DNA from: Victivallis lenta
GTDB lineage: Bacteria > Verrucomicrobiota > Lentisphaeria > Victivallales > Victivallaceae
Assembly (NCBI RefSeq): GCF_009695545.1
Contig: NZ_VUNS01000013.1
Span: 62,001-126,000, forward strand
Direction: 5' to 3'
DNA: 64,000 bases
Shown here: positions 1 through 64,000 of the stretch, one piece after another
Position numbering within the stretch: the stretch's first letter is position 1
Layout: every line of letters starts with the position of its first letter
Notes under the pieces: generated by a model
The model's database searches: none
What the model saw: only the letters and a program-made list of their open reading frames with translations
What the model was told of the DNA's origin: nothing
Translations under genes and position numbers: made by a program

Positions 1-1986
<1,986 letters not shown>

Positions 1987-1999
1987 CCGGGAAAATGGC

Positions 2000-2045
2000 G
2001 GGCGCCGGCGGACAGGACAGCACACCGGCCGCCGGCACCCGTTTC
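2000..2045 (+). terminator. Hairpin after carB
   Basis: A 12-base GC-rich stem (2000-2011 with 2029-2040, one mismatch) and a 17-base loop begin 13 bases after the carB stop, followed by a short pyrimidine run (gtttccttcc). There is no long T tract, so it is a likely but imperfect intrinsic terminator. Confidence 0.5.
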
Positions 2046-2083
2046 CTTCCCGCCGGACAAACATGCAAAATATTTTGGATTTT

Positions 2084-2111
2084 TTGAATATTTCATATTT
2101 AATAATATAAT
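2084..2111 (+). promoter_or_regulatory. Sigma70-type promoter for the 20-residue-repeat protein
   Basis: TTGAAT (2084-2089), 16-base spacer, TATAAT (2106-2111) inside a markedly AT-rich stretch between about 2060 and 2120. The gene it would serve starts at 2190. Confidence 0.55.
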
Positions 2112-2189
2112 ATTTTCCGATCAATCCTCGTTAATACGGTAAAGAAATCGCAGAACGGACAGATCAACCGAAGCAAAAGGGGATGGAAT

Positions 2190-3200
2190 ATGAAAATGAT
2201 CGGAACATGGTGTGCGGCACTGCTGGCGGGATTCCTGGCAGTCGGAACGGCGGCGGAAACGGTGGAGATCCGCGACAATTCGGGCAACATCGTCGGCCGT
2301 GCGGACCTGGACGGCTACTATTCATCCGACGAACTGAACCGGAAACTGGACGAGGCCCGGAAGGATATGCAGCGGCTGCTGGAGGAACAGCGGCGGAAGG
2401 CCGCCGATGAAACGGCCCGGCAGGTGCGGCAGGCGATCGAAAACGAGCGGGCGAATCAGGCGCGGATGCGTCTCGAAATCGAGCGGGAAATCGAGCGCCT
2501 GAAAACCAGCTACAGTCCGATCGGAACAATCACGTTTTATTATGACGCCGCCGGCTATCTGACCGGCAGTGCGGCCGAAACCGACGGCGCCGTCGTCCGC
2601 CGCAACGCCGCCGGGACGGTCATCGGCACGGAACTCATCGAAGGAGGCAAAACACTCTATTACGACGGCAGCGGCAACCTGACCGGAGCGCGGGTCGTCA
2701 GCGGCGGCACCGCGCTCGTATACAATGCGGCCGGGGAAGTTTACTCCCGCGAAGTGACGACAGGTGAGCTGACCACCTACTACAACGCCGCAGGCCGGGT
2801 CACCGGAACCAGCCGAAAGGCCGGAAATTCCACCGTATTCCGGAATACGGCCGGCTATATGACCGGCACGATCACGGAAGCGCCCGGCCGCACCACCTGG
2901 TACGACGACATGGGAATCGTCACCGGCACGGCCCGCACCGAAGCGCTCTGCCGGAAGTTTTATGAAGGGAAACTCGTCGCCGTGGACAATCCGGCCGAAC
3001 TGCACGAGAGAAGAAAGCAGGAAGCCGCAATGAACGTACAAACCGCGCAGGCCCGGCGCAATGAGGCCGGCAGAAAGACGGTCCGCCACTACGACGTCAA
3101 CGGCAGGCTGATCGCCACGACCGAAAGCGGCGGCGGAACCATCCGGCGTTACGGCGCGGCGGGAAAACACATGGGAACCACCGCAGCGGGCAGCCGTTAA
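2190..3200 (+). CDS. Secreted protein with coiled coil and exact 20-residue tandem repeats
   Basis: A 336-residue protein with a clear signal peptide (residues 1-22, ending GTAA), a charged helical or coiled-coil segment (about 46-106, rich in E, R, K and Q) and a repeat domain. The repeat follows the pattern YYDAAGxxTGT, and the AAG core recurs in exact 20-residue register at 120, 140, 160, 180, 200, 220 and 240. Two further units follow at about 297-336, and a related DNSGNIVG unit sits just after the signal peptide. The pattern recalls YD/RHS or MORN-like beta-hairpin repeats but matches none that I recognise with certainty. The ATG has an AAGGGG ribosome site. Function is unknown; a periplasmic or surface role is inferred from the signal peptide. 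It is transcribed alone, convergent with the next operon. Confidence 0.85.
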   Translation: MKMIGTWCAALLAGFLAVGTAAETVEIRDNSGNIVGRADLDGYYSSDELNRKLDEARKDMQRLLEEQRRKAADETARQVRQAIENERANQARMRLEIEREIERLKTSYSPIGTITFYYDAAGYLTGSAAETDGAVVRRNAAGTVIGTELIEGGKTLYYDGSGNLTGARVVSGGTALVYNAAGEVYSREVTTGELTTYYNAAGRVTGTSRKAGNSTVFRNTAGYMTGTITEAPGRTTWYDDMGIVTGTARTEALCRKFYEGKLVAVDNPAELHERRKQEAAMNVQTAQARRNEAGRKTVRHYDVNGRLIATTESGGGTIRRYGAAGKHMGTTAAGSR

Positions 3201-3223
3201 TATTCCGCGGCAAGAACAGCAGA

Positions 3224-3610
3224 TCAGTCGAAAACCGATCTGTGAACCGCCAGCTGCAGCAGGAACGTCCCGGCGGCGAAGACAAAGGTCCAGACTCCGT
3301 AGACCGTAAGCTCGGGAATCCGGTGACGGTTCGACGCCAGCACGCAAAGCGCCGCCAGCACCGCGGCAGCCGCCGGCAGACTGACCGCATACTCGAGCAG
3401 AAGATACGCGGGCCGGAACGGGACGACCCCTTCCCGGCAGAGCCAGGTCAGCAGCACCGGCAGCGCAAACTGCGCAAGCAGCGCCCAGGCAAGGAGAAAC
3501 CCCTTTCGGTCTTTCGTCTCGCTCATCAGACACCAGGCTTCGAGCAGGATGCAGACGCCTGCAATCAGGCTCAGGCTCGAACTGATCGCGATGGCGTCAA
3601 AGAGCCCCAT
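3224..3610 (-). CDS. Small polytopic membrane protein
   Basis: A 128-residue protein with about four hydrophobic helices (residues near 8-28, 38-57, 68-92 and 105-122) and few charged loops. No family recognised. Its ATG lies inside the end of the upstream methyltransferase gene (14-base overlap), so the two are translationally coupled and it is the last gene of the long minus-strand operon. It may be a membrane partner of the methyltransferase, but nothing in the sequence tests this. Confidence 0.75.
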   Translation of the reverse strand: MGLFDAIAISSSLSLIAGVCILLEAWCLMSETKDRKGFLLAWALLAQFALPVLLTWLCREGVVPFRPAYLLLEYAVSLPAAAAVLAALCVLASNRHRIPELTVYGVWTFVFAAGTFLLQLAVHRSVFD

Positions 3611-4991
3611 CCGTCCCCCGTTTCCGGAATACGAAGAGCTCCCGCTTCGTCCCCGGAATCAGCGTCCGGCGGCGCAGCTCGAAATACGGTTCGAACGCCG
3701 CGAGAAACCCGTCCGCATGGTAGTTCGGAAAGATGTCCTCGCGGGTCGAAAGCAGCCGCCGGACCTGTGAATCCTCTTTCGGCACGAACTCGATCAGCAG
3801 CGTGCGGCCGAGCCCGGCCAGCGTCCCGGCGATCATCGGCAGCGGAACGTTGTGGGTGATCGCCAGATGGTGAACGAGCGCCAGCGCCATGACCAGATCG
3901 AAATCGCAGCGGGAGAAAAAGCTGTCGCGTTCGCGGTTGTCCCAGCCGATCGCCGGAGACGGATTCGCAAGGTCGATCCGCAGCGGCAGCACGTCCGCAA
4001 TCTTCCCGCGCTTCAAAAACCGGTAGTGACGATCCACCGCGACCGGGTCGATGTCGGCGGCGACCACAAGATTCCCGTCCCGCGACGCGAGACGGCTGAA
4101 GACGCCGGTGTTCGCGCCGAGGTCCAGCACCCGCCGGGGACGGAGCTCCTCCGCCGTCTGCGCCACAAGCTCCTTCTTGGCCGCAAACGCGGCGTCGCCG
4201 TAATTCGTGTCGCTGTAATAGTCGCCCCACTCGGTTTTGCTCTCCGGCAGTTTCAGACTCCGGACCAGCGAGCGGAGGCTCTCCGCAAAGGCGATCTTGC
4301 TGCCGACGGACACCCGGACGCGCTTCGTCTTCTCCGCCGCGGCGCGGCCGTCCTGGTGGCGGCGCTGCATCTTCGCATGCAGATGGATATGGAACAAAAG
4401 CCCCGGCGAAAAACGGCTTTTCCACGGCAGCAGCTTCGAAGCCAGCTCGAGCGGAATCCCGTCGAGATACTCCGCCATGACCGCATTGAATCCGGCATCC
4501 CGCTTCGCCATCAGCGCCAGCGGAGCAAGGAAGTGCGAACAGAACTGTCCGTAGGCGCTCCACGGCCGGTCGTCCGCCGTTTCGAACGACAGCAAATCGA
4601 TGAAGACCGGACGGCCGCGGCGGAACTGAACGTTGTAGGCGGACGCATCCTTCAGCATCATATTATGTTCGAGCGCGATCCTCTGAATCTCAAGCGTCAG
4701 AAGCGCGGCGTCCTTCAACTGCCCGAACGACCACTCGTACGGATAGGAGACGAATTCGATCTTCTCCGCCTTCAGCGTTTTGAACGAACCGGGTTCGACA
4801 AGCTCATCGGCCTCCCTGAACGGAACCAGCAGCCCGTCGCGGCAGAGCCGCTCCCGGAGCCCGGAGGAGCAGAAGCGTTCATAATTCTCCCGGTAAACCG
4901 GGTTCACGCTGCGGAGGATCGACCCGTCCGCCGCAACGAACACGGTTCCGGACGGATCGCGGAACGATCCGGCATTCCTCGTTTCGCCCAT
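3597..4991 (-). CDS. Class I SAM-dependent methyltransferase with long N-terminal domain
   Basis: A 464-residue protein. The C-terminal half carries the Rossmann SAM-binding motif I (VLDLGANTGVFSRLA), the acidic end of strand 2 (VVAADIDPVAV) and a motif IV-like region (DLVMALALVHHLAI). The N-terminal half (about 1-230) includes NMMLKDASAYNVQF and RPVFIDLLSFE, resembling the kinase-like fold seen in some nodulation or polysaccharide-linked methyltransferases. The substrate is unknown. The ATG at 4991 overlaps the region of the mannosidase stop; an in-frame TTG at 5021 is an alternative start. It lies between the GH38 gene and a small membrane protein in one operon. Confidence 0.85.
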   Translation of the reverse strand: MGETRNAGSFRDPSGTVFVAADGSILRSVNPVYRENYERFCSSGLRERLCRDGLLVPFREADELVEPGSFKTLKAEKIEFVSYPYEWSFGQLKDAALLTLEIQRIALEHNMMLKDASAYNVQFRRGRPVFIDLLSFETADDRPWSAYGQFCSHFLAPLALMAKRDAGFNAVMAEYLDGIPLELASKLLPWKSRFSPGLLFHIHLHAKMQRRHQDGRAAAEKTKRVRVSVGSKIAFAESLRSLVRSLKLPESKTEWGDYYSDTNYGDAAFAAKKELVAQTAEELRPRRVLDLGANTGVFSRLASRDGNLVVAADIDPVAVDRHYRFLKRGKIADVLPLRIDLANPSPAIGWDNRERDSFFSRCDFDLVMALALVHHLAITHNVPLPMIAGTLAGLGRTLLIEFVPKEDSQVRRLLSTREDIFPNYHADGFLAAFEPYFELRRRTLIPGTKRELFVFRKRGTDGAL

Positions 4992-4992
4992 C

Positions 4993-7900
4993 TCACCGCA
5001 CCAGGAACGTCCGGATTTCAAACGGGCGCAGCGTCAGCTCGACCGAGCCGTCGACGATCGGGAGCTCTCCCTCCTCGGTCCATTCGAGCAGATTCGTCTC
5101 GACCAGTTTCGTTCCCCGCGCGAAGTCGAGCACAGCCGTCGAGCGCCGCCCGTCGGTTTCGACCACGCGGATGACCAAAGCATCGGACTTCTCCGCCTTC
5201 TTGACCACCTCGAGAGAGACCCCCTCGCCCCCGGCCACGCGGCACGGCAGCGCGAAGGTCCCCTTCCCCGGCAGCACGGCCGGAGCACGGTTCAGGCAGG
5301 CAGCCTCCTGCATGACCTCGGAGCCGCAGAGGCCGCCCGCGTGCGGCAGGAAACTGTAAGTGAAGAAGTGCGTCCCCTGATCCGCCTCGGAATCCGGATA
5401 GGTCGGCGAACGCAGCAGATTCAGGTCGAGTGTCCCGGCGTCAAGCCGGTAGCCGTATTTAGAATCGTTCAGCAGCGCTGCGCCGCCGCATGCGTCGGAG
5501 ATATCGACGTAACGGTGCGCCGCGACCTCGAACCGCGCGAAGTCCCACGACGTGTTGCGCGCGGTCGTCCGCCGGACGAAGCCGTACTGGATGTCGCAAT
5601 AAGCCTCCTCCGCCCGCACCGTGGTCGGAAAGGCGACCCGCAGCATCCGGTGCCGCTCCTTCCAGTCAACCTCGGTGTTGAAGTCGAGCCGCTTCGAGTT
5701 CTCGGTGAGCACGACCTGCTGCCGGATCGCCGACCGGCCGACCGTCAGCTCGAAGGTCAGCGCCTGCCGGACCGGGCCGGATTCGCTTCTGAACGCCTTC
5801 ACCCCTTTCGCATAAGCGGGCGGCGTATCGACGTACGTGAAATCGACGTCCCACGCATCCCACTTGTTCGGCTGGTCGACGTAGAGCGCGAGCAGATTCG
5901 CAGCCGCGCCGGCCACGACGTCGCGCCCGATCGTCTTGTCGAAAGCGGCGACGAGCCGCGCATCGGCGTCGAACTCATAACGGACGAGGTCGTTCTCCAG
6001 CACAAGCGAATCGTCTGCCTCCGGGGGGAACGCCTCGACCGCTTCGCCGCGGTACAGCGTCGTCACGCTCTGCGGCGGAAATTCACCGAGCACCCAGACT
6101 CCGTTCTCTCCGGCCTGGGTCAGCAGCTCGCGCCCGGCGCCGTCGGTGATGCGGTGCGAGGCCCACTCCTCCGGCAGCGCGACAGCCCCGGTGTAGTCGT
6201 ACGAAAGCGTGTTGACCACGGTCAGCGCATCGCCGTCCGGCGCGGTCAGCTTCGCGGCCGCGGAACGGACCAGGTTTTCGCACTCCGCGAGAATCATGGC
6301 GTGCTCGGCCTCGGTCACCTCATAAACCTTCCGGATCGAGGAGCCCGGAATGATGTCATGGAACTGATTGATCAGAAGCACCTTCCAAAGCCGGTCAAGC
6401 GTTTCGGCCGGATAATCGGCCGCCGGCAGCACCGAACAGATGAACTCGGTCTGCGCGAGCATCTGCTCGCATTTGCGGTTGTTGCGCTTGGTTCGCGCCT
6501 GCGTCGTCAACGTGCCGCGATGAAGCTCCAGATAGAGCTCGCCCGCCCACTCCGGCAGCTCGCCGGCATGTTCGGCCAGCCGGGCGAAAAACGCATCGGC
6601 CCGGTCGAAGCGGACCCGCGGACACCCTTCGAGGTCCGCCGTGCGCAAACCGTGCTCGATATGCTCCGGGCGCGGGCCGCCGCCGCCGTCCCCGACGCCG
6701 AACAGAGTGATGAATTCCGGCAGGAAATAGTTCTCGTTGAAGTTGTTCACGGCATAGTTCAACTGCTCCGGCTTCAATGCCGAATTGTAATTGTCCTCGG
6801 GCGGGAAATGGGTCAGCACCTCGGTTCCGTCGATGCCGCGCCAGTGGAAGGTATGGTACGGGAACTTGTTGAACTGGCTCCACGAAATTTTCTGGGTCAG
6901 GAACCAGTCGCACCCGGCCTTGCGGATGATCTGCGGCATGGCGGCCGAATAGCCGAACACGTCCGGCAGCCAGAGGTTGCGCACGTCCATGCCGAACTCG
7001 TCCATATAGAAGTTCTTGCCGGCCAGGAACTGGCGCACCATCGACTCGCCGGAGATGATGTTGCAGTCGGCTTCGACCCACATGCCGCCCTGCAGCTCCC
7101 AGCGGCCGGACTTGACCGCCTCTCTGATCTTCGCGTAGAGCTCCGGATAATGCTCCTTCACAAACGCGTAAAGCTGCGGCTGCGACGCGCCGAACACATA
7201 GTCCGGGTAGCGCTCGAGGTTGTAAAGCTGGCTCGAGAAGGTGCGCGCACATTTGCGGATCGTTTCGCGCACCGGCCAGAGCCAGCCCGTATCGATATGG
7301 GCGTGGCCGACCGCCGCGGTCGAGAGCGCCGAATCGGTCGCCCGCATCGCAAGCTGCGGAGCGACGCAGCTCCGGGCGGCGGCCGCGTTGGCCGGATCAT
7401 CGGCATAAGCCGAAACCGCCTCGTTGAGCGCCATGTTCAGCTGTACGGCGCGATAACTCTTCTCCGGCAGCGTGCGCAGCAGAGAAAGCAGCACTTCGAA
7501 GTCGTTTGCAAGATTCCACGCCTCGACGTTGAAGCGGCCCATCTTCAGGTGGCGGATGTCGCCGACCTCGCAGCGCCAGTCGGTTCCGGGCGTGATCTCG
7601 TCGCCGAGCAGGCCGTTGCCGCCCACCTCCGCGTAGAAATCGACCGTTTCGCCGCCCCGCGCCTTCGGCGTGAATTCCAGCAGGTTCTTGCGGTAGTTCG
7701 CGGCAAAGACGCTCGTATTCGTCAGTCCGCAGAACGGAACGCCGCCGTCGTCGAAAATCAGAATCTCGCCGCCGAGCTCGAGCTTGAACCAGACCGGTTC
7801 GCCGGCCCACGCCTCCGGAACCTTCCCGGTGATGTGGAACCAGGCGCTCTCCCAGAGACCGCCCCAGCAGTCGCCCTCGGCGGCCGGGACATAGCTCCCC

Positions 7901-8046
7901 TCCAGCCGCTTCGCCCACGGCACCGGATCGACCGAATGGAACACCTCGGCCTGGAGATCGACGGTTTCATAGAAAAACTCATTTTTGAGCCGCTCCAGAA
8001 ACCCTTCCGCGCGCTCACGATAAATCTGAAACTCTTTCTCGTTCAT
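4993..8046 (-). CDS. GH38 alpha-mannosidase
   Basis: A 1017-residue, full-length family 38 alpha-mannosidase, a zinc-dependent retaining enzyme that trims alpha-linked mannose. Visible hallmarks are the zinc-binding HIDTGW (His250, Asp252), the nucleophile motif WLPDVFGY (Asp362), GVGDGGGG, and the second zinc-ligand region HDIIPGSS, followed by the long C-terminal beta-sandwich domains. No signal peptide, so it is probably cytoplasmic and acts on imported oligosaccharides. The start at ATG 8046 has a GGAAGG ribosome site and forms an ATGA overlap with the reductase stop. An upstream in-frame start at 8100 is less likely. Confidence 0.95.
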   Translation of the reverse strand: MNEKEFQIYRERAEGFLERLKNEFFYETVDLQAEVFHSVDPVPWAKRLEGSYVPAAEGDCWGGLWESAWFHITGKVPEAWAGEPVWFKLELGGEILIFDDGGVPFCGLTNTSVFAANYRKNLLEFTPKARGGETVDFYAEVGGNGLLGDEITPGTDWRCEVGDIRHLKMGRFNVEAWNLANDFEVLLSLLRTLPEKSYRAVQLNMALNEAVSAYADDPANAAAARSCVAPQLAMRATDSALSTAAVGHAHIDTGWLWPVRETIRKCARTFSSQLYNLERYPDYVFGASQPQLYAFVKEHYPELYAKIREAVKSGRWELQGGMWVEADCNIISGESMVRQFLAGKNFYMDEFGMDVRNLWLPDVFGYSAAMPQIIRKAGCDWFLTQKISWSQFNKFPYHTFHWRGIDGTEVLTHFPPEDNYNSALKPEQLNYAVNNFNENYFLPEFITLFGVGDGGGGPRPEHIEHGLRTADLEGCPRVRFDRADAFFARLAEHAGELPEWAGELYLELHRGTLTTQARTKRNNRKCEQMLAQTEFICSVLPAADYPAETLDRLWKVLLINQFHDIIPGSSIRKVYEVTEAEHAMILAECENLVRSAAAKLTAPDGDALTVVNTLSYDYTGAVALPEEWASHRITDGAGRELLTQAGENGVWVLGEFPPQSVTTLYRGEAVEAFPPEADDSLVLENDLVRYEFDADARLVAAFDKTIGRDVVAGAAANLLALYVDQPNKWDAWDVDFTYVDTPPAYAKGVKAFRSESGPVRQALTFELTVGRSAIRQQVVLTENSKRLDFNTEVDWKERHRMLRVAFPTTVRAEEAYCDIQYGFVRRTTARNTSWDFARFEVAAHRYVDISDACGGAALLNDSKYGYRLDAGTLDLNLLRSPTYPDSEADQGTHFFTYSFLPHAGGLCGSEVMQEAACLNRAPAVLPGKGTFALPCRVAGGEGVSLEVVKKAEKSDALVIRVVETDGRRSTAVLDFARGTKLVETNLLEWTEEGELPIVDGSVELTLRPFEIRTFLVR

Positions 8047-8981
8047 CTTTCCTTCCCGTTCCGCCCGATGCGGTTGACCGATTTCAAAAGTGCATAACAA
8101 CTTTCCATATGCGGAACCGGAACACCGTGCTCCGCCGCCAGCCGGACCGCGTTGCCGAGGATCGCCTCGACCTCAAGTTCGCGCCCGGCCTCGTAATCCT
8201 GCAGCATGCTGGTTTTATACGCCGGGAAGTTCCGGGTATATTCGATCTGCGCTTCGGCGTTCGCCTCCGTCAGCGCCACGCCGCACGCGTTCGCGACTGC
8301 GATGACCTCCCGCATCAGCGCCCGGCAGAGCCCTTCGAGCTCGTCGCGCTGCGTCATCTGCTTCGTCGTCGCGCCGCCGGCCAGCACCGAAACCGGGTTG
8401 AACGGCAGATTCCAGAGCAGCTTGTTCCAGCGGACGAAACCGATGTCCTCGCAAAGCTCGCATCTGACCTTCGCCGCCTCGAACAGCGCGGCAAGACGCC
8501 GCGCCTCCGCGCTGATTCCGGCCGGATAGTCTCCCATCTTCAGCTCGCCGCTGCCCAGGTGCAGCACCCGGCCCGGTGCCGGACGCGAAACACCGATGTA
8601 GGCGACCGTGCTCAGCAGCCGGTTGTCGGGGAATGATTCCGCAACCTTCCGTTCGATATCGATCCCGTTCTGGATCAACACGATCGTGCTCTTTGACGAA
8701 CGCACGGCGGGACTCAACAGCCCGACCGCATCCGCCCCCGGCAGCACCTTCGCCGCCAGAATGATGTAATCCGCCTCGCCCTCGAACTCCGACGCATGCT
8801 TCAGCACCGCCGCCGGCGTGAACTGAAAATCGCCGGCGATGCTTTCCACCGCGTAGCCCGCGCGCGAAACAGCCTCGTAATCGCTGCGCGCCACAACCGT
8901 CACCTCGGCGCCGGCCTGCGCCAGCCGCCCCGAAAAATAGACGCCGACCCCGCCGGCGCCGATCACCAGAATCCTGCACAT
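8043..8981 (-). CDS. panE: 2-dehydropantoate 2-reductase family protein
   Basis: A 312-residue NADPH-dependent reductase of the ketopantoate reductase family (pantothenate synthesis). It starts with the Rossmann motif MCRILVIGAGGVGVYFSGRL and has the family's substrate-site segment WNKLLWNLPFNPVSVL, with the catalytic Lys in NK, plus the C-terminal helical domain. Length is normal for the family. GGAG lies 7 bases before the ATG. The family contains several paralogues with other 2-keto acid substrates, so the pantothenate assignment is likely but not certain. It sits in an operon with yggS (20-base gap) and overlaps the mannosidase start by 4 bases. Confidence 0.85.
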   Translation of the reverse strand: MCRILVIGAGGVGVYFSGRLAQAGAEVTVVARSDYEAVSRAGYAVESIAGDFQFTPAAVLKHASEFEGEADYIILAAKVLPGADAVGLLSPAVRSSKSTIVLIQNGIDIERKVAESFPDNRLLSTVAYIGVSRPAPGRVLHLGSGELKMGDYPAGISAEARRLAALFEAAKVRCELCEDIGFVRWNKLLWNLPFNPVSVLAGGATTKQMTQRDELEGLCRALMREVIAVANACGVALTEANAEAQIEYTRNFPAYKTSMLQDYEAGRELEVEAILGNAVRLAAEHGVPVPHMESCYALLKSVNRIGRNGKER

Positions 8982-9001
8982 ATCCGTACTCCGTCGTTAT
9001 C

Positions 9002-9682
9002 CTAACGCGTTCCGAAAATCAGTGTGCCGACCCGCACGATCGTCGAACCGTGGCGCGCCGCGATTTCATAGTCGCCGCTCATCCCCATCGACAGCTCCGG
9101 CAGCTCCCGGCCGAGCTTCGCTTCAAGCTCGTCGCGGGTCAGCCGCAGCAGCTCGAAGATCGCCGCGATCTTCACCGGTTCGGCGTCGAAGGGCGCCATG
9201 GTCATGAATCCGCGGAAATCGAGATTCGCGCACGCCGCCGCGCGCCGGGCGAACGGCTCGAGCTCCGCGACCGGCACGCCGGCCTTGCTCGCCTCGCCGG
9301 AGACATTCACTTCGAGCAGGACGGCCGGGCGCTTCCGCTCCTCTCCGGCGATCCGGTCGAGCCGCTCGAGCAGCGCAGCCGAATCGACCGAGTGGATGAC
9401 CTTCGCCAGCTGCACCGCCTTCCGGGCTTTGTTCGACTGCAGGCGGCCGATGAAATGCCATTCGATGTCCTCCGGCAGCCGGGCGGCCTTCTCCGCCAGC
9501 TCCGTCACCCGGCTTTCGCCGAAGGCGCGGACGCCCGCGTCGTACAGCTCCCGGATCGGCTCGACCGGAAACGTCTTGCTGACCGCGAGAAGCCGGATCT
9601 CCGCCGGATCGCGGTGCGCCTCGCGCGCCGCCGCATCAATCGCGGCGCGCACTTCCATGTAATTTGCAATTACCGGACTCAT
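9002..9682 (-). CDS. yggS: PLP homeostasis protein, YggS/PLPBP family
   Basis: A 226-residue single-domain alanine-racemase-fold protein that binds pyridoxal phosphate and buffers its supply in the cytosol. The PLP lysine motif IRLLAVSKTFP, the GESRVTELAEKA segment, WHFIGRLQSNKAR and the phosphate-binding SMGMSGDYEIAARHGSTIVRVGT are all present. Length is typical. It begins 7 bases after the stop of the serine acetyltransferase gene, consistent with co-transcription with that gene and the reductase. Confidence 0.95.
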   Translation of the reverse strand: MSPVIANYMEVRAAIDAAAREAHRDPAEIRLLAVSKTFPVEPIRELYDAGVRAFGESRVTELAEKAARLPEDIEWHFIGRLQSNKARKAVQLAKVIHSVDSAALLERLDRIAGEERKRPAVLLEVNVSGEASKAGVPVAELEPFARRAAACANLDFRGFMTMAPFDAEPVKIAAIFELLRLTRDELEAKLGRELPELSMGMSGDYEIAARHGSTIVRVGTLIFGTR

Positions 9683-9689
9683 CGCGCCG

Positions 9690-10625
9690 CTACGCCCTGT
9701 CGTTTGCGAATTTCAGTCTGTTTTCGGGCGGGCGCGACGTGATCTTGGTTCCGGGCGGCAGGCTTTCGGTCAGCCAGACGTTGCCGCCGATCACGGAGTT
9801 GTCGCCGATCGTGATGTCGCCGAGCACCGACGCGCCGGAATAGATCGTCACGTTGTTGCCGATGGTCGGATGGCGCTTGTTGCCCTTGATCAGCATGCCG
9901 CAGGCGTCCTTCGGGAAATTCCCGGCGCCGAGCGTCACTCCCTGGTAGATCCGCACGTTGTCGCCGATCACGGCCGTCTCGCCGATCACCACGCCGGTGC
10001 CGTGGTCGATGAAGACCCCGCGCCCGAGATGTGCGCCGGGATGGATGTCGATCCCGGTCTGGCTGTGAGCGTGCTCGGTCATCATGCGCGGAATGAACGG
10101 CACCCCCTGATGATAAAGCACATGCGCCATGCGCTGAATCGTAATGGCCTTGATGCCCGGATAGCTCAGGATGATCTCGTCGTACGAAGTCGCCGCCGGA
10201 TCGCCCGCATAAGCCGCCTCGACGTCGAGCTTGACCGTTTCGCGGATCTGCGGCAGCGCGTCGAGCAGGGCGAACACCGCCTCGTTCGTGCCGCACTCCT
10301 CGCAGGAGCGCACCTTGCGCGAGTAGCGGATCGCCCGGCACATCTGGTCGAACAGCTCGGAATAAATCTCCTTCAGCAGCTCCGCCACATCATGCGCGAT
10401 CATCTCCTTATGCCCCTGCCGCCGGCCGTCGAAGCCGGGGAAGATCACTTCGAGAAGCTTCTCGGTGATCTCCACGATCTCGGCGCGGCGCGGCAGGTTG
10501 ACGCCGTCCAGATGGTTCACGCCGAAGCCGTCCCTGTAGGTTTCGCCGATCCGGTCGACGATCTCCGCGAGACGGACCGACGCCGCCCCCTCGAGGTCGC
10601 TGAAATCATATTTCAAAGGCTGCAT
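9690..10625 (-). CDS. cysE: Serine O-acetyltransferase (EpsC/CysE type)
   Basis: A 311-residue enzyme that acetylates L-serine with acetyl-CoA, the first step of cysteine synthesis. After an alpha-helical N-terminal domain, a left-handed beta-helix of hexapeptide repeats begins near GIDIHPGAHLGRGVFIDHGT and contains the catalytic His/Asp region (IDHGTGVVIGE) and the GVTLGAG loop. This is the longer variant with an extended N-terminus, as in Bacteroidota-type enzymes. ATG 10625 has GGAG 8 bases upstream; an in-frame GTG at 10634 is the alternative. The start is adjacent to the yicC stop. Confidence 0.92.
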   Translation of the reverse strand: MQPLKYDFSDLEGAASVRLAEIVDRIGETYRDGFGVNHLDGVNLPRRAEIVEITEKLLEVIFPGFDGRRQGHKEMIAHDVAELLKEIYSELFDQMCRAIRYSRKVRSCEECGTNEAVFALLDALPQIRETVKLDVEAAYAGDPAATSYDEIILSYPGIKAITIQRMAHVLYHQGVPFIPRMMTEHAHSQTGIDIHPGAHLGRGVFIDHGTGVVIGETAVIGDNVRIYQGVTLGAGNFPKDACGMLIKGNKRHPTIGNNVTIYSGASVLGDITIGDNSVIGGNVWLTESLPPGTKITSRPPENRLKFANDRA

Positions 10626-10630
10626 GGTAT

Positions 10631-11503
10631 TCACTCCACATTCTGTATCTGTTCGCGCAGCTTCTCGAGCTCGCTTTTGAAGGCGACCACGAGCGGCGAC
10701 ACCGCAGGGACCCCGGCTTTGTTGCCGAGCGTCGTGATCTCCCGGAACATCTCCTGCATCAGGAAGTCGAGGCTGCGGCCGACCGGCTTCGACTCCGCCA
10801 GGAACCGGCGGAACTGGCCGAAGTGGCTGTGAAGCCGCGTGATCTCTTCGGTCACGTCGGCTTTGTCGGCGTAGAACAGCACCTCCTTCAGCAGCCGCTC
10901 ATCATCGCCGGGGACCGGAATCTTCTCCTCCTCAAGCCTGGCCAGCAGCCTCGCCTTGATCCCGGCATTCATCTCCGCCGCCAGCGGTTCGATTTCGGCC
11001 AGCAGGGATTCGAGCAGCCGCTCGCGCGATTCGAGGTCGTTCTTCAGCGCCGCGCCCTCGTGTTCGCGCATCTCGCGGTAGCCGTCGAGCGCGGCGCGAA
11101 GCGCCTGCTCGTATGCGGCGGCCATGCCGGGCGACTGCGCATCGGGCCGCGCCGCCGCGACGACCCCCGGAATCATCATCAATTGTTCGACCTGCACCGC
11201 ATGATCGAGCCCGGCCTCGCGGCGCGCCCGGCACGCCGCCTCGATGAGGGCGGCCAGAAATCCGGCATCGACCACATTCCCCGCCGTCGCGGCGGAAGCG
11301 GAACTGCCGATCTTCAGCTGGATCGAACCGCGGCTCACCTCCTCCGCCACCAGCCTGCGGGCCAGCGGCTCGAACTCCGAAAACTCGGACGGCGCCGATA
11401 CGCGCAGCTCGAACTGCTTGCGGTTCACGCTCGAGATCTCCGCCGTAACGCGGATTCCGTCAAATTCGGCCTCTCCTTTGCCGAAGCCGGTCATACTAAG
11501 CAT
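10631..11503 (-). CDS. yicC: YicC-family endoribonuclease
   Basis: A 290-residue protein with the family's N-terminal signature MLSMTGFGKGEAEFDG and the conserved C-terminal end TTLGNKAGVPAVSPLVVAFKSELEKLREQIQNVE (DUF1732 region). YicC proteins are hexameric RNA-cleaving enzymes acting in the cytosol. The ATG at 11503 lies inside the 3' end of the lipoprotein gene (8-base overlap), indicating translational coupling. A longer Arg-rich in-frame extension upstream was rejected because the family always begins at or near the SMTGFG motif. Confidence 0.93.
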   Translation of the reverse strand: MLSMTGFGKGEAEFDGIRVTAEISSVNRKQFELRVSAPSEFSEFEPLARRLVAEEVSRGSIQLKIGSSASAATAGNVVDAGFLAALIEAACRARREAGLDHAVQVEQLMMIPGVVAAARPDAQSPGMAAAYEQALRAALDGYREMREHEGAALKNDLESRERLLESLLAEIEPLAAEMNAGIKARLLARLEEEKIPVPGDDERLLKEVLFYADKADVTEEITRLHSHFGQFRRFLAESKPVGRSLDFLMQEMFREITTLGNKAGVPAVSPLVVAFKSELEKLREQIQNVE

Positions 11504-12386
11504 TGCCGCCGTCCTCCACGCCGCCGTCCTCCGCGCCGCCGCTCTTCTCAAGCGGCTTTTCCGTCGGAACGACCGGCTCCGGCGGCGGCGTTTTCCGCGC
11601 CTCCTCCTCTTCCGGCAATTCGATCGGAGTCTGCGCATTTTCCGGCGTCTTCAGGATACTGACGGTGGCGGCGTCCAGCTCTTCGGTTTTCATCTTGCCG
11701 GCGAAGTTGATCGTCCACCCGGTCAGGTCGCCTTTTCCGGTACCGCAGAACACAACGCACCTGCCGGGCTCGTCAAGCTCCCAGGCCAGCGAGAGCTGCG
11801 GGCGCGAAGAAAGCGTCTCCCGCGCTTTTTCGATCTCCTCCGGGTCGAGCGTGCCGGACGGATTCAGCACCAGCGGAAAATTCGTCTCGATCACCGACGG
11901 GAAGTCGAAACGGACCCGGTTGAACTCCGCCACGCTGAGGTCCTCGTACAGATAGTTCCGGGCATAGTCGCGCGCCAGCTGCATCGCACTTACAATCGGC
12001 AGCCCGAACTTTTCGAAATTCTTCCGGACCAGACGGTTCGGATACCAGTACTCCATGCTGCCCGAAGAGGTTCCGAAAACAAGATAGTCCTTGTCTTCTC
12101 CCGGGATGCGCCAGGTCACGCAGATCTGCAGCACCTCGCTCATTCCCTCTCCCGGCTGGCTGCCGCCGGGCAGGACCGGCCCGACCAGCAGAACCGGGCG
12201 GTTGAATTTGACGAAATAGAGCTGCTCGGCCGAAAGCTCCGTCGCATGCTCGAGCAGATAGGCGCGGGCGCGCTGCACGGCACGGTCCTGATAATAGGCG
12301 TCGGAACGGCAGCCGGCGGTCAGCCCGAGCAGCGCGGCAGCCAGCATCATCCCCGGCAGAATCGTCCATCTCTTCAGTATCGGCAT
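11496..12386 (-). CDS. Lipoprotein of unknown function
   Basis: A 296-residue protein with a type II (lipoprotein) signal sequence: basic start, hydrophobic core and lipobox LTAG followed by Cys near residue 26. The mature part is soluble, with LYFVKFNRPVLLVGPVLPGG and a TSSGSMEYWYPNR segment. The tail from about residue 255 is rich in Pro, Glu and Gly and looks disordered. No family recognised. ATG 12386 has AGGAG 10 bases upstream and a promoter is visible beyond it, so this is the first gene of the eight-gene minus-strand operon. Confidence 0.8.
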   Translation of the reverse strand: MPILKRWTILPGMMLAAALLGLTAGCRSDAYYQDRAVQRARAYLLEHATELSAEQLYFVKFNRPVLLVGPVLPGGSQPGEGMSEVLQICVTWRIPGEDKDYLVFGTSSGSMEYWYPNRLVRKNFEKFGLPIVSAMQLARDYARNYLYEDLSVAEFNRVRFDFPSVIETNFPLVLNPSGTLDPEEIEKARETLSSRPQLSLAWELDEPGRCVVFCGTGKGDLTGWTINFAGKMKTEELDAATVSILKTPENAQTPIELPEEEEARKTPPPEPVVPTEKPLEKSGGAEDGGVEDGGNA

Positions 12387-12423
12387 AAAAACATATCTCC
12401 TGTATCGATCGTGTATAAACCAA

Positions 12424-12452
12424 ACTATACTCTGTTTTTCGCATTTCGTCAA
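12424..12452 (-). promoter_or_regulatory. Sigma70-type promoter of the lipoprotein-yicC-cysE operon
   Basis: Read on the minus strand: TTGACG (12452-12447), 17-base spacer, TATAGT (12429-12424). The start codon is at 12386. It lies in the AT-rich gap shared with the divergent nadD-rsfS gene, which begins at 12532. Confidence 0.65.
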
Positions 12453-12531
12453 TCCGATTTGTCCGATATGGCATTGAAATTCCGCAAAAACGAATTAATG
12501 TAATAATAAACGGAGGTTCTTTCAGATTTTT

Positions 12532-13545
12532 ATGGTCCCGACAGCATTTTACGGCGGCAGCTTCGATCCGCCCCATCTCGGCCATCTCGGCATAGCGAAA
12601 CAGGCGCTCGCTTCGGGAAAGACCGCGAGGGTGCTTTTCGTTCCGGCCTTCGACCCGCCGCACAAGTCCGGCGGCAAACGCGCGCCGTTCGCCGACCGGC
12701 TCGCCATGACCAGGCTGCTGGCGGAGGGACAGCCCGGAATCGAAGTCTCCGACATCGAAGGGCGCCTCGGGCTGCACCCATCCTACACCTTCGCCGTTCT
12801 GTCGGCGCTGGAAAAGGAACGCCCGGGGGAGCGGCTCCAGCTGCTGATCGGCGGCGACAGCCTGCTCTCTCTGCACGAGTGGGCGCACGCCTCGGAACTG
12901 GCGGAGAGGTATGAAATTCTGACTTATCCGCGGCGCGGCGAACTCCCCGTCGCGGCGGAGCTCGCGCGCTTCTGGCCGCCGCAAACCGTGAAAAAGCTGC
13001 TGGGGGGCGTTCTGCAGGGAGATTTTTTCGAAATATCTTCCACGAAGATCAGAAACGATGTGGCAAAAATGCACCGGATGCGCCATATTAATAGCGGGAC
13101 GACCCGGCGTGTGGAGGAGTACATCCGGAGAAATCATTTATACGGACAGGAGAAACCAATGACGAACGAAAAGAAACTGACGCCGGCCGAACTGGCCGAC
13201 TTCTGTGTAAAGTGCGTGGAAGAGAAGCTTGCCGAAAACACGGTGAAAATCCATGTCGGCCCCTCTTCCTCGGTGGCGGATTACTTTGTGATTTCCACCG
13301 CGAATTCGGAGCCGCAGCTGCGCGCGCTGACCGGGTTCCTCGAACGCGAAGCCCGCGAAAAGCTCGCGCTGCGCCCGCTGTCGGAATCCGGCGAGAGCGA
13401 AAGCGGCTGGATTCTGATCGATTTCGGCACGGTCATCGTGCATATCATGACCCCCGAGGTCCGCGACCGCTACAACCTCGAAGGCCTGTGGGGCGAAAAG
13501 CCCAGCGAAGAAGCGGTCAGAACGCTTGCGGAGCATCATCCGTAA
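12532..13545 (+). CDS. nadD-rsfS: NadD-RsfS fusion: nicotinate-nucleotide adenylyltransferase joined to ribosome silencing factor
   Basis: One 337-residue frame. Residues 1-209 are NadD, which adenylates nicotinate mononucleotide in NAD synthesis: GGSFDPPHLGH nucleotide-binding motif, VPAFDPPHK, and the C-terminal ISSTKIRNDV segment. Residues 210-337 are RsfS, which binds ribosomal protein uL14 and blocks subunit joining: DYFVISTANSEPQLRAL, SGWILIDFGTVIVHIMTPEVRDRYNLEGLWG. No stop separates them. An internal ATG at 13159 preceded by an AGGAG ribosome site could also yield free RsfS. The first ATG has GGAGG 15 bases upstream, unusually far. These genes are commonly neighbours in bacteria, so the fusion follows an existing order. 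Confidence 0.93.
   Translation: MVPTAFYGGSFDPPHLGHLGIAKQALASGKTARVLFVPAFDPPHKSGGKRAPFADRLAMTRLLAEGQPGIEVSDIEGRLGLHPSYTFAVLSALEKERPGERLQLLIGGDSLLSLHEWAHASELAERYEILTYPRRGELPVAAELARFWPPQTVKKLLGGVLQGDFFEISSTKIRNDVAKMHRMRHINSGTTRRVEEYIRRNHLYGQEKPMTNEKKLTPAELADFCVKCVEEKLAENTVKIHVGPSSSVADYFVISTANSEPQLRALTGFLEREAREKLALRPLSESGESESGWILIDFGTVIVHIMTPEVRDRYNLEGLWGEKPSEEAVRTLAEHHP
13159..13161 (+). promoter_or_regulatory. Possible internal translation start for separate RsfS
   Basis: ATG at the exact domain junction of the nadD-rsfS frame, with ACAGGAG beginning 14 bases upstream, a normal Shine-Dalgarno arrangement. Use of this start would give a 128-residue RsfS of ordinary family length. Confidence 0.5.
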
Positions 13546-13628
13546 ACGGAACGGAAACGGTAAAACCGCCGGCGCCGGCGCGGCGGCCGAGTGAAAATTG
13601 CCTCGAAGTTCAAAAGAGGAGGCGACAT

Positions 13629-14249
13629 ATGGCTGAATTCAAAAACAACGGGGAAAGTTGGAACGAGTTCCAATGGGAAAAAGAGATCCGGCGCGACGAG
13701 CGGCGGATCAGCTGTTATTTCCGCGAACTTCCGGGCTGCCTCGATCTTCCCGGCGAAGAGGAGATGATTTTCAGCACGCTTCTGTCTTCGCCGGACCTCG
13801 TGCCGACCGGCGGCAACCCCGACTCGCTGCGGTTCTGGCAGCGGCCGGATGAGGACGATGAAGAGTACGAGGACTCCGACGATCCGCCCCGGCGCCGTCC
13901 CGGCGCCGAGATCGTCGAGGAGATCGACCGGCTTGCGACCGAATGGAACGTCTGCTGCGCTTCGTCGCTGCGTTCGAACCTCGATCTGCACGGGCTCGGC
14001 ATCGTCTGCGCCTACGGCAAGCTGCTGGCCAGAACCGCGGATTTCGTCGATACGGAGGCGGATACGGCCCGCGGGCTCAAGATCAGTCTCGGCAAACGGG
14101 CGCTGGCGGACCTGAACGAGCTGGTCGGCGCGCTCGAGCAGCTCAGCACGCTCCAGCGTTCGCTGGCGACCGATCTCGCATTGGCCGTCGAACTGCTCGG
14201 CCACGTGCGCGAACGGCTGATCGATCTCGTGGAGCAGCTCAGGAAATGA
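13629..14249 (+). CDS. Hypothetical acidic cytosolic protein
   Basis: A 206-residue protein with no signal peptide or membrane segment. It has an acidic linker (about residues 77-92, runs of Asp and Glu followed by RRRPG) between an N-terminal region with EKEIRRDERRISCYFRELPGC and a helical C-terminal half (LNELVGALEQLSTLQRSLATDLALAVELLGHVRERL) that could form a coiled coil. No family recognised. AGGAGG precedes the ATG by 7 bases. Its stop overlaps the next start (ATGA), so it is coupled to the DUF2079 membrane protein. Confidence 0.8.
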   Translation: MAEFKNNGESWNEFQWEKEIRRDERRISCYFRELPGCLDLPGEEEMIFSTLLSSPDLVPTGGNPDSLRFWQRPDEDDEEYEDSDDPPRRRPGAEIVEEIDRLATEWNVCCASSLRSNLDLHGLGIVCAYGKLLARTADFVDTEADTARGLKISLGKRALADLNELVGALEQLSTLQRSLATDLALAVELLGHVRERLIDLVEQLRK

Positions 14250-16408
14250 ACAGCAGCCGGCGCTCCGCGTCGACCGCCCTCGGCGCCGTCGCGCTTCTCG
14301 CCGTGGCGGGAGCGGCCACGGCGCGGGTCTGCTTCGATGTCGTCGCGACGGACATGGTCTATTTCCTCGTGCGCGCTTCGGAGACGCCCCGGCTGGTTCC
14401 GCTGGCCGGATTTGTCGCGCTTTTCGAACTTCTGCTGCTGCGGGTCAAACCGCGGCGGCTGCTTGAGGTGTTCGCGCCGTTCGTGCTCGTGCTGCCGTTC
14501 CTCCCCTTCCCGCCGTCGGTCAATCTGCTGGCCGCTTATGCCGCCGCCGCGGGGCTGACCGTCTACCGCGCGGCGCTCGTCGGCGCATTCGACGGCAAAA
14601 GCGCGCGGCAGTTCACCGGCCGGCTGCCGCTCCTGTCCGGGCTGCTGACCGTCCTCATGTGCGCGCTCGGCGTCCTCGCCTCGAAGCTCGCCTACGACCG
14701 GCTCTTCCTGACCATGTCCGACTGGGGCATCTACACGGCAATGGCCTGGAACACGTTTCACGGCGAAATCCTGCGCGGGACCTGGCCGGTTCCGGATTTC
14801 TCGGCCGGACACTTCATGCCGGGCTTTTTCTTCCCGATGTCGGTCGTCTTCGGGCTGCTGCCGTCGGTATTCACGGCGTTCGGCTGCGGAGCGCTTGCGC
14901 TCTGGGGCAGCGCCGTGCTCGTCTGGCTCTTCGCCCGGAAACGCGGCTTTTCCCGGCCGTACGCGGCGGCGTTCGGTCTCATCTGGCTGCTCTACCCGTC
15001 GGTTTCGAACCTGAATTATACGCTGTTCTACGGCGTCAACGCAATCGTCAGCTTCATCCCGGTCTTCTTCGGTTTCTACCTGCTCTACGAGGCGAAGCGC
15101 TATAAGCTCGCCTTCCTGGTCTTTCTCTTTTCGCTCACGCTCAAGGAGACGGTCGGAATCTTCTGGCTCGGCTGGGGAATCGTCAGCTTTTTCGAGGGGC
15201 GGCGGCGCGACGGCGTTCTCTACGGCGCGATCGGAGCGCTCTATTTCCTGCTGGCGGTCAAAGTGCTGATTCCGTATTTCGCCGGTGCCGACTATATCTT
15301 CTACGGCCAGTTCGAGCAGCTCGGCGGCGGCATGACCGATATTCTTCTGTCCCCCTTCACCCGGCCCGGAGAATTCTGGGGACAGGTGCTGCGAATCAAA
15401 AACCTTCAGCTGCTCGTCCTGCTGCTTCTGCCGGTATTTCCGGGCGCGCTGAACCGGCCGTGGCTGCTCGGCGCAAGCGCGCTGCTGCTCGGCTTCAATT
15501 TCGTGCGCGGCAGCGAGGAGATCGTGAATCTCGTCCTGCAGTACCAGGTCGAAACCATCGCGATGTTCACCGTCGCGCTCGTGCTCGGCGTCCGGCAGGC
15601 CAAAGCCTCCGGCCGGCTGCCGCGGCTGCTGGCCTGGCGCCTCGAAGGGGCGAAAAAGCAGAATACCCGGCTGGCCATGACCGCCGGGACGCTCGGCTGC
15701 GCCTTCTTCTCGCACGTATTCTTCGCCGAAACTTTTTACGGCAAGAACAATGTCGGCAAAATCGACGGATTCACGAATGCGCAGGAGGAGGTCTCGGAAC
15801 TGAAGAAAATCATTCCGCCCGGCGTGAAAATCAGCGCGGGCCAGCAGCTTGCGCCGCAGTTTCTGTTCCGCAACACGCTCTACGGCGAACAGCGCCCGGA
15901 GGGGGAGTTCGTGCTCTACCACATCGGCGACGACCCGATCAGCGTCAGTCTGGAGCAGCACCGGAAGAATCTGGAAGACCCTGCCCTGGCCCCGGTCTGG
16001 AGCCGCCGTCTCGACGACGGCCGCACGCTGCTGCTGTTCCGGCGCGGCGCGGACCTGCCCCGGCTCAGGCCGTACGGGACGGTTCGTCCTGCCCGGTCCG
16101 TCCTGCCGCCCCGGCCGGCAGCCACGGAAGATGGAATCCGCTGCTTCACGGCGACCTTCCTGCCGGGAGAAAACGGCGGTGTGCTGGTCCGGCTCAAGCT
16201 GCTGCGGAAACTTGATGCATTTCCGCGCATCTATGCGCAGGCGCTCTTTCCGGACGGGCGTGTATTCCGGAAATCCTTCTTCTTCGCCGACGCCGCCGTC
16301 GCGCCGGAGCAGCTTCCGGTCGGGGCAACCGATGAATTCACCATTCCGGTCTCCCCGGAAGAGCTGGCGAATTCCGAATTCGGAATCGGCGTACGGCTGC
16401 TGCCGTGA
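14246..16408 (+). CDS. DUF2079-type polytopic membrane protein
   Basis: A 720-residue protein with roughly ten or more hydrophobic helices spread over residues 10-480, followed by a soluble C-terminal domain (about 500-720). The segments MSDWGIYTAMAWNTFHGE and SAGHFMPGFFFPM fit the DUF2079 pattern of GT-C-like membrane proteins, where an acidic residue and a His follow the first extracytoplasmic loop. By analogy it may transfer sugars from lipid carriers, but no activity can be read from the sequence. It starts in an ATGA overlap with the preceding unknown gene. Confidence 0.8.
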   Translation: MNSSRRSASTALGAVALLAVAGAATARVCFDVVATDMVYFLVRASETPRLVPLAGFVALFELLLLRVKPRRLLEVFAPFVLVLPFLPFPPSVNLLAAYAAAAGLTVYRAALVGAFDGKSARQFTGRLPLLSGLLTVLMCALGVLASKLAYDRLFLTMSDWGIYTAMAWNTFHGEILRGTWPVPDFSAGHFMPGFFFPMSVVFGLLPSVFTAFGCGALALWGSAVLVWLFARKRGFSRPYAAAFGLIWLLYPSVSNLNYTLFYGVNAIVSFIPVFFGFYLLYEAKRYKLAFLVFLFSLTLKETVGIFWLGWGIVSFFEGRRRDGVLYGAIGALYFLLAVKVLIPYFAGADYIFYGQFEQLGGGMTDILLSPFTRPGEFWGQVLRIKNLQLLVLLLLPVFPGALNRPWLLGASALLLGFNFVRGSEEIVNLVLQYQVETIAMFTVALVLGVRQAKASGRLPRLLAWRLEGAKKQNTRLAMTAGTLGCAFFSHVFFAETFYGKNNVGKIDGFTNAQEEVSELKKIIPPGVKISAGQQLAPQFLFRNTLYGEQRPEGEFVLYHIGDDPISVSLEQHRKNLEDPALAPVWSRRLDDGRTLLLFRRGADLPRLRPYGTVRPARSVLPPRPAATEDGIRCFTATFLPGENGGVLVRLKLLRKLDAFPRIYAQALFPDGRVFRKSFFFADAAVAPEQLPVGATDEFTIPVSPEELANSEFGIGVRLLP

Positions 16409-16485
16409 CTCCGGATTCGGAAAAAGTCGGAATCGTCTCTCTTTTTCCGTAAATTCTCTCCCTCCCATTTCAAGCTGTTCCGCGG

Positions 16486-16491
16486 TATAAT
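16486..16491 (+). promoter_or_regulatory. Possible promoter -10 element for the GH127 gene
   Basis: A perfect TATAAT lies 30 bases before the GH127 start codon, but no good -35 hexamer is found at 16-18 bases upstream. Confidence 0.35.
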
Positions 16492-16521
16492 ATCAGCAGA
16501 ACAAACCAAGGAGGTTCTGCC

Positions 16522-18390
16522 ATGAAACCGTTTTCACCGATCGATCCCGCCGCCGTGAAACTGAACGATCCGGTCTTTGCCGGACGGGTCGAAGCGTGCC
16601 GAACATCCACGATACCGTCCTCGGTGGCCAAATGCCGCGAAACCGGGCGGATCGATGTGTTCCGCCTCGCCTGGAAAGAGGGTATGCCGAACCGGCCGCA
16701 TATCTTCTGGGACTCCGACTTCGCAAAGGTCCTCGAGGGAATGGCGCTCATGCTCGCGCTGAATCCGGACGATCAGGCGCTGGCCGGCGAACTTGACGGC
16801 TACGTCGATCTCGTGATCTCCGCTCAGCAGCCGGACGGCTACCTCAACACGCACTTCACGGTGGTCGATCCCGAAAACCGCTGGAAAAATATTTACGACT
16901 GCCATGAACTCTACTGCGCCGGGCATCTGATGGAAGCGGCGGTCGCCCACTTCCGCGCCACCGGCAGCCGGAAATTCCTCGACGCGCTCTGCCGCTACGC
17001 CGATTACATCGCAACCGTGTTCGGCAGCGAGCCCGGCAAAATTCACGGCTACCCGGGCCACGAGGAGATCGAGCTCGCGCTCTGCAAGCTGGCCGATGCG
17101 ACCGGCGAAGCGAAATATCTCAAGCTTGCCCGCTACTTCATCGACGAACGCGGCAAACAGCCGAATTTCTTCGAGCTCGAAGGACAACAGCGGCACGCGT
17201 CGCTGAACGTCGACTCGCTGGCAAACCGCCAGGCCCACATTCCGGTCCGCGAACAGACCGATGCGGTCGGCCACTCGGTGCGCGCGCTCTATCTCTACAC
17301 CGGCATGGCCGACGTCGCCATGCGGACCGGCGACCCAAGCCTGCTCGATGCCTGCCGCACGCTTTTCGACAGCGTCGCCGGGAAGCGCATGTACCTGATC
17401 GGCGGCTGCGGCTCGACCCCGGTCGGCGAGGCGTTCACGAACGACTACGACCTCCCGAACGACACCGCCTACGCAGAGAGCTGCGCCGCGATGGCCCTTG
17501 TGCAGTTCGCGCGCCGGATGGCCGACGCGACCGGCGAAGTCCGTTACGCGGACGTGATGGAACAGGCGCTCTACAACGGCGCTCTCTCCGGCATCTCGCT
17601 CGGAGGCGACCGCTTCTTCTATGCGAATCTGCTGACCGTGGACGACGCGACCTTCACCTTCGGGCACATTCACACCGAACGCCAGCCGTGGTTCGACTGC
17701 TCCTGCTGTCCGACGAGCTTCTGCCGTTTCCTGCCGCAGCTCGGCAGCCTGGCCTGGTCGCGCCGGCCCGGGGAACTGCGCTGCAACATCCCGGCCGCCG
17801 GCAGCGTGACATCCGGCGGAGCGGCCGTCAAGGTTTCCGGCCGTTATCCGTATGACGGCGAAATCGGTTTCGAAATCATTTCGGGCGGAAACTTCGTCCT
17901 GAGCGTCCGCATTCCGTCCTGGTGCCGGAGCTGGAGCGCCGCCCTCAACGGGAAACCGCTCGAAACCGGCGCGAAGGAGGGATATCTGACTGTTTCGCGC
18001 GACTGGAAGGCGGGCGACCGGCTCGAACTCCGGCTTGAACTCACCGTCGACGTGGTCCGGGCCAATCCGAAGGTAACCGCCGATGCGGGAAAGATCGCCC
18101 TGATGCGCGGCCCGGTCGTCTACGCGCTCGAGAGCGTCGACAACGGTCCGGGCGTCAGCACACTGATCGTCCCGGCGGAACAGGCGTTCCGCCTCGGCGA
18201 AGCGGAGGGGCTCGCCGGAGTCCCGGCGATTCTCGGCGAAGCGCTGCGCGAATCAGACGAGTCGGAAGGACGGCTCTACTTCCGCAACCGGACGCCGTCG
18301 CGCACCCGGACCGGTTTCATCGCCGTGCCGTACGCGCTCTGGCAGAACCGCGGCAAATCCGAGCTGGCCACCTGGCTGCGCAGCAACTGA
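16522..18390 (+). CDS. GH127 beta-L-arabinofuranosidase family protein (DUF1680)
   Basis: A 622-residue glycoside hydrolase of the family typified by the bifidobacterial beta-L-arabinofuranosidase. The zinc and cysteine-nucleophile site is intact: Glu319 and Cys321 in AYAESC, Cys395 and Cys396 in DCSCCPTSFCR, with spacing matching the family's Glu/Cys/Cys/Cys set. An alpha/alpha barrel (about 60-430) is followed by beta-sandwich domains ending NRTPSRTRTGFIAVPYALW. No signal peptide, so it acts on imported oligosaccharides. AGGAGG sits 6 bases before the ATG. It is a single gene, convergent with the secreted GH2 gene. Confidence 0.93.
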   Translation: MKPFSPIDPAAVKLNDPVFAGRVEACRTSTIPSSVAKCRETGRIDVFRLAWKEGMPNRPHIFWDSDFAKVLEGMALMLALNPDDQALAGELDGYVDLVISAQQPDGYLNTHFTVVDPENRWKNIYDCHELYCAGHLMEAAVAHFRATGSRKFLDALCRYADYIATVFGSEPGKIHGYPGHEEIELALCKLADATGEAKYLKLARYFIDERGKQPNFFELEGQQRHASLNVDSLANRQAHIPVREQTDAVGHSVRALYLYTGMADVAMRTGDPSLLDACRTLFDSVAGKRMYLIGGCGSTPVGEAFTNDYDLPNDTAYAESCAAMALVQFARRMADATGEVRYADVMEQALYNGALSGISLGGDRFFYANLLTVDDATFTFGHIHTERQPWFDCSCCPTSFCRFLPQLGSLAWSRRPGELRCNIPAAGSVTSGGAAVKVSGRYPYDGEIGFEIISGGNFVLSVRIPSWCRSWSAALNGKPLETGAKEGYLTVSRDWKAGDRLELRLELTVDVVRANPKVTADAGKIALMRGPVVYALESVDNGPGVSTLIVPAEQAFRLGEAEGLAGVPAILGEALRESDESEGRLYFRNRTPSRTRTGFIAVPYALWQNRGKSELATWLRSN

Positions 18391-18396
18391 TCCGCG

Positions 18397-18433
18397 ACCG
18401 GGCCCGCGTCTTCCCTCCGCGGCCCGCCGGTCA
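18397..18433. terminator. Hairpin between convergent GH127 and GH2 genes
   Basis: GACCGG ... CCGGTC form an outer stem and CCGCG ... CGCGG an inner stem around a pyrimidine-rich loop. No T tract on either strand. A bidirectional terminator is plausible from position only. Confidence 0.35.
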
Positions 18434-21400
18434 GTATGCGGTCAGCGTCAGCGGAGAGAGTTCAAACTCCGTCCCGGCATCGCCGTAGAGGTCCACGGCG
18501 AACATCGAAACCGCTCCGGTCCGGCCGCCCCAGGCCTTGGCTTCGGGGCTGCTGGAGTGGGGCCATTCGAGCTTCGAAAGCTCCACATCGAACTCGCTCC
18601 AGCCATCCTTCTCCGCGACCGGCTCCAGCCATCGGCAGACGCCGTTGTCGCCGCTGGAGGATTGGTACAGCAGCTTGACCCGGAGCGGCTTCGTGCTTCT
18701 GAGCGCAAAGCGGAGGCGGTTCCACACGGTTCCGTCGATCTCCCGGCCGCGCAGCGCCGGGGCGATCCAGCCGTGGCCGCGGGTCAGGATAAAGCGGTTA
18801 TTCGCCGTCTGCCGGACGCCGAAACTCTTTTCGAAGTCGTCGTCCCGGTGATCCCAGCGGTCGCCGGCGATCTCTTCCGCCCAGTCGCGGAACCGGACGC
18901 CGGCGGCGGCCAGCAGGATCGGCACGCCGGTGTTGTCCGAAACGAACTCGACCGCTTTCACCCGGCGGAACGGCTCCGGATTGTCGAGAATCGACGCATA
19001 GAAACCGAAGCTCGCCTGCACGAGCGGATGCTTTCCCTGAAACGCCACAGCCGCACCGGCCCGGTCGAACGGCGCGTACCAGTCGCCGATATCGCGCCCC
19101 TCCACGACCGGCAGCGCGGCCGTGCCGCCGTCGGCATAATGCAGAATCACCCGGTACAACTCTTTTCCGCGCGCCGGATACCAGGCGGTGTGGAAGAGAA
19201 CCAGCGACCGGAGAGCCTCCGGGCGGTGGAATATGATCTCAGCCTTTTCGGGGAAAGCGGGCGTTTTGACCCCGCGCAGAATCAGGGCCCGGCCGTCGGC
19301 GGGAATGCGGTACGGGACCGCGTGAAATTTCAGGTCGCCGCGCGGTCCCTGCCGGAAATCCGGCAGTCCGGCACCGGTCCAGCCGCGCACGCCGGACGGG
19401 TCGTCGGTGAAGCTCCGGTTCGCGATCTTCTCGAACGGAAGGACGAAGCAGTCGGCCGCCGGAATCCGGGCGAAGTGCTCCAGCAGCGGATTCGCTTCGC
19501 CCTGCGCCATCGGCCGCATATTCCGCCTCTTTGTCCCCGTGTCGTTCACAAGATTTGCGAACAGCGCCGCGGCGGCCGGATCGCCGTCCAGCCGCTCGAG
19601 CAGTTCGACCTGCGAAACGGTCACGCTCCCCTCCCCGATCCCGAAACCGGCGATCAGCATGCCGGGGCCGTCCGGATTGTACGGGAAACCGGTTCCGAGC
19701 AGATTGACCGAAAGCGGATAAAGCAGCGCGCGGCCGACGATGCCGCCGTCTCCATTCAGCCCGGCCTGAAAATGCCGGGTGCTCAGACCCGCAAATACCG
19801 GATGGTCCGGATCGGCAAGCTCCATGATCGTCGATGCCGATTCTGCCCGCTTCTCCGGCTGCTTCACCGAATAGCCGGGCAGAATCCAGTTCAGATTCGC
19901 GCCGGGCGGCAGATTCAGCAGCAGCAGCTTGCCGCCCTTCTTCACGAATCCGGCCAGCTGCCCGCCGGCGGCGGCCAGCGCCGCGGCGGATTCCGGATCG
20001 GCCGCCGAAACGACCAGCGCTTCAAAGTCTCCGGTCTGAGAAAGCGTCCTGAGTTCGGGCAGTTTCAGCGCCCGGAGCCGCCCGCTGCCGTTGTCCCACT
20101 TGGCCATGCGGCGTTCGGGGCGGATTTCCGGGCGGGGACCGCCGCGGAAGAACGGGAATGAGCGCTCCACTTTGCAGTCGCCGGCGGTCAGCGTCGCCCG
20201 GAGCTCACAGAATCCCGGAAATCCGGCTTCGAGCTCCATCGGAAAAACGCTGCGCTCGACCCCTTCCGGCAGCGCAAGCTCGCGCACGACCGGTTCGCCG
20301 GTATCGACGGCCTGTTCCCCGTAACGGAAAACCTGCAGTTCGAGCCGGGCTTTCCGCGCCTTCATCGAGTCGTTGACGACGATGAGGCCGAACCTGAGTT
20401 TACCGCCGGATACGTTCGGCTCCCAGTTCTCCACGCCGACATAATACGGCCGGATCAGCTCCGAATAGGCGGGGTAGATGATGTCGCGCCGCCCGGTCCA
20501 GAGGTGATAACCCTGAAAACGGATGTCGGCGCGGAACCGGTCGAACGCGTCCCCGACGATCGCGTTTACGAACGCCGCCGCGCCGGGCGGCTCCGTCGCC
20601 GCCGGGAGATAGCGCTGCTGCGCGAGAAAGGCGCGCAGCCCGTACCAGCGGATATCCGCGATGCGCTTCCGGCGATTCAGCTCCTTCAGATACTCTTCCA
20701 CGCCCATTTTTCGGTTGAGCGGAACAAGCTGTTCCGGCTTGTTGTGGCCGACGTGAACCGACTCGAACACGGCTGCCGGCTTTGCGAAAGCCTCCCCGCC
20801 GTATAACTCCTCAAGTCCCCGGAAGTAGCGGTCGAAATCCTGCTCCGCGAAATTCGGCGCCATCTGGCTCGTCACATTATAGAGGTGCGAATCGTAGAGG
20901 TCGGTCGCCACCGGAACGCCCGGGATGCCGAACGAGTGCAGCCCGCTGCCGGTATTGAACGGCCGCATCGGATCGAGCGGTTTCAAAGCCCGGTAAAGTT
21001 CGTTCAGTTCGTCGGCAGTCGAATCGGTCCACACCTCGTTCGAGAGCGTCCAGATCACGGCGGACGGATGGTTGTAGTCGCGGAAAATCCGTTCGCGCCA
21101 CTCGTAAAGCGTGGTGTCCATGAACTCCTTCCGCTGCTCCGGGGTCGGAAAGACCAGATCGCTGAACACCCGGTGGAACATCGGGAATTCGTCGATGACC
21201 AGCAGCCCCTCCTCGTCCGCGATCGCAAGCAGCCGGTGCGAATCCGAACCGCCCATGTGATAGCGGATCGCATTGACCCCGGCTCTCTTCTGGCGGCGCA
21301 GATCGGCGCGGAGCTTTGCGTCGGAACCCGGTTCCGTGCGTTCCCACCCGCCGGAGGTCAGGATATTGCCGGCATACAACCGAATCCGTTCTCCGTTCAG

Positions 21401-22360
21401 GCAGAATTTGCCGCCGACCGCCCGGAAGTCGCGGAAGCCGAACCGCCCGGAGCTCTTCGCCGCGACCTTTCCGGCCCGGTCGAGGATTTCAACGTCAAAG
21501 CGGTAAAGCTGCGGATCGGCGGGACTCCATAACTTCGGGTCGCGCAGCGGGAAACGGACCTGAATCCGGTTCTCTCCCGGCTTCAGCGCGAAGCTGCCGA
21601 GTTCGGCCGCCTGCGCGTTTCCGGCCGCATCGACGGCCGTCGCCCGGAAGACATACTCGCCCGGAGCGAGATGGTTGCGCAATTCCAGGACCGCGTCGAG
21701 CGCGCTCTCCTTCACAAGCGGCGTAAGCAGCATCCTCCGGACGTTCAGCGCAGATGTGATTTTCAGTGTGACATTGCCGGTGATGCCGCCTGAATTCGAA
21801 GAGGCCGAGAACATTTTTCCGTAGACATGGCGGGGCGGATGTTCGCCGAAGTCGTTCGCGACCCACATCCGGAGCGTATTGGAGCCGGGCTTCACCAGCG
21901 GCGTCACATCGACCTCGAATCCGGTAAAGCTCCCTTTATGGGAGGCGGCGCGCCGGCCGTTCACGAAGAGCTCGGTTTCGAAGGCAACCGAGCCGAAATC
22001 GAGGTAAACCCTCCGGTTTCCGAGCTCCGCCGGAATGTCGAAGGAGGTGTCGAACCAGCCGCTCACATAGACCGGCTTCCCGGTGAACTGGTAGTTCGCG
22101 CTCCGGCGGGAGGCGTCCGGATAGGTGTCCGGAAACGCCTCGTGCCAGTTGTAATGCGGAACTTTGATCGTCTTCCAGGCCGTCGTCGGAGTCTCCGGCA
22201 GATGGAGTTTCGCCGCCAGCCCCGGCGCGGAGGCCGGACGCTTCGCGCTCTTCACCGGCGGCAGAACCCGCCAATTTCCGTTCAGCGACCGGAACTCCGT
22301 CCCGCCCCCGATCAGTGCCGCCCCGAAGAGCAGCATCGCCAGCGCCCAAGTACGTCTCAT
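18431..22360 (-). CDS. Secreted GH2 glycoside hydrolase (beta-galactosidase-like), multidomain
   Basis: A 1309-residue protein with a signal peptide (about 1-20). It has the GH2 order: sugar-binding jelly roll (about 25-190, with WFDTSFDIPAELGNRRVYLDFGSV), immunoglobulin-like sandwich, then a TIM barrel with acid/base Glu442 in VIWTLSNEVW and a probable nucleophile Glu533 in AAVFESVHVG. A long C-terminal extension (about 720-1309) holds a domain with ALVVSAADPESAAALAAAGGQL, resembling a glutamine-amidotransferase-like fold, and a terminal beta-rich domain. Its substrate is probably a beta-linked galactoside or related sugar. A GGAAGG site and a strong promoter precede the ATG. Confidence 0.88.
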   Translation of the reverse strand: MRRTWALAMLLFGAALIGGGTEFRSLNGNWRVLPPVKSAKRPASAPGLAAKLHLPETPTTAWKTIKVPHYNWHEAFPDTYPDASRRSANYQFTGKPVYVSGWFDTSFDIPAELGNRRVYLDFGSVAFETELFVNGRRAASHKGSFTGFEVDVTPLVKPGSNTLRMWVANDFGEHPPRHVYGKMFSASSNSGGITGNVTLKITSALNVRRMLLTPLVKESALDAVLELRNHLAPGEYVFRATAVDAAGNAQAAELGSFALKPGENRIQVRFPLRDPKLWSPADPQLYRFDVEILDRAGKVAAKSSGRFGFRDFRAVGGKFCLNGERIRLYAGNILTSGGWERTEPGSDAKLRADLRRQKRAGVNAIRYHMGGSDSHRLLAIADEEGLLVIDEFPMFHRVFSDLVFPTPEQRKEFMDTTLYEWRERIFRDYNHPSAVIWTLSNEVWTDSTADELNELYRALKPLDPMRPFNTGSGLHSFGIPGVPVATDLYDSHLYNVTSQMAPNFAEQDFDRYFRGLEELYGGEAFAKPAAVFESVHVGHNKPEQLVPLNRKMGVEEYLKELNRRKRIADIRWYGLRAFLAQQRYLPAATEPPGAAAFVNAIVGDAFDRFRADIRFQGYHLWTGRRDIIYPAYSELIRPYYVGVENWEPNVSGGKLRFGLIVVNDSMKARKARLELQVFRYGEQAVDTGEPVVRELALPEGVERSVFPMELEAGFPGFCELRATLTAGDCKVERSFPFFRGGPRPEIRPERRMAKWDNGSGRLRALKLPELRTLSQTGDFEALVVSAADPESAAALAAAGGQLAGFVKKGGKLLLLNLPPGANLNWILPGYSVKQPEKRAESASTIMELADPDHPVFAGLSTRHFQAGLNGDGGIVGRALLYPLSVNLLGTGFPYNPDGPGMLIAGFGIGEGSVTVSQVELLERLDGDPAAAALFANLVNDTGTKRRNMRPMAQGEANPLLEHFARIPAADCFVLPFEKIANRSFTDDPSGVRGWTGAGLPDFRQGPRGDLKFHAVPYRIPADGRALILRGVKTPAFPEKAEIIFHRPEALRSLVLFHTAWYPARGKELYRVILHYADGGTAALPVVEGRDIGDWYAPFDRAGAAVAFQGKHPLVQASFGFYASILDNPEPFRRVKAVEFVSDNTGVPILLAAAGVRFRDWAEEIAGDRWDHRDDDFEKSFGVRQTANNRFILTRGHGWIAPALRGREIDGTVWNRLRFALRSTKPLRVKLLYQSSSGDNGVCRWLEPVAEKDGWSEFDVELSKLEWPHSSSPEAKAWGGRTGAVSMFAVDLYGDAGTEFELSPLTLTAY

Positions 22361-22403
22361 CGGCTTTCCTTCCTGATAACCTTACATTACCTGACCACTT
22401 ATA

Positions 22404-22432
22404 ATTATAGCAGATTCGGCGTTCAAAAGCAA
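22404..22432 (-). promoter_or_regulatory. Sigma70-type promoter of the secreted GH2 gene
   Basis: On the minus strand: TTGCTT (22432-22427), 17-base spacer, TATAAT (22409-22404), 44 bases before the start codon at 22360. Confidence 0.65.
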
Positions 22433-22472
22433 CCCCCGGCCGAAAAAACCGGTGAAATTTCCCGGTTTTCAT

Positions 22473-22501
22473 TTGGCATTCCCCCGCTCCCACGTTATAC
22501 T
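22473..22501 (+). promoter_or_regulatory. Sigma70-type promoter of the ybjQ-like pair
   Basis: TTGGCA (22473-22478), 17-base spacer, TATACT (22496-22501), 38 bases before the start codon at 22539. Arranged back to back with the GH2 promoter. Confidence 0.6.
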
Positions 22502-22538
22502 TAACAACATGGAACCGGTACAACGCAGGGAGAATATC

Positions 22539-22865
22539 ATGATTGTCGTCAACACCGAAACGATTCCCGGCATGAAGATCGTCGAGCTGAAGGGGCTCGT
22601 ACAAGGCAACACCGTGCGGGCCAAGCATGTCGGGCGCGACATCGCGGCCTCTTTCAAGAACTTCGTCGGCGGCGAACTCAAGGGTTATACCGAGCTCCTG
22701 ACCGAATCGCGCAGCGAAGCCGTGGCCCGCATGCTCGCGCAGGCCGAAGAGCTCGGCGCCAATGCGGTGGTCAATGTCCGCTTTGCGACGAGCAGCATCA
22801 CGGCCGGAGCCGCCGAGCTCTACGCGTACGGCACGGCGGTCGTCGCGGTGCCGTCGGAGGGCTGA
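22539..22865 (+). CDS. YbjQ/UPF0145 family protein
   Basis: A 108-residue protein with the family pattern MIVVNTETIPGMKIVELKGLV, VGRDIAASFKNFVGGELKGYTEL and ANAVVNVRFATSSI...AYGTAV. These small proteins form oligomeric rings; their function is not established. AGGGAG precedes the ATG by 6 bases. An in-frame ATG at 22509 and a start at 22452 are less consistent with the family. It is followed after 3 bases by a membrane-anchored relative. Confidence 0.92.
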   Translation: MIVVNTETIPGMKIVELKGLVQGNTVRAKHVGRDIAASFKNFVGGELKGYTELLTESRSEAVARMLAQAEELGANAVVNVRFATSSITAGAAELYAYGTAVVAVPSEG

Positions 22866-22868
22866 ACG

Positions 22869-23351
22869 ATGAGCGGCATTTTCCTGACGGGCGCCGTCTT
22901 CGCGGTCTGTTTCGGAACCGGTTTCTTCTGCTTCCGCCTGACCGAGACGAAACGCGAGGAGTACCTGAAGAAGATGGAAGCGGAGCTGGCGGACATCGCG
23001 GTGACCGACCTCAAAAACGTCCCGGAGCCGGCCGCCGCCGGCGGGGCGCAGCTCGTCACCGGCTGCGTCGCGGTGGCGAACAACTATTTTCTCGGCGTCT
23101 GCGCCTCGATCCGGAATCTGTTCGGCGGAGAAATGCACGGCTATACCCGGCTCTGCACCGATGCGCGCCGGATGGCGCTCGTCCGCCTGAAACTCGAAGT
23201 CCGGGCGCTCGGCAGCCGCTGCATCTGCTGCCTGCGGTATGAAACCACGGTCATCCAGATGGAGCAGCAGGGGAACAAGCGCAGCGCCGCCGGCGTCGAA
23301 CTCATGGCTTACGGCACCGCGCTGCTTCCGCCGGAAGGAAAAAACGCCTGA
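22869..23351 (+). CDS. Membrane-anchored YbjQ-like protein
   Basis: A 160-residue protein with one N-terminal transmembrane helix (about 3-23) and a C-terminal YbjQ-like domain (about 60-155) that repeats the landmarks of its neighbour: ASIRNLFGGEMHGYTRLCTDAR and GVELMAYGTALL. Compared with the soluble protein it is divergent and cysteine-rich (CICCLRYE). It lies 3 bases downstream of its paralogue, so the pair is probably made together and may form a mixed complex at the inner membrane; that is inference. Confidence 0.85.
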   Translation: MSGIFLTGAVFAVCFGTGFFCFRLTETKREEYLKKMEAELADIAVTDLKNVPEPAAAGGAQLVTGCVAVANNYFLGVCASIRNLFGGEMHGYTRLCTDARRMALVRLKLEVRALGSRCICCLRYETTVIQMEQQGNKRSAAGVELMAYGTALLPPEGKNA

Positions 23352-23614
23352 TCCAGAGCGCCTCATTCTGCAGCGGCCTCCCGTCCGTCCCCGCAGAATT
23401 CCAGTTACGCGCTTTTCCGCCCGTCCGCATCCCCCCGCGCACTCCTCCGCGCCACGTCCGCCGTCGCGGTCTGCCGAACCCTCCCCGGCATGGTTTCATC
23501 CGGAGTTCCGGGGTTTCTTCCGTCACTTCCGCCGAATTCCGACCGAATCCCGCATGGATTGTTCAAAATCCGGTTCAAATTTCCGTTTAGCGGCGAAATA
23601 ACCGGAACCGCCCC
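23352..23614. other. Intergenic stretch, mostly featureless
   Basis: Between the YbjQ pair and the next regulator. A 7-base inverted repeat (attctgc ... gcagaat, about 23374-23401) could be a weak terminator. Two direct repeats GTTCAAA(A)T at 23561-23569 and 23573-23581 are spaced about one helical turn apart upstream of the regulator promoter and may be a regulator site. No gene seen. Confidence 0.4.
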
Positions 23615-23643
23615 TTGCGCCCGCATGAAATAAGGACCATAAT
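23615..23643 (+). promoter_or_regulatory. Promoter of the regulator-pseudopilin-GH42 operon
   Basis: TTGCGC (23615-23620), 17-base spacer, CATAAT (23638-23643), 24 bases before the start codon at 23668. It is the only promoter-like sequence noticed before the three-gene operon. Confidence 0.5.
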
Positions 23644-23667
23644 ATAAACAGAAATCGGAACAATGGA

Positions 23668-24786
23668 ATGAATTTCATGAACTATCACAGCAAAACCAAC
23701 CGGCTCACCGAAATCTTTATCTGCGACCTCGCCGCCGAACGCTTCGGGGCGGAAGCATACCTGCCGTCGGAACAGCGCCTGGCCGAACAGTATCAGGCCA
23801 GCCGCAACACGATCCGCCGGATGCTCGATACCCTGATCTCCGACGGTACGCTGCTCCGCGACGAAAACCGCCGGGTCCGGGTCAATCCGGCTCAGCCTCA
23901 AAAAAACGCGGCGTCCGACCGGCAGCAGTTGAATTTCGCCTGGGCGTACGCGGCCTACCCCGACCCGATGGTCTCCGAAGTCAGCTCCGGCATTCAGGAC
24001 TATATGAGGGAAAAACAACTGAACCTCCAACTGATTGCAAGCCACGAAAGCCATGAGACGGTCCTGAATGCGCTCGGGCACGCGCCGCAGCTCGGTTTCG
24101 ACGGTGTCCTCGTGCTGAATTACCGCCAGGAACGCTATGACAGCACCATCGACCGGCTGCTGGATTCCGGAATCCCGGTGGTGACGGTCGGACCGGCCGG
24201 AAAATCACGCGCCGGCTCGCTCAGCGGAGACGACTTCGGCGGTGTGTTCGCCGCCATTTCCCGCCTGATCGAAAAATACGACCGGCCGGTCTGGTTCGTT
24301 TCGGCGCCGGCGGTTCCCGCCGACCTCGAAAACGACGAGCGCTTTCTCGCCTACACCCTGGCCATGCGGAACGCCGGATTCGGCGACCGGGTGGAAGAGT
24401 ACAACTGCATGGTGCTCTGCGGCGACGCGCCGAAATACTGGCCGCTGCCCCAGAAGCTGTTCCGGGCGCCGTACCAGTTTTCGCCGTTCCTGGCCCGGAT
24501 GCAGTTTCCGGCCTCCGTGTTCTGCTGTGACGACTACGTCGCCAACCGCCTCTATCTTGCCGCGCACGAAGCCGGCCTGAAGGTCGGGCAGGATCTCGCC
24601 GTCATCGGATTCGGCGACCTGCCGTTTGCGAAACGCCTCGATCCGCCGCTGGCCACGGTCCGGGTCGATTCCCGTTCCCTCGGTTATCAGGCGGCGCGGC
24701 TGCTGCACCGGTCGGTCGCCGACAGGCTCGGCACTTCCGTCCGCCTGAAAATCCCCGCGGAATTCATCGAACGCAAATCCATGTAA
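23668..24786 (+). CDS. GntR-HTH transcriptional regulator with LacI-type sugar-sensor domain
   Basis: A 372-residue chimeric regulator. Residues about 10-70 are a GntR-type winged helix ([34 protein letters not shown]). From about residue 90 a periplasmic-binding-protein-like sensor follows ([44 protein letters not shown]) and ends with the LacI-family signature [28 protein letters not shown]. It is expected to bind a sugar and control the operon it heads: the pseudopilin starts 19 bases later and the hydrolase follows that. A second in-frame ATG at 23677 is possible. Confidence 0.9.
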
Positions 24787-24805
24787 ACCGGAAGGAATTT
24801 CCATC

Positions 24806-25633
24806 ATGCCAAAACGCTTCCCCCTGATTGAACTTCTTGTCGCCATCGCGATCATCGCCCTGCTTTCTTTTCCCGGCGAAAAGAAAACAGGCAAAGAAAA
24901 GCCGGGCAACGGCATGTGCGTCACTCCGTTCCCGGTCATGCCGCTGGCGGGCTTCGCCCCCCGGAAGAAACGCCGTTTTACCCTGATAGAACTTCTTGTC
25001 GTTATCGCAATCATCGCGATTCTGGCATCCATGCTGCTGCCCGCGCTCAACAAAGCGCGGGAGCGCGGACGCAGTGTGCAATGCCTGAACCACCTCAGGC
25101 AGATCGGAACCGCACATCAGGGTTATTTCTCCGACAATGCGGACTATGTCGGCTACGCCGCCCAGGGGCCCGGCTGGAGCGACGTCCGTTCCTGGCGGCA
25201 CGCCCTCCTGCCCTATCTTGAGAAAGCCTCCCTGGCTGACCATACCGATACCGCCGACGTGAAATATCCCCGCATCCTGCAATGTCCCTCCGTGCCGGTG
25301 GAGGAGTTCGCACGATTGGACTGGCCGCAGGTCGGCGGCATCCAGAGCGCCTACGGCGCGAATACCTCCGGCTACGACGAATCCAATCTGGGAGTGTTCG
25401 GTTTTCTGAACGGCAAGACGCCGATCAAGCAGCAGATGGCGCGCGAGCCCTCCCAGCTCATGACGATCACCGAAGGGTACTGGTACCTGAACTACTGGGA
25501 ACACTATGACGATGCGCCGCGCCATGACGGCGCCCGCAACCTGCTCTACCTGGACGGTCACGCGGGAGCACTCCGGGGGCAACTGCCGCGCAATCTCTCC
25601 TCCGACGACAAAAAACTCTGGTACCATAAATAG
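24806..25633 (+). CDS. H-X9-DG pseudopilin with a duplicated prepilin leader
   Basis: A 275-residue type II secretion/type IV pilin-like protein. It carries two prepilin N-terminal motifs in tandem: [16 protein letters not shown] at residues 5-20 and a canonical [17 protein letters not shown] at about 58-74 that continues into the usual [14 protein letters not shown] helix. The two are joined by a Lys/Gly/Pro-rich linker. Neither leader has the usual Gly before the Phe; Arg takes that place. The C-terminal hallmark H-X9-DG is present ([12 protein letters not shown]). Internal ATGs at 24913 and 24940 could start a protein with only the second leader. It lies 11 bases upstream of a secreted hydrolase. 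Confidence 0.9.
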
Positions 25634-25644
25634 AAAGAGCCGCC

Positions 25645-28600
25645 ATGCAGTTTCTTCGACCGATTCTTCTTCTGTGCGCCGGATTTCTCCTGTTCCCTGC
25701 CGCCGGAAACGATGTGTTCAACGGCTCCTTCGAACGCTCCGGCCGGCCCGACGGCTGGGAATGGAGCACGTTCGGCGGCGGCGACGCGGCTTGCGCAGTC
25801 ATACGTTCCGGGGGCAACCGCCACCTGCGGATCGCCTACCGGTCGCTGCAGCAGCCCAACCGTTACGGCCAACTGCTGCAGAACGTGCCGCTGACTCCGG
25901 GGCGCATCTATCGCCTGAGCTGGAAAATGTGGGGAAAGCCCGCCCGGAACATCTGCTGGACGCTCGGGAAACACTGGAAACTGCGCCCGGCCCTCCCGTC
26001 CGTCACGCCGGAGGCGGCCCGCCACACCCTCCGCTTCCGGGCCGAACCGGATGAGTTCGACGGCAAACTCTATCCGGTCCGGCTGATCTGCGAAAACCTG
26101 ACGCCGGAACTGAATCTCGACGACATTGAAATCACGGAAGAGGAGCTCCCGGCCGAAAGTGCCGTCACATTCGTTCCGCCCGAAAAAGCGCTTTCCGGCA
26201 AGGTGTTCCGGCTCCCTCGCCTCGACGGATTTCCGCGCGACGGCGGTTTCCCCGGCGGCGTCACCGTCTGGACGCCGGCCGATGATGCGGATTTTTCCGC
26301 CTCCTTCGCACTCGGCTGGAATCAAGACGGCCTGCTGCTGTTCTTCCGTGTCCGCGACGACGTCCTCCGCCCGGTCCCCGGCAGCGCCATGTACCTGGGG
26401 GACAGCGTCCAGCTCCGGATCGACCAGGATGGTGAACTCGCACCGCAGGCCAGACCCTCCGACCTCGAACTCGGTTTTCAAATCGATGCGGCGGGGAAAT
26501 TAGCGACCTGGAACTGGAATACGAATATGCCGATTCCCGAAACGCTCGTCGAATCCGTCGTGACTTCCGGAGAAAACGGATTCTCTGCGGCAGTCCTGCT
26601 GAAAGACGCGCTGTTTGACCGGATCGACTTCCGCCGCCCGAAACCGTTCAGCTTCAATCTGATCTTCAACGACCGCGACGGCGGAGACGACCGCCGGGTC
26701 ATCTCTTTCGCCCGCGGCATCCACGACTCGAAATCCTCGGCGGACAATGTGCTGCTCTTTCCGGAAGGGGGCGCTGAAACCGCCCGGGTCTGCGCCCGAT
26801 ATGACGACCTCAGGGAACATCTGGCGGGAATCTTCTATACGGCCGGCGCAACCGGAGATACGGCGGACTTCGTCCTGCGGCTGACGCCGGAGCACGGTTC
26901 CCCCCGCACGATTCCGCTGTGCCGCGCCACGCGGGTTCCGCCCGGCACAGCCGGCCGCCTCCCCTTCCGGCGCTCCGTCTCCGAACTGCCGGAAGGGCGC
27001 TGGACCGCAGAATTTCTATGGAACGGCCGGCCGGCCGGGAAACTCGCCTTCGAGCGCCGGGCTCTGCTTGTCCGCCAGCGCAAGATCTGGGAGGAGTTCC
27101 GCAGCCGTCTCTCCCGAATTGACGCTGCCTACCGCCGGCAATTCCCGGAACGGCTCCCGGCCGCGGCGGCGCTTTCGCTCCGGGTCCTGAACTCCGATAT
27201 CCCGCGGCTGCTCAGTCAGATGGAAGCGGCGGAATCACCCGCCGAACGCCGCTTCTACGACCGGCGCGGCGAAATGACCGCCCCGGAAGTCGTCGAAGCG
27301 CTGGACGAACTCGAGCGGGAGCTTGCGGAATACCGCGCCGGACGCACGCCGCCGGAATACTGGTTCTTCCGGTCCGGCCCGGTCCTGCTGCGCGGCGGTT
27401 TCCCGTATGCGGAACTGGAGAGCTCGCGCGGACGGCGGCAGCTCCGGCCGGTGCTCTTCGCCGGATACGGCCACTTCACCGATGTGATCCGCGACCTGCC
27501 GGAATTCAGCGGCATCGGCGCCAACCTCATCCAGATCGAGATCGGCCCCTCGAGCATCTTTCCGAAGGAAGGGAAAAACGGTGAATTCTCCGAACCGGAT
27601 TTCTCCGACCTCGAAAACCGCATTCTGCCCGCCCTCCGGAGCGCGGCGGAGCACAATGTGAAGGTCTGCCTGCTGCTCTCGCCGCACTACCACCCGGCCT
27701 GGCTGCTCGACAAATATCCGGACATGCGCGCCGATTCGGATTTTCTGAAGTACGAGATCACCCACCCGAAGGCGGAGGAGATGCTCGACGCCTACCTTGC
27801 GGCACTGATCCCGAAGCTCAAGGCGTCGCCGTGGAGCGCAGCCCTCCACAGCCTCGTCCTCTCGAACGAACCGGTCTATATCGGCTGTACGCCATACAAC
27901 CCGCAATCGCTCAAGGATTTCCGCCATTACCTGAAGCAGAAATACGGAACACCTTCCGGCTTCAACGCGACAGCACAGCGCGATTATCCGGATTTCGACG
28001 CGATGACCGGACAAATCGAAACCGATCCGGCGCTCAGGAGCGAATTCGAACGGTTCCGGCGCGACACCTTCGCGGCCTGGCACCGCCGGCTGGCCGAACG
28101 CGTCCGCCGCATCTGGCCGGAGATTCCGCTGCATGCGAAAATGATGATCTTCTCGAGCCTGTACGTGCCGCAGGCCACCGACGCCGGAATGTTCGCTGCG
28201 TTCAGCGACTACAACGGCAACGACAACTACCGGATGTACGATTTCGACAACGCCGGACTGGCGCCTCACCATATCAGCAGCGAACTCGGCAGCGAACTGC
28301 AGCTGTCGGCGCGAAAGCTGTCAATCTGCAATTCGGAGAACCACATCATCGCCGACGGCGAAACCCGCCCGGTGCCGAACGGCCACATCTATACGGCTAT
28401 GTTCGAACAGTACGCCACCGGCACCTCGGCCCTGATCACCTGGGTCTGGACCGACATCGATTACCTGAAATCGCTGAGCAGCTCCCCGATGTTCTGCGGG
28501 AACATCCGCAACCGCCCCGGCAACATCATCGCCCACGGACGCGCCATGCTCGACGCGAACCGGGTCGCCCGCGAACTCGTCCGCTTTTCCCGCTATGAAC

Positions 28601-29205
28601 CCGAAACGGCGATTCTGCATGCGCCGAGCTCTCTGCTGCATGCGCCGGAACGCTGCAAGAATTCACTCGACGCACTCTACGCCGCAACGCTGCCGACCGG
28701 ACACCGGGTCAGATTTCTTTCGGAGGAACAGCTCGGCAGACGGGAGTTCGGCGCAGTCCGCCTGCTTCTGCTGCCGGAATCCGAATACCTCGACCGCAAA
28801 GCGTTGGCCGGATTGAATGAATTCGTCCGCCGCGGCGGGCGCGTGATGGTCTGCGGCAAAGCGCCGCGTTACGACGAATTCGGCAATCCGCTGCCGGAAC
28901 CGCCTGATTTTCCGAAACTTCCCCTCTCCCGCCTCGGCGCCGAACTCGACGCGACAACGCCGCTGCCGTTCCGGCTCGCCGTCCACGACGGCGCAGGCGG
29001 CGAAGGGCTCTACCTCCGCTGCGTCCCCGACGGAGACGCCTATCTGATCAATCTGGTCAATTACGGAAAAAACGCACGCAAGCTGAACTTCTCCGGCCCC
29101 GGAACTTTCCGCGACCTGCTGCGGGAAGAGACGTTCGAACCGGAATTCGAACTGCCGCCGCAAAAACCGCTGCTGCTGCGCTTTCTCCCCGCCGGAAAAC
29201 CGTGA
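25645..29205 (+). CDS. Secreted GH42-like glycoside hydrolase with CBM9-like domain
   Basis: A 1186-residue protein with a signal peptide (about 1-21). Residues 22-165 form a beta-sandwich (VFNGSFERSGRPDGWEW), and about 185-385 a CBM9/DOMON-like sugar-binding domain. A clan-A TIM barrel covers about 570-930, with probable acid/base Glu742 in LSNEPVY and nucleophile Glu898 in CNSENH. A class I amidotransferase-like domain follows (FLSEEQL...LLLLPESEYLDRKALAGLNEFVRRGGRVMV), as in GH42 beta-galactosidases. The substrate is likely a beta-galactoside or similar, but the exact linkage cannot be told. It is the last gene of the operon with the regulator and pseudopilin. Confidence 0.85.
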   Translation: MQFLRPILLLCAGFLLFPAAGNDVFNGSFERSGRPDGWEWSTFGGGDAACAVIRSGGNRHLRIAYRSLQQPNRYGQLLQNVPLTPGRIYRLSWKMWGKPARNICWTLGKHWKLRPALPSVTPEAARHTLRFRAEPDEFDGKLYPVRLICENLTPELNLDDIEITEEELPAESAVTFVPPEKALSGKVFRLPRLDGFPRDGGFPGGVTVWTPADDADFSASFALGWNQDGLLLFFRVRDDVLRPVPGSAMYLGDSVQLRIDQDGELAPQARPSDLELGFQIDAAGKLATWNWNTNMPIPETLVESVVTSGENGFSAAVLLKDALFDRIDFRRPKPFSFNLIFNDRDGGDDRRVISFARGIHDSKSSADNVLLFPEGGAETARVCARYDDLREHLAGIFYTAGATGDTADFVLRLTPEHGSPRTIPLCRATRVPPGTAGRLPFRRSVSELPEGRWTAEFLWNGRPAGKLAFERRALLVRQRKIWEEFRSRLSRIDAAYRRQFPERLPAAAALSLRVLNSDIPRLLSQMEAAESPAERRFYDRRGEMTAPEVVEALDELERELAEYRAGRTPPEYWFFRSGPVLLRGGFPYAELESSRGRRQLRPVLFAGYGHFTDVIRDLPEFSGIGANLIQIEIGPSSIFPKEGKNGEFSEPDFSDLENRILPALRSAAEHNVKVCLLLSPHYHPAWLLDKYPDMRADSDFLKYEITHPKAEEMLDAYLAALIPKLKASPWSAALHSLVLSNEPVYIGCTPYNPQSLKDFRHYLKQKYGTPSGFNATAQRDYPDFDAMTGQIETDPALRSEFERFRRDTFAAWHRRLAERVRRIWPEIPLHAKMMIFSSLYVPQATDAGMFAAFSDYNGNDNYRMYDFDNAGLAPHHISSELGSELQLSARKLSICNSENHIIADGETRPVPNGHIYTAMFEQYATGTSALITWVWTDIDYLKSLSSSPMFCGNIRNRPGNIIAHGRAMLDANRVARELVRFSRYEPETAILHAPSSLLHAPERCKNSLDALYAATLPTGHRVRFLSEEQLGRREFGAVRLLLLPESEYLDRKALAGLNEFVRRGGRVMVCGKAPRYDEFGNPLPEPPDFPKLPLSRLGAELDATTPLPFRLAVHDGAGGEGLYLRCVPDGDAYLINLVNYGKNARKLNFSGPGTFRDLLREETFEPEFELPPQKPLLLRFLPAGKP

Positions 29206-29225
29206 CGCCTCCGCTTCGCGCAAAC

Positions 29226-30218
29226 CTATTTGGCCGGGTCGATGCGGAGCGTTTCGAAGCGGTCCTGCGCCAGCGCGGCGAGTACGAGGAGCCCGACCGT
29301 CATCAATTGCCAGTAAGACGAAATGTCGAGCAGCGTCATCCCGTTGCGGAGCAGCGCGACGAAGAGCACGCCGATCAATGTGCCGACCATCGTGCCGCGG
29401 CCGCCGGTCGGCGAAGCTCCGCCGATCAGGACCGCAGCGATCACGTCGAGTTCGAGCCCGACGCCGGCGGAGGACGGATTCGCCGCTCCGACCCGGCTCA
29501 TGCGGACCAGAGCCGCCACGCCGACCAGGATTCCGCAGATCGTATAAACGCCGACCTTGAGCCGGGTCACGTCGATTCCGGCATGGAGCGCGGTCAGCGG
29601 GCTTGACCCGAGCGCCCGCACATAACGCCCGAACGTCGTGTACTGCAACAGGAAACCACCGACGACCAGCACGCCGAAAAACAACACCACAGCGGCCGGA
29701 ACGCCGAAAACCGTACCGGCGTCGAGCCAGAAGTAATCCGAAACGACCGCCGGGCGCCCGTCGTTGACCAGCAGCGACGCGCTACGGAACACCACCATCG
29801 TCCCGAGCGTGGCAAGAAACGGCATAAGCTTCAGCCGGGCAATGAGTTCTCCATTCAGAAACCCGGCGGCTCCCCCGGTCAGGACACCGAGCACGGTGCC
29901 GGCCGCGATCGCCCAGCCGTTGAGCGGAACGTAGATGCCGTTTTCGATCGCGACGAGCCCGGCCCCCGAAAAGACCAGCATCGAAACCGCCGACACGATC
30001 GCGCACAGCGAGAGCATCGCCCCGACCGAAAGGTCGATCCCGGCGATGATGACGACGAAAGTCATGCCGACCGCCGCGATCCCGGTCACCGAAGCGCCGC
30101 GCAGGATGTTCAGCAGATTCCGGACGGAAAGAAAATGCTCCGGAGCAAGCACGCTCCAGAGAGCGAAAATCAGGACCAGTGTGCAGAAAGGAAACAGTTG
30201 CCGGCTGTATCGACTCAT
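29226..30218 (-). CDS. Sugar ABC transporter permease, RbsC family
   Basis: A 330-residue inner-membrane permease with about nine or ten hydrophobic helices, of the ribose/xylose/galactose carbohydrate-uptake-2 type. Family landmarks are SVRNLLNILRGASVTGIAAVGMTFVVIIAGIDLSVGAM near the start and VAALVRMSRVGAANPSSAGVGLELDVIAAVLIGGASPTGGRGTMVGTLIGVL in the second half. It is the last gene of the transporter operon (substrate-binding protein, ATPase, permease) and converges on the GH42-like gene 20 bases away. The sugar is unknown; ribose is only the family name. Confidence 0.93.
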   Translation of the reverse strand: MSRYSRQLFPFCTLVLIFALWSVLAPEHFLSVRNLLNILRGASVTGIAAVGMTFVVIIAGIDLSVGAMLSLCAIVSAVSMLVFSGAGLVAIENGIYVPLNGWAIAAGTVLGVLTGGAAGFLNGELIARLKLMPFLATLGTMVVFRSASLLVNDGRPAVVSDYFWLDAGTVFGVPAAVVLFFGVLVVGGFLLQYTTFGRYVRALGSSPLTALHAGIDVTRLKVGVYTICGILVGVAALVRMSRVGAANPSSAGVGLELDVIAAVLIGGASPTGGRGTMVGTLIGVLFVALLRNGMTLLDISSYWQLMTVGLLVLAALAQDRFETLRIDPAK

Positions 30219-30237
30219 TTTTTCAACTCCCCCGACC

Positions 30238-31749
30238 TTACAGGTCGTCTACGGCGGCGAGGTGCATAACCTCCTCCGGCGTACTTTCTTTCGTATTCAG
30301 ATTCCCCGCCATCCGGCCGTTGCGCATGACGAGGATGCGGTCGGTCACCCCGAACAATTCATTCAGATTCGACGAGATGAGCAGAATCGTCCGTCCCCGC
30401 TTCGCGAATTTCAGCATCATCTCATAAATCTGCCGCCGGACTTCAACGCCGACGCCGCGGGTCGGTTCGTCCAGAATCAGCAGTTCCGCCCCGGAGATCA
30501 TCCAGCGGGCGATCTGGATCTTCCGTCGCGTCCCCGCGTCGAGCTCGGCTCCCCGTGTCCGCGCGGAGGGCCAGCCGAATCCGAAACGGCGGCCGAACCG
30601 TTCACCGATGCGCCGCTCCCGCCACGGCGGAGCGAAAAAACGCATGCCGAAACGGACGTAGCCCGCCAGCAGCAGATTCGCCGCCCCCGACAGGCACGGG
30701 ATGATCCCGTACCAGGTGCGGTCGTCCGGTACAAAGGCGATTTTTCTCTTCAGCGCTTCGCGCGGCGAGCGGATATCGACCTTCTCTCCGTCGATCAGAA
30801 TCGATCCGGACCTGAGATTGCCGACACCCGAAACCAGCTCCGCCGTCTCGCTTCGCCCGGAACCGACCAGCCCGGCCAGCCCGACGATCTCGCCGCGGCG
30901 CAGCGTAAAGCCGACCCGGCTCACACGGCCGGAGCGGTCCGAAAGCTCCCGCGCCTCGAAAAACACGCGGCCGGGACGGGCGTCCGAAGCCGGGTAGAGC
31001 TCCTCAAGCTCGCGGCCGACCATAAGTTTGACCACCCGGTCGGCCGTCACGGCGGAACGCGCGCCCGAAAACACCTGCGCCCCGTCACGCAGCACGGTCA
31101 CTTCGTCGGCGATGTCGAGCACGACATCCAGCCGATGCGAAATATAGACGACCGCCATCCCGGTATTGCGCAGTTCGCGGATGATCGCAAACAGCTCCTG
31201 CATCTCGCGGAGGGAAAGCGAAGCGGTCGGCTCGTCCAGAATCAGAATCTGCGCCTTGCGGTTCAGCGCTTTCAGGATCTCGACCTGCTGGCGTTTCGCC
31301 GGAGTCAGGTCCGCCACGACCGTGTCCGGCTTGAGCATGAAGCCGTGACAGTCGATCATATCATCGGCTTCGCGGTTCATCGCCCCGGTATCGAGCACCT
31401 GGACGAACCGGCCGCCGATCAGCCGTTCGACGCCGAGAAAAATATTTTCCGCCACGGTCAGGTCCGGCGCAAGATCCGACTCCTGGTGGACCATCGCAAC
31501 TCCTGCCCGGACCGCTGCGGCCGGAGACGAAAAAGAGATTCGCGCTCCGCGCAGCAGAATTTCGCCGGAATCGGGCGGATAAATTCCGGCCAGAATTTTG
31601 GTCAGCGCCGACTTCCCGGCGCCGTTTTCGCCGCACAGGGCATGGATCGTGCCGGGACGAACGGCAAACGACACGTCGCGCAGCGCTTCGACCGCGCCGA
31701 AGCGCTTCGAAATATGCTTCATTTCAAAACTGTACACGATATCCGCCAT
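30238..31749 (-). CDS. Sugar ABC transporter ATP-binding protein, RbsA family (two ATPase domains)
   Basis: A 503-residue fused double ATPase that powers sugar import. Domain 1 (about 5-240) has Walker A GENGAGKSALTKIL, signature LTPAKRQQ and Walker B ILILDEPTASL with YISHRLD. Domain 2 (about 255-500) has a Walker A-like GLVGSGRSE lacking the Lys, typical of this family, and Walker B LLILDEPTRG. Its signature is LDAGTRRK in place of the usual LSGGNQQK, an unusual departure. It starts 1 base after the binding-protein stop and ends 19 bases before the permease start. Confidence 0.93.
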   Translation of the reverse strand: MADIVYSFEMKHISKRFGAVEALRDVSFAVRPGTIHALCGENGAGKSALTKILAGIYPPDSGEILLRGARISFSSPAAAVRAGVAMVHQESDLAPDLTVAENIFLGVERLIGGRFVQVLDTGAMNREADDMIDCHGFMLKPDTVVADLTPAKRQQVEILKALNRKAQILILDEPTASLSLREMQELFAIIRELRNTGMAVVYISHRLDVVLDIADEVTVLRDGAQVFSGARSAVTADRVVKLMVGRELEELYPASDARPGRVFFEARELSDRSGRVSRVGFTLRRGEIVGLAGLVGSGRSETAELVSGVGNLRSGSILIDGEKVDIRSPREALKRKIAFVPDDRTWYGIIPCLSGAANLLLAGYVRFGMRFFAPPWRERRIGERFGRRFGFGWPSARTRGAELDAGTRRKIQIARWMISGAELLILDEPTRGVGVEVRRQIYEMMLKFAKRGRTILLISSNLNELFGVTDRILVMRNGRMAGNLNTKESTPEEVMHLAAVDDL

Positions 31750-31750
31750 T

Positions 31751-32731
31751 TCACAACCCCAATGCCGCCGGTTCGGACCTGATCATCTCATCGAGATTCG
31801 AACGGTTGACCACGAAAACCGGAATCGGCGTAACTGTCTCCCCATCCTTGCCTTCCAACATCTCCAGCGCGCGCAATACGCCCCGGCGCCCGATCTCGAA
31901 CGGATTCTGCGCGATGATCGCCTCGACATTGCCGCGGCGCACGCCGTCGAGCAGCAGCGCCGAAGAGTCGAAGGCGATCAGCCGGACCTTGCCGGCCAGA
32001 CCTTCGTTCAGCAGGGCCCGGTAAGCACCCTCCGACGTATCGAGATTGACGGTGAAAATCGCGTCGATGCCGGGATGCCGGATCAGGAGGTCGGTCACCA
32101 GCGGGCGCACATTGCGCAGCGAACTCTCCCCGAACGGCGACTCGACGATCTCAATCGCGGGATAGAGATTCCGGATCGTTTCGATAAAGCCGCGGGCACG
32201 CTCCTCGGTCGATTCGGAGTTCCGGAGGTGGTTGACGACGAGAATCCGGCCGTGACCGCCGATCGCGCGCGCCGCCAGCCGGGCGCCGAGTTCGCCGGCG
32301 GCGGAGTTGTCGGTGCCGACGAGCGGCAGGCCGTTCATTTTCCCGAGCGGGGAATCGATGATGACGCACGGAGTGCTCTTCATCGCTCTCAGAACCGGGC
32401 GAATGAGCGCTTTCGAATCGTTCGGAGCGATGACGAGTGCGGCCGAATTCCGGGTCAGCGCATCCTCGATGCAGGTGATCTGGCGCATATGGTCGCTCTC
32501 AAGCTCGGGACCGGTCCAGACCATCCGGTACGGAGTCCCGGCGGCTCCGGCCAGGGCGCCGAGCCGGACCTGATTCCACCACGGATTTTCGACGCCCTTC
32601 GGAATGACGGTGATGATTTTCCGCGGTACGGTTTCGGAGTGCCGGAGAGTTGCAAATTTACGGACGAGCCCCGCTGAAAACAGCGCGGCCGACAAAAGCA
32701 GAATTCCGATTGCCACCCAGGTGCGTGCCAT
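31751..32731 (-). CDS. Sugar-binding protein of ABC transporter, RbsB-like
   Basis: A 326-residue periplasmic-binding protein (type I fold). After an N-terminal hydrophobic helix (about 3-23) that may be a signal peptide or a retained membrane anchor, the sequence shows the fold's landmarks: ITVIPKGVENPWWNQVRLGA, LVIAPNDSKALIRPVLRAM, PCVIIDSPLG, GFIETIRNLYPAIEIVES and DAIFTVNLDTSEGAYRAL. No clean signal-peptidase site is obvious. ATG 32731 has an AAGGGA site; a longer frame upstream is Cys- and Gly-rich and not family-like. It is the first gene of the transporter operon. Confidence 0.9.
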   Translation of the reverse strand: MARTWVAIGILLLSAALFSAGLVRKFATLRHSETVPRKIITVIPKGVENPWWNQVRLGALAGAAGTPYRMVWTGPELESDHMRQITCIEDALTRNSAALVIAPNDSKALIRPVLRAMKSTPCVIIDSPLGKMNGLPLVGTDNSAAGELGARLAARAIGGHGRILVVNHLRNSESTEERARGFIETIRNLYPAIEIVESPFGESSLRNVRPLVTDLLIRHPGIDAIFTVNLDTSEGAYRALLNEGLAGKVRLIAFDSSALLLDGVRRGNVEAIIAQNPFEIGRRGVLRALEMLEGKDGETVTPIPVFVVNRSNLDEMIRSEPAALGL

Positions 32732-32940
32732 AAAGAGTCCCTTTCCCCGGCATACAGTAGCGCCGCAGCAGCAAAATAGCAACCCCGGAACAGAGGATTT
32801 TCCAACAAGTCCGTTCACATGCTCGCCAAAACGACGCCCGGCGCCAGCCGGTCCGGGAGCAGAGCCAAAGCGCCCGGCTGCCGGAGGCAGAGGCGAAACA
32901 GCCTGACCACCCAATCAGAGGACCCGGCCGCTTCGCTCCC

Positions 32941-33750
32941 CTATTTCGCTCCCTGCCGGCGCAGCTCCTTGTTGTAGAGCTTCGTCGCGGCGGACTCGAC
33001 CGCGCGCCAGAAGCCCGCGTCCTCGCGCAGCGTATCGCGCAGCGTTTTCCCGGAATAGATCTTCATGAAGCGGAACCGGTCGTTCCGCGTAAGTCCGATA
33101 TCCATGGCGGAGAAGCAGATGCCGGCCGTGTCCTTCACCCGGTAGCGGTACGGCACCCGCTTCCGGATCTCCGCCCGGTGCAGGTCGATCACGTACAGGC
33201 GCGGCAGCTCGTCCGCGCACGTCGCATTGTCCAGCAGGAAATGGCACAAATAACAGTCGCGGTGGTTCAGCCCCGCATCGTGCATCCCCTTGACCATCAT
33301 GGCGAGCCGCCGGTTCAGCGCATGGCGCAGCCGCGGCGCGGGCCGGTTCTCCGGCCAGTTGCGGCAGAAGTCCTCCAGACTCGTCATATCCTTCAGCTCG
33401 GCCGTAATCAGAAACGACTCGATCCGGGCCGGATTCCTCCCCCGGCACCCGTAGGCGCGCGAAGTCATCGTATCCACGCCGACCCTGTGCAGCAGCGCAA
33501 GCGCGTTGTACTCGTTCTGCGCCCCGAGCACCGGACGCTTGCCCATCAGCCAGTTCTTAATGATTTCACGCCAGCCGACACCGTGATGAATCTTCGCAAA
33601 ATATCCGTTCCCGCCAAACTCGAAACGGAACGTCCGGCGGCTCTTGACCTTGCGGAACACCTCGCCCTCGAGCTCGGAAACCGCCTCGAACGGATCACGC
33701 CCCTTCCACGCCGCCGCAAACTCCGGCGCCAGATCGATATGGTCAGCCAT
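32941..33750 (-). CDS. LPS core heptose kinase, RfaP/WaaP-type (InaA family)
   Basis: A 269-residue cytosolic kinase-like protein. It has the protein-kinase-like landmarks of the family: GNGYFAKIHHGVGWREI (ATP-site Lys), the catalytic loop GLNHRDCYLCHFLLD and the metal-binding LYVIDLHRAEIRKR. WaaP enzymes phosphorylate heptose in the lipopolysaccharide core, stabilising the outer membrane. The ATG at 33750 has GGAGG upstream and overlaps the end of the preceding glycosyltransferase gene by 8 bases, so the two act together. Confidence 0.92.
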   Translation of the reverse strand: MADHIDLAPEFAAAWKGRDPFEAVSELEGEVFRKVKSRRTFRFEFGGNGYFAKIHHGVGWREIIKNWLMGKRPVLGAQNEYNALALLHRVGVDTMTSRAYGCRGRNPARIESFLITAELKDMTSLEDFCRNWPENRPAPRLRHALNRRLAMMVKGMHDAGLNHRDCYLCHFLLDNATCADELPRLYVIDLHRAEIRKRVPYRYRVKDTAGICFSAMDIGLTRNDRFRFMKIYSGKTLRDTLREDAGFWRAVESAATKLYNKELRRQGAK

Positions 33751-34870
33751 TTGCCGCCTCCTCCAGACAGTCGACGGCCGCATCGGCCCGCCGGTAAAAA
33801 TCAGCCGACGCCCCGTAAGCCTCCGCCGCGCTCCGCATCGTCTCCAGACGCCCGGGAGAGGTCAGGATCTCCTCGAGCAGCCGCTCGAACGCACCTTCGT
33901 CAAACGGTTCCGGCAGAACCGCGCCGCCCGACTCCGTCACATAATTCGCAAATCCGCAGTTTTCCGTGCAGAGCACCGGCGTCCCGGCCGCCAGCGCTTC
34001 GACCAGCACCGTGCCGGTCGCCTCGTTCCGGGCCGGATGCACGACCAGATCGGCCGCCAGCAGCAGCTCGGCCACATCGTCGCGGCCGCCGCCGAAAGTC
34101 ACGCGGCCCGTCAACTTCAGATCGGCCGCCAGCGCCGCGAACCGGCCGCTCGACTCGCGCCCGGCAATGAAGAGTTTCGTCTTTTCCGCCGCGGCCCCGC
34201 GCAGGGAAGCGAGCGCCCGGAGCGTCCGGTCCACTCCCTTCGTGCGGAAGCCGGAACCGACTTCGAGCAGCAGCGTCTCATCCGGCATGACGCCGAGCTC
34301 CGCGCGCTTGCGTTCGCGGACCTCGCCGGCGTTTCCGGGGCGGCGGCGGTCGGCCGGAATCCCGGGAGGCAGCAGCGTAAAACGTTCATCCGGAGTTCCG
34401 TACACCTCCATAAAATCCCGCTTCTGGTTCGGCGTCAGATACAGAATGCGCGTTTTTGACTCCGGCAGAAAAACCGCCCGCTCATAGGCGAGAAACGTTC
34501 GATAACGCGGCAGCAGCGCCAGCACCAGCACAGGGTGGCGCGCGGCGCTTTTCGCAAAGCAGTTGTCCGCCGCGAAATAGAAGTCGAGCCCCGGCATGCG
34601 GTTGAACCCGAAAATCAGGTCGAATTTCTCCGCCGCCGCAAACCGCCGGACGGCCGCGGCAAACGAGCGCGCGCGGGCGTGATTCGAAAATCCCCGGCCG
34701 CGCAGCAGTTTGAGCGTCACGCCGGGGGGAGGCGCGTCGGGGCTCTCCCACCTCATCGTGCAGACGGTGACCGCATGACCGCGCTTCACGGCCGTCTCGG
34801 CGATGCGCAGCATATCGCGCTGAAGCCCGCCGTGCGGAAAATAACGGAAGATCGGGAACAGCAGCTTCAT
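33743..34870 (-). CDS. GT4 glycosyltransferase, WaaG/RfaG-like
   Basis: A 375-residue GT-B enzyme of the lipopolysaccharide glucosyltransferase I type. Landmarks are the N-terminal FRYFPHGGLQRDMLRIA acceptor region, LIFGFNRMPGLDFYFAADNCF, VGSGFRTKGVDRTLRAL and the nucleotide-sugar-binding HPARNEATGTVLVEALAAGTPVLCTENCGFANYV with the EX7E motif. Expected to add a hexose to the inner core of LPS at the inner membrane. It is flanked in one operon by a GT2 enzyme (ATGA overlap) and the heptose kinase. Confidence 0.92.
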   Translation of the reverse strand: MKLLFPIFRYFPHGGLQRDMLRIAETAVKRGHAVTVCTMRWESPDAPPPGVTLKLLRGRGFSNHARARSFAAAVRRFAAAEKFDLIFGFNRMPGLDFYFAADNCFAKSAARHPVLVLALLPRYRTFLAYERAVFLPESKTRILYLTPNQKRDFMEVYGTPDERFTLLPPGIPADRRRPGNAGEVRERKRAELGVMPDETLLLEVGSGFRTKGVDRTLRALASLRGAAAEKTKLFIAGRESSGRFAALAADLKLTGRVTFGGGRDDVAELLLAADLVVHPARNEATGTVLVEALAAGTPVLCTENCGFANYVTESGGAVLPEPFDEGAFERLLEEILTSPGRLETMRSAAEAYGASADFYRRADAAVDCLEEAANG

Positions 34871-35655
34871 GGCACGATTCGATCCAGCTCGTCGTCGGCG
34901 AGGATCTCCCGGCAGTGCAGCGATTCGAGCTCGCGCTCAATCCGCTGACGCGCCGCCGGCTTCGAAGTCTTGCGATCGTTCGGGGACGGATTCAGGATCA
35001 TGGTCGCATGATTCAGGTGCCGGACGAATTTCATGAGCTCCGGCGACTCGATGAAGCGCATGTCGTACCCGGCCTTCACCAGGGCGAGGTGCAGGGACTT
35101 GCCTGCCGTGTCGCCGTCGAAGAACCCCAGCCCGACCTCCCGGACAAGATCGGTCCGGTACATCGCGCAGTGGCTGCGCAGGTAGAGAACTTCCTTCCGG
35201 CTCTTCCGGCCGAAAAGCCGGCGGAAAAACGTCTCGAACGCTTTGCCGGCGCGCTTCCAGCGTGATACGAGCTCAAGCTTCCAGCTTCCGATCCCGGCGA
35301 TCTTCGGCGACGCGATGATCCGGTTGATCAGGAAATCGAGCCAGAGGTCGTTGATGACGATCGTGTCGGTGTGAATGACCATGAAATACGGCGTATCGAC
35401 CTCGGCAAGCGCAAGATCGAGCGCGCGGGCATGCATCTCCGGACCGGTTTCGCCCGGGACCGGCGGCCGCTCGATCAGCCTGATCCATTCGACGGAACGC
35501 AGGTATTCGGTCGACGCATCCTGCGAATCGTTGTCGACGACGATCACCCGGACCCGTTCGAGGTTCGTATGCCGGCGCAAAGAGCGCAGGCAGAGCTTCG
35601 TCAGGTCGACGGTCCTGTAATTCGGTATGATAATGGTTACTTCCGGCTTCTGCAT
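34867..35655 (-). CDS. GT2 glycosyltransferase
   Basis: A 262-residue GT-A fold enzyme beginning MQKPEVTIIIPNYRTVDLTKLCLRSL, with VIVVDNDSQD and the metal-binding DxD-like VIHTDTIVINDLW. Residues about 150-210 carry the acceptor-side LRSHCAMYRTDLVREVGLGFFDGDTAG. No membrane segment. Probably part of LPS core or surface glycan assembly, given the following WaaG- and WaaP-like genes. The start at ATG 35655 is taken from the family; upstream in-frame sequence is not conserved-looking. Ribosome site is weak (GGGC). Confidence 0.88.
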   Translation of the reverse strand: MQKPEVTIIIPNYRTVDLTKLCLRSLRRHTNLERVRVIVVDNDSQDASTEYLRSVEWIRLIERPPVPGETGPEMHARALDLALAEVDTPYFMVIHTDTIVINDLWLDFLINRIIASPKIAGIGSWKLELVSRWKRAGKAFETFFRRLFGRKSRKEVLYLRSHCAMYRTDLVREVGLGFFDGDTAGKSLHLALVKAGYDMRFIESPELMKFVRHLNHATMILNPSPNDRKTSKPAARQRIERELESLHCREILADDELDRIVP

Positions 35656-35704
35656 TCTGCCCGCCCGTATTCCTGAATGTACTGTCAATCCATATTTCCT
35701 GAAT

Positions 35705-35732
35705 AATATACCCTTTTTTATCGATTTGACAA
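35705..35732 (-). promoter_or_regulatory. Promoter of the LPS-core glycosyltransferase operon
   Basis: On the minus strand: TTGTCA (35732-35727), 16-base spacer, TATATT (35710-35705), 50 bases before the start codon at 35655. A TTGACA nearer the gene lacks a matching -10. Confidence 0.55.
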
Positions 35733-35773
35733 GCAACCGCCGGAAAAATCCGCAAAAGACAGGAATTTCAGCT

Positions 35774-36772
35774 TCACGCCGGCGACAGTGCGGAACTGGA
35801 AACGGCTGCCGCCGCGCGAACCTTCCGGCGATTCGCGGCAAACGGCTCCAGCCGGAGCCGGACGCTGGAGCAGTCCGCCGTGATTTCCCGGCCGTCGGGG
35901 TCAACCCGGGGAGCGCCGAACATCTCCGGCGTGACGCCGAACATCATGCTGCCGCTCATTCCGGCGATCTCGATGAGGCCGTCGCTCTGCAGCGTGATCA
36001 CCGCGTGGACCGGTTCGTCGTAAATGACCGTATTACCGGCCAGCCGCGCTTCCCGGTAAACCGCCTCCGGAAAGAGCCGGTGCGATTCGGCGCACCAGAA
36101 ATGCGTCGTCGAATTGAGGTCGAGAAACGGCACCCCGTCGACGAAGCGCAGATAATCCACATGGTGATGCCCGTTGATGCAGAGCACGACGCGGCCGGGC
36201 GTCCGCTGCGACTCCCGCACGATCTTCAAAACCTCGCCGCGGTTCTTCACGCCGTGGACCGCCCGCTCGAAACTCTGGTGGCTGAAGAGGATGCACGGGT
36301 ACGGCGACCCGAGAACCGTTTCACGCAGATAGGCGATCTGTTCCGGCGGCAGATACGGCAGCCGGCCGCCGTACGAATAGTAATTCTTCAGCTCGTAATG
36401 GATGTACCGGCCGTCGAGACAATAGTAGTTCGGGTCCAGCACGATCATGCGGAAATTGTTGCAGTCGAAATGATAATATCCGCACGGCGGAATGTTGTAA
36501 ATCCGCTTGACGGCTTCGACCGGGCACTCGTCGCACTCGTGGTTGCCGAGCATGTGATAGGCCGGAATTCCGGAACGGTCGTAACGGTGGACGAAATCGA
36601 CATATTTCTCCGGCGTATGGCAGAAATCCCCGAGGTGGATCATGAAATCGACCTTCTCCTCCCCGGCCCGTTCGAGAATCCGGTCCAGCCGCTTTTCCGG
36701 CGAGGAGTAGAAAACGCCGGGATGATGATGAAGATCCGCAAATGCGGTGAATTTTACACGCTGGATGCTCAA
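35774..36772 (-). CDS. Calcineurin-like metallophosphoesterase
   Basis: A protein of about 332 residues with all metal-site motifs of the superfamily: ADLHHHPG (DxH), HLGDFCH, LGNHECDE, FSHQSFE and INGHHHVDY. The C-terminal 70 residues are a small beta-rich tail. No signal peptide. The substrate is unknown. The start is uncertain: a TTG at 36772 lies 10 bases after AGGGAG and is preferred; an ATG at 36838 would add 22 residues across a hairpin. It lies downstream of the GH5-like gene on the same strand. Confidence 0.88.
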   Translation of the reverse strand: MSIQRVKFTAFADLHHHPGVFYSSPEKRLDRILERAGEEKVDFMIHLGDFCHTPEKYVDFVHRYDRSGIPAYHMLGNHECDECPVEAVKRIYNIPPCGYYHFDCNNFRMIVLDPNYYCLDGRYIHYELKNYYSYGGRLPYLPPEQIAYLRETVLGSPYPCILFSHQSFERAVHGVKNRGEVLKIVRESQRTPGRVVLCINGHHHVDYLRFVDGVPFLDLNSTTHFWCAESHRLFPEAVYREARLAGNTVIYDEPVHAVITLQSDGLIEIAGMSGSMMFGVTPEMFGAPRVDPDGREITADCSSVRLRLEPFAANRRKVRAAAAVSSSALSPA

Positions 36773-36802
36773 AATAACAAAACTCCCTCTATTGAAACGG
36801 AT

Positions 36803-36830
36803 AAATGCGTCCGTTCCGCCGGACGCATTT
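36803..36830 (-). terminator. Perfect 11-base-pair hairpin between GH5-like gene and metallophosphoesterase
   Basis: AAATGCGTCCG (36803-36813) pairs with CGGACGCATTT (36820-36830) around a 6-base loop. It lies 51 bases past the GH5-like stop. The stem ends in A/T runs that act as a short U tract on the minus strand. It could equally be a 5'-leader element of the following gene. Confidence 0.5.
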
Positions 36831-36880
36831 TCCCGCATGATGCCGATTGCGGCGACTATTCGCCGGTGCCTTTCCCGTCG

Positions 36881-39800
36881 CTATCGGATTTCATTCTGTT
36901 CTTTCCGGGTGATCAGGCAGGCCATGACGCCGCCGGGGCGCGAAGCGGTATCCGCAGTGAACCGGAGCCGCCCGTCCGTGTACGCCGACGGGATTTCACC
37001 ATTCGGCGTGCCGTCGAGCTTCAATGCTTCGACCCTGCCGCCGGAAGGCAGCGCCAGGGCGACTTCGACCCTTCCTTTTTCAAGCAGCAGCGGCGGTTTT
37101 CCCCAGCTTTCCAGGCGGGAGAGCCGCCCGTCCGAGAATTTCTGCTTCGTCGCGCCGAGGTTGGTCAGGTGAATCAGCAGAATGCGTCCGCTCTCCGCCA
37201 GCGGACGGTTGTCGAGCGACAGCAATGCGACGGTCTGGTAAACCGTTCCGTTCCGCAGTTCGGCAAAAGTTCCGGAAGCTTCGCGGCGGAAGGTGAACAC
37301 TTCGCTTTTCGGCGTGACGACCGACAGCGTTTTCGCCGGCGCATCGAGCGTGATCTCCCCGGTGGCGGAGGTGATCCGGCCGGTCTCCTTCAGCCGTTCG
37401 AGAGCGCTCCGGGCCGCGGCCGGGAGCGCGGACTGCCGGCCGAGGTTCCCCGTCTCCAGCTTCCGGACGCCGGGAAAAGAGGCGGCGGCATTCAGCGTGC
37501 CGATCCGGGCATACAGCCCGAGCAGCGAAAATTCGTCCGGATAATCGGCCGCCTCCCCGAAGTTCTTCACGCCCCGTACCAGTTCCGGCGACCATTCGAA
37601 GGCGAAGGCCGGAGCGGCCGCCTTCACGTCGCCGCGCATGAAAAGCATATGGATGATCCGCTCGGCAAGCTGGCCCTGCGGGTCGTTCACGAGATCGAAC
37701 CCCATCGGCTGCTCCGTCTTTTCCATGTACCGCCGGTCGTGCGACCACGCGAAGCGGTAAAGCCCGTCCCAGTCCTGAAGCCCGGCATAGCCGCCGGCCA
37801 GCGGCGCGGCCTCGACACGCCAGACATTCGGGTTGCAGAAATTGAATTCCGTGACGATATACGGCTTCCCGAAAACGCGCACCGGCATCATATTGCGCGG
37901 CAGGTGCGCCTTCCGGCCGATCGAGGAGCCCTGCGCATAGAGATGGGGCAGCCGCCACGGATTCGCCGCAAAACGCGGATGATCCCAATACTGGTGGTTG
38001 TCGACCAGGTCGAGTCCGCCGCGCATACCGGCGAGCGTGGTTTTGTTCAGGAAGTTCAGGTCGGTCACAAGCGCTGCCATCTTCAGCTCGTCCTTCAGAT
38101 ACCGGCTCTGCTCGGCGATGCATTTTTCCTGAAGAGAGTTCAGGAATTCCAGAAAAAGCCCGCCGCGCGAGGCCCGGTTCTCCGGGGTGTCGAGCTGATT
38201 CCGCTTCAGGTATTCGGCATACTTCGCCTCGTAGACCGGAATCAATTGCGGCCACTCGTCCCAGCATTGGGCGAGAACCGCTTCATTCATCAGGTTCACG
38301 CAGTAAAGCGCCGGGTCTTCGGCGAGTGTCATGCCGGTGTACGGATTCCGGGCGGTCAGCAGCCGCCGCGCAAACTCCTTCCAGTTCGCCATGGCGGTGG
38401 GACTGACCGGGGCGAGCGCCTTCATGGCGAACCGGGTGCGTTCGGGACACTCCGCAATGCCGTCGCCCGGAACCAGCCAGCGGCTCGCGTAAACATCGAG
38501 CGTCAGGTAGATGCCGCGCTTTTTCAGCTCTGCGAACAGATAGAAGAAGCGGTCGAGTTTTTCCGGATCGAAGGTCACGGAATCGGGAGCGCCCGGTTCC
38601 AGCAGCTCATTTTCATAATGGTGGAACCGCACGGTGTTGTAGCCCATCCGGACCGCCTTTTCAACGAATTCATCCGCCGTCTTTTTCGACAGGAAATTCG
38701 AGCTGCCGACGAGGTTCGGGCCGAAGAAGCGAACCCGCTCCCCGGGGCGGTCGCGGAACTCGAAATGCCCCTGCCCCGAGGCGGTGACCGGGCCGTATTT
38801 ACCGGCCGGCGCATCGAGCGCGGCGGAGAAGTCGAGCGGAGAGCCCGGCTCGACCCGGTTGTCGAATTCGAGCGGAATCCACTGTTTCCCGGCAACGTAA
38901 TAGACCGGCGTCTCCAGCTGCCGCAAATCGAGCGCCCGGCTGCCGAAGGTCGCGGCGGCGATCATCCAGAGCGGCGAAACTCCGTTCCGGGACGGCGGAG
39001 CGGCTTCGAACCGCAGAGCAGCCGGAGAACCGGGAAGTTCGAATTGCGACAGATAGAGCCCCACGAACGATTCGGCGTTTTCACCGGTCCAGGCGACGGC
39101 TGCATTCGACAGCGGCGCCGGCTGCCACCAGTTCCCGCAATCCTGACCCGAAAGCACCGGAAATTCGCGTTTCGTGCCGTCGGCATACACCGCGATGATC
39201 TTTCCGACCGGCAGCCGGGGCTGCGGTGTCCAGGCCGACGCATGCAGCAGATACAGGACGCCGCCCCCGTTCACCGGCACATCGGCCGACGCGGGAAACC
39301 TCCCGTCTCCGGCGGAGAGCACGAGGCAGGCTTTTCCGCCGTCTTCCGCGGGATCGGCGATATCGAACGGGGCGCCGAGCACTGTAAGCCGGCCCGGTTT
39401 CATCATCCGCAGGTCGTTCGACGGCCCCTGGTCGGTCCATCCGCCCCGGCCGTCCCCGGCCTCGTCGTCGCGGAACCCCATATTGAAAACGCCCGAAAGG
39501 TTTACCGGCGCGGCACGCAGCGGTTCAACGGTGACCGACAGCTCCAGCTCGGCCGCGCGGAACGGGGAACGGATTCCGGGCGGAAACAGCCGGAACTGGA
39601 TCTCCCCGCTGCCGAACTTGCGGTCGTCCTGAATCAGCAACCCGAAGTCGCCGGAGAACGTCACGAGCCGCCCGCCGAGCACGAGCGAAAGCGACTTCGC
39701 CCGGGCGGCACGGAACAGCTGCGACTCCCGGAACTCCTCCGGGACCTCCACCTTTTTCCCGTCGACCGCGACGCTCCCGGCGCGTCCGGCCGGAGTCGTC

Positions 39801-40165
39801 AGCATCAGCATCAGCGCCTCCCCCTCGACCGGCCCGGAAGCCTCGAGGCGGCTGCGGCAGCGGAACCGCTCCGCCCCCTCCGCCACCGCCGCGGTTTCGA
39901 CCCGGAACCGGGCGGACGTCCACTCTCCGGCGGTACGGAATTCCCCGGCGGCACGCCGTGGATATCCGGCATCCGGCCGGAATTTCGCCGGCTCCATCCG
40001 TTCGGAACGCCAGCCGGGCTTGAACAGGACCCAGCGCATCAGAGCGTCGGAGAACCGGAGGTTCCCGCACGCATCGAACTCCACTCCGGCCGGCAGCAGC
40101 GCGGCAGGCGCCGCCGCCGCGGCCAGCAGCACCAGCATGCCGGCGATCAGTTTCTTATGCATCAT
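36881..40165 (-). CDS. Secreted GH5-like (clan A) glycoside hydrolase, multidomain
   Basis: A 1094-residue protein with a signal peptide (about 1-22, AAAAAPAALLPAG). The first ~480 residues are beta-rich carbohydrate-binding-like domains. A TIM barrel follows (about 510-870) with MGYNTVRFHHYEN, the acid/base Glu628 in VNLMNEAV and the probable nucleophile Glu773 in YIVTEFNF, the order expected for GH5 and relatives. A C-terminal beta domain ends the protein. The substrate is not deducible. ATG 40165 has AGGAA upstream and lies 25 bases after the pseudopilin stop, so the two are co-transcribed. Confidence 0.85.
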   Translation of the reverse strand: MMHKKLIAGMLVLLAAAAAPAALLPAGVEFDACGNLRFSDALMRWVLFKPGWRSERMEPAKFRPDAGYPRRAAGEFRTAGEWTSARFRVETAAVAEGAERFRCRSRLEASGPVEGEALMLMLTTPAGRAGSVAVDGKKVEVPEEFRESQLFRAARAKSLSLVLGGRLVTFSGDFGLLIQDDRKFGSGEIQFRLFPPGIRSPFRAAELELSVTVEPLRAAPVNLSGVFNMGFRDDEAGDGRGGWTDQGPSNDLRMMKPGRLTVLGAPFDIADPAEDGGKACLVLSAGDGRFPASADVPVNGGGVLYLLHASAWTPQPRLPVGKIIAVYADGTKREFPVLSGQDCGNWWQPAPLSNAAVAWTGENAESFVGLYLSQFELPGSPAALRFEAAPPSRNGVSPLWMIAAATFGSRALDLRQLETPVYYVAGKQWIPLEFDNRVEPGSPLDFSAALDAPAGKYGPVTASGQGHFEFRDRPGERVRFFGPNLVGSSNFLSKKTADEFVEKAVRMGYNTVRFHHYENELLEPGAPDSVTFDPEKLDRFFYLFAELKKRGIYLTLDVYASRWLVPGDGIAECPERTRFAMKALAPVSPTAMANWKEFARRLLTARNPYTGMTLAEDPALYCVNLMNEAVLAQCWDEWPQLIPVYEAKYAEYLKRNQLDTPENRASRGGLFLEFLNSLQEKCIAEQSRYLKDELKMAALVTDLNFLNKTTLAGMRGGLDLVDNHQYWDHPRFAANPWRLPHLYAQGSSIGRKAHLPRNMMPVRVFGKPYIVTEFNFCNPNVWRVEAAPLAGGYAGLQDWDGLYRFAWSHDRRYMEKTEQPMGFDLVNDPQGQLAERIIHMLFMRGDVKAAAPAFAFEWSPELVRGVKNFGEAADYPDEFSLLGLYARIGTLNAAASFPGVRKLETGNLGRQSALPAAARSALERLKETGRITSATGEITLDAPAKTLSVVTPKSEVFTFRREASGTFAELRNGTVYQTVALLSLDNRPLAESGRILLIHLTNLGATKQKFSDGRLSRLESWGKPPLLLEKGRVEVALALPSGGRVEALKLDGTPNGEIPSAYTDGRLRFTADTASRPGGVMACLITRKEQNEIR

Positions 40166-40190
40166 CCAGATTTCCTTCCGTTCGATCCGC

Positions 40191-40877
40191 TCACATGCCG
40201 GCATAAAGAAAAGAGCTGCAATACTTTTCGCGCAGAACGCCGTCACCGGCGGAACCGGCGTGGCCGTCCGCCCAGCCGACCACGACATAACTGCCGTGAG
40301 ATGCGGAGAACAATCCTGCCGAATTCCAGGCGTTCGAGAGCGCGTAGAGCAAAGAGAGCATCCTGGTGAGCTCGTTCCTCTGCCGCGTATCCGCGAGGAA
40401 AATGAAGTCGGCGGGGTTCGTGATCCGCGCGATCGTCAGCGTGGTGTTTTTCCCGTCGATGCGGTATCCCGGCGAAGCCGCGCCTCGGACATCGGCGCCG
40501 TCGATTCTCCGGGCGGCGACGTAATTGCAGCCGAACGTCCGGCCGGCGCCTCCGTACGGCTTATCCGATTTTGAGTCGTCGGGGTCCTGCCCGACCTCCG
40601 GGCAGCGCAGACTCCGCAAATCGCCCGCCCTGATGTAACCGCCGTCGATCAGGGAATGGTCCCACTGGTGCGTAGACTCGTTGTTGACCCAGATCGAGCC
40701 GTTGAAATCGTCACAGTACATCTGCACATACAGCATCGACTGCTTCAGGTTGTTCAGACACGCGGTGCCTCTGGCACGGCTGCGGGCCTGGTTCAGCGCC
40801 GGCAGCAGCATGGCGGCGAGAATCGCGATGATCGCAATTACGACCAGCAATTCGATCAGGGTAAAGCGTCTTTTCAT
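40191..40877 (-). CDS. H-X9-DG pseudopilin (type II secretion-like)
   Basis: A 228-residue protein starting [20 protein letters not shown], a prepilin leader with Arg instead of Gly before the methylated Phe, followed by the [17 protein letters not shown] helix and CLNNLKQ. The C-terminal region has the H-X9-DG hallmark in [16 protein letters not shown]. It is the single-leader counterpart of the pseudopilin at 24806-25633, and like it directly precedes a secreted hydrolase. Expected to sit in the inner membrane or a pseudopilus. A strong promoter lies 72 bases upstream. Confidence 0.92.
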
Positions 40878-40948
40878 TGTCGTTCATCCTTCCATAAAAT
40901 TTTGATCCGGGCGGCGGGAACAGGCCGGAATTTTCGTCCGTCACGTTT

Positions 40949-40977
40949 ATTATAGGAAAAAAATCCCCCGCCGTCAA
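40949..40977 (-). promoter_or_regulatory. Near-consensus promoter of the pseudopilin-GH5 operon
   Basis: On the minus strand: TTGACG (40977-40972), 17-base spacer, TATAAT (40954-40949). Diverges from the regulator promoter across an operator-like array. Confidence 0.75.
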
Positions 40978-41007
40978 GATGAAAACCGGAAAAAACGCCT
41001 TGAATCA

Positions 41008-41122
41008 AAATAAGCCGCTTTAAGCCACAAAAAATATTCATCTTTCATTGAAAACCGGTTTAAAGCGAATGAGCGTCGCGCGGCGCATCCAACTTAAAGC
41101 GGCTTATTTCAGTTTAAGCCGG
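41008..41122. promoter_or_regulatory. Operator-like array between divergent promoters
   Basis: A perfect 17-base inverted repeat, AAATAAGCCGCTTTAAG at 41008-41024 and its complement at 41093-41109, plus two related sites GGTTTAAAGCG (41057-41067) and AGTTTAAGCCGG (41111-41122). The shared core is TTTAAGCC or its complement. Their place between the two promoters suggests binding sites for the adjacent GntR-HTH regulator or the IclR-type protein. Confidence 0.6.
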
Positions 41123-41139
41123 ATAACAGCCGATCCGGC

Positions 41140-41168
41140 TTGACATCAGGGGCGGAATCCGGTATAAT
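41140..41168 (+). promoter_or_regulatory. Perfect-consensus sigma70 promoter of the regulator pair
   Basis: TTGACA (41140-41145), exactly 17 bases, TATAAT (41163-41168). The start codon is at 41221. The operator-like site at 41111-41122 sits just upstream of the -35. Confidence 0.85.
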
Positions 41169-41220
41169 AAAAGCGGGAACAGGCTCGGAAAAGCTCCGAA
41201 AAACAGGAAAGTGCCGATCG

Positions 41221-42297
41221 ATGATGAATCTCGAAATCAACACGGCTGTGCCGCACGGAGAACTCGCGCGTTCGCTCGCGGACAAGCTGCGCTTCTACAT
41301 CGCCGACACGCCGGTGCCGGTCGGCGGCCGGCTGCCGTCGAACCGCGAAATCGCGCGAGCCGCGAATGTGAGCCAGGTCACCGCCCGCATGGCGGTGCTC
41401 GCCCTGGCCCGCGAAGGGCTGCTCGAATCCCGGAGCGGCTGCGGAACCTATGTCGTGCGCGCCCCGTCGCAGCTGCCGCTCGCGCGCGGCGGAAAACCGA
41501 AGAAGATCGGCATCGTCCTGTCGCCGTGGGACTCCGAATCCGAGGTCGTCTGGAACAACCGCGACGTGCTCGCCGAAGTCGTCGGCAATGTCAGCGCCGC
41601 CGGAAAACTCACCATCTTCACCTACGAGCAGTGGCTCGAATATGCCGCAGGGGACCCGAACGACATGATCCGCGAAAACGAACTCGATACGCTGGTCTGG
41701 TTCTATGTCGGCTACCGCGAAATCGCATTCGTCGCGCGGCTCGAGCAGCAGGAGTTCCGCCAATTGCTGATCCATCGCCGTCCGTTCGGGCTGCACTCAC
41801 CGGTGATCCGCGGCGACAACGCGGCGGGGATCAACCGGATCTTCGACAGCCTCTCCGCCGGAGAACGCGAACGCCTGCTGATCCTCTCCGGCGACCCGAC
41901 CCAGTCGGTATACAGCACCCACTATGCGGCGATCGCCGAACGGATGGGGCGGGAACCCACCGGGGACGAACTGCTGATCCTGCCGCTGGCTCCGTTCCCG
42001 CGCTGGACGGCGCTGGTCCTGCGCGAGGAGCTGACCCGGCTCCGGCCGCGGGCGGTCATCGACCTGGCCGGTTACATCAATCCGCTCTCGGCGCTGGGAG
42101 AAACGTTCCACCGGTCGATCGGCAGCCCGCGGCTGTTCAGCTTCACGCTGCCGACGGCGTGGCAGGCGGAACATAAGCTGCACTACACCTTTCTCCAGCC
42201 GGAGTGGGGGGCCGCCGCGAAAACGCTGCGGGAGTTCTTTCTGGCGAGGGAGATTCCGGAGACCACCGTGTGGCCGCTGAAGCTGCGGGAGTTCTGA
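41221..42297 (+). CDS. GntR-HTH transcriptional regulator with LacI-type sensor domain
   Basis: A 358-residue regulator. The winged helix (about 10-75) reads GGRLPSNREIARAANVSQVTARMAVLALAREGLLESRSGCGTYV. From about residue 95 a sensor domain begins KKIGIVLSPWDSESEVVWNN and continues with LLILSGDPTQSVYSTHYAAIAERMG, a diverged periplasmic-binding-protein fold. It is divergent from the pseudopilin-GH5 operon across the operator-like array and probably controls both directions. ATG 41221 has AGGAAAG 10 bases upstream. Followed after 4 bases by an IclR-type gene. Confidence 0.87.
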   Translation: MMNLEINTAVPHGELARSLADKLRFYIADTPVPVGGRLPSNREIARAANVSQVTARMAVLALAREGLLESRSGCGTYVVRAPSQLPLARGGKPKKIGIVLSPWDSESEVVWNNRDVLAEVVGNVSAAGKLTIFTYEQWLEYAAGDPNDMIRENELDTLVWFYVGYREIAFVARLEQQEFRQLLIHRRPFGLHSPVIRGDNAAGINRIFDSLSAGERERLLILSGDPTQSVYSTHYAAIAERMGREPTGDELLILPLAPFPRWTALVLREELTRLRPRAVIDLAGYINPLSALGETFHRSIGSPRLFSFTLPTAWQAEHKLHYTFLQPEWGAAAKTLREFFLAREIPETTVWPLKLREF

Positions 42298-42301
42298 ATC
42301 C

Positions 42302-42982
42302 ATGAAAGCCGTTCGGGACGCTCTGGAACTCCTGCTCGCCGTCGCCCGCCGCCGGGACGGTTCCGCCGCCCCTTCCGCGCTGGCGGAAGAGCTCGGGCTC
42401 AACGTCTCGACCGCGCGGCGGCTGCTGCAGGACCTCGCCGATACGGGCTTTATCGAACAGGCGTCCCGGCGCGGCGGCTACCGGCCGGGCCCGTCCGCAG
42501 CCTATCTGTTCGCCGGGAGCCGCTACCGGCCGGAACTTCACGCGGCTTTCGCCGCTCCCCTCGCCGCCTTCGCCGGAAAATTCGGGACGGATGCCTCACT
42601 CTCGGTACGGCTCGGCCCCGGACGGACCGTCCTCCTCGCCTTCGACGGGACGGGCCGCGAGACGACGGCGGAATATCCGCCGCGCATCGACGACCTCTAC
42701 AGCTCGGCGGCGGGGCGGCTGCTCTTCGCCCTGGCCCCCGAAACCCGCCGGGTCCACCTGGTCTGGGAGCTGGGAATTCCGGGCGGAACGGTCTGGCCCG
42801 AGATCGGCGGCGACCGGAGCCGGATCGCCGAGGCGCTTGCCCCGATCCGCCGCGCACGTTTCCTTCGCTACGGCGGGAACTGCGCCGCCGCCGTCGACGA
42901 GGAGACCGTGCTTCTGTGCGGAACCGATTCCGCCGAAGCCGAAGCCGCGCTGCGCGAACTCTCCCGCCTCCCCGGCGCGTGA
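42302..42982 (+). CDS. IclR-family transcriptional regulator
   Basis: A 226-residue protein. The N-terminal winged helix (about 3-62) reads AVRDALELLLAVARRRDGSAAPSALAEELGLNVSTARRLLQDLADTGFIEQ. The C-terminal effector domain (about 80-225) has the IclR landmarks LYSSAAGRLLFALAPE and RFLRYGGNCAAAVDEE. Slightly shorter than usual (about 250). It is encoded 4 bases after another regulator, an uncommon pairing of two unrelated transcription factors in one transcript, and converges on nagA. Confidence 0.87.
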   Translation: MKAVRDALELLLAVARRRDGSAAPSALAEELGLNVSTARRLLQDLADTGFIEQASRRGGYRPGPSAAYLFAGSRYRPELHAAFAAPLAAFAGKFGTDASLSVRLGPGRTVLLAFDGTGRETTAEYPPRIDDLYSSAAGRLLFALAPETRRVHLVWELGIPGGTVWPEIGGDRSRIAEALAPIRRARFLRYGGNCAAAVDEETVLLCGTDSAEAEAALRELSRLPGA

Positions 42983-42990
42983 CTCCGGGC

Positions 42991-43905
42991 CTATGCCGGC
43001 CCGATCAGCTTCAGCGCATTGTCGCGCCCGGCCATGCGGAGCTCCGCCTCACTGAAAATGCCGAGGGATTCGAGGCGGCGCATGCACTCCGCCAGCATGA
43101 CCGCCGACCCGGCGAGATAGCCGGTCGCCGGATTGTAAAGCCGTCCGCCCGGTTCGAGAATCGCATCGCTGCCGAACACGCGGCACGGCCCCGGCGGCAG
43201 CCCCGCCCCCGGCGATGCGTCGCTCGTGACGATGATCTTCGCGGCGCCCTTGACTTTGCAGATCACCCGGATCAGTTCCGGCGGCAGATGGTGACCGTCG
43301 GTGATGATCATGGCCGAAAGCCTCTCCTCGGCCAGTCCGGCCCAGATCGGATTCCGGTGGCGCGGAACCATGCCCGGCACGCCGTTGCCGAGGTGGGTCA
43401 GCGCCTGCGCCCCGGCATCGGCGGCGGCGGCGATTTCACCGGAATCCGCCAGGTGGTGCCCGACCGACACGGCCACTCCGCGCGAACGCAGAAGGCGAAC
43501 CGCGCCGGCCGCGTTCTCCGCATCGGCCCCGAGCGTGACGAGCCTCACGAAACCCGGCTCCAGATCGAGCAGCGCTTCGACTTTTTCGGGATCCGGCGGC
43601 ACGACCCAGTCCGGGTTGTGCGCCCCGGCCGCGCCGGGATCGGCGGAAATGAACGGTCCTTCGAGATGAACGCCCGGCACTTCCCGCTCCAGCCCGTGCC
43701 GGACGACCGCCCGCCGGATCACGCCGAGGTTGCGGCGGTAGAGGCCGAACGGGCTCGTGATCAGCGTCGGCAGAAAACACCCGGTGCCGCTTTCGAGCAC
43801 CCGCTCCGCCGCGCGCAGAAAGTCGTCCCCGGTCAGCTCCGGACTCGAAAAATCGATGCCGGAACAGCCGTTGACCTGAAGATCGATCCAGCCCGGATTA
43901 CGCAT
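42991..43905 (-). CDS. nagA: N-acetylglucosamine-6-phosphate deacetylase, minimal form
   Basis: A 304-residue amidohydrolase that removes the acetyl group from GlcNAc-6-phosphate. Metal and catalytic motifs are intact: [13 protein letters not shown], the metal-binding [23 protein letters not shown] and the catalytic Asp in [10 protein letters not shown]. The usual enzyme is about 380 residues; here the ~50-residue N-terminal strand region and the C-terminal strands are both absent, so the small beta-sandwich domain is missing. The start is secure: GGAGAGG precedes the ATG and it overlaps nagB by 8 bases. Last gene of the amino-sugar operon. Confidence 0.9.
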
Positions 43906-44650
43906 GCGTCCTCTCCAGCAGCGAAGCGGAACCGCGGTCGAGGAAGGTCGTCACATCCGCGTGCGTGCGCAGGATCGACGCGGGACAGAGGTTCGTGACC
44001 TCTCCTTCGAGCGCCCCCTTCACCGCTTCGGCCTTGCGCCGGTCCGGCACCGTATTGATGATCGCCGCACTCTTCAGAATCCGGCGGACGCCCATCGAAA
44101 TCGCCCGCTTCGGCACATCGTCGAGCGACGGAAACCACCCCTCCCCGAGCTGCTGGCGGCGGCACTTTTCATCGAGCGTGATGATGAGGTACGGCTTCTC
44201 CGTTTCGAAATCGGCCGGAGGGTCGTTGAAGGCGATATGCCCGTTTTCGCCGATGCCGATGAAAGCGACGTCAACCGGGTGTTCCGCCAGAATCTTCCCG
44301 AGGCGTTCGCACTCCCGTTCCGGATCGGCGGCGCTGCCGTCGACCGGGTAAAACGCCGCCGGAGGAACCGGCAGCTTCGAAACGAACCGCTCCCACAGGT
44401 ATCTGCGGAAGCCGGCCGGATGATCGACCGGCAGCCCGATATATTCGTCGAGATGAAAGATCGAGACGGCGTTCCAGTTGATGCCGGGCTCCGCAAGCAG
44501 ACTCGAGAGCATTTCGAACTGGCTTGCACCGGTCGCCAGAATGATGGCGGCCGCCCCTTTCCGGGCGATGGCCGCGCGCAGTTTCTCCGCTCCGGCCGCG
44601 GCCGCGGCCGCGCCGAGGGAACGTTTGTCGTCAAAGATGCGGACTTTCAT
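43898..44650 (-). CDS. nagB: Glucosamine-6-phosphate deaminase
   Basis: A 250-residue enzyme of the NagB family, converting glucosamine-6-phosphate to fructose-6-phosphate and ammonia in the cytosol. Motifs are [14 protein letters not shown], the catalytic loop [22 protein letters not shown], the active-site [17 protein letters not shown] and the C-terminal [18 protein letters not shown]. Length is normal (about 240-265). It overlaps nagA by 8 bases and follows two oxidoreductase genes, marking the operon as amino-sugar catabolism. Confidence 0.92.
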
Positions 44651-44678
44651 CGGGATTTCCTTTCCTTCTTTTCAAATT

Positions 44679-45581
44679 TCACAGTTCCGAAAGCGTTACC
44701 GTTTTTCCGCCGGAAGCGCGGCTGCGGCTCGCCGCCTCGAGAAACGCGATGATCTCGAGGCTCTCGGCCGGATCGACGGGCGAGACGCCGCTCCGGAAGA
44801 ATTCCAGAATCGCCGCCGCCATCGGGAACATATACGGAATATCGGCGTTCTGCACCGAAACGCGGTGCCCCTCCCCGGTGACCAGCAGGACGCCGAAGTT
44901 GCCGCTGCCGACGCTGTTGCCGATGATCTGCCCGATCCGGCCGTCCTTCCAACGGCCGGTCACAAGCTCGATTCCGCTGCCGGAAATGCTCCGCACCTCC
45001 TCGCAGCCGCGCCCGAGATAGCGGTAGACGATCTCGGCCGTGTGGATGCCGTACCAGAAGTAGTCGCGGTAATCCGGCAGGAATGCAAGCGGGCCGAAGC
45101 CCTCGGCGGCGAACACCGCGGCGCCCGCCGGCAGCACGTCGCCGACTCCGGCGGCGAACCGCATGCTCGACGCGGTCATGAGCGGAATCCCCTTCTCCCG
45201 CGCCAGCTCGAAGATCGCTTTCGCGTCGGCGTAGGAGCAGGCCAGCGGCTTGTCGACAAAAACCGGTTTTCCGAACTCCGCCAGCTGCCTGAACTGTTCC
45301 AGGTGCTGCGCGCCGTCCACGCTTTCGAGAAAATAGGCGTCGAGCCCGGCGAGTTCTTCGATCGAACCGGCGATTCCGACGCCGTACTTCCCGCGCAGTT
45401 CCGACGTGAACTGCCCGACCCGGCTGCGGCTCAGCGAAAACAAGGCGCTGCCGCCCGGAAACGCTTTCGCAATCCGCGCCCCCGGCAGGTGGAACCGGTG
45501 TTCCGGCAGATTGAAGCAATCCGCGAATCCGGTCACATGCGACGTATCGAGCCCGACCATGCCGATCTTCATCTCACTCAT
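44679..45581 (-). CDS. Gfo/Idh/MocA oxidoreductase with atypical GLDTSH nucleotide loop
   Basis: A 300-residue protein. The N-terminal Rossmann fold begins MKIGMVGLDTSHVTGF, so the normal GxGxxG loop is replaced by GLDTSH; the family Lys motif appears as VDKPLA (DKP instead of EKP). The C-terminal half carries DYFWYGIHTAEIVYRYLG, the family's GxxxxD/H-type catalytic region. Likely an NAD(P)-dependent sugar-processing enzyme, but altered cofactor binding is possible. Its 9-base gap to the partner oxidoreductase and 28 bases to nagB place it in amino-sugar metabolism. Confidence 0.87.
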   Translation of the reverse strand: MSEMKIGMVGLDTSHVTGFADCFNLPEHRFHLPGARIAKAFPGGSALFSLSRSRVGQFTSELRGKYGVGIAGSIEELAGLDAYFLESVDGAQHLEQFRQLAEFGKPVFVDKPLACSYADAKAIFELAREKGIPLMTASSMRFAAGVGDVLPAGAAVFAAEGFGPLAFLPDYRDYFWYGIHTAEIVYRYLGRGCEEVRSISGSGIELVTGRWKDGRIGQIIGNSVGSGNFGVLLVTGEGHRVSVQNADIPYMFPMAAAILEFFRSGVSPVDPAESLEIIAFLEAASRSRASGGKTVTLSEL

Positions 45582-45590
45582 ACTTTTACC

Positions 45591-46661
45591 TCATTCGTTA
45601 ACCGGCAGCGGATTCTGCCGGTGCGCCTCTTCCATGACGAAAATCTGGCGGCGCACCTGTTCAAGCGTGATCTCCCGCCCGGCCCCGTTCCGCAGAACCC
45701 CGTACAGATTGCGGTAGACGCCGCGGCTCAGCGATACAAAGCCGTTCGCATTCGACGACGCCTCGGCGAAACGCCAGCTTTCCTCCTGCCAGTCGAGCGT
45801 TTCGCTGCAGTACTGCCGGTCGAAACTCCACGGTTTCCAGAGCGTATGCTTCGGCGCGGACTTCGGATCGAAATACTTCCAGCGGAGTTCGGCGGGGCCG
45901 CCGGAAAGCCCGCCGCAGGTGCCCTGAATGTTGTACTGCTCCCCCTGCGGGTAGGCCAGAAAGCTACTGACCTGGACTTCGATGGTCGGACGCCCCTTCC
46001 CGTACAGCGTCAAAGCGCAGAAGTTGTCGGCGTCGCCGCCGAAATCGAAGTGATATGCGGCCATCCGGCAGAATACCTCGGGATATGCGTCGCCGAACAG
46101 CACCACGGCCTGATCGACCGGGTGCGGGCCGGTGTTCAGCAGATTCCCGGCGCATTCGCGCTGAAGGGTCTGCCAGTCCCAGCGGCGCGCAAAACCGCTC
46201 CAGTTGCTGCGGATGCAGATGATCTCCCCGAGCACGCCGGAGGCGATCACCTCGCGGATTTTGCGGAAATACGGATAGAAGCGGGAGTTCTGAAACGGGA
46301 AGAACAGCACTCCATGCTCCTCCGCTGCCGCCGTGATCCGGTCGAATTCCGCCAGCGTGGTCGCCGACGGCTTTTCGGAAAGCACATGGTATCCTGCCTT
46401 CAGCCCGGCCAGCGACGCCTCGACGTGAAACCGGCTCGGCGTCGCATTCACGAAAAGCTCGAAACCGCCGGCCGCCAGCATCTCCGCATACGAGCGGTAG
46501 GTCCGGCAGCCGAACCGTTCCTGCGCATCCTTCCGCCGCTCCGGCAGCTCGTCCGCCGCCGCCACGATCCGAAAATCCGGATCATCCTTCAGATACTCGG
46601 CATGGATGCCGTATCCGCTGCGCCCGAGCCCGCCGATTCCCACCCGAATTGGTTCGCCCAT
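45591..46661 (-). CDS. Gfo/Idh/MocA family oxidoreductase
   Basis: A 356-residue NAD(P)-dependent oxidoreductase. It begins VGIGGLGRSGYGIHAEYL (Rossmann loop), has the conserved SEKPSATT (catalytic Lys in EKP) and the C-terminal catalytic LLNTGPHPVDQAVVLFGD segment. Substrates of the family are sugars, inositols or amino sugars; some relatives (GH109) hydrolyse N-acetylgalactosaminides through an NAD-dependent mechanism, so a glycosidase role cannot be excluded. ATG 46661 has AGGAAAG upstream. It lies between the regulator and the second oxidoreductase. Confidence 0.9.
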   Translation of the reverse strand: MGEPIRVGIGGLGRSGYGIHAEYLKDDPDFRIVAAADELPERRKDAQERFGCRTYRSYAEMLAAGGFELFVNATPSRFHVEASLAGLKAGYHVLSEKPSATTLAEFDRITAAAEEHGVLFFPFQNSRFYPYFRKIREVIASGVLGEIICIRSNWSGFARRWDWQTLQRECAGNLLNTGPHPVDQAVVLFGDAYPEVFCRMAAYHFDFGGDADNFCALTLYGKGRPTIEVQVSSFLAYPQGEQYNIQGTCGGLSGGPAELRWKYFDPKSAPKHTLWKPWSFDRQYCSETLDWQEESWRFAEASSNANGFVSLSRGVYRNLYGVLRNGAGREITLEQVRRQIFVMEEAHRQNPLPVNE

Positions 46662-46687
46662 CTTTCCTTCCCCCTTGCTGTAAAACA

Positions 46688-47665
46688 CTAAGTATCCCCG
46701 TCGCGCCGCTCCGGCGCGATCAGAACGCCCTCTTCCCCGTCGTCGCCGCCCTCGAGCATGCGCCCGAGCTTCGCCGCCGCCTCGCGGAACAGCCGGGAGG
46801 GCTCCTGCAGAAAGCTCGTCACTTCAACCCCCCAGACATCCCTGCCGTAGTCGTTGTCGAAGTCGCTGTAAAGCAGCTCCCGCTTCCAGCAGGCCGCGCG
46901 CTCGGCGGCGAACCGCATGACCGCGCCGGTATGGGCGCGGGCATCCGCCACCAGAATCCGCATTTCGCCCGGCGCAACCGGGATTCTCTCGTGCAGCAGC
47001 GCCAGCTTCGCCTCAAACTCCGTCGGCATATGCAGCAGCTCATAGAATCTTCCCTGCTCGCGGCAGGCGTCGACAAAACCGTCGAATCGGTAATCGAGCG
47101 CGAGGGAGTTGAGGGACGAACGCAGAAAAAACACCTTTGCCGCCGGATAAAGCGCCAGCCGCTCCTTCGTGATCGCATGATAAGCGCCGCGGTGATCGGT
47201 CGAAACATATGCGGTTCCGGGATGAACGCGGTTGACCAGCACCTGAGGCAGCTGCCCGCCCACCGCGTCGATGACCGGCAGCAGCTCCGCCTCCGGCCGC
47301 ATCCAGAGCAGCCCGTCGAAGTCGAACAGCCGTTTCCATGCCGATTTCACCTTCAGCTCCGACACCGGAATCACCGTCAGGTCGAAGGGCGTCCCCATAT
47401 CCTCCTCCGGATTGATGCCGCCGATGACCGCCACCCGGCGCCGCCCGACGCCGGAGCCGTTCACATACGTCCCGGAGCCATGCCGCCCGATCAGCACTCC
47501 GTCGCTCATCAGCTCGCGGATCGCCCGGTCCAGCGTCGCCCGCGCCACTCCGAACTCCCGCATCAGCTCAAGGCGCGGAGGCAGCGCCGAATCCGGCACA
47601 TAGATTCCCTCCCTCACCCGCCGCGTCAATTCCCGCGCAATCTCCCGAAACGGCTGTTGGCGCAT
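46688..47665 (-). CDS. GntR-HTH transcriptional regulator of the amino-sugar operon
   Basis: A 325-residue regulator with a winged helix at about 5-68 (FREIARELTRRVREGIYVPDSALPPRLELMREFGVARATLDRAIRELMSDGVLIGRHGSGTYV) and a sensor domain from about 75 (RRRVAVIGGINPEEDMGTPFDLTVI) with the fold of LacI-type binding proteins. It is the third chimeric regulator of this architecture in the window. It is the first gene of the operon with the two oxidoreductases, nagB and nagA. A promoter overlapped by an inverted repeat suggests autoregulation. Confidence 0.9.
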   Translation of the reverse strand: MRQQPFREIARELTRRVREGIYVPDSALPPRLELMREFGVARATLDRAIRELMSDGVLIGRHGSGTYVNGSGVGRRRVAVIGGINPEEDMGTPFDLTVIPVSELKVKSAWKRLFDFDGLLWMRPEAELLPVIDAVGGQLPQVLVNRVHPGTAYVSTDHRGAYHAITKERLALYPAAKVFFLRSSLNSLALDYRFDGFVDACREQGRFYELLHMPTEFEAKLALLHERIPVAPGEMRILVADARAHTGAVMRFAAERAACWKRELLYSDFDNDYGRDVWGVEVTSFLQEPSRLFREAAAKLGRMLEGGDDGEEGVLIAPERRDGDT

Positions 47666-47682
47666 CCTGCTTTTCCTTTCTA

Positions 47683-47731
47683 AAACTATGTCACTTTGTT
47701 ATATTATAATTGACCTAGTTTAATTTTGCAA
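47683..47731 (-). promoter_or_regulatory. Promoter and operator-like inverted repeat of the amino-sugar operon
   Basis: On the minus strand: TTGCAA (47731-47726), 17-base spacer, TATAAT (47708-47703). An inverted repeat AAACTATGTCA (47683-47693) and TGACCTAGTTT (47711-47721), 10 of 11 positions matching, brackets the -10. A regulator bound there would block initiation. Confidence 0.7.
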
Positions 47732-47841
47732 CACACAAACCCGAAAAATTGCAAAAAAACCGGGTTCGCCGGACAGTCCGGCCGGCTGCACGGCGTTATA
47801 ATTCCGGGTTATGGCCGGGATGAGAAAAAATCATTTTCTTT

Positions 47842-47869
47842 TTGCCGGAAGCAGGATATATTGTATAAA
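47842..47869 (+). promoter_or_regulatory. Promoter of the LysR-peptidase pair
   Basis: TTGCCG (47842-47847), 16-base spacer, TATAAA (47864-47869), 24 bases before the GTG start at 47894. Divergent from the amino-sugar operon promoter. Confidence 0.45.
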
Positions 47870-47893
47870 AAGCAGAAACGGCGAGGTTTCCCC

Positions 47894-48787
47894 GTGAATT
47901 TCATACAGCTCGCATATTTCCGGAAGGTCATGGAGTGCGGCAGCGTAACGCAGGCCGCCCGGCAGCTCTGCATCACCCAGCCGGCGGTCAGCAAGCAGCT
48001 GCGGCAGCTGGAGGACGAACTCGGCTGCCGGCTGTTCGACCGGAGCGGCGGCCGCCTGGTTCCGACGCCGGCCGGAGAATTTCTCCGCGAACGGGCCGGC
48101 GCTCTGCTGGCCGGATTCGAAAATCTGCAGGCGGAAATGAGCTCGTTCCGGCATCGCATCTCCGGCAGGCTCTGCATCGGCTGCGGGCCGTACACGTCCG
48201 GAAACGTGGTGCCGGACCTGCTGACCGAGCTTATCCGGCGGCATCCCGGCATCGAGCCGTCCGTCCGGGAAAAAGACTCCTTTCTTGCCGACCTGAAGAA
48301 CGGTTCGCTCGACATCATGTTCGGAATTCAGGGATATGACGGGGAGGAGCTGCTTTACGTTCCGATGTACCGGAACCGCCTGGTGCTGATCTGTTCCGTG
48401 CTCTCCCCGCTGGCGAAGGCGCCGGAAATCACGCCGGAGCTGCTGGCGAAGGAGCCGTTTCTCGCGCACTCCTACGACTCCATCCGCAGCACGGTGTTCC
48501 GGAACATGCCGTATCTGCAGAAAAACCGCTTTTATGTGGAATCCCGTTATACGACCACGCTGATTGCGTATGTGCAGCGGAATCTCGGGTTCTCGATCAT
48601 ACCGGATTACTATCTGGGGAGTCTGCCGCCCGGCGTCGCGGCTCCCGCTTTCGAAACCGGCTGCAGCGTCGAAACCGGCTTTCTGACCAATCCGGACCGG
48701 ATGTTTTCACCCCCGCTTCAGGCCATGATCGGCCTGGTTCGGGAAAAATACGGGTGTCATATGGAAAACGACAGGGAGAAATCATGA
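47894..48787 (+). CDS. LysR-family transcriptional regulator
   Basis: A 297-residue regulator. The N-terminal helix-turn-helix is canonical: FIQLAYFRKVMECGSVTQAARQLCITQPAVSKQLRQLEDELGCRLFDRSGGRLVPTPAGE. The effector domain (about 90-295) has SGRLCIGCGPYTSGNVVPDLL and a typical substrate-binding fold. GTG start with GAGG 8 bases upstream. The stop overlaps the start of an M14 peptidase (ATGA), unusual for a LysR gene, which is more often divergent from its target. The ligand is unknown. Confidence 0.92.
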   Translation: MNFIQLAYFRKVMECGSVTQAARQLCITQPAVSKQLRQLEDELGCRLFDRSGGRLVPTPAGEFLRERAGALLAGFENLQAEMSSFRHRISGRLCIGCGPYTSGNVVPDLLTELIRRHPGIEPSVREKDSFLADLKNGSLDIMFGIQGYDGEELLYVPMYRNRLVLICSVLSPLAKAPEITPELLAKEPFLAHSYDSIRSTVFRNMPYLQKNRFYVESRYTTTLIAYVQRNLGFSIIPDYYLGSLPPGVAAPAFETGCSVETGFLTNPDRMFSPPLQAMIGLVREKYGCHMENDREKS

Positions 48788-49917
48788 TCACAAACCGGAT
48801 TCCGGGCGGAAACATCGAAGTCGTTTCCGTGAACGGGCGCAATGTCGAGCTGGATGTGGAACTGCGGGACACCGCGGGAGACTGGTTTTACTGGTGCTTC
48901 CAGGCAGTGCTTCCGGAAGCGGGGAACTGGCATTTCCGCTTCGTCCGCGACAACAAAGTCGGCACGCACGGCCCGGCGGTCAGCCTCGACGGAGGAAAAA
49001 GCTGGCGCTGGCTTTACCCGGAGTACCGGGAGAACAGCCGCGAATTCGACTATGCGTGTCCCGCCGCCGGGCAGACGGTCCTCTTCTGCATGGGCATGCA
49101 GTATCTCGAACGTGATTTCAGGGCGTTCCTCCGGGAGTTCGAGGAGAATCCGGCTCTGCATGCCGGAACGCTCTGCAGAAGCCGGAAGGGGCGCGAGGTG
49201 GAGCTTGTCACGATCCGCGAGGGGGAGCCGGAGCACGCCGTTCTGCTGACCTCCCGCCACCACGCGGGGGAGATGATGGCGACCCACGCGCTCGAGGGAA
49301 TTCTGCGTTTCGCCCTGGCGGATACGGAGTCCGGGCGCGGTTTCCGGCGGCATGTCGCCCTCCATGCGGTCCCGTTCGCCGACAAGGACGGCGTCGAGGA
49401 CGGCGACCAGGGCAAGAACCGCATGCCGCATGACCACGCGCGCGATTATCAGGAGCCGGGACTCTATCCGGAGACGGTCGCGCTGCGCGGGCTGATCGGC
49501 CGGATCAGGCCGGAATTCGTGCTCGACCTGCACTGCCCCTGGATCCGCGGCGGCGATACAAACGAAGTCTCCTACATGGTCGGCACCGGCCATGCCGGAA
49601 TGGATGCGGAACTGGACCGCTTCGCGGATCTGCTGGAGGAGGAGCGCATCCCCGAAGCGCCGTATTTCAAGAAGAACAACCTCCCGTTCGGCACCTCCTG
49701 GAACACAGCCGAAAATTATGCGGGGGGAATGACGATCAAACATTACGCCGCCACGCTGCCGTTCGTGCGGAACGCCCAGACCATCGAGATTCCGTTTGCG
49801 AATTTCGGCGACGTCACGGTCGACCGGCATGCAATGCTCCTCTACGGGGAATCCATCGCCCGGGCGCTGTTCCGGTATCTGCACGGAGAGCTGCAGACGG
49901 CCTCCGCCTTGTCCTGA
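48784..49917 (+). CDS. M14-family zinc carboxypeptidase-like protein
   Basis: A 377-residue protein. An N-terminal beta domain (about 1-115) resembles that of cytosolic carboxypeptidase-type M14 enzymes (FYWCFQAVLPEAGNWHFRFV, YACPAAGQTVLFCMGMQY). The catalytic domain has the zinc ligands His160 and Glu163 in SRHHAGE and His250 in DLHCPW, and a late Glu in AQTIEIPFAN that fits the catalytic base. No signal peptide. The substrate may be a peptide, or an amide such as an N-acyl amino acid. Coupled to the LysR gene by a 4-base overlap. Confidence 0.87.
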   Translation: MITNRIPGGNIEVVSVNGRNVELDVELRDTAGDWFYWCFQAVLPEAGNWHFRFVRDNKVGTHGPAVSLDGGKSWRWLYPEYRENSREFDYACPAAGQTVLFCMGMQYLERDFRAFLREFEENPALHAGTLCRSRKGREVELVTIREGEPEHAVLLTSRHHAGEMMATHALEGILRFALADTESGRGFRRHVALHAVPFADKDGVEDGDQGKNRMPHDHARDYQEPGLYPETVALRGLIGRIRPEFVLDLHCPWIRGGDTNEVSYMVGTGHAGMDAELDRFADLLEEERIPEAPYFKKNNLPFGTSWNTAENYAGGMTIKHYAATLPFVRNAQTIEIPFANFGDVTVDRHAMLLYGESIARALFRYLHGELQTASALS

Positions 49918-49926
49918 ACGCTTTTC

Positions 49927-50011
49927 CCGGGCGGCCGCCCGGAACTGCGGTGGAAATCCGAGACGCATACTTCGTCCCGGTTTCGTGACGGACTCGCTTC
50001 GGCCGAAACCG
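49927..50011. terminator. Two hairpins between convergent peptidase and PPC-repeat genes
   Basis: A 16-base palindrome CCGGGCGGCCGCCCGG (49927-49942), then an 8-base stem CGGTTTCG/CGAAACCG (49978-49985 with 50004-50011). No T tract. Either could end transcription of both genes. Confidence 0.35.
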
Positions 50012-50031
50012 AAACGAGTTCAGAAAGGGGA

Positions 50032-52086
50032 TCAGGCAAGCGCCGGCATGCCGCGCATCCAGCCTTCCGGGGCCGCAGCTTCGAGGGCGGATGCGCCGAA
50101 ATCCAGATCCGGCGCCGCCGTCAGAACCGATTCCGGGATGCCCGGCAGCGGCTCGTATGCAAGCGATGCGGGCGCCGCCGCGAGATCGGTCAGAATCTCG
50201 TAGTCGGTGTTCTTCTTCCCTTTCCCCTTGTCGCCCGACTGGACCTGAAGATAGTAGGTTCCGCGGTCGAGTTCGAGGTCTGCGACCGCTTTCCCGGCCT
50301 GTATTTTCCTGACGACCTTCATTTTCCCGCCGATTTCCCGGTAGATGGTCAGCGTCGCCCCGCCCTTTTCGGCAGCCAGCGCGAAATCGTGGAATCCGCT
50401 CCGGTCCAGCGAAAAGCGATAATAATCGCTCGCGTCGCCGAAGCCGACCCAGCCCCGGGCGACGCCGCCGGACGGCAATTCGTCCGCGGAACTGAAATCA
50501 TTATTGGTCACATCGCCCTTCGTGAAGGTGCTCCCGATGATTTCGACATCGTAATCAGTGCCGCCCTTCTTCGTCCTGCCCGACGCTTCGACCGCGACAT
50601 AGTAGGTCCCGGCATCGAGGAGAAGCTCCCTGATGACGCCGTCCCTGCCGGCTTTGCCGGAGGCGGTCTTGAGCTTCTTGAGCTTGCCGTTTTTCAGAGT
50701 GCAGAGCGTGAGCTTCGCATCGCCGTCGAGATCGTCGAGTTCGAAACGGTAGATCCCGGGCGTGTCGAGCGTGACCTCCCGGTAGTCGACGAGGTCGCCG
50801 TAACCGATCCAGCCGTTGTCGATCAGCGTCCGGTCCACCCGGCCGCTGCCGCCGTCGACGGCGATTTCCGGCGCGTTCCGCCAGTCGTCGTCGGAGGTGT
50901 CGCCCTTCGTGAACGCGGTTCCCGAAACATCGACATCATATTCGGTGCCGCCCTTCTTCGTCCTGCCCGATGCCTCGACCGACAGATAATAGGTGCCGCC
51001 CTCCAGGAGCTGATTTGCGATAACGCCGTCCCTGCCGGCTTTGCCGGAGGCGGTCTTGAGCTTTTTCAGCCTGCCGTTTTTCAGGGTGTAGAGCGTGAGC
51101 TTCGCATCGCCGTCGAGATCGTCGAGCGTGAAGCGATAGACCCCCGCATCGGTGATGTCGAGCTTGCGGCAGTCGATCAGGTCGTCGTAGCCGACCCAGT
51201 CGTTTTCGATGAGATCGGCGTCGATGCTGCCGGCGGCGTCCGGCGCGACGGTGATCGCCGGCGCATTCAGCCACGTGTCGTCGGCGTTGTTGCCGGAGCC
51301 GCTGTGGACGACGCCTTCGATCTCAACCTCGTATCCGGTGCCGGGAGCGCCGGAGGCGCCGGGCTCGACCGACAGCACATACTCCCCCGCGCCGATGTCG
51401 AGATTGCGCAGTACGCCGTCCTGCCTCCGGCCGCCGGTGACGGAGGCGACCTCGACGATTCCGCCCCCCGTCACCCGGTAAAGCGTGAGTTTCGCGCTGC
51501 CGCGCAGGTCGTCGAGCTTGATGGTGTAGGTGCCGTCCTTTTCAAAGGTGACGCGGCGGAAATCGATTTCGTCGCCGCCGCCGATAAAGCCGTCCTCGAC
51601 GAGGTCCATATCGACCTTCTGCCGGGAACCCGGCACGACCAGGCGCGGAGCCGTCGTCCAGTCGTCGTCTTCGCCGCCGGGGTTCTGCCCGCCGCCGCTC
51701 CGGGTGACGCCGACCGTGTAGCTTGCGCCCTGCTGATGCGAAATCCCTTCCGGGCGGACGGCGATGTAGTAGGTCCGCCCCGCATAAAGCCGGACCGGGT
51801 CGAGGATGATGTTCTCCCCCCGCTTGCCGTCCTCATCTTCGAGTTCCCGCAGTCTGCCGTTTTCCTCGGCGTAAACGGTCAGCTCCGCCGGGTTGGTCAG
51901 GTTGTAGAAGTGAAACGAATAAAGTCCGCTTTCGGCAACCGTGATCTGCCGGAAATCGACATTGTCGCCGTTGCCGACATACTCGCCCGGCATCAGTTCC
52001 GTAACCGCCGTACTGCCGACATTGTCGAGCTTGAGCCTGTAATGATCCGGCAGATCCCGCCAGTTGCTGTCGTCGTAAGAAGCCAT
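50032..52086 (-). CDS. Repeat protein of five PPC-like beta-sandwich domains
   Basis: A 684-residue protein made of five repeats of about 110-130 residues resembling pre-peptidase C-terminal (PPC) domains. Each has a D-x-x-D-[FCY] strand (DNVDFRQITV, DEIDFRRVTF, DLIDCRKLDI, DLVDYREVTL, DASDYYRFSL), an LTLY or LTVY strand and a GTYYLSVE-like strand. Repeats 3 and 4 are nearly identical over the run KLKTASGKAGRDGVI. No signal peptide or membrane anchor is visible, and the C-terminal 40 residues are Ala/Pro-rich, so a type I-like secretion route or cytosolic location is open. GGAGG precedes ATG 52086. No enzyme domain. Confidence 0.87.
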   Translation of the reverse strand: MASYDDSNWRDLPDHYRLKLDNVGSTAVTELMPGEYVGNGDNVDFRQITVAESGLYSFHFYNLTNPAELTVYAEENGRLRELEDEDGKRGENIILDPVRLYAGRTYYIAVRPEGISHQQGASYTVGVTRSGGGQNPGGEDDDWTTAPRLVVPGSRQKVDMDLVEDGFIGGGDEIDFRRVTFEKDGTYTIKLDDLRGSAKLTLYRVTGGGIVEVASVTGGRRQDGVLRNLDIGAGEYVLSVEPGASGAPGTGYEVEIEGVVHSGSGNNADDTWLNAPAITVAPDAAGSIDADLIENDWVGYDDLIDCRKLDITDAGVYRFTLDDLDGDAKLTLYTLKNGRLKKLKTASGKAGRDGVIANQLLEGGTYYLSVEASGRTKKGGTEYDVDVSGTAFTKGDTSDDDWRNAPEIAVDGGSGRVDRTLIDNGWIGYGDLVDYREVTLDTPGIYRFELDDLDGDAKLTLCTLKNGKLKKLKTASGKAGRDGVIRELLLDAGTYYVAVEASGRTKKGGTDYDVEIIGSTFTKGDVTNNDFSSADELPSGGVARGWVGFGDASDYYRFSLDRSGFHDFALAAEKGGATLTIYREIGGKMKVVRKIQAGKAVADLELDRGTYYLQVQSGDKGKGKKNTDYEILTDLAAAPASLAYEPLPGIPESVLTAAPDLDFGASALEAAAPEGWMRGMPALA
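50569..51137. repeat. Near-identical tandem DNA repeat inside the PPC-repeat gene
   Basis: Two copies offset by exactly 387 bases (129 codons), about 50569-50750 and 50956-51137, differing at scattered positions only. The nucleotide similarity exceeds that needed to conserve the protein and points to recent internal duplication or gene conversion. Confidence 0.8.
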
Positions 52087-52137
52087 GATTTCGCCTCCCG
52101 TATTTTTCATAATTCCGTGTTTGCTCGGGACAGGAGT

Positions 52138-52165
52138 AAAATAACACGATTTAAGAATTTGTCAA
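52138..52165 (-). promoter_or_regulatory. Promoter of the PPC-repeat gene
   Basis: On the minus strand: TTGACA (52165-52160), 16-base spacer, TATTTT (52143-52138), 52 bases before the start codon at 52086. Confidence 0.6.
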
Positions 52166-52263
52166 ATCATGCGGTCATTCCGTTCCCGAACCTGTATCCG
52201 GAACGAAGACGGGCCATGCTTTTTGAAAAGACAGAAAGCTGTATCCGCCGGAGAACTCTCCCG

Positions 52264-52295
52264 CCGCCCTGCCGGAACGGCGTCCGGCAGGGCGG
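52264..52295 (-). terminator. Perfect 12-base-pair hairpin downstream of the decarboxylase
   Basis: CCGCCCTGCCGG (52264-52275) pairs with CCGGCAGGGCGG (52284-52295) across an 8-base loop, 66 bases past the decarboxylase stop. It lacks a T tract on the minus strand. Confidence 0.45.
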
Positions 52296-52360
52296 AAGAA
52301 GGTTCGGGGGAAAATGAAACGCCGCCCTCGCATTTCACACTTCAGCAGGCGGATTCGGAG

Positions 52361-53530
52361 TCAGCCGGCGATTTCGTCGGCGAGGCGCTCGACCAGTTCT
52401 TCGTCGAAGTACTGCATGACGACGACGTGCGAGAACTCTCCGGAACAGGCCATGCAGCAGCGGTGCACGACCTCCTCGCGCGGACGGCGGAAATAGACCG
52501 TGTTCGACCACGGGTTCGCATGCGCTTCGACGCCGCGCGCGGCGAGGGCGGCAAGGAGCTTCGCCGTCATGGCGAGAACATGGTTCGCCTCGGCCCGGAA
52601 CCCCGCCGGCCCGGTGGTCATGATCCGCCAGTAAAGTTTCAGCACGTCGAATCCGCTCCGCGAGCAGCTGATGGTCGGCATGACGATACCGCCGAGGTAC
52701 GGCACGGTCAGCTTGGTCAGATGCTGCAGAATCTCTTTCCGGCAGAGGAACACGCCGGCCGGCTCATTCAGCGCGAAGAACTTGTGCCCGGAAACCGCGA
52801 GGGAGTCGAATCCCATCGCCGCCTGGTCGACGAGTTCGCGGGCAGCCGGGTCGTCAAGCCACGGCAGGTAACCGCCGAACAGCGCGACGTCGAGGTGGCG
52901 GTAGCAGGCCGGCGGCTTGACCTCCTTCAGCACGCGGTCGATGGCGCGCTGGTCGTCGATCGCGCCTTTGAAGGTGCCGCCGACAGCGATCGCGACGAGC
53001 GCCGGGCGTGTCGGGTCCAGCTGACGGCGGAAGTCTTCGATGTCCATCTGACCGGTCGGATGGACGCCGATGATGCGCGTTTCGATGCGCAGGATGTCCC
53101 CGAGCTTCTGCACGGAATAGTGCGCTTCGGCCGAAACGTAAAGAATCGGCGGCAGTTCGGATTTCGCCTCGAGCGTCTTGCGCCCGAAGTAGATCCCGTG
53201 CAGGTTGCCGTCCGTCCCGCCGTTGGTGACGACGCCCCAGTGGCCGCCGCGGAAACCGAAAGTTCCGGCGACGAAGTCGACGACTTCGCGCTCGAACTCA
53301 TCGACGTGCAGCATATCCCACGCCTCTTTGTAGGGGCTGCCGACGCTGATCAGCGTCGTATTGCACAAACCGGTTTCAAGCAGCCACTCGTAAAATCCCG
53401 TGAGATTCGTCTCCTGGTCGAAGGGGTAGCCCATCTGGAGTTTCTGCCGTTCGACGAGCTTCCGGGCGGTTTCGGTCATGCGCCGGAGGACGGGTTCGTC
53501 CGGCCTTTTCTGAAGTTTCACGCTTTTCAT
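52361..53530 (-). CDS. PLP-dependent group II decarboxylase, histidine decarboxylase-like
   Basis: A 389-residue fold-type I PLP enzyme. The PLP lysine is Lys250 in SGHKFFAL. Other landmarks are WGVVTNGGTDGNLHGIYFGR, AHYSVQKLGDILRI (ring-stacking His), GGTFKGAIDDQRAID and YRHLDVALFGGYLPW (Asp-Ala pair for the pyridine nitrogen). The overall order matches the bacterial PLP-type histidine decarboxylases and the related serine decarboxylases, about 380 residues. The amino acid substrate cannot be told apart by eye. No antiporter gene lies next to it. Its promoter overlaps the end of the upstream DUF2293 gene. Confidence 0.85.
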   Translation of the reverse strand: MKSVKLQKRPDEPVLRRMTETARKLVERQKLQMGYPFDQETNLTGFYEWLLETGLCNTTLISVGSPYKEAWDMLHVDEFEREVVDFVAGTFGFRGGHWGVVTNGGTDGNLHGIYFGRKTLEAKSELPPILYVSAEAHYSVQKLGDILRIETRIIGVHPTGQMDIEDFRRQLDPTRPALVAIAVGGTFKGAIDDQRAIDRVLKEVKPPACYRHLDVALFGGYLPWLDDPAARELVDQAAMGFDSLAVSGHKFFALNEPAGVFLCRKEILQHLTKLTVPYLGGIVMPTISCSRSGFDVLKLYWRIMTTGPAGFRAEANHVLAMTAKLLAALAARGVEAHANPWSNTVYFRRPREEVVHRCCMACSGEFSHVVVMQYFDEELVERLADEIAG

Positions 53531-53570
53531 GGTATCTCATCTCTCTTGAATGCTTGTGGTGAAAGAGCTT

Positions 53571-53598
53571 ACTATACCATGCCGTCCGGAAAAGTCAA
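53571..53598 (-). promoter_or_regulatory. Promoter of the decarboxylase gene
   Basis: On the minus strand: TTGACT (53598-53593), 16-base spacer, TATAGT (53576-53571). The start codon is at 53530. The -35 lies in the stop region of the preceding gene. Confidence 0.6.
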
Positions 53599-54281
53599 GC
53601 TTCTCCGCTCTCTCCGAGCGCCTGTGCCAGCGGGCAGTTCCGCAGGTCCGCTTCTTCGCCGGAACGGTAGCGCTCAAGCAGCCGGCGGGAACGCTCGGCC
53701 AGCTGCCTCCGGACTTCGCGCCGTTCGCCTTTGACCCGGGCGATCCGCATATGGTCGTAGGCGGTGGTCCGGTGCCGCATCCAGGCGATGACGGCCGCTT
53801 CGGCCCGGCGTTCAAGCGGAATCCGCTGCGTCCGCGCCACGGTTCCGCTGCCGACCGGAACGGCGTGTTCCGTCACGGCGGCGGCGAGCTTCGCCTCGAG
53901 GCCGGACCAGCGTTCGGCGAAATGCAGATAGGCGGCCACCGCATTCCTGAATTCGACCGTATATGCGGCCTGTTTTGCTTCGCGGCGGCGTTTGTCCGCC
54001 TCAAGCCTGCGCTGCCGGGCCGGGTCCCGGCGTTCGAGTTCGAGTTCGGCGCGGACCGCCGCAGCCCGTCTGGCGGAGGTCCAGAGCCCGACGGCCTCGA
54101 TGCGGTTGCGCCGCCGGTGAACCATGACCCAGCATTCACCGGCCATTTTCAGGCGGCGGGTCAGCCCCGCGTCCCCGCTCGGAACGAATTCCCAGCCTTC
54201 GGGGGGAGTTACGCTTTCCCCGTCGTGCAGAAGACCGTTCCCCCGAGGATTCCGCCAGACGGTGTATTCTTCTTTTTTCAT
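53595..54281 (-). CDS. DUF2293 domain protein
   Basis: A 228-residue very basic protein. The C-terminal ~90 residues match DUF2293: GSGTVARTQRIPLERRAEAAVIAWMRHRTTAYDHMRIARVKGERREVRRQLAERSRRLLERYR. The N-terminal part has a small WEFVPSGDAGLTRRLK domain followed by a long charged helix. Function is unknown; the Arg/Lys richness suggests nucleic-acid binding, which is only inference. GGAGAG precedes ATG 54281. Transcribed alone. Confidence 0.85.
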   Translation of the reverse strand: MKKEEYTVWRNPRGNGLLHDGESVTPPEGWEFVPSGDAGLTRRLKMAGECWVMVHRRRNRIEAVGLWTSARRAAAVRAELELERRDPARQRRLEADKRRREAKQAAYTVEFRNAVAAYLHFAERWSGLEAKLAAAVTEHAVPVGSGTVARTQRIPLERRAEAAVIAWMRHRTTAYDHMRIARVKGERREVRRQLAERSRRLLERYRSGEEADLRNCPLAQALGESGEA

Positions 54282-54373
54282 GATCTCTCCGTGACTCCGC
54301 CGGACTTCTCCCGGCGGGGCCGGTAATATACATGCTCCGGGTGCTCTCCGCAACCGGAACTGCGCGGCCGCAT

Positions 54374-54401
54374 AAAAAAACGCGCCCCGGAACGGGACGC
54401 G
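54374..54401 (-). terminator. Intrinsic terminator of the trx-dsbD operon
   Basis: On the minus strand: stem CGCGTCCCG, loop TTC, stem CGGGGCGCG (one G-T pair), followed at once by seven T. It begins 29 bases after the dsbD stop. The clearest rho-independent terminator in the window. Confidence 0.85.
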
Positions 54402-54429
54402 GCTTTTGAACTTCGGCGGCGCAGGGAAC

Positions 54430-55962
54430 TTACCGCTTCTCCGACAGGATGACGAAGGCGGGCAGCCCCGGGATGTCGTAACGGTCGAGGATCGCTCTGA
54501 CCTCGGGTGCTCCGGGCTTCTCCGCCTGGAACTTCACGACTTCGTACTTCTGCATGAGCGTTTTGATTTCGGGCTCCGGGAACACGTCCCGCTCCATCTC
54601 TTTGCAGTTCTTGCACCAGGTCGCCCAGAAATCGATCAGCACCGGCTTGCCGGAGAGCTGCGCGGCTTCGAGCCGGCGGTCGAGGTTCACGAGCTCCTCC
54701 TGCGGGGAGAATTTGCCGGGCAGCAGCGTGAAACCGGTCCACGCATACCAGGCGGCCGCGAGCACGATGATTCCTCCGAAAGCATACTTGACGACGACCA
54801 TGAACCGGCCCGGCTTCGGCAGTACGCCGAACCCGGCTCCGGCCAGCGGCCACGGCAGCGCCATGCCGATTCCGAGCAGGAACGGCAGCCCGAGGGCGAA
54901 ATAGTTCCCGCCGTTGTAGAGCTCGGCCGAGAAGAGCAGCACACCGATCACCACCGGCGCGACGCAGGCGCCGGCCAGCAGTGCCGCCAGCGCTCCCATC
55001 ACGAAGGCGATGACGGTTTTGCCGCCCCGGAGCTTCTTCGGGCTGATCCGCACCCTGCCGGAAAAATCGAGGTTGAACGCGCCGAACATGGCGGCGGCCA
55101 GCACGGCGAAAACGGCCGCGATCACAAAATTGAAGAGACTCGACGAGTTCAGCTCTCCGAACCGCGCGCCGGTCAGGATCACGACGACGCCGAGGATGCC
55201 GTAGGCCGCCGCCATGCCGATGCCGTAGGCGAGGCCGCGCCGGAATCCGGCCGTCCGCCCGGCTCCGTCCGCCCCGATGATCGCAAGGTTCACCGGAATC
55301 ATCGGCAGCACGCACGGCGTCAGGTTGAGCCCGAGCCCGCCGACCAGCGTCAGCAGAATGACGAGCCAGATGCCGACGCCGTCGAACATGCCGCTCTTTT
55401 CCGTTTGAATTTCGCCGCCGGTCGGAGCCAGGAACTCCCGGAATTCCGCGACGCTCTGAAGTCCGACCGCCTTCCGCTCCAAAACAAAACGGTCAAGCCG
55501 AGAAGCAGATGTGTTTTTCGGCATTTCCGAATTTATGACGGTGTTTTCCCCGGGTGCGATGAAAAACCGTTTCGGCCTGAAGCACAACGCCGATTTTCCA
55601 CCGATTGATTTACGGCAGCCCTGATAATCGATCGTTCCCGTGAAGGGAGGTGCCCCCCGGAAAGTCCAAACCCATTTTCCCTCCGGATAGATATTCACTT
55701 TACCCATGAATTCATCATCGGTTTTCACTGGAACAGGAACCGCCTCCGGAGTTGCCGTACTGCCGTCTTTTCCGCTGACTTTAATCTCAAACGAGCTGTT
55801 TGCGTAAAAATAATGACCGGGAGCAACCTCGGCGGTCAGCATCAGAAGATCTCCTTCGGTACGCGCTGACCACTCAAATGGTTGAGAGGCTTCCGCTCCG
55901 GCCCGAAATAAGGCAAAACAGAGCAGAAACAGGACCAGACTTGTTTTCAACAGCAGTTTCAT
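54430..55962 (-). CDS. dsbD: Thiol:disulfide interchange protein DsbD
   Basis: A 510-residue inner-membrane protein that carries electrons from cytosolic thioredoxin to the periplasm. After a signal peptide (about 1-22) comes the alpha domain with the redox cysteines in YQGC...LC (ten residues apart, wider than the usual five). Eight or so transmembrane helices follow, with Cys in LTPCVLPMIP and GACVAPVVIG, and finally the thioredoxin-like gamma domain with WATWCKNCKEM. All three cysteine pairs are present. Starts 4 bases after the stop of the thioredoxin-like gene; a TTG at 55980 is the alternative start. Confidence 0.95.
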   Translation of the reverse strand: MKLLLKTSLVLFLLCFALFRAGAEASQPFEWSARTEGDLLMLTAEVAPGHYFYANSSFEIKVSGKDGSTATPEAVPVPVKTDDEFMGKVNIYPEGKWVWTFRGAPPFTGTIDYQGCRKSIGGKSALCFRPKRFFIAPGENTVINSEMPKNTSASRLDRFVLERKAVGLQSVAEFREFLAPTGGEIQTEKSGMFDGVGIWLVILLTLVGGLGLNLTPCVLPMIPVNLAIIGADGAGRTAGFRRGLAYGIGMAAAYGILGVVVILTGARFGELNSSSLFNFVIAAVFAVLAAAMFGAFNLDFSGRVRISPKKLRGGKTVIAFVMGALAALLAGACVAPVVIGVLLFSAELYNGGNYFALGLPFLLGIGMALPWPLAGAGFGVLPKPGRFMVVVKYAFGGIIVLAAAWYAWTGFTLLPGKFSPQEELVNLDRRLEAAQLSGKPVLIDFWATWCKNCKEMERDVFPEPEIKTLMQKYEVVKFQAEKPGAPEVRAILDRYDIPGLPAFVILSEKR

Positions 55963-55966
55963 TGTC

Positions 55967-56809
55967 TCATTTCCGGTCAAGGATTTTTTTCAGCTGTGAA
56001 ATATATTCGTTTGTCTCCAGAACATCCTTGACTTCTCCAAGCACCTTGCCTTCGGGATTTAAAACGTAGGTCATCGGCAGAGTCTTGAATTTATACTGGT
56101 TCAACAATTCGATGTTCTGTCTGACGATTGAACGCGGAATCCGGATGCCGCGCGGAAAATCGATATAAAGCAGGATAGCTTTCCCGGCGGCGAATTCTTC
56201 AAATTCCTTCCCCGCCAACGTATCTTTCTGGAATTTATTGAGTCCCGTATTCCAATCGGAACCATTAAACACCATGATGATCGGAAGTTTTTTCTCCTCG
56301 GCAAGTTTCAGAGCCTGCTGATAATTCACCTGCCAGCCGGCCAGCGGTTTGTAATCTTTTTCTGCCATTGGATGCAGTGCGGCATTCAGCATGTCCACAA
56401 AATCGGCCCGGGGAGAGTACCCGAGTGTATCGAGCACTTCTCCATCCGCAGTGAGCAGCAGCACAGTCGGAAAACCTTCGATTCCGTATTTTGCTTCGAG
56501 CAACTGATTCTGCCTTTCCAGCCAGTCGGGAAGTTGCAGGTCTCTCGGACGATCAATATAGAGCAGGACAACCCGGTTTTTGACATACTCTCTGAACTTC
56601 TGGGATTGCAGCACTTTGGCAGTAAATTCCTTACAGACCGGACACCAGTCCGATCCGGTGAAAAAGACGAAAATTGGCAGATTTTTCTCTTTTGCCGTTT
56701 CTGCGGCTTTTGTGTAACTTGTGAACCAGCTTCCGTCAGGCGGATTCGCTTTGAGCGACGGCAACAGGATGAACAAAGCGAACAAAAACAGCAATACAAC
56801 TTTTTTCAT
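55967..56809 (-). CDS. Periplasmic double thioredoxin-fold protein
   Basis: A 280-residue protein with a signal peptide (about 1-21) and two consecutive thioredoxin-like domains. Domain 1 (about 22-140) has the redox motif SDWCPVCKEF and GIEGFPTVLLL with the cis-Pro. Domain 2 (about 150-280) aligns in layout (GSDWNTGLNKF, FKTLPMTYVL) but both cysteines are lost. It probably receives electrons from DsbD, encoded next. GGAGG precedes the ATG. Codon use is visibly AT-richer than in neighbours (one 60-base line, 56641, counts 43% G+C against 72% at 57541). Confidence 0.9.
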   Translation of the reverse strand: MKKVVLLFLFALFILLPSLKANPPDGSWFTSYTKAAETAKEKNLPIFVFFTGSDWCPVCKEFTAKVLQSQKFREYVKNRVVLLYIDRPRDLQLPDWLERQNQLLEAKYGIEGFPTVLLLTADGEVLDTLGYSPRADFVDMLNAALHPMAEKDYKPLAGWQVNYQQALKLAEEKKLPIIMVFNGSDWNTGLNKFQKDTLAGKEFEEFAAGKAILLYIDFPRGIRIPRSIVRQNIELLNQYKFKTLPMTYVLNPEGKVLGEVKDVLETNEYISQLKKILDRK

Positions 56810-56916
56810 GATGATCTCCTCCTTAATTATCATAAAAACAAACAGTCCGGGTCCTCCACAACCCCGTTTATAGAAATTAACATACCGTTTTTTTGCGGAT
56901 TTTCAACTCAGTACGA

Positions 56917-56945
56917 TTGTTTCATGAAGAAAAATACTGTATATT
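56917..56945 (+). promoter_or_regulatory. Promoter of pepD
   Basis: TTGTTT (56917-56922), 17-base spacer, TATATT (56940-56945), 42 bases before the GTG start at 56988. Confidence 0.6.
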
Positions 56946-56987
56946 TCATAAAAAGCAAAAACATCATTTTTTGTGGAGGAGGCATCT

Positions 56988-58430
56988 GTGAACACAAATT
57001 CGATCTGTACGCTGGAACCTCGGGCGGTCTGGGAAATTTTTGCGGAAATCTGTGCGATTCCCCATCCCTCCGGCCATGAAAAGGCGCTGGCCGATGCGAT
57101 CGCCGCGATGGCGGAGCAGCACGGCCTGAAGGCCAGGCGCGACGCCTACGGCAATCTGCGCATCGACCGCGCCGCCTCGCCGGGATTCGAGACCCGTTCG
57201 ACCGTGATCCTGCAGGGTCATCTCGATATGGTGCCGCAGGCGGAAGCCGGTTCCTTGTTCGATTTCGAAAAAGATCCGATCCCGGCGGTCGCCGACGGCG
57301 GCTTCGTCCGTTCCGCCGCCGGAACCACGCTCGGGGGCGACAACGGCATCGGCGTGGCCGCAGCGCTCGCGCTGCTGTTCGACGAATCGTTCCATTCCGG
57401 GCCGCTGGCGGCGGTTTTTACGCTCTCCGAGGAGATCGGGCTGAACGGCGCGACGGCGCTGGACCCGGCGTTTCTCGCTGGGAAATATCTGCTGAACCTC
57501 GATTCCGAGGACGAAGGGGAGCTTTTCATCGGCTGCGCCGGAGGCGCGCGCCTCGAAGCCTCCTTCGCGCCGGAGTACGAGACGCCGTCTCCGTCCTTCG
57601 CCGGCGCATTGCTCGAGGTGAAGGGGCTGGCGGGCGGCCACTCCGGCTGCAATATCGCGGACCGGCGCGGCAACGCCGTGCAGTTTCTCGGCGCGGCGCT
57701 GCTCGGCGCCCGTGCGCTGCGCGCAGCCTCGGCCGAGGGCGGTTCGCTCGACAACGCGATTCCGCGCGAGGCGAAGGCGACGGTCGCGCTGAATCCGGAA
57801 CGGCGGAAGGAGACGCTGGAGATTCTCGCCTCGCTCGAACGTCAGTTGCGGGAGAAATTCAGCCTGCCCGCCGGTTTTGCGATCACGCTTACGGAGGCGC
57901 CGCTGCCGGAACGGGTCTGGACGGAGCAGACGCATGAAAGGGCCGTTTTCGCGCTGGCCGGCTGTCCGGACGGTGTGCTGGAAATGGACGAAAACTTCGG
58001 TATTCCGCGCACGAGCACGAACCTTGCCGCGGTATTCGAGCGCGGCGGCCGCCTCGTATTCCGCACCAGCCAGCGGAGTTTGTCCGATGGCGAGCGGCGG
58101 GCCGCGACGGAGCGCGTCGCCGCCCATTTCGAAAAGGCCGGGGCGGTTTCGGAGGTGACCAATGAATATCCGGGCTGGCTCCCCGCGCCGGAGTCGAGGC
58201 TGCTCGAAACCGCGACGATGCTCTACCGCGAGCTTTTCGGCCGTGCGGTGCTTGTGAAGGTCATTCCCGCCGGACTCGAGTGCGGCATTTTCGCGGGGAA
58301 ACGGCCCGGGCTCGACATGATCTCGTTCGGGCCTACCATCCTCGATCCGCACAGCCCGTCCGAACGGGCCGACATTGCGAGCGTCGAACGCTTCTACTCC
58401 TACCTCGGAGCGCTGGTATCGGCTTTATAA
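56988..58430 (+). CDS. pepD: Aminoacyl-histidine dipeptidase (M20 family)
   Basis: A 480-residue cytosolic zinc dipeptidase that cleaves Xaa-His dipeptides such as carnosine. Motifs in order: IPHPSGHEKALADAI, the metal ligands in QGHLDMVPQ, TLGGDNGIGVAAALAL, the catalytic SEEIGLNGA, LNLDSEDEGELFIGCAGG, and the late HSPSERADIASVERFYSYL. Length equals the E. coli enzyme. The GTG at 56988 has GGAGGAGG 5 bases upstream; an in-frame GTG at 56973 overlaps that ribosome site and is less likely. Confidence 0.95.
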   Translation: MNTNSICTLEPRAVWEIFAEICAIPHPSGHEKALADAIAAMAEQHGLKARRDAYGNLRIDRAASPGFETRSTVILQGHLDMVPQAEAGSLFDFEKDPIPAVADGGFVRSAAGTTLGGDNGIGVAAALALLFDESFHSGPLAAVFTLSEEIGLNGATALDPAFLAGKYLLNLDSEDEGELFIGCAGGARLEASFAPEYETPSPSFAGALLEVKGLAGGHSGCNIADRRGNAVQFLGAALLGARALRAASAEGGSLDNAIPREAKATVALNPERRKETLEILASLERQLREKFSLPAGFAITLTEAPLPERVWTEQTHERAVFALAGCPDGVLEMDENFGIPRTSTNLAAVFERGGRLVFRTSQRSLSDGERRAATERVAAHFEKAGAVSEVTNEYPGWLPAPESRLLETATMLYRELFGRAVLVKVIPAGLECGIFAGKRPGLDMISFGPTILDPHSPSERADIASVERFYSYLGALVSAL

Positions 58431-58490
58431 GAGTGTTTTTTTCGCTCCCGGTTTGCATTCCGGCGGCTCCGCCGCTATTTTAAAACCGCT

Positions 58491-59894
58491 ATGAAATTCG
58501 ACTGGAAAAAGTTCGACGGTTTTCTGCTGTTTGCCGCCGGTGCGACTCTTCTGGCCCTGCTTCACCCCGGCGATGCCGCCTGGACTCCCGCCGAGGCGGA
58601 GACGGTGCGGCTCGCGCTCGAAGCGAATGCGGCGGGGGGACCGGCTTCTCCCGGCGCGTGCGGAGCTGCCGGCCCGGCGGCGGTCTGGCTGACGCAGCTG
58701 TTTCTGCTGTTCACTTCCGACCCGGTGGCCATCGCTTCGGCGGTGACCGTTGCAGCGCTGTTCGGCGCGTGGGCGGCGCTGTGGCGCCTGGCCGGAATTT
58801 TCCATGTGCCTGCCGGGCCGGGCGCCGCGCTCTGTTTCTGCTCGCCGTACCTCTGGTTTTACCTGCGGATGCCTGTCGGCACGGCGTGGCTGGTCGGGTT
58901 ATCGCTCCTTTATGCGATGTTCCTGGCTCTCTACATGCGCGAAGGAAAAGCCGGGGCCGCCGTCGGATCGGCGGCGACGGCCCTCCTGATGAGTTACCTG
59001 AATCCGGCAGCGATCCTGCTTCCGGCCGGCGCAGCCGCCGGGGCGCTGGTGTTCCGACCCGCGGAGTTCCGGCGGGATCGGAAAAATTTCGCGCTGGGGG
59101 CCGCCGCACTGCTGCTGGCCGCGTCGCCCGCACTGCATACGGCCCTGTTCCGCGATTTCTCCCTGGCGGGCTTTCAGTACGGATTCCGGGAGGCGCTGCT
59201 TTCCGCCCGCTGCCTGACCGGCTTCGGCTTTTCGGACCGTTTTGCGCCGGAGACCGGACTCGGGTGGCCCGGCATGCTGCTGTTTGCCTCGGTGCCGGCC
59301 GTCGCGTTTCTGGTGGTGCTCGGCGTGGCCATCGTCATCCGGCGCGTCCGGCGCGGAGAGGGAAACACCTTCGACCGGGTCGCCGGCAGCTGCGCGCTGA
59401 CGCTTCTCATCGGCCTGCCGCTTTCACCGCTGCTTTTCCCCGGCGCGGGCGGGGGGGAATACGGGGCGGTGTTCGCATTCGCATGGCTGCTTCCGGCCTG
59501 GCGCGGCTACGCCGTGCTTGCCTCGGACTACCGGCTCTTCGGGCGGCTGCTGCTGACAGCGGCGCTGGCGCTGGAGCTGCTGTTCCTGCTGGACTTTTCG
59601 CGACAGATCCGGAGCAACGCCGGCGGAGCCTCCGAATCGTTCGGAACGTCGCTCGGCCGCCAGTGGCTGGTGGCCGGACGGCTGGCCGCCGCCCGGCGGG
59701 CGAATCCGGACCTGCGGGTCGAAATCAAGGTCGACCGCTGGCGCGACCGGCCGGAAACGCTGCGGACCCTGCTCCGGCTCGCGGACGAAACGGAGCTGCC
59801 GCCGGCCGGCGAATACGTCGGAGCCGTGCTGCTACCGTCCCGCTCCGGCTGCGGAATCGACCTCATCTTCCTTGAGAAGCCGGTAGAGCATTAG
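58491..59894 (+). CDS. Polytopic membrane protein, GT-C-like
   Basis: A 467-residue protein with about nine to eleven hydrophobic helices over residues 12-375 and a soluble C-terminal tail (about 390-467, WRDRPETLRTLLRLADE). The N-terminal loop PAEAETVRLALE after the first helix, with its acidic residues, recalls GT-C glycosyltransferases, but no family is certain. It overlaps the 3' end of the convergent cinA gene by 63 bases. No partner gene is evident. Confidence 0.75.
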   Translation: MKFDWKKFDGFLLFAAGATLLALLHPGDAAWTPAEAETVRLALEANAAGGPASPGACGAAGPAAVWLTQLFLLFTSDPVAIASAVTVAALFGAWAALWRLAGIFHVPAGPGAALCFCSPYLWFYLRMPVGTAWLVGLSLLYAMFLALYMREGKAGAAVGSAATALLMSYLNPAAILLPAGAAAGALVFRPAEFRRDRKNFALGAAALLLAASPALHTALFRDFSLAGFQYGFREALLSARCLTGFGFSDRFAPETGLGWPGMLLFASVPAVAFLVVLGVAIVIRRVRRGEGNTFDRVAGSCALTLLIGLPLSPLLFPGAGGGEYGAVFAFAWLLPAWRGYAVLASDYRLFGRLLLTAALALELLFLLDFSRQIRSNAGGASESFGTSLGRQWLVAGRLAAARRANPDLRVEIKVDRWRDRPETLRTLLRLADETELPPAGEYVGAVLLPSRSGCGIDLIFLEKPVEH

Positions 59895-61097
59895 CAGCGC
59901 GCTACCGCAGCTGCGCTCCCGGACCGCGTTACGGTCTCCCCGGAAATGGAACTCTTCAACGGAGCGCTTCTCTCCCGCCCGGACCCCGATGTAGACGAGT
60001 CCGACCGGTTTATCCGTATCGTCCCCGGCCGGACCGGCGATGCCGGTTACCGCGATCGCGCAATCCCCCCCGAGCCGTTCCGCCGCGCCGTCAACCATCG
60101 CTCCGGCGCATTCGGCACTCACGGCGCCGAAGCGGTCGAGAATTTCCTGCGGCACGCCGAGCAGCCGATGCTTGAGACGGTTGCTGTAAACGACCGCGCC
60201 GCCGAGGTAGGCGTTCGACGCCCCCGGCACGGCGGTCAGCGCCGCCGAGATCATGCCGCCGGTACACGATTCCGCGGTCACAAGCGTCCGGCGCGTCCGG
60301 CCGAGTTCGGCGAGAACCGCCGCCGGCAGTTCAAGCTCGCCGAACGGAAGCGCCCAGGGGCCGGAGAGCGAACGGGCGAGTTCCGCCGCGTTCCGGACCT
60401 GTCCGGAGTCGGACCCCGAAACAAAAACCCGCGTTCCGGCCGGCGTCGCACAGTAGGCGAGTTCGACCGGGAACCCTTCGAGCGCTTTTTCAAACCGCAC
60501 CTGAAGCTGAAACTCCGGTTCCCCCGCAGCCAGGAAGCCGAGCGTGTATTCATGCCCCTCCGACTCCATGCTCCGGGCGAGCTCGGGCAGCAGAGACGCA
60601 TGCGCCATCGGCTCGAATTCGCGCGGCGGCCCCGGCAGCAGGTAGATCCGCCGCGGGCGGCTGTCGTAAACCGTGTCGATCCGGAACCCCGACGCGGAAC
60701 CGTTCGGGTTCGGCAGGATCGCGGCTCCGCGCGGAGCGCGCGCCTGCCGCAGCACCTGTCCGGGAACCCGGCCCCGGTGCCGCTCATGCCAGAAGGCGGT
60801 GACCTTTTCGACCAGCTCCGGATGCGGCTCCAGTTCAAGTCCGAAGAAGCGGGCCGTCGCATCGAGCGTGATGTCGTCGCGGGTCGGCCCGAGCCCGCCG
60901 CTGATGATCAGCGTGTCGGCGGCGCCGAGCGCTTCGGCGCAGGCGGTGTAGAGCTCCTGCTCCCGGTCGCCGGCGATCAGGGCGAGGCGGATGGAAAGCC
61001 CGAGCGTGCCGAGTTCGCGCCCGAGAAACGCGAGGTTGGTATTGAGAACGGTCCCTTTCAGGAGTTCGGTTCCGGTTGAAATAACTGCGATGCTCAT
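59832..61097 (-). CDS. cinA: CinA: competence/damage-inducible protein, NMN amidase
   Basis: A 421-residue two-domain protein. The N-terminal MoaB-like domain (about 1-170) has MSIAVISTGTELLKGTVLNTN and IISGGLGPTRDDIT. The C-terminal nicotinamide-nucleotide amidase domain (about 260-415) has the catalytic TAESCTGGMISAALTAVPGASNAYLGGAVVYSN and AVTGIAGPAGDD. It recycles NMN to nicotinate mononucleotide in NAD metabolism. It overlaps the glycerate kinase stop by 4 bases. Full length for the family. Confidence 0.95.
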   Translation of the reverse strand: MSIAVISTGTELLKGTVLNTNLAFLGRELGTLGLSIRLALIAGDREQELYTACAEALGAADTLIISGGLGPTRDDITLDATARFFGLELEPHPELVEKVTAFWHERHRGRVPGQVLRQARAPRGAAILPNPNGSASGFRIDTVYDSRPRRIYLLPGPPREFEPMAHASLLPELARSMESEGHEYTLGFLAAGEPEFQLQVRFEKALEGFPVELAYCATPAGTRVFVSGSDSGQVRNAAELARSLSGPWALPFGELELPAAVLAELGRTRRTLVTAESCTGGMISAALTAVPGASNAYLGGAVVYSNRLKHRLLGVPQEILDRFGAVSAECAGAMVDGAAERLGGDCAIAVTGIAGPAGDDTDKPVGLVYIGVRAGEKRSVEEFHFRGDRNAVRERSCGSALLMLYRLLKEDEVDSAAGAGR

Positions 61098-62206
61098 AAT
61101 GATGATTTCCTTGCAAGATTGGCGAGATTGCGCCCCATGCGGCGCAAATTCTCCGGCGTCTGCGCGAACGCTTCCGCCAGAGAAACGGGACCGCTGCCGA
61201 TGCTGAACATCGCAGCGAAAAGTTTGCTGTCGAGCCCCGGCTCCAGCGCGCCGGAGCAGAGGATGGTTCCGACCCCGGCCCGCGCAGCGCGCGCCGCGAC
61301 AACGGAGCAGAGCTTGCCGTCGAGGCTCTGGCGGTCGGTCCTGCCTTCGCCGGTCACGACCCAGCCGGTTCCGGCGAGCTTCCGGTCGAAACCGGCCAGG
61401 CCGAGCAGGAGTTCCGCACCCGATTCGGTCGTCGCGCCGAGCCGGCGCAGCAGAAACCCGAGCCCGCCCGCAGCGCCGTCGCCCGGAACGTCACCCGCGT
61501 CCCGCCAGAGCTCCGCCCAGCGGCGGAGTCCGGCCTCAAGCGTTTCGACCTGCCCGGGTCCGGCCCCCTTCTGCGGACCGAAGACCCGCGCCGCTCCGCG
61601 CGGACCGGTCAGCGGGTTGGTCACATCCGAACCGATGCGGATTCGCGCCTGCACAAGTTCCGGCGGCAGCGCGGAGCAATCGAGCGCGGCGACCTCCGAG
61701 AGCGCGCCGCCGCCCGCTCCGGGCGGAATGATCCGCCCCTGCGCGTCGCGGCAGACGGCCCCGAGCGCCTGGACGAAGCCGAGTCCGCCGTCCACCGTCG
61801 CGCTGCCGCCGATGCCGATGACGAAATCGCGCGTTCCGTTTTTCAGCAGCTTGAGGAACAACTCGCCGACGCCGTAGGTCGTGGCCCGGAGCGGATCGTT
61901 TTTTCCGTCCGGCAGCCGTTCGAGCCCCGCGGCTTCGGCCATTTCAACCACCACGGTTCCGGCGGGCAGCCGCGCGAAGCGCGCTTCGACCGGATTGCCG
62001 AGCGGACCGGTTACCGGAACGCTTTCGAGCGTGCCGCCCGCAGCGCGCGCCGCGGCTTCGGCGGTTCCTTCGCCGCCGTCGGCCAGCGGGAGTTCGATGA
62101 TTTCATCGTCCGGGGAGATGTCGCGGATTCCCGCAGCGAGCTGCGCGGCGACCTGCGGCGAGCGCAGGCAGTTCTTGAAGGAATCCGGTGCGATAAGCCA
62201 TTTCAT
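61094..62206 (-). CDS. garK: Glycerate kinase
   Basis: A 370-residue enzyme that phosphorylates D-glycerate. Family landmarks: WLIAPDSFKNCLRSPQVAAQLAAGI, ELPLADGGEGTAEAA, DFVIGIGGSATVDGGLGFVQALGA, RIGSDVTNPLTGPRGAARVFGPQKGA, and VVTGEGRTDRQSLDGKLCSVVAARA. Product position (2- or 3-phosphate) cannot be told. It lies 6 bases after a TadE-like gene and overlaps cinA, so it is expressed with genes of unrelated function. Confidence 0.94.
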   Translation of the reverse strand: MKWLIAPDSFKNCLRSPQVAAQLAAGIRDISPDDEIIELPLADGGEGTAEAAARAAGGTLESVPVTGPLGNPVEARFARLPAGTVVVEMAEAAGLERLPDGKNDPLRATTYGVGELFLKLLKNGTRDFVIGIGGSATVDGGLGFVQALGAVCRDAQGRIIPPGAGGGALSEVAALDCSALPPELVQARIRIGSDVTNPLTGPRGAARVFGPQKGAGPGQVETLEAGLRRWAELWRDAGDVPGDGAAGGLGFLLRRLGATTESGAELLLGLAGFDRKLAGTGWVVTGEGRTDRQSLDGKLCSVVAARAARAGVGTILCSGALEPGLDSKLFAAMFSIGSGPVSLAEAFAQTPENLRRMGRNLANLARKSSL

Positions 62207-62212
62207 GCTGTT

Positions 62213-62920
62213 TCAGTCCTCATGGTTCCCGGACGGCATGTAGACCTGATTGGCCGGGCTGTCCGTCAGCTGGTTCTGGCGGATTCTGATGCCGAACCAT
62301 TGATGGAAGGTGTCGCGCATCGCCGCCCGCGTCCGGGCCCGCGTCCGGGTGTTGTCGATATACCGGCCGCCTTCGAGGAGACCGCTCTCATCGAAGGAGA
62401 AAACCGGGCTGTTTTCGGTCGAACCGCTGCCGCGGACCAGCTTCGCCGCGTTGTAGCCGTTCGACAGGCTGCTGACGAAGTCGGCGCCGAAGCCGGAGTC
62501 GAAGGTGCGCGGGCTGATCCAGCGGTAGTCGTAGGGATAACGGGCGTCCGGCTCGGAGCTGGAGGCGCTTTGGAATGCATCGCCGGCCGTTTTGAGCTGG
62601 GAATCCAGCGTGTTGCCGCTCCGGTCCCGCGACGAGAACGGCACGACGATGTTTTCCCGCCCGATGGTGGTTTCGCCGTAAACCCAGCCGGTGAGTTCTC
62701 CGGCGGATTCCCGGACATTGCCGCCGTTCCTCGCGTTCCACTCCGCCGATTTCTTGGCCTCGAGCAGCGTCCGGTTGTCCGAAAGCGACAGTCCCGCGAC
62801 GAACAGGAAGCCGACGGCCATGGCGATAATCCCGACCAGGATGGCGGCCAACTCGAGGGTCGCCTGGCCGGATTCTCCGGCCCGGTGCGGAACCATGTGC
62901 GTTTCGCAGTTCATTTTCAT
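62213..62920 (-). CDS. TadE-like pilus assembly protein
   Basis: A 235-residue protein with the TadE-type start: GESGQATLELAAILVGIIAMAVGFLFVAGLSLSDN, one transmembrane helix (about 23-45) preceded by the conserved Glu in ATLE. The rest is an extracytoplasmic domain (about 50-235) rich in Ser, Asn and Arg. TadE-type minor pseudopilins are assembled by the Tad/Flp system. The start overlaps the preceding gene's stop (ATGA), so the two act together. Confidence 0.8.
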   Translation of the reverse strand: MKMNCETHMVPHRAGESGQATLELAAILVGIIAMAVGFLFVAGLSLSDNRTLLEAKKSAEWNARNGGNVRESAGELTGWVYGETTIGRENIVVPFSSRDRSGNTLDSQLKTAGDAFQSASSSEPDARYPYDYRWISPRTFDSGFGADFVSSLSNGYNAAKLVRGSGSTENSPVFSFDESGLLEGGRYIDNTRTRARTRAAMRDTFHQWFGIRIRQNQLTDSPANQVYMPSGNHED

Positions 62921-64000
62921 ATCCTCGGCGGTCCGGGCTGCGTATCCGGCCGGTCCTGGGTGCCGTTGAAGCCGGGGCCGCTCCCGCCGCTCCCGCCGCC
63001 GGTGAAGTAGTGCACGGTTGGATCGATTTCATCGTTGGTGACGATATGCCCCTTCGAATCCACCACGATGTAAACGCGGCTGTTGCTGCTGCTGAAGAAA
63101 CGCCTGGCCGTCCCGCCGTTCACGTAATCCTCCACCTCCTGAATGCCGGCCTCGGCGGAGTTGGTCAGCGTAAATTCCTGCGCCTCCTGCAGCCACCCCG
63201 CGCCGCCGGTGTTCGACCGGGAGTAGACGTAGCTGCGGTCTGTGAACAGCCGCGCGGCATCGGATCGGTAACGGCTGTCGAAGGCGCTCGCGTTCCACGA
63301 CGGATTCCAGCCGTAACAGCGGAACCCCGGCCCGTCGGTCAGGATCTGAAGCGCTTCGAGGTAGCCGGAGGTTCCGAGCGGCGGCGAGGTGCCGTACGCG
63401 AACAGCGACTCCTCCCGCGAGAGCCAGTTCAGAAAACGGTCCAGCGGCGAATTCGTGACCCGCAGGACGCCGAAACCGTACGGCATCGGCATGTAAGTCG
63501 GCGTCAGCGTCGTGTTGTCGAACACCGGCAGGATGACCGGCAGCGTAATCGGAGGCGCCCCCTGCCCGAGTTCGCCGAGCACTTTGGCGATCGCGCCGGG
63601 GCGGTAATCGGTTTCGACCAGATTCGCATTGGCCGAACTCGCCCGGCGCGTGCCGATTCTCCGGCTGTAGCCGCCGCCCTCCGGGTCCCGCCGGCGGACA
63701 AAGCGCCTGCCGACATCGGCCGAACGCCGGTCTCCGGTCACGGCATAGCGGCTGACCAGGTTGATGTTCGCGGCGCTCTCCGCATACGCGGCCGGCCCTT
63801 CGTAGATGTATTGCGGCTTGACCGGCTGCCGCAGGACGCCCGCTTCGAACCACCAGCTGTAATGGTTGTCGTCGTAATCGGTGTAGTTGTTCCGGTAGTA
63901 GTCCGGATACCAGAATTTGTCGTAAACGCAGAACTGCACCGGCGGCAGATCGGTGACGCTGTATGCGTTCCGGTTTCCGAGCAGGGTCTGGATGGTCGCG
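62917..64000 (-). CDS. Large extracytoplasmic protein, TadG-like context (5' end outside window)
   Basis: The frame is open through the right edge, so the N-terminus is missing; at least 360 residues are present. The visible part is Tyr-, Asn-, Ser- and Arg-rich, with no cysteine-based motif, one predicted globular segment (about GDRRSADVGRRFVRRRDPEG) and a Gly/Ser/Pro-rich tail (GGGSGGSGPGFNG). No domain recognised. Translational overlap with the TadE-like gene suggests a Tad pilus or related surface component. Confidence 0.7.
   Translation of the reverse strand, partial: ATIQTLLGNRNAYSVTDLPPVQFCVYDKFWYPDYYRNNYTDYDDNHYSWWFEAGVLRQPVKPQYIYEGPAAYAESAANINLVSRYAVTGDRRSADVGRRFVRRRDPEGGGYSRRIGTRRASSANANLVETDYRPGAIAKVLGELGQGAPPITLPVILPVFDNTTLTPTYMPMPYGFGVLRVTNSPLDRFLNWLSREESLFAYGTSPPLGTSGYLEALQILTDGPGFRCYGWNPSWNASAFDSRYRSDAARLFTDRSYVYSRSNTGGAGWLQEAQEFTLTNSAEAGIQEVEDYVNGGTARRFFSSSNSRVYIVVDSKGHIVTNDEIDPTVHYFTGGGSGGSGPGFNGTQDRPDTQPGPPRI

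Follow-up and report, generated by a model that had tools for sequence, protein, structure and literature searches.

A predicted direct-repeat operator module, mirrored before two divergent operons of Victivallis lenta

Introduction

What is the use of two exact inverted copies of one sequence between two divergent operons? The question is raised by a 64-kb window of the Victivallis lenta genome (the window being the whole stretch of DNA that was analysed), in which the intergenic region 40878-41220 is flanked on one side by minus-strand genes for a pseudopilin-like protein and a large probable hydrolase, and on the other by plus-strand genes for a GntR-type and an IclR-type regulator. In a preliminary description the copies were taken for an operator array, at which a repression loop might hold two very strong promoters in check and so work as a switch.

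The present genome, of Victivallis type, contains about a hundred GntR-type regulators, many of them beside a pseudopilin gene, and in the limited open literature we found no described operator for any Victivallis GntR regulator. The present locus gives one testable predicted operator with a conserved geometry, which related gut bacteria share, among them V. vadensis DSM 14823, a type strain that can be cultured. What looks like an inverted-repeat operator array may be simply two one-sided modules facing apart, and this is the reading that we favour, with rather more confidence than doubt: two mirrored and independent promoter-operator modules, putatively bound by the GntR-type protein, presumably in response to a sugar-like ligand, and likely working by class-I-like activation.

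Results

Genes and promoters on the two sides

The divergent operon on the minus strand begins with the gene of a pseudopilin-like protein (40191-40877; a weak N_methyl match), followed by that of a large secreted protein (36881-40171) which is probably a glycoside hydrolase, being weakly GH5-like with a PF00150 match of 2.4e-4, below cut-off. On the plus strand, the gene at 41221-42297 encodes a regulator of 358 aa, which belongs to the GntR family by its winged HTH at residues 16-78 (PF00392, 3.8e-12; 46.1 bits against a cut-off of 27) and carries a LacI-like sensor domain behind it. The AlphaFold model (pLDDT 80.8) is matched in Foldseek by CelR, by the LacI family and by the AraR sensor 3tb6 at E of about 1e-7, and a LacI/periplasmic-binding-type sensor behind a GntR HTH is the architecture of the AraR-like subgroup, which the protein, as modelled, shares. 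Downstream of it lies an IclR-type regulator gene (42302-42982, plus strand), whose product has an IclR HTH by PF09339 (2.5e-8; 34 bits against a cut-off of 22).

Each operon is preceded by a promoter very near to consensus, and both promoters are as they had been described: TTGACG-17-TATAAT at 40949-40977 on the minus strand for the pilin-hydrolase operon (11 of 12 positions) and TTGACA-17-TATAAT at 41140-41168 on the plus strand for the regulator genes (12 of 12). No other promoter-like site in the 64-kb window reaches 11 of 12.

The inverted 17-mer and the direct repeat

The reverse complement of the 17-mer AAATAAGCCGCTTTAAG (41008-41024) is found without mismatch at 41093-41109; the two starts are 85 nt apart, and the pair as first reported is thus confirmed. 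No longer perfect inverted repeat without overlap exists in the intergenic region, and 500 dinucleotide shuffles gave at most 13 nt. The 13-mer core AAGCCGCTTTAAG occurs exactly twice in the genome of 5,545,070 bases, both times in the 41008-41109 pair, and the genome scan that had been proposed for the core in this 5.5-Mb genome hence gave no exact copy beyond the locus; with one mismatch it is found at five other places. When the intergenic region was used as the query of a DNA search, no other genome matched.

A different picture of the repeat is obtained by comparison with relatives. Among 137 genomes searched in the order Victivallales, seven others carry an orthologue of the GntR-type gene; one is V. 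vadensis DSM 14823 (G007, 65% identical), and the remaining six come from uncultured members of this order, two of which bear the label Victivallis sp. With their upstream regions aligned on the promoters, the ten modules of the eight genomes all contain one conserved block, GYGRCTTAWWGYGRCTTA, which consists of two units in the same orientation with a 10-bp period; same-orientation units at constant spacing, conserved in orthologues, make it a direct repeat. At the present locus the operator core (boxes 1 and 2) of the pilin-hydrolase promoter is GTGGCTTAAAGCGGCTTA, at 41011-41028 on the minus strand and without mismatch to the block, and that of the regulator promoter is CCAACTTAAAGCGGCTTA, at 41089-41106 on the plus strand and with two mismatches. 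The 17-mer is accordingly not the whole of the predicted operator; it spans most of the two-unit 10-bp repeat. A palindromic operator was considered and rejected, the core having no conserved dyad (G005 and G003 read CTTATTGCGRCTTA).

The block is fixed relative to the promoter. In 10/10 modules its first CTTA precedes the -35 hexamer by 46-48 nt, and in both modules of this locus by 47 nt; the distance from the start of the 17-mer to the -35 hexamer is likewise 47 nt on both sides, each strand read outwards. The minus and plus modules align without gaps, and outside operator and promoter they have no obvious similarity. Given the equal distances and the gap-free alignment, the pair looks like two outward-facing copies of one promoter-operator unit. 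Averaged over all pairs of modules, identity reaches 0.75 within the block and 0.88 within either promoter hexamer; it is 0.45 immediately behind the -10, 0.27 in the upstream flank, 0.33 in the spacer and 0.35 in the promoter spacer. As all eight genomes belong to a single order, the position lock is partly shared history, and despite this kinship the spacers have diverged to near background.

Matches to GYGRCTTAWWGYGRCTTA with at most one mismatch occur only at this locus across the eight genomes. A wide regulon was also sought in these genomes, and the total of matches did not exceed that of a reversed-pattern control, with no excess elsewhere; we therefore regard the block as a local operator and not as the mark of a global regulon. 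Nor is the design repeated at other GntR genes of this genome, where a direct repeat at p<0.05 was found in only 3.6% of 55 paralogue promoters, which is the chance level. The related TTTAAGC-type sites of the preliminary description are both present: that at 41113-41121 gives the plus module its third box, and the other, TTTAAAGCGA at 41059-41068 between the two modules, is a single weak unit resembling one operator unit without a second. The upstream region of a second GntR-type regulator gene in the window (46688-47665, minus strand), located beside oxidoreductase and sugar-isomerase genes, is without the GYGRCTTAWWGYGRCTTA repeat.

Gene order in relatives and the loop

The number of modules follows the gene order. 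In V. vadensis the whole block of genes is syntenic (pilin 40%, hydrolase 54% and IclR-type protein 54% identical), and there, as in the present genome, regulator and pilin genes diverge and two modules are found, one per promoter. In the other six genomes (G003, G005, G046 and G093-G095) the regulator gene runs in the same direction as the pilin gene, and as a hydrolase gene where the contig allows, and there is one module; all six lack an IclR gene at the locus. The inverted repeat would thus follow from the divergence of the two operons, each of which requires a site to itself. A survey covering GntR regulons has described divergent pairs with two sites, one for each operon (PMC4494728).

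These facts bear directly on the repression loop, in which regulators bound to the two inverted sites would join over a distance of about eight helical turns and silence both promoters. What speaks for it is the two identical sites themselves, in opposite orientation and 85 nt apart. However, the six genomes with a single site have no loop partner to offer, the two copies in V. vadensis differ, so that perfect identity is not conserved, and the V. vadensis sites are 3 bp further apart (85 nt against 82 nt here, measured from start to start of equivalent 14-mers). Each of them stands 47 nt from its own -35, as here; with the distance between sites changing by 3 bp and that between site and promoter constant, a phased repression loop is not supported, and selection appears to hold each site to its own promoter and not the sites to each other. 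In addition, about 85 bp is short and stiff for a loop, and the other divergent GntR-pilin pairs of this genome have no inverted repeat longer than 9 nt. We hence consider the loop very unlikely, and of the control region first proposed we retain the operators for the adjacent regulator, conserved in seven other genomes, without the loop and its helical phasing. A sugar-sensing regulator and hydrolase genes are probably controlled here in a conventional on/off manner, and not by a special DNA-looping switch.

The hydrolases next to the regulator are of other kinds in the relatives, GH2-type in G005 and G094 and GH39/42-like in G003; the regulator therefore keeps the type of its neighbourhood and not an exact target enzyme. 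Comparison of these loci (L017, L018 and L119) with 36881-40171 of the window suggests that target enzymes have been exchanged behind a conserved regulator and a predicted operator. In G046 (L019:1-1300) an in-frame stop and a change of frame break up the GntR orthologue, either as a recent pseudogene or through an assembly error, and the operator with a full-consensus promoter is still there.

The third box and the IclR-type regulator

The plus module has a third box, TTTAAGCCG at 41113-41121 on the plus strand, which also forms an inverted-repeat pair with box 2, and in the minus module TTCAAGGCG at 40996-41004 on the minus strand matches it at 7 of 9 positions at the fixed +20 position. In all 4 modules of the two IclR-bearing genomes box 3 is exactly 20 nt after the first CTTA. 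The agreement with TTTAAGCCG, itself defined on one of the four modules scored and compared in two closely related genomes, is 9, 7, 7 and 7 of 9 where the IclR gene is present, and at most 4/9 in the six modules without the gene. A terminator-like match at 41121..41100 was rejected: it is box 2 pairing with box 3, and 1.5 such matches are expected by chance.

From this co-occurrence one might take the IclR-type protein 42302-42982 as the main binder, with box 1 as an external direct repeat and boxes 2-3 as the palindrome, or let it share the operator through box 3. The sites of PcaU, PobR and HmgR are of that layout, a palindrome with an external direct half-site (PMC8222616), and boxes 1-3 resemble them; the sequence here, however, is not of their GTNCG-N5-6-CGNAC type, and boxes 1-2 are found also where an IclR gene is missing. 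The genomes that bear the IclR gene are two close relatives, and at the loci of other IclR paralogues the box-3 motif is matched at chance level only. As boxes 1-2 are conserved in genomes lacking the IclR gene at the locus, we think it decidedly improbable that this protein is the main binder. Box 3 may belong to the IclR protein, or it may serve the GntR protein as a third box. A composite operator of two co-transcribed regulators, with the GntR/LacI-sensor protein on the two direct boxes and the IclR protein on an overlapping inverted box 3, we regard as rather doubtful; if it were true, the operator would be a position-locked, polymerase-contacting switch with two inputs, mirrored before both divergent operons, and box 3 would have arisen when the IclR gene joined the locus.

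Discussion

The putative binder and the sign of regulation

On the sequence evidence, the likely binder of the direct repeat is the GntR-HTH/LacI-sensor protein 41221-42297. Its gene is the only regulator gene common to all loci with the block, and in six genomes the site is present at a locus that lacks an IclR gene, which leaves the GntR protein as the shared factor. All 8 GntR-type orthologues carry an unchanged recognition helix, VSQVTARMAV, which is found in none of the 99 paralogues of this genome, the best of which agrees at 7/10; upstream of the more distant relative G369, with the helix VSRVTARLAI, there is no such repeat. GntR-family operators are mostly palindromes and the LacI-type sensor is usually a head-to-head dimer, and both points count against a direct-repeat model.

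In the mechanism that we propose, each module consists of the 10-bp tandem direct repeat GYGRCTTAWWGYGRCTTA, then about 33 nt, and then a near-consensus sigma-70 promoter. The 41221-42297 regulator would occupy both units of the repeat, about one turn apart on the same helix face, and, bound there, would contact RNA polymerase in class-I-like activation; its targets, switched according to a sugar-like ligand, would be the regulator gene pair to which it belongs and, across the intergenic region, the pilin-hydrolase operon. We infer the transcription start, as also the protein that binds, the ligand and the sign of regulation, and with that start the block spans about -86 to -69 in the usual numbering, its centre near -77. 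A site near -77 that is locked in position and clear of the promoter is rather what one expects of a regulator contacting RNA polymerase, and the lock within 1 bp relative to the -35, together with the upstream position, favours such a contact and activation. Against this, a promoter of full consensus should need little activation, and for the sign of regulation as such we put activation at about even chances.

The same regulator on the same upstream repeats could also repress each promoter independently, without any loop, by overstabilising or trapping the polymerase, by blocking its alpha subunit, or by spreading from boxes 1-2 towards the -35. Promoters near consensus suit a repressor, weak further TTTA units follow at 10-bp steps in some modules, and the position lock could also reflect a repressor that works via polymerase contact. 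Among the GntR-family proteins on direct repeats there are also repressors such as NanR, whose sites, however, lie in the promoter region, downstream of the polymerase-binding site (PMC8012715). The sites here do not overlap the promoter, and a distance locked at 46-48 nt is not required for simple occlusion; we thus hold local repression, its several routes taken together, to be possible but the less probable reading. The earlier argument that strong promoters imply tight repression is weak, for 55/99 of the other GntR-type genes of the genome have an upstream promoter of at least 10/12 without this operator, and promoter strength here is therefore no sign of this operator.

Relation to known GntR-family systems

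AraR of Bacillus subtilis is a repressor with palindromic operators. The protein 41221-42297 is like it in having a GntR HTH and a LacI-type sensor, with the AraR sensor 3tb6 among the top fold matches and the DNA-binding domain matched by sequence, and in the setting of a gene, here presumably autoregulated, beside carbohydrate genes; it differs in its conserved element, a direct repeat of 10-bp period that lies at about -77 and lacks GT..AC symmetry. For want of a palindromic GT-AC operator we do not file the protein as an AraR member. In the limited open literature we found no report of a direct-repeat operator for the AraR-like architecture.

Direct-repeat operators as such are already known in the family, among NanR, FarR, NagQ and MocR types, and the one predicted here is a modest variant. 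A tandem direct repeat is read by the GntR-type HTH of NanR (PMC8012715), and the FarR operator unit, TGTATTAWTT, is of 10 bp (PMC4494728) as is the unit here. NanR, FarR and NagQ thus resemble the present case in the recognition of tandem direct repeats by GntR-type HTHs, but they use other sequences and FadR- or HutC-type sensors, and NanR is a blocking repressor. For MocR-type operators two direct boxes plus one inverted box are the commonest layout, and of the MocR regulators (GabR, TauR and PdxR) several are activators, PdxR working on divergent genes (PMC5320631). The GntR HTH and direct-box operators are shared with them; the aminotransferase-like sensor of MocR is absent, and as the C-terminal domain is LacI-like and the protein has only 358 aa, we do not assign it to that type.

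Some features of the genome at large may be added. Its GntR-type HTH matches number 100 and its pilin-like N-termini at least 150, and a pilin-like gene lies within the roughly 3 kb examined in 44/99 GntR genes, mostly co-directional and about 1.1 kb downstream; a regulator-pilin(-hydrolase) arrangement looks like a repeated cassette in this genome. Near-consensus promoters of the form TTGACA-17-(T/C)ATAAT are frequent before its GntR genes, often with upstream A/T tracts and with CTC or CTA directly before TTGACA.
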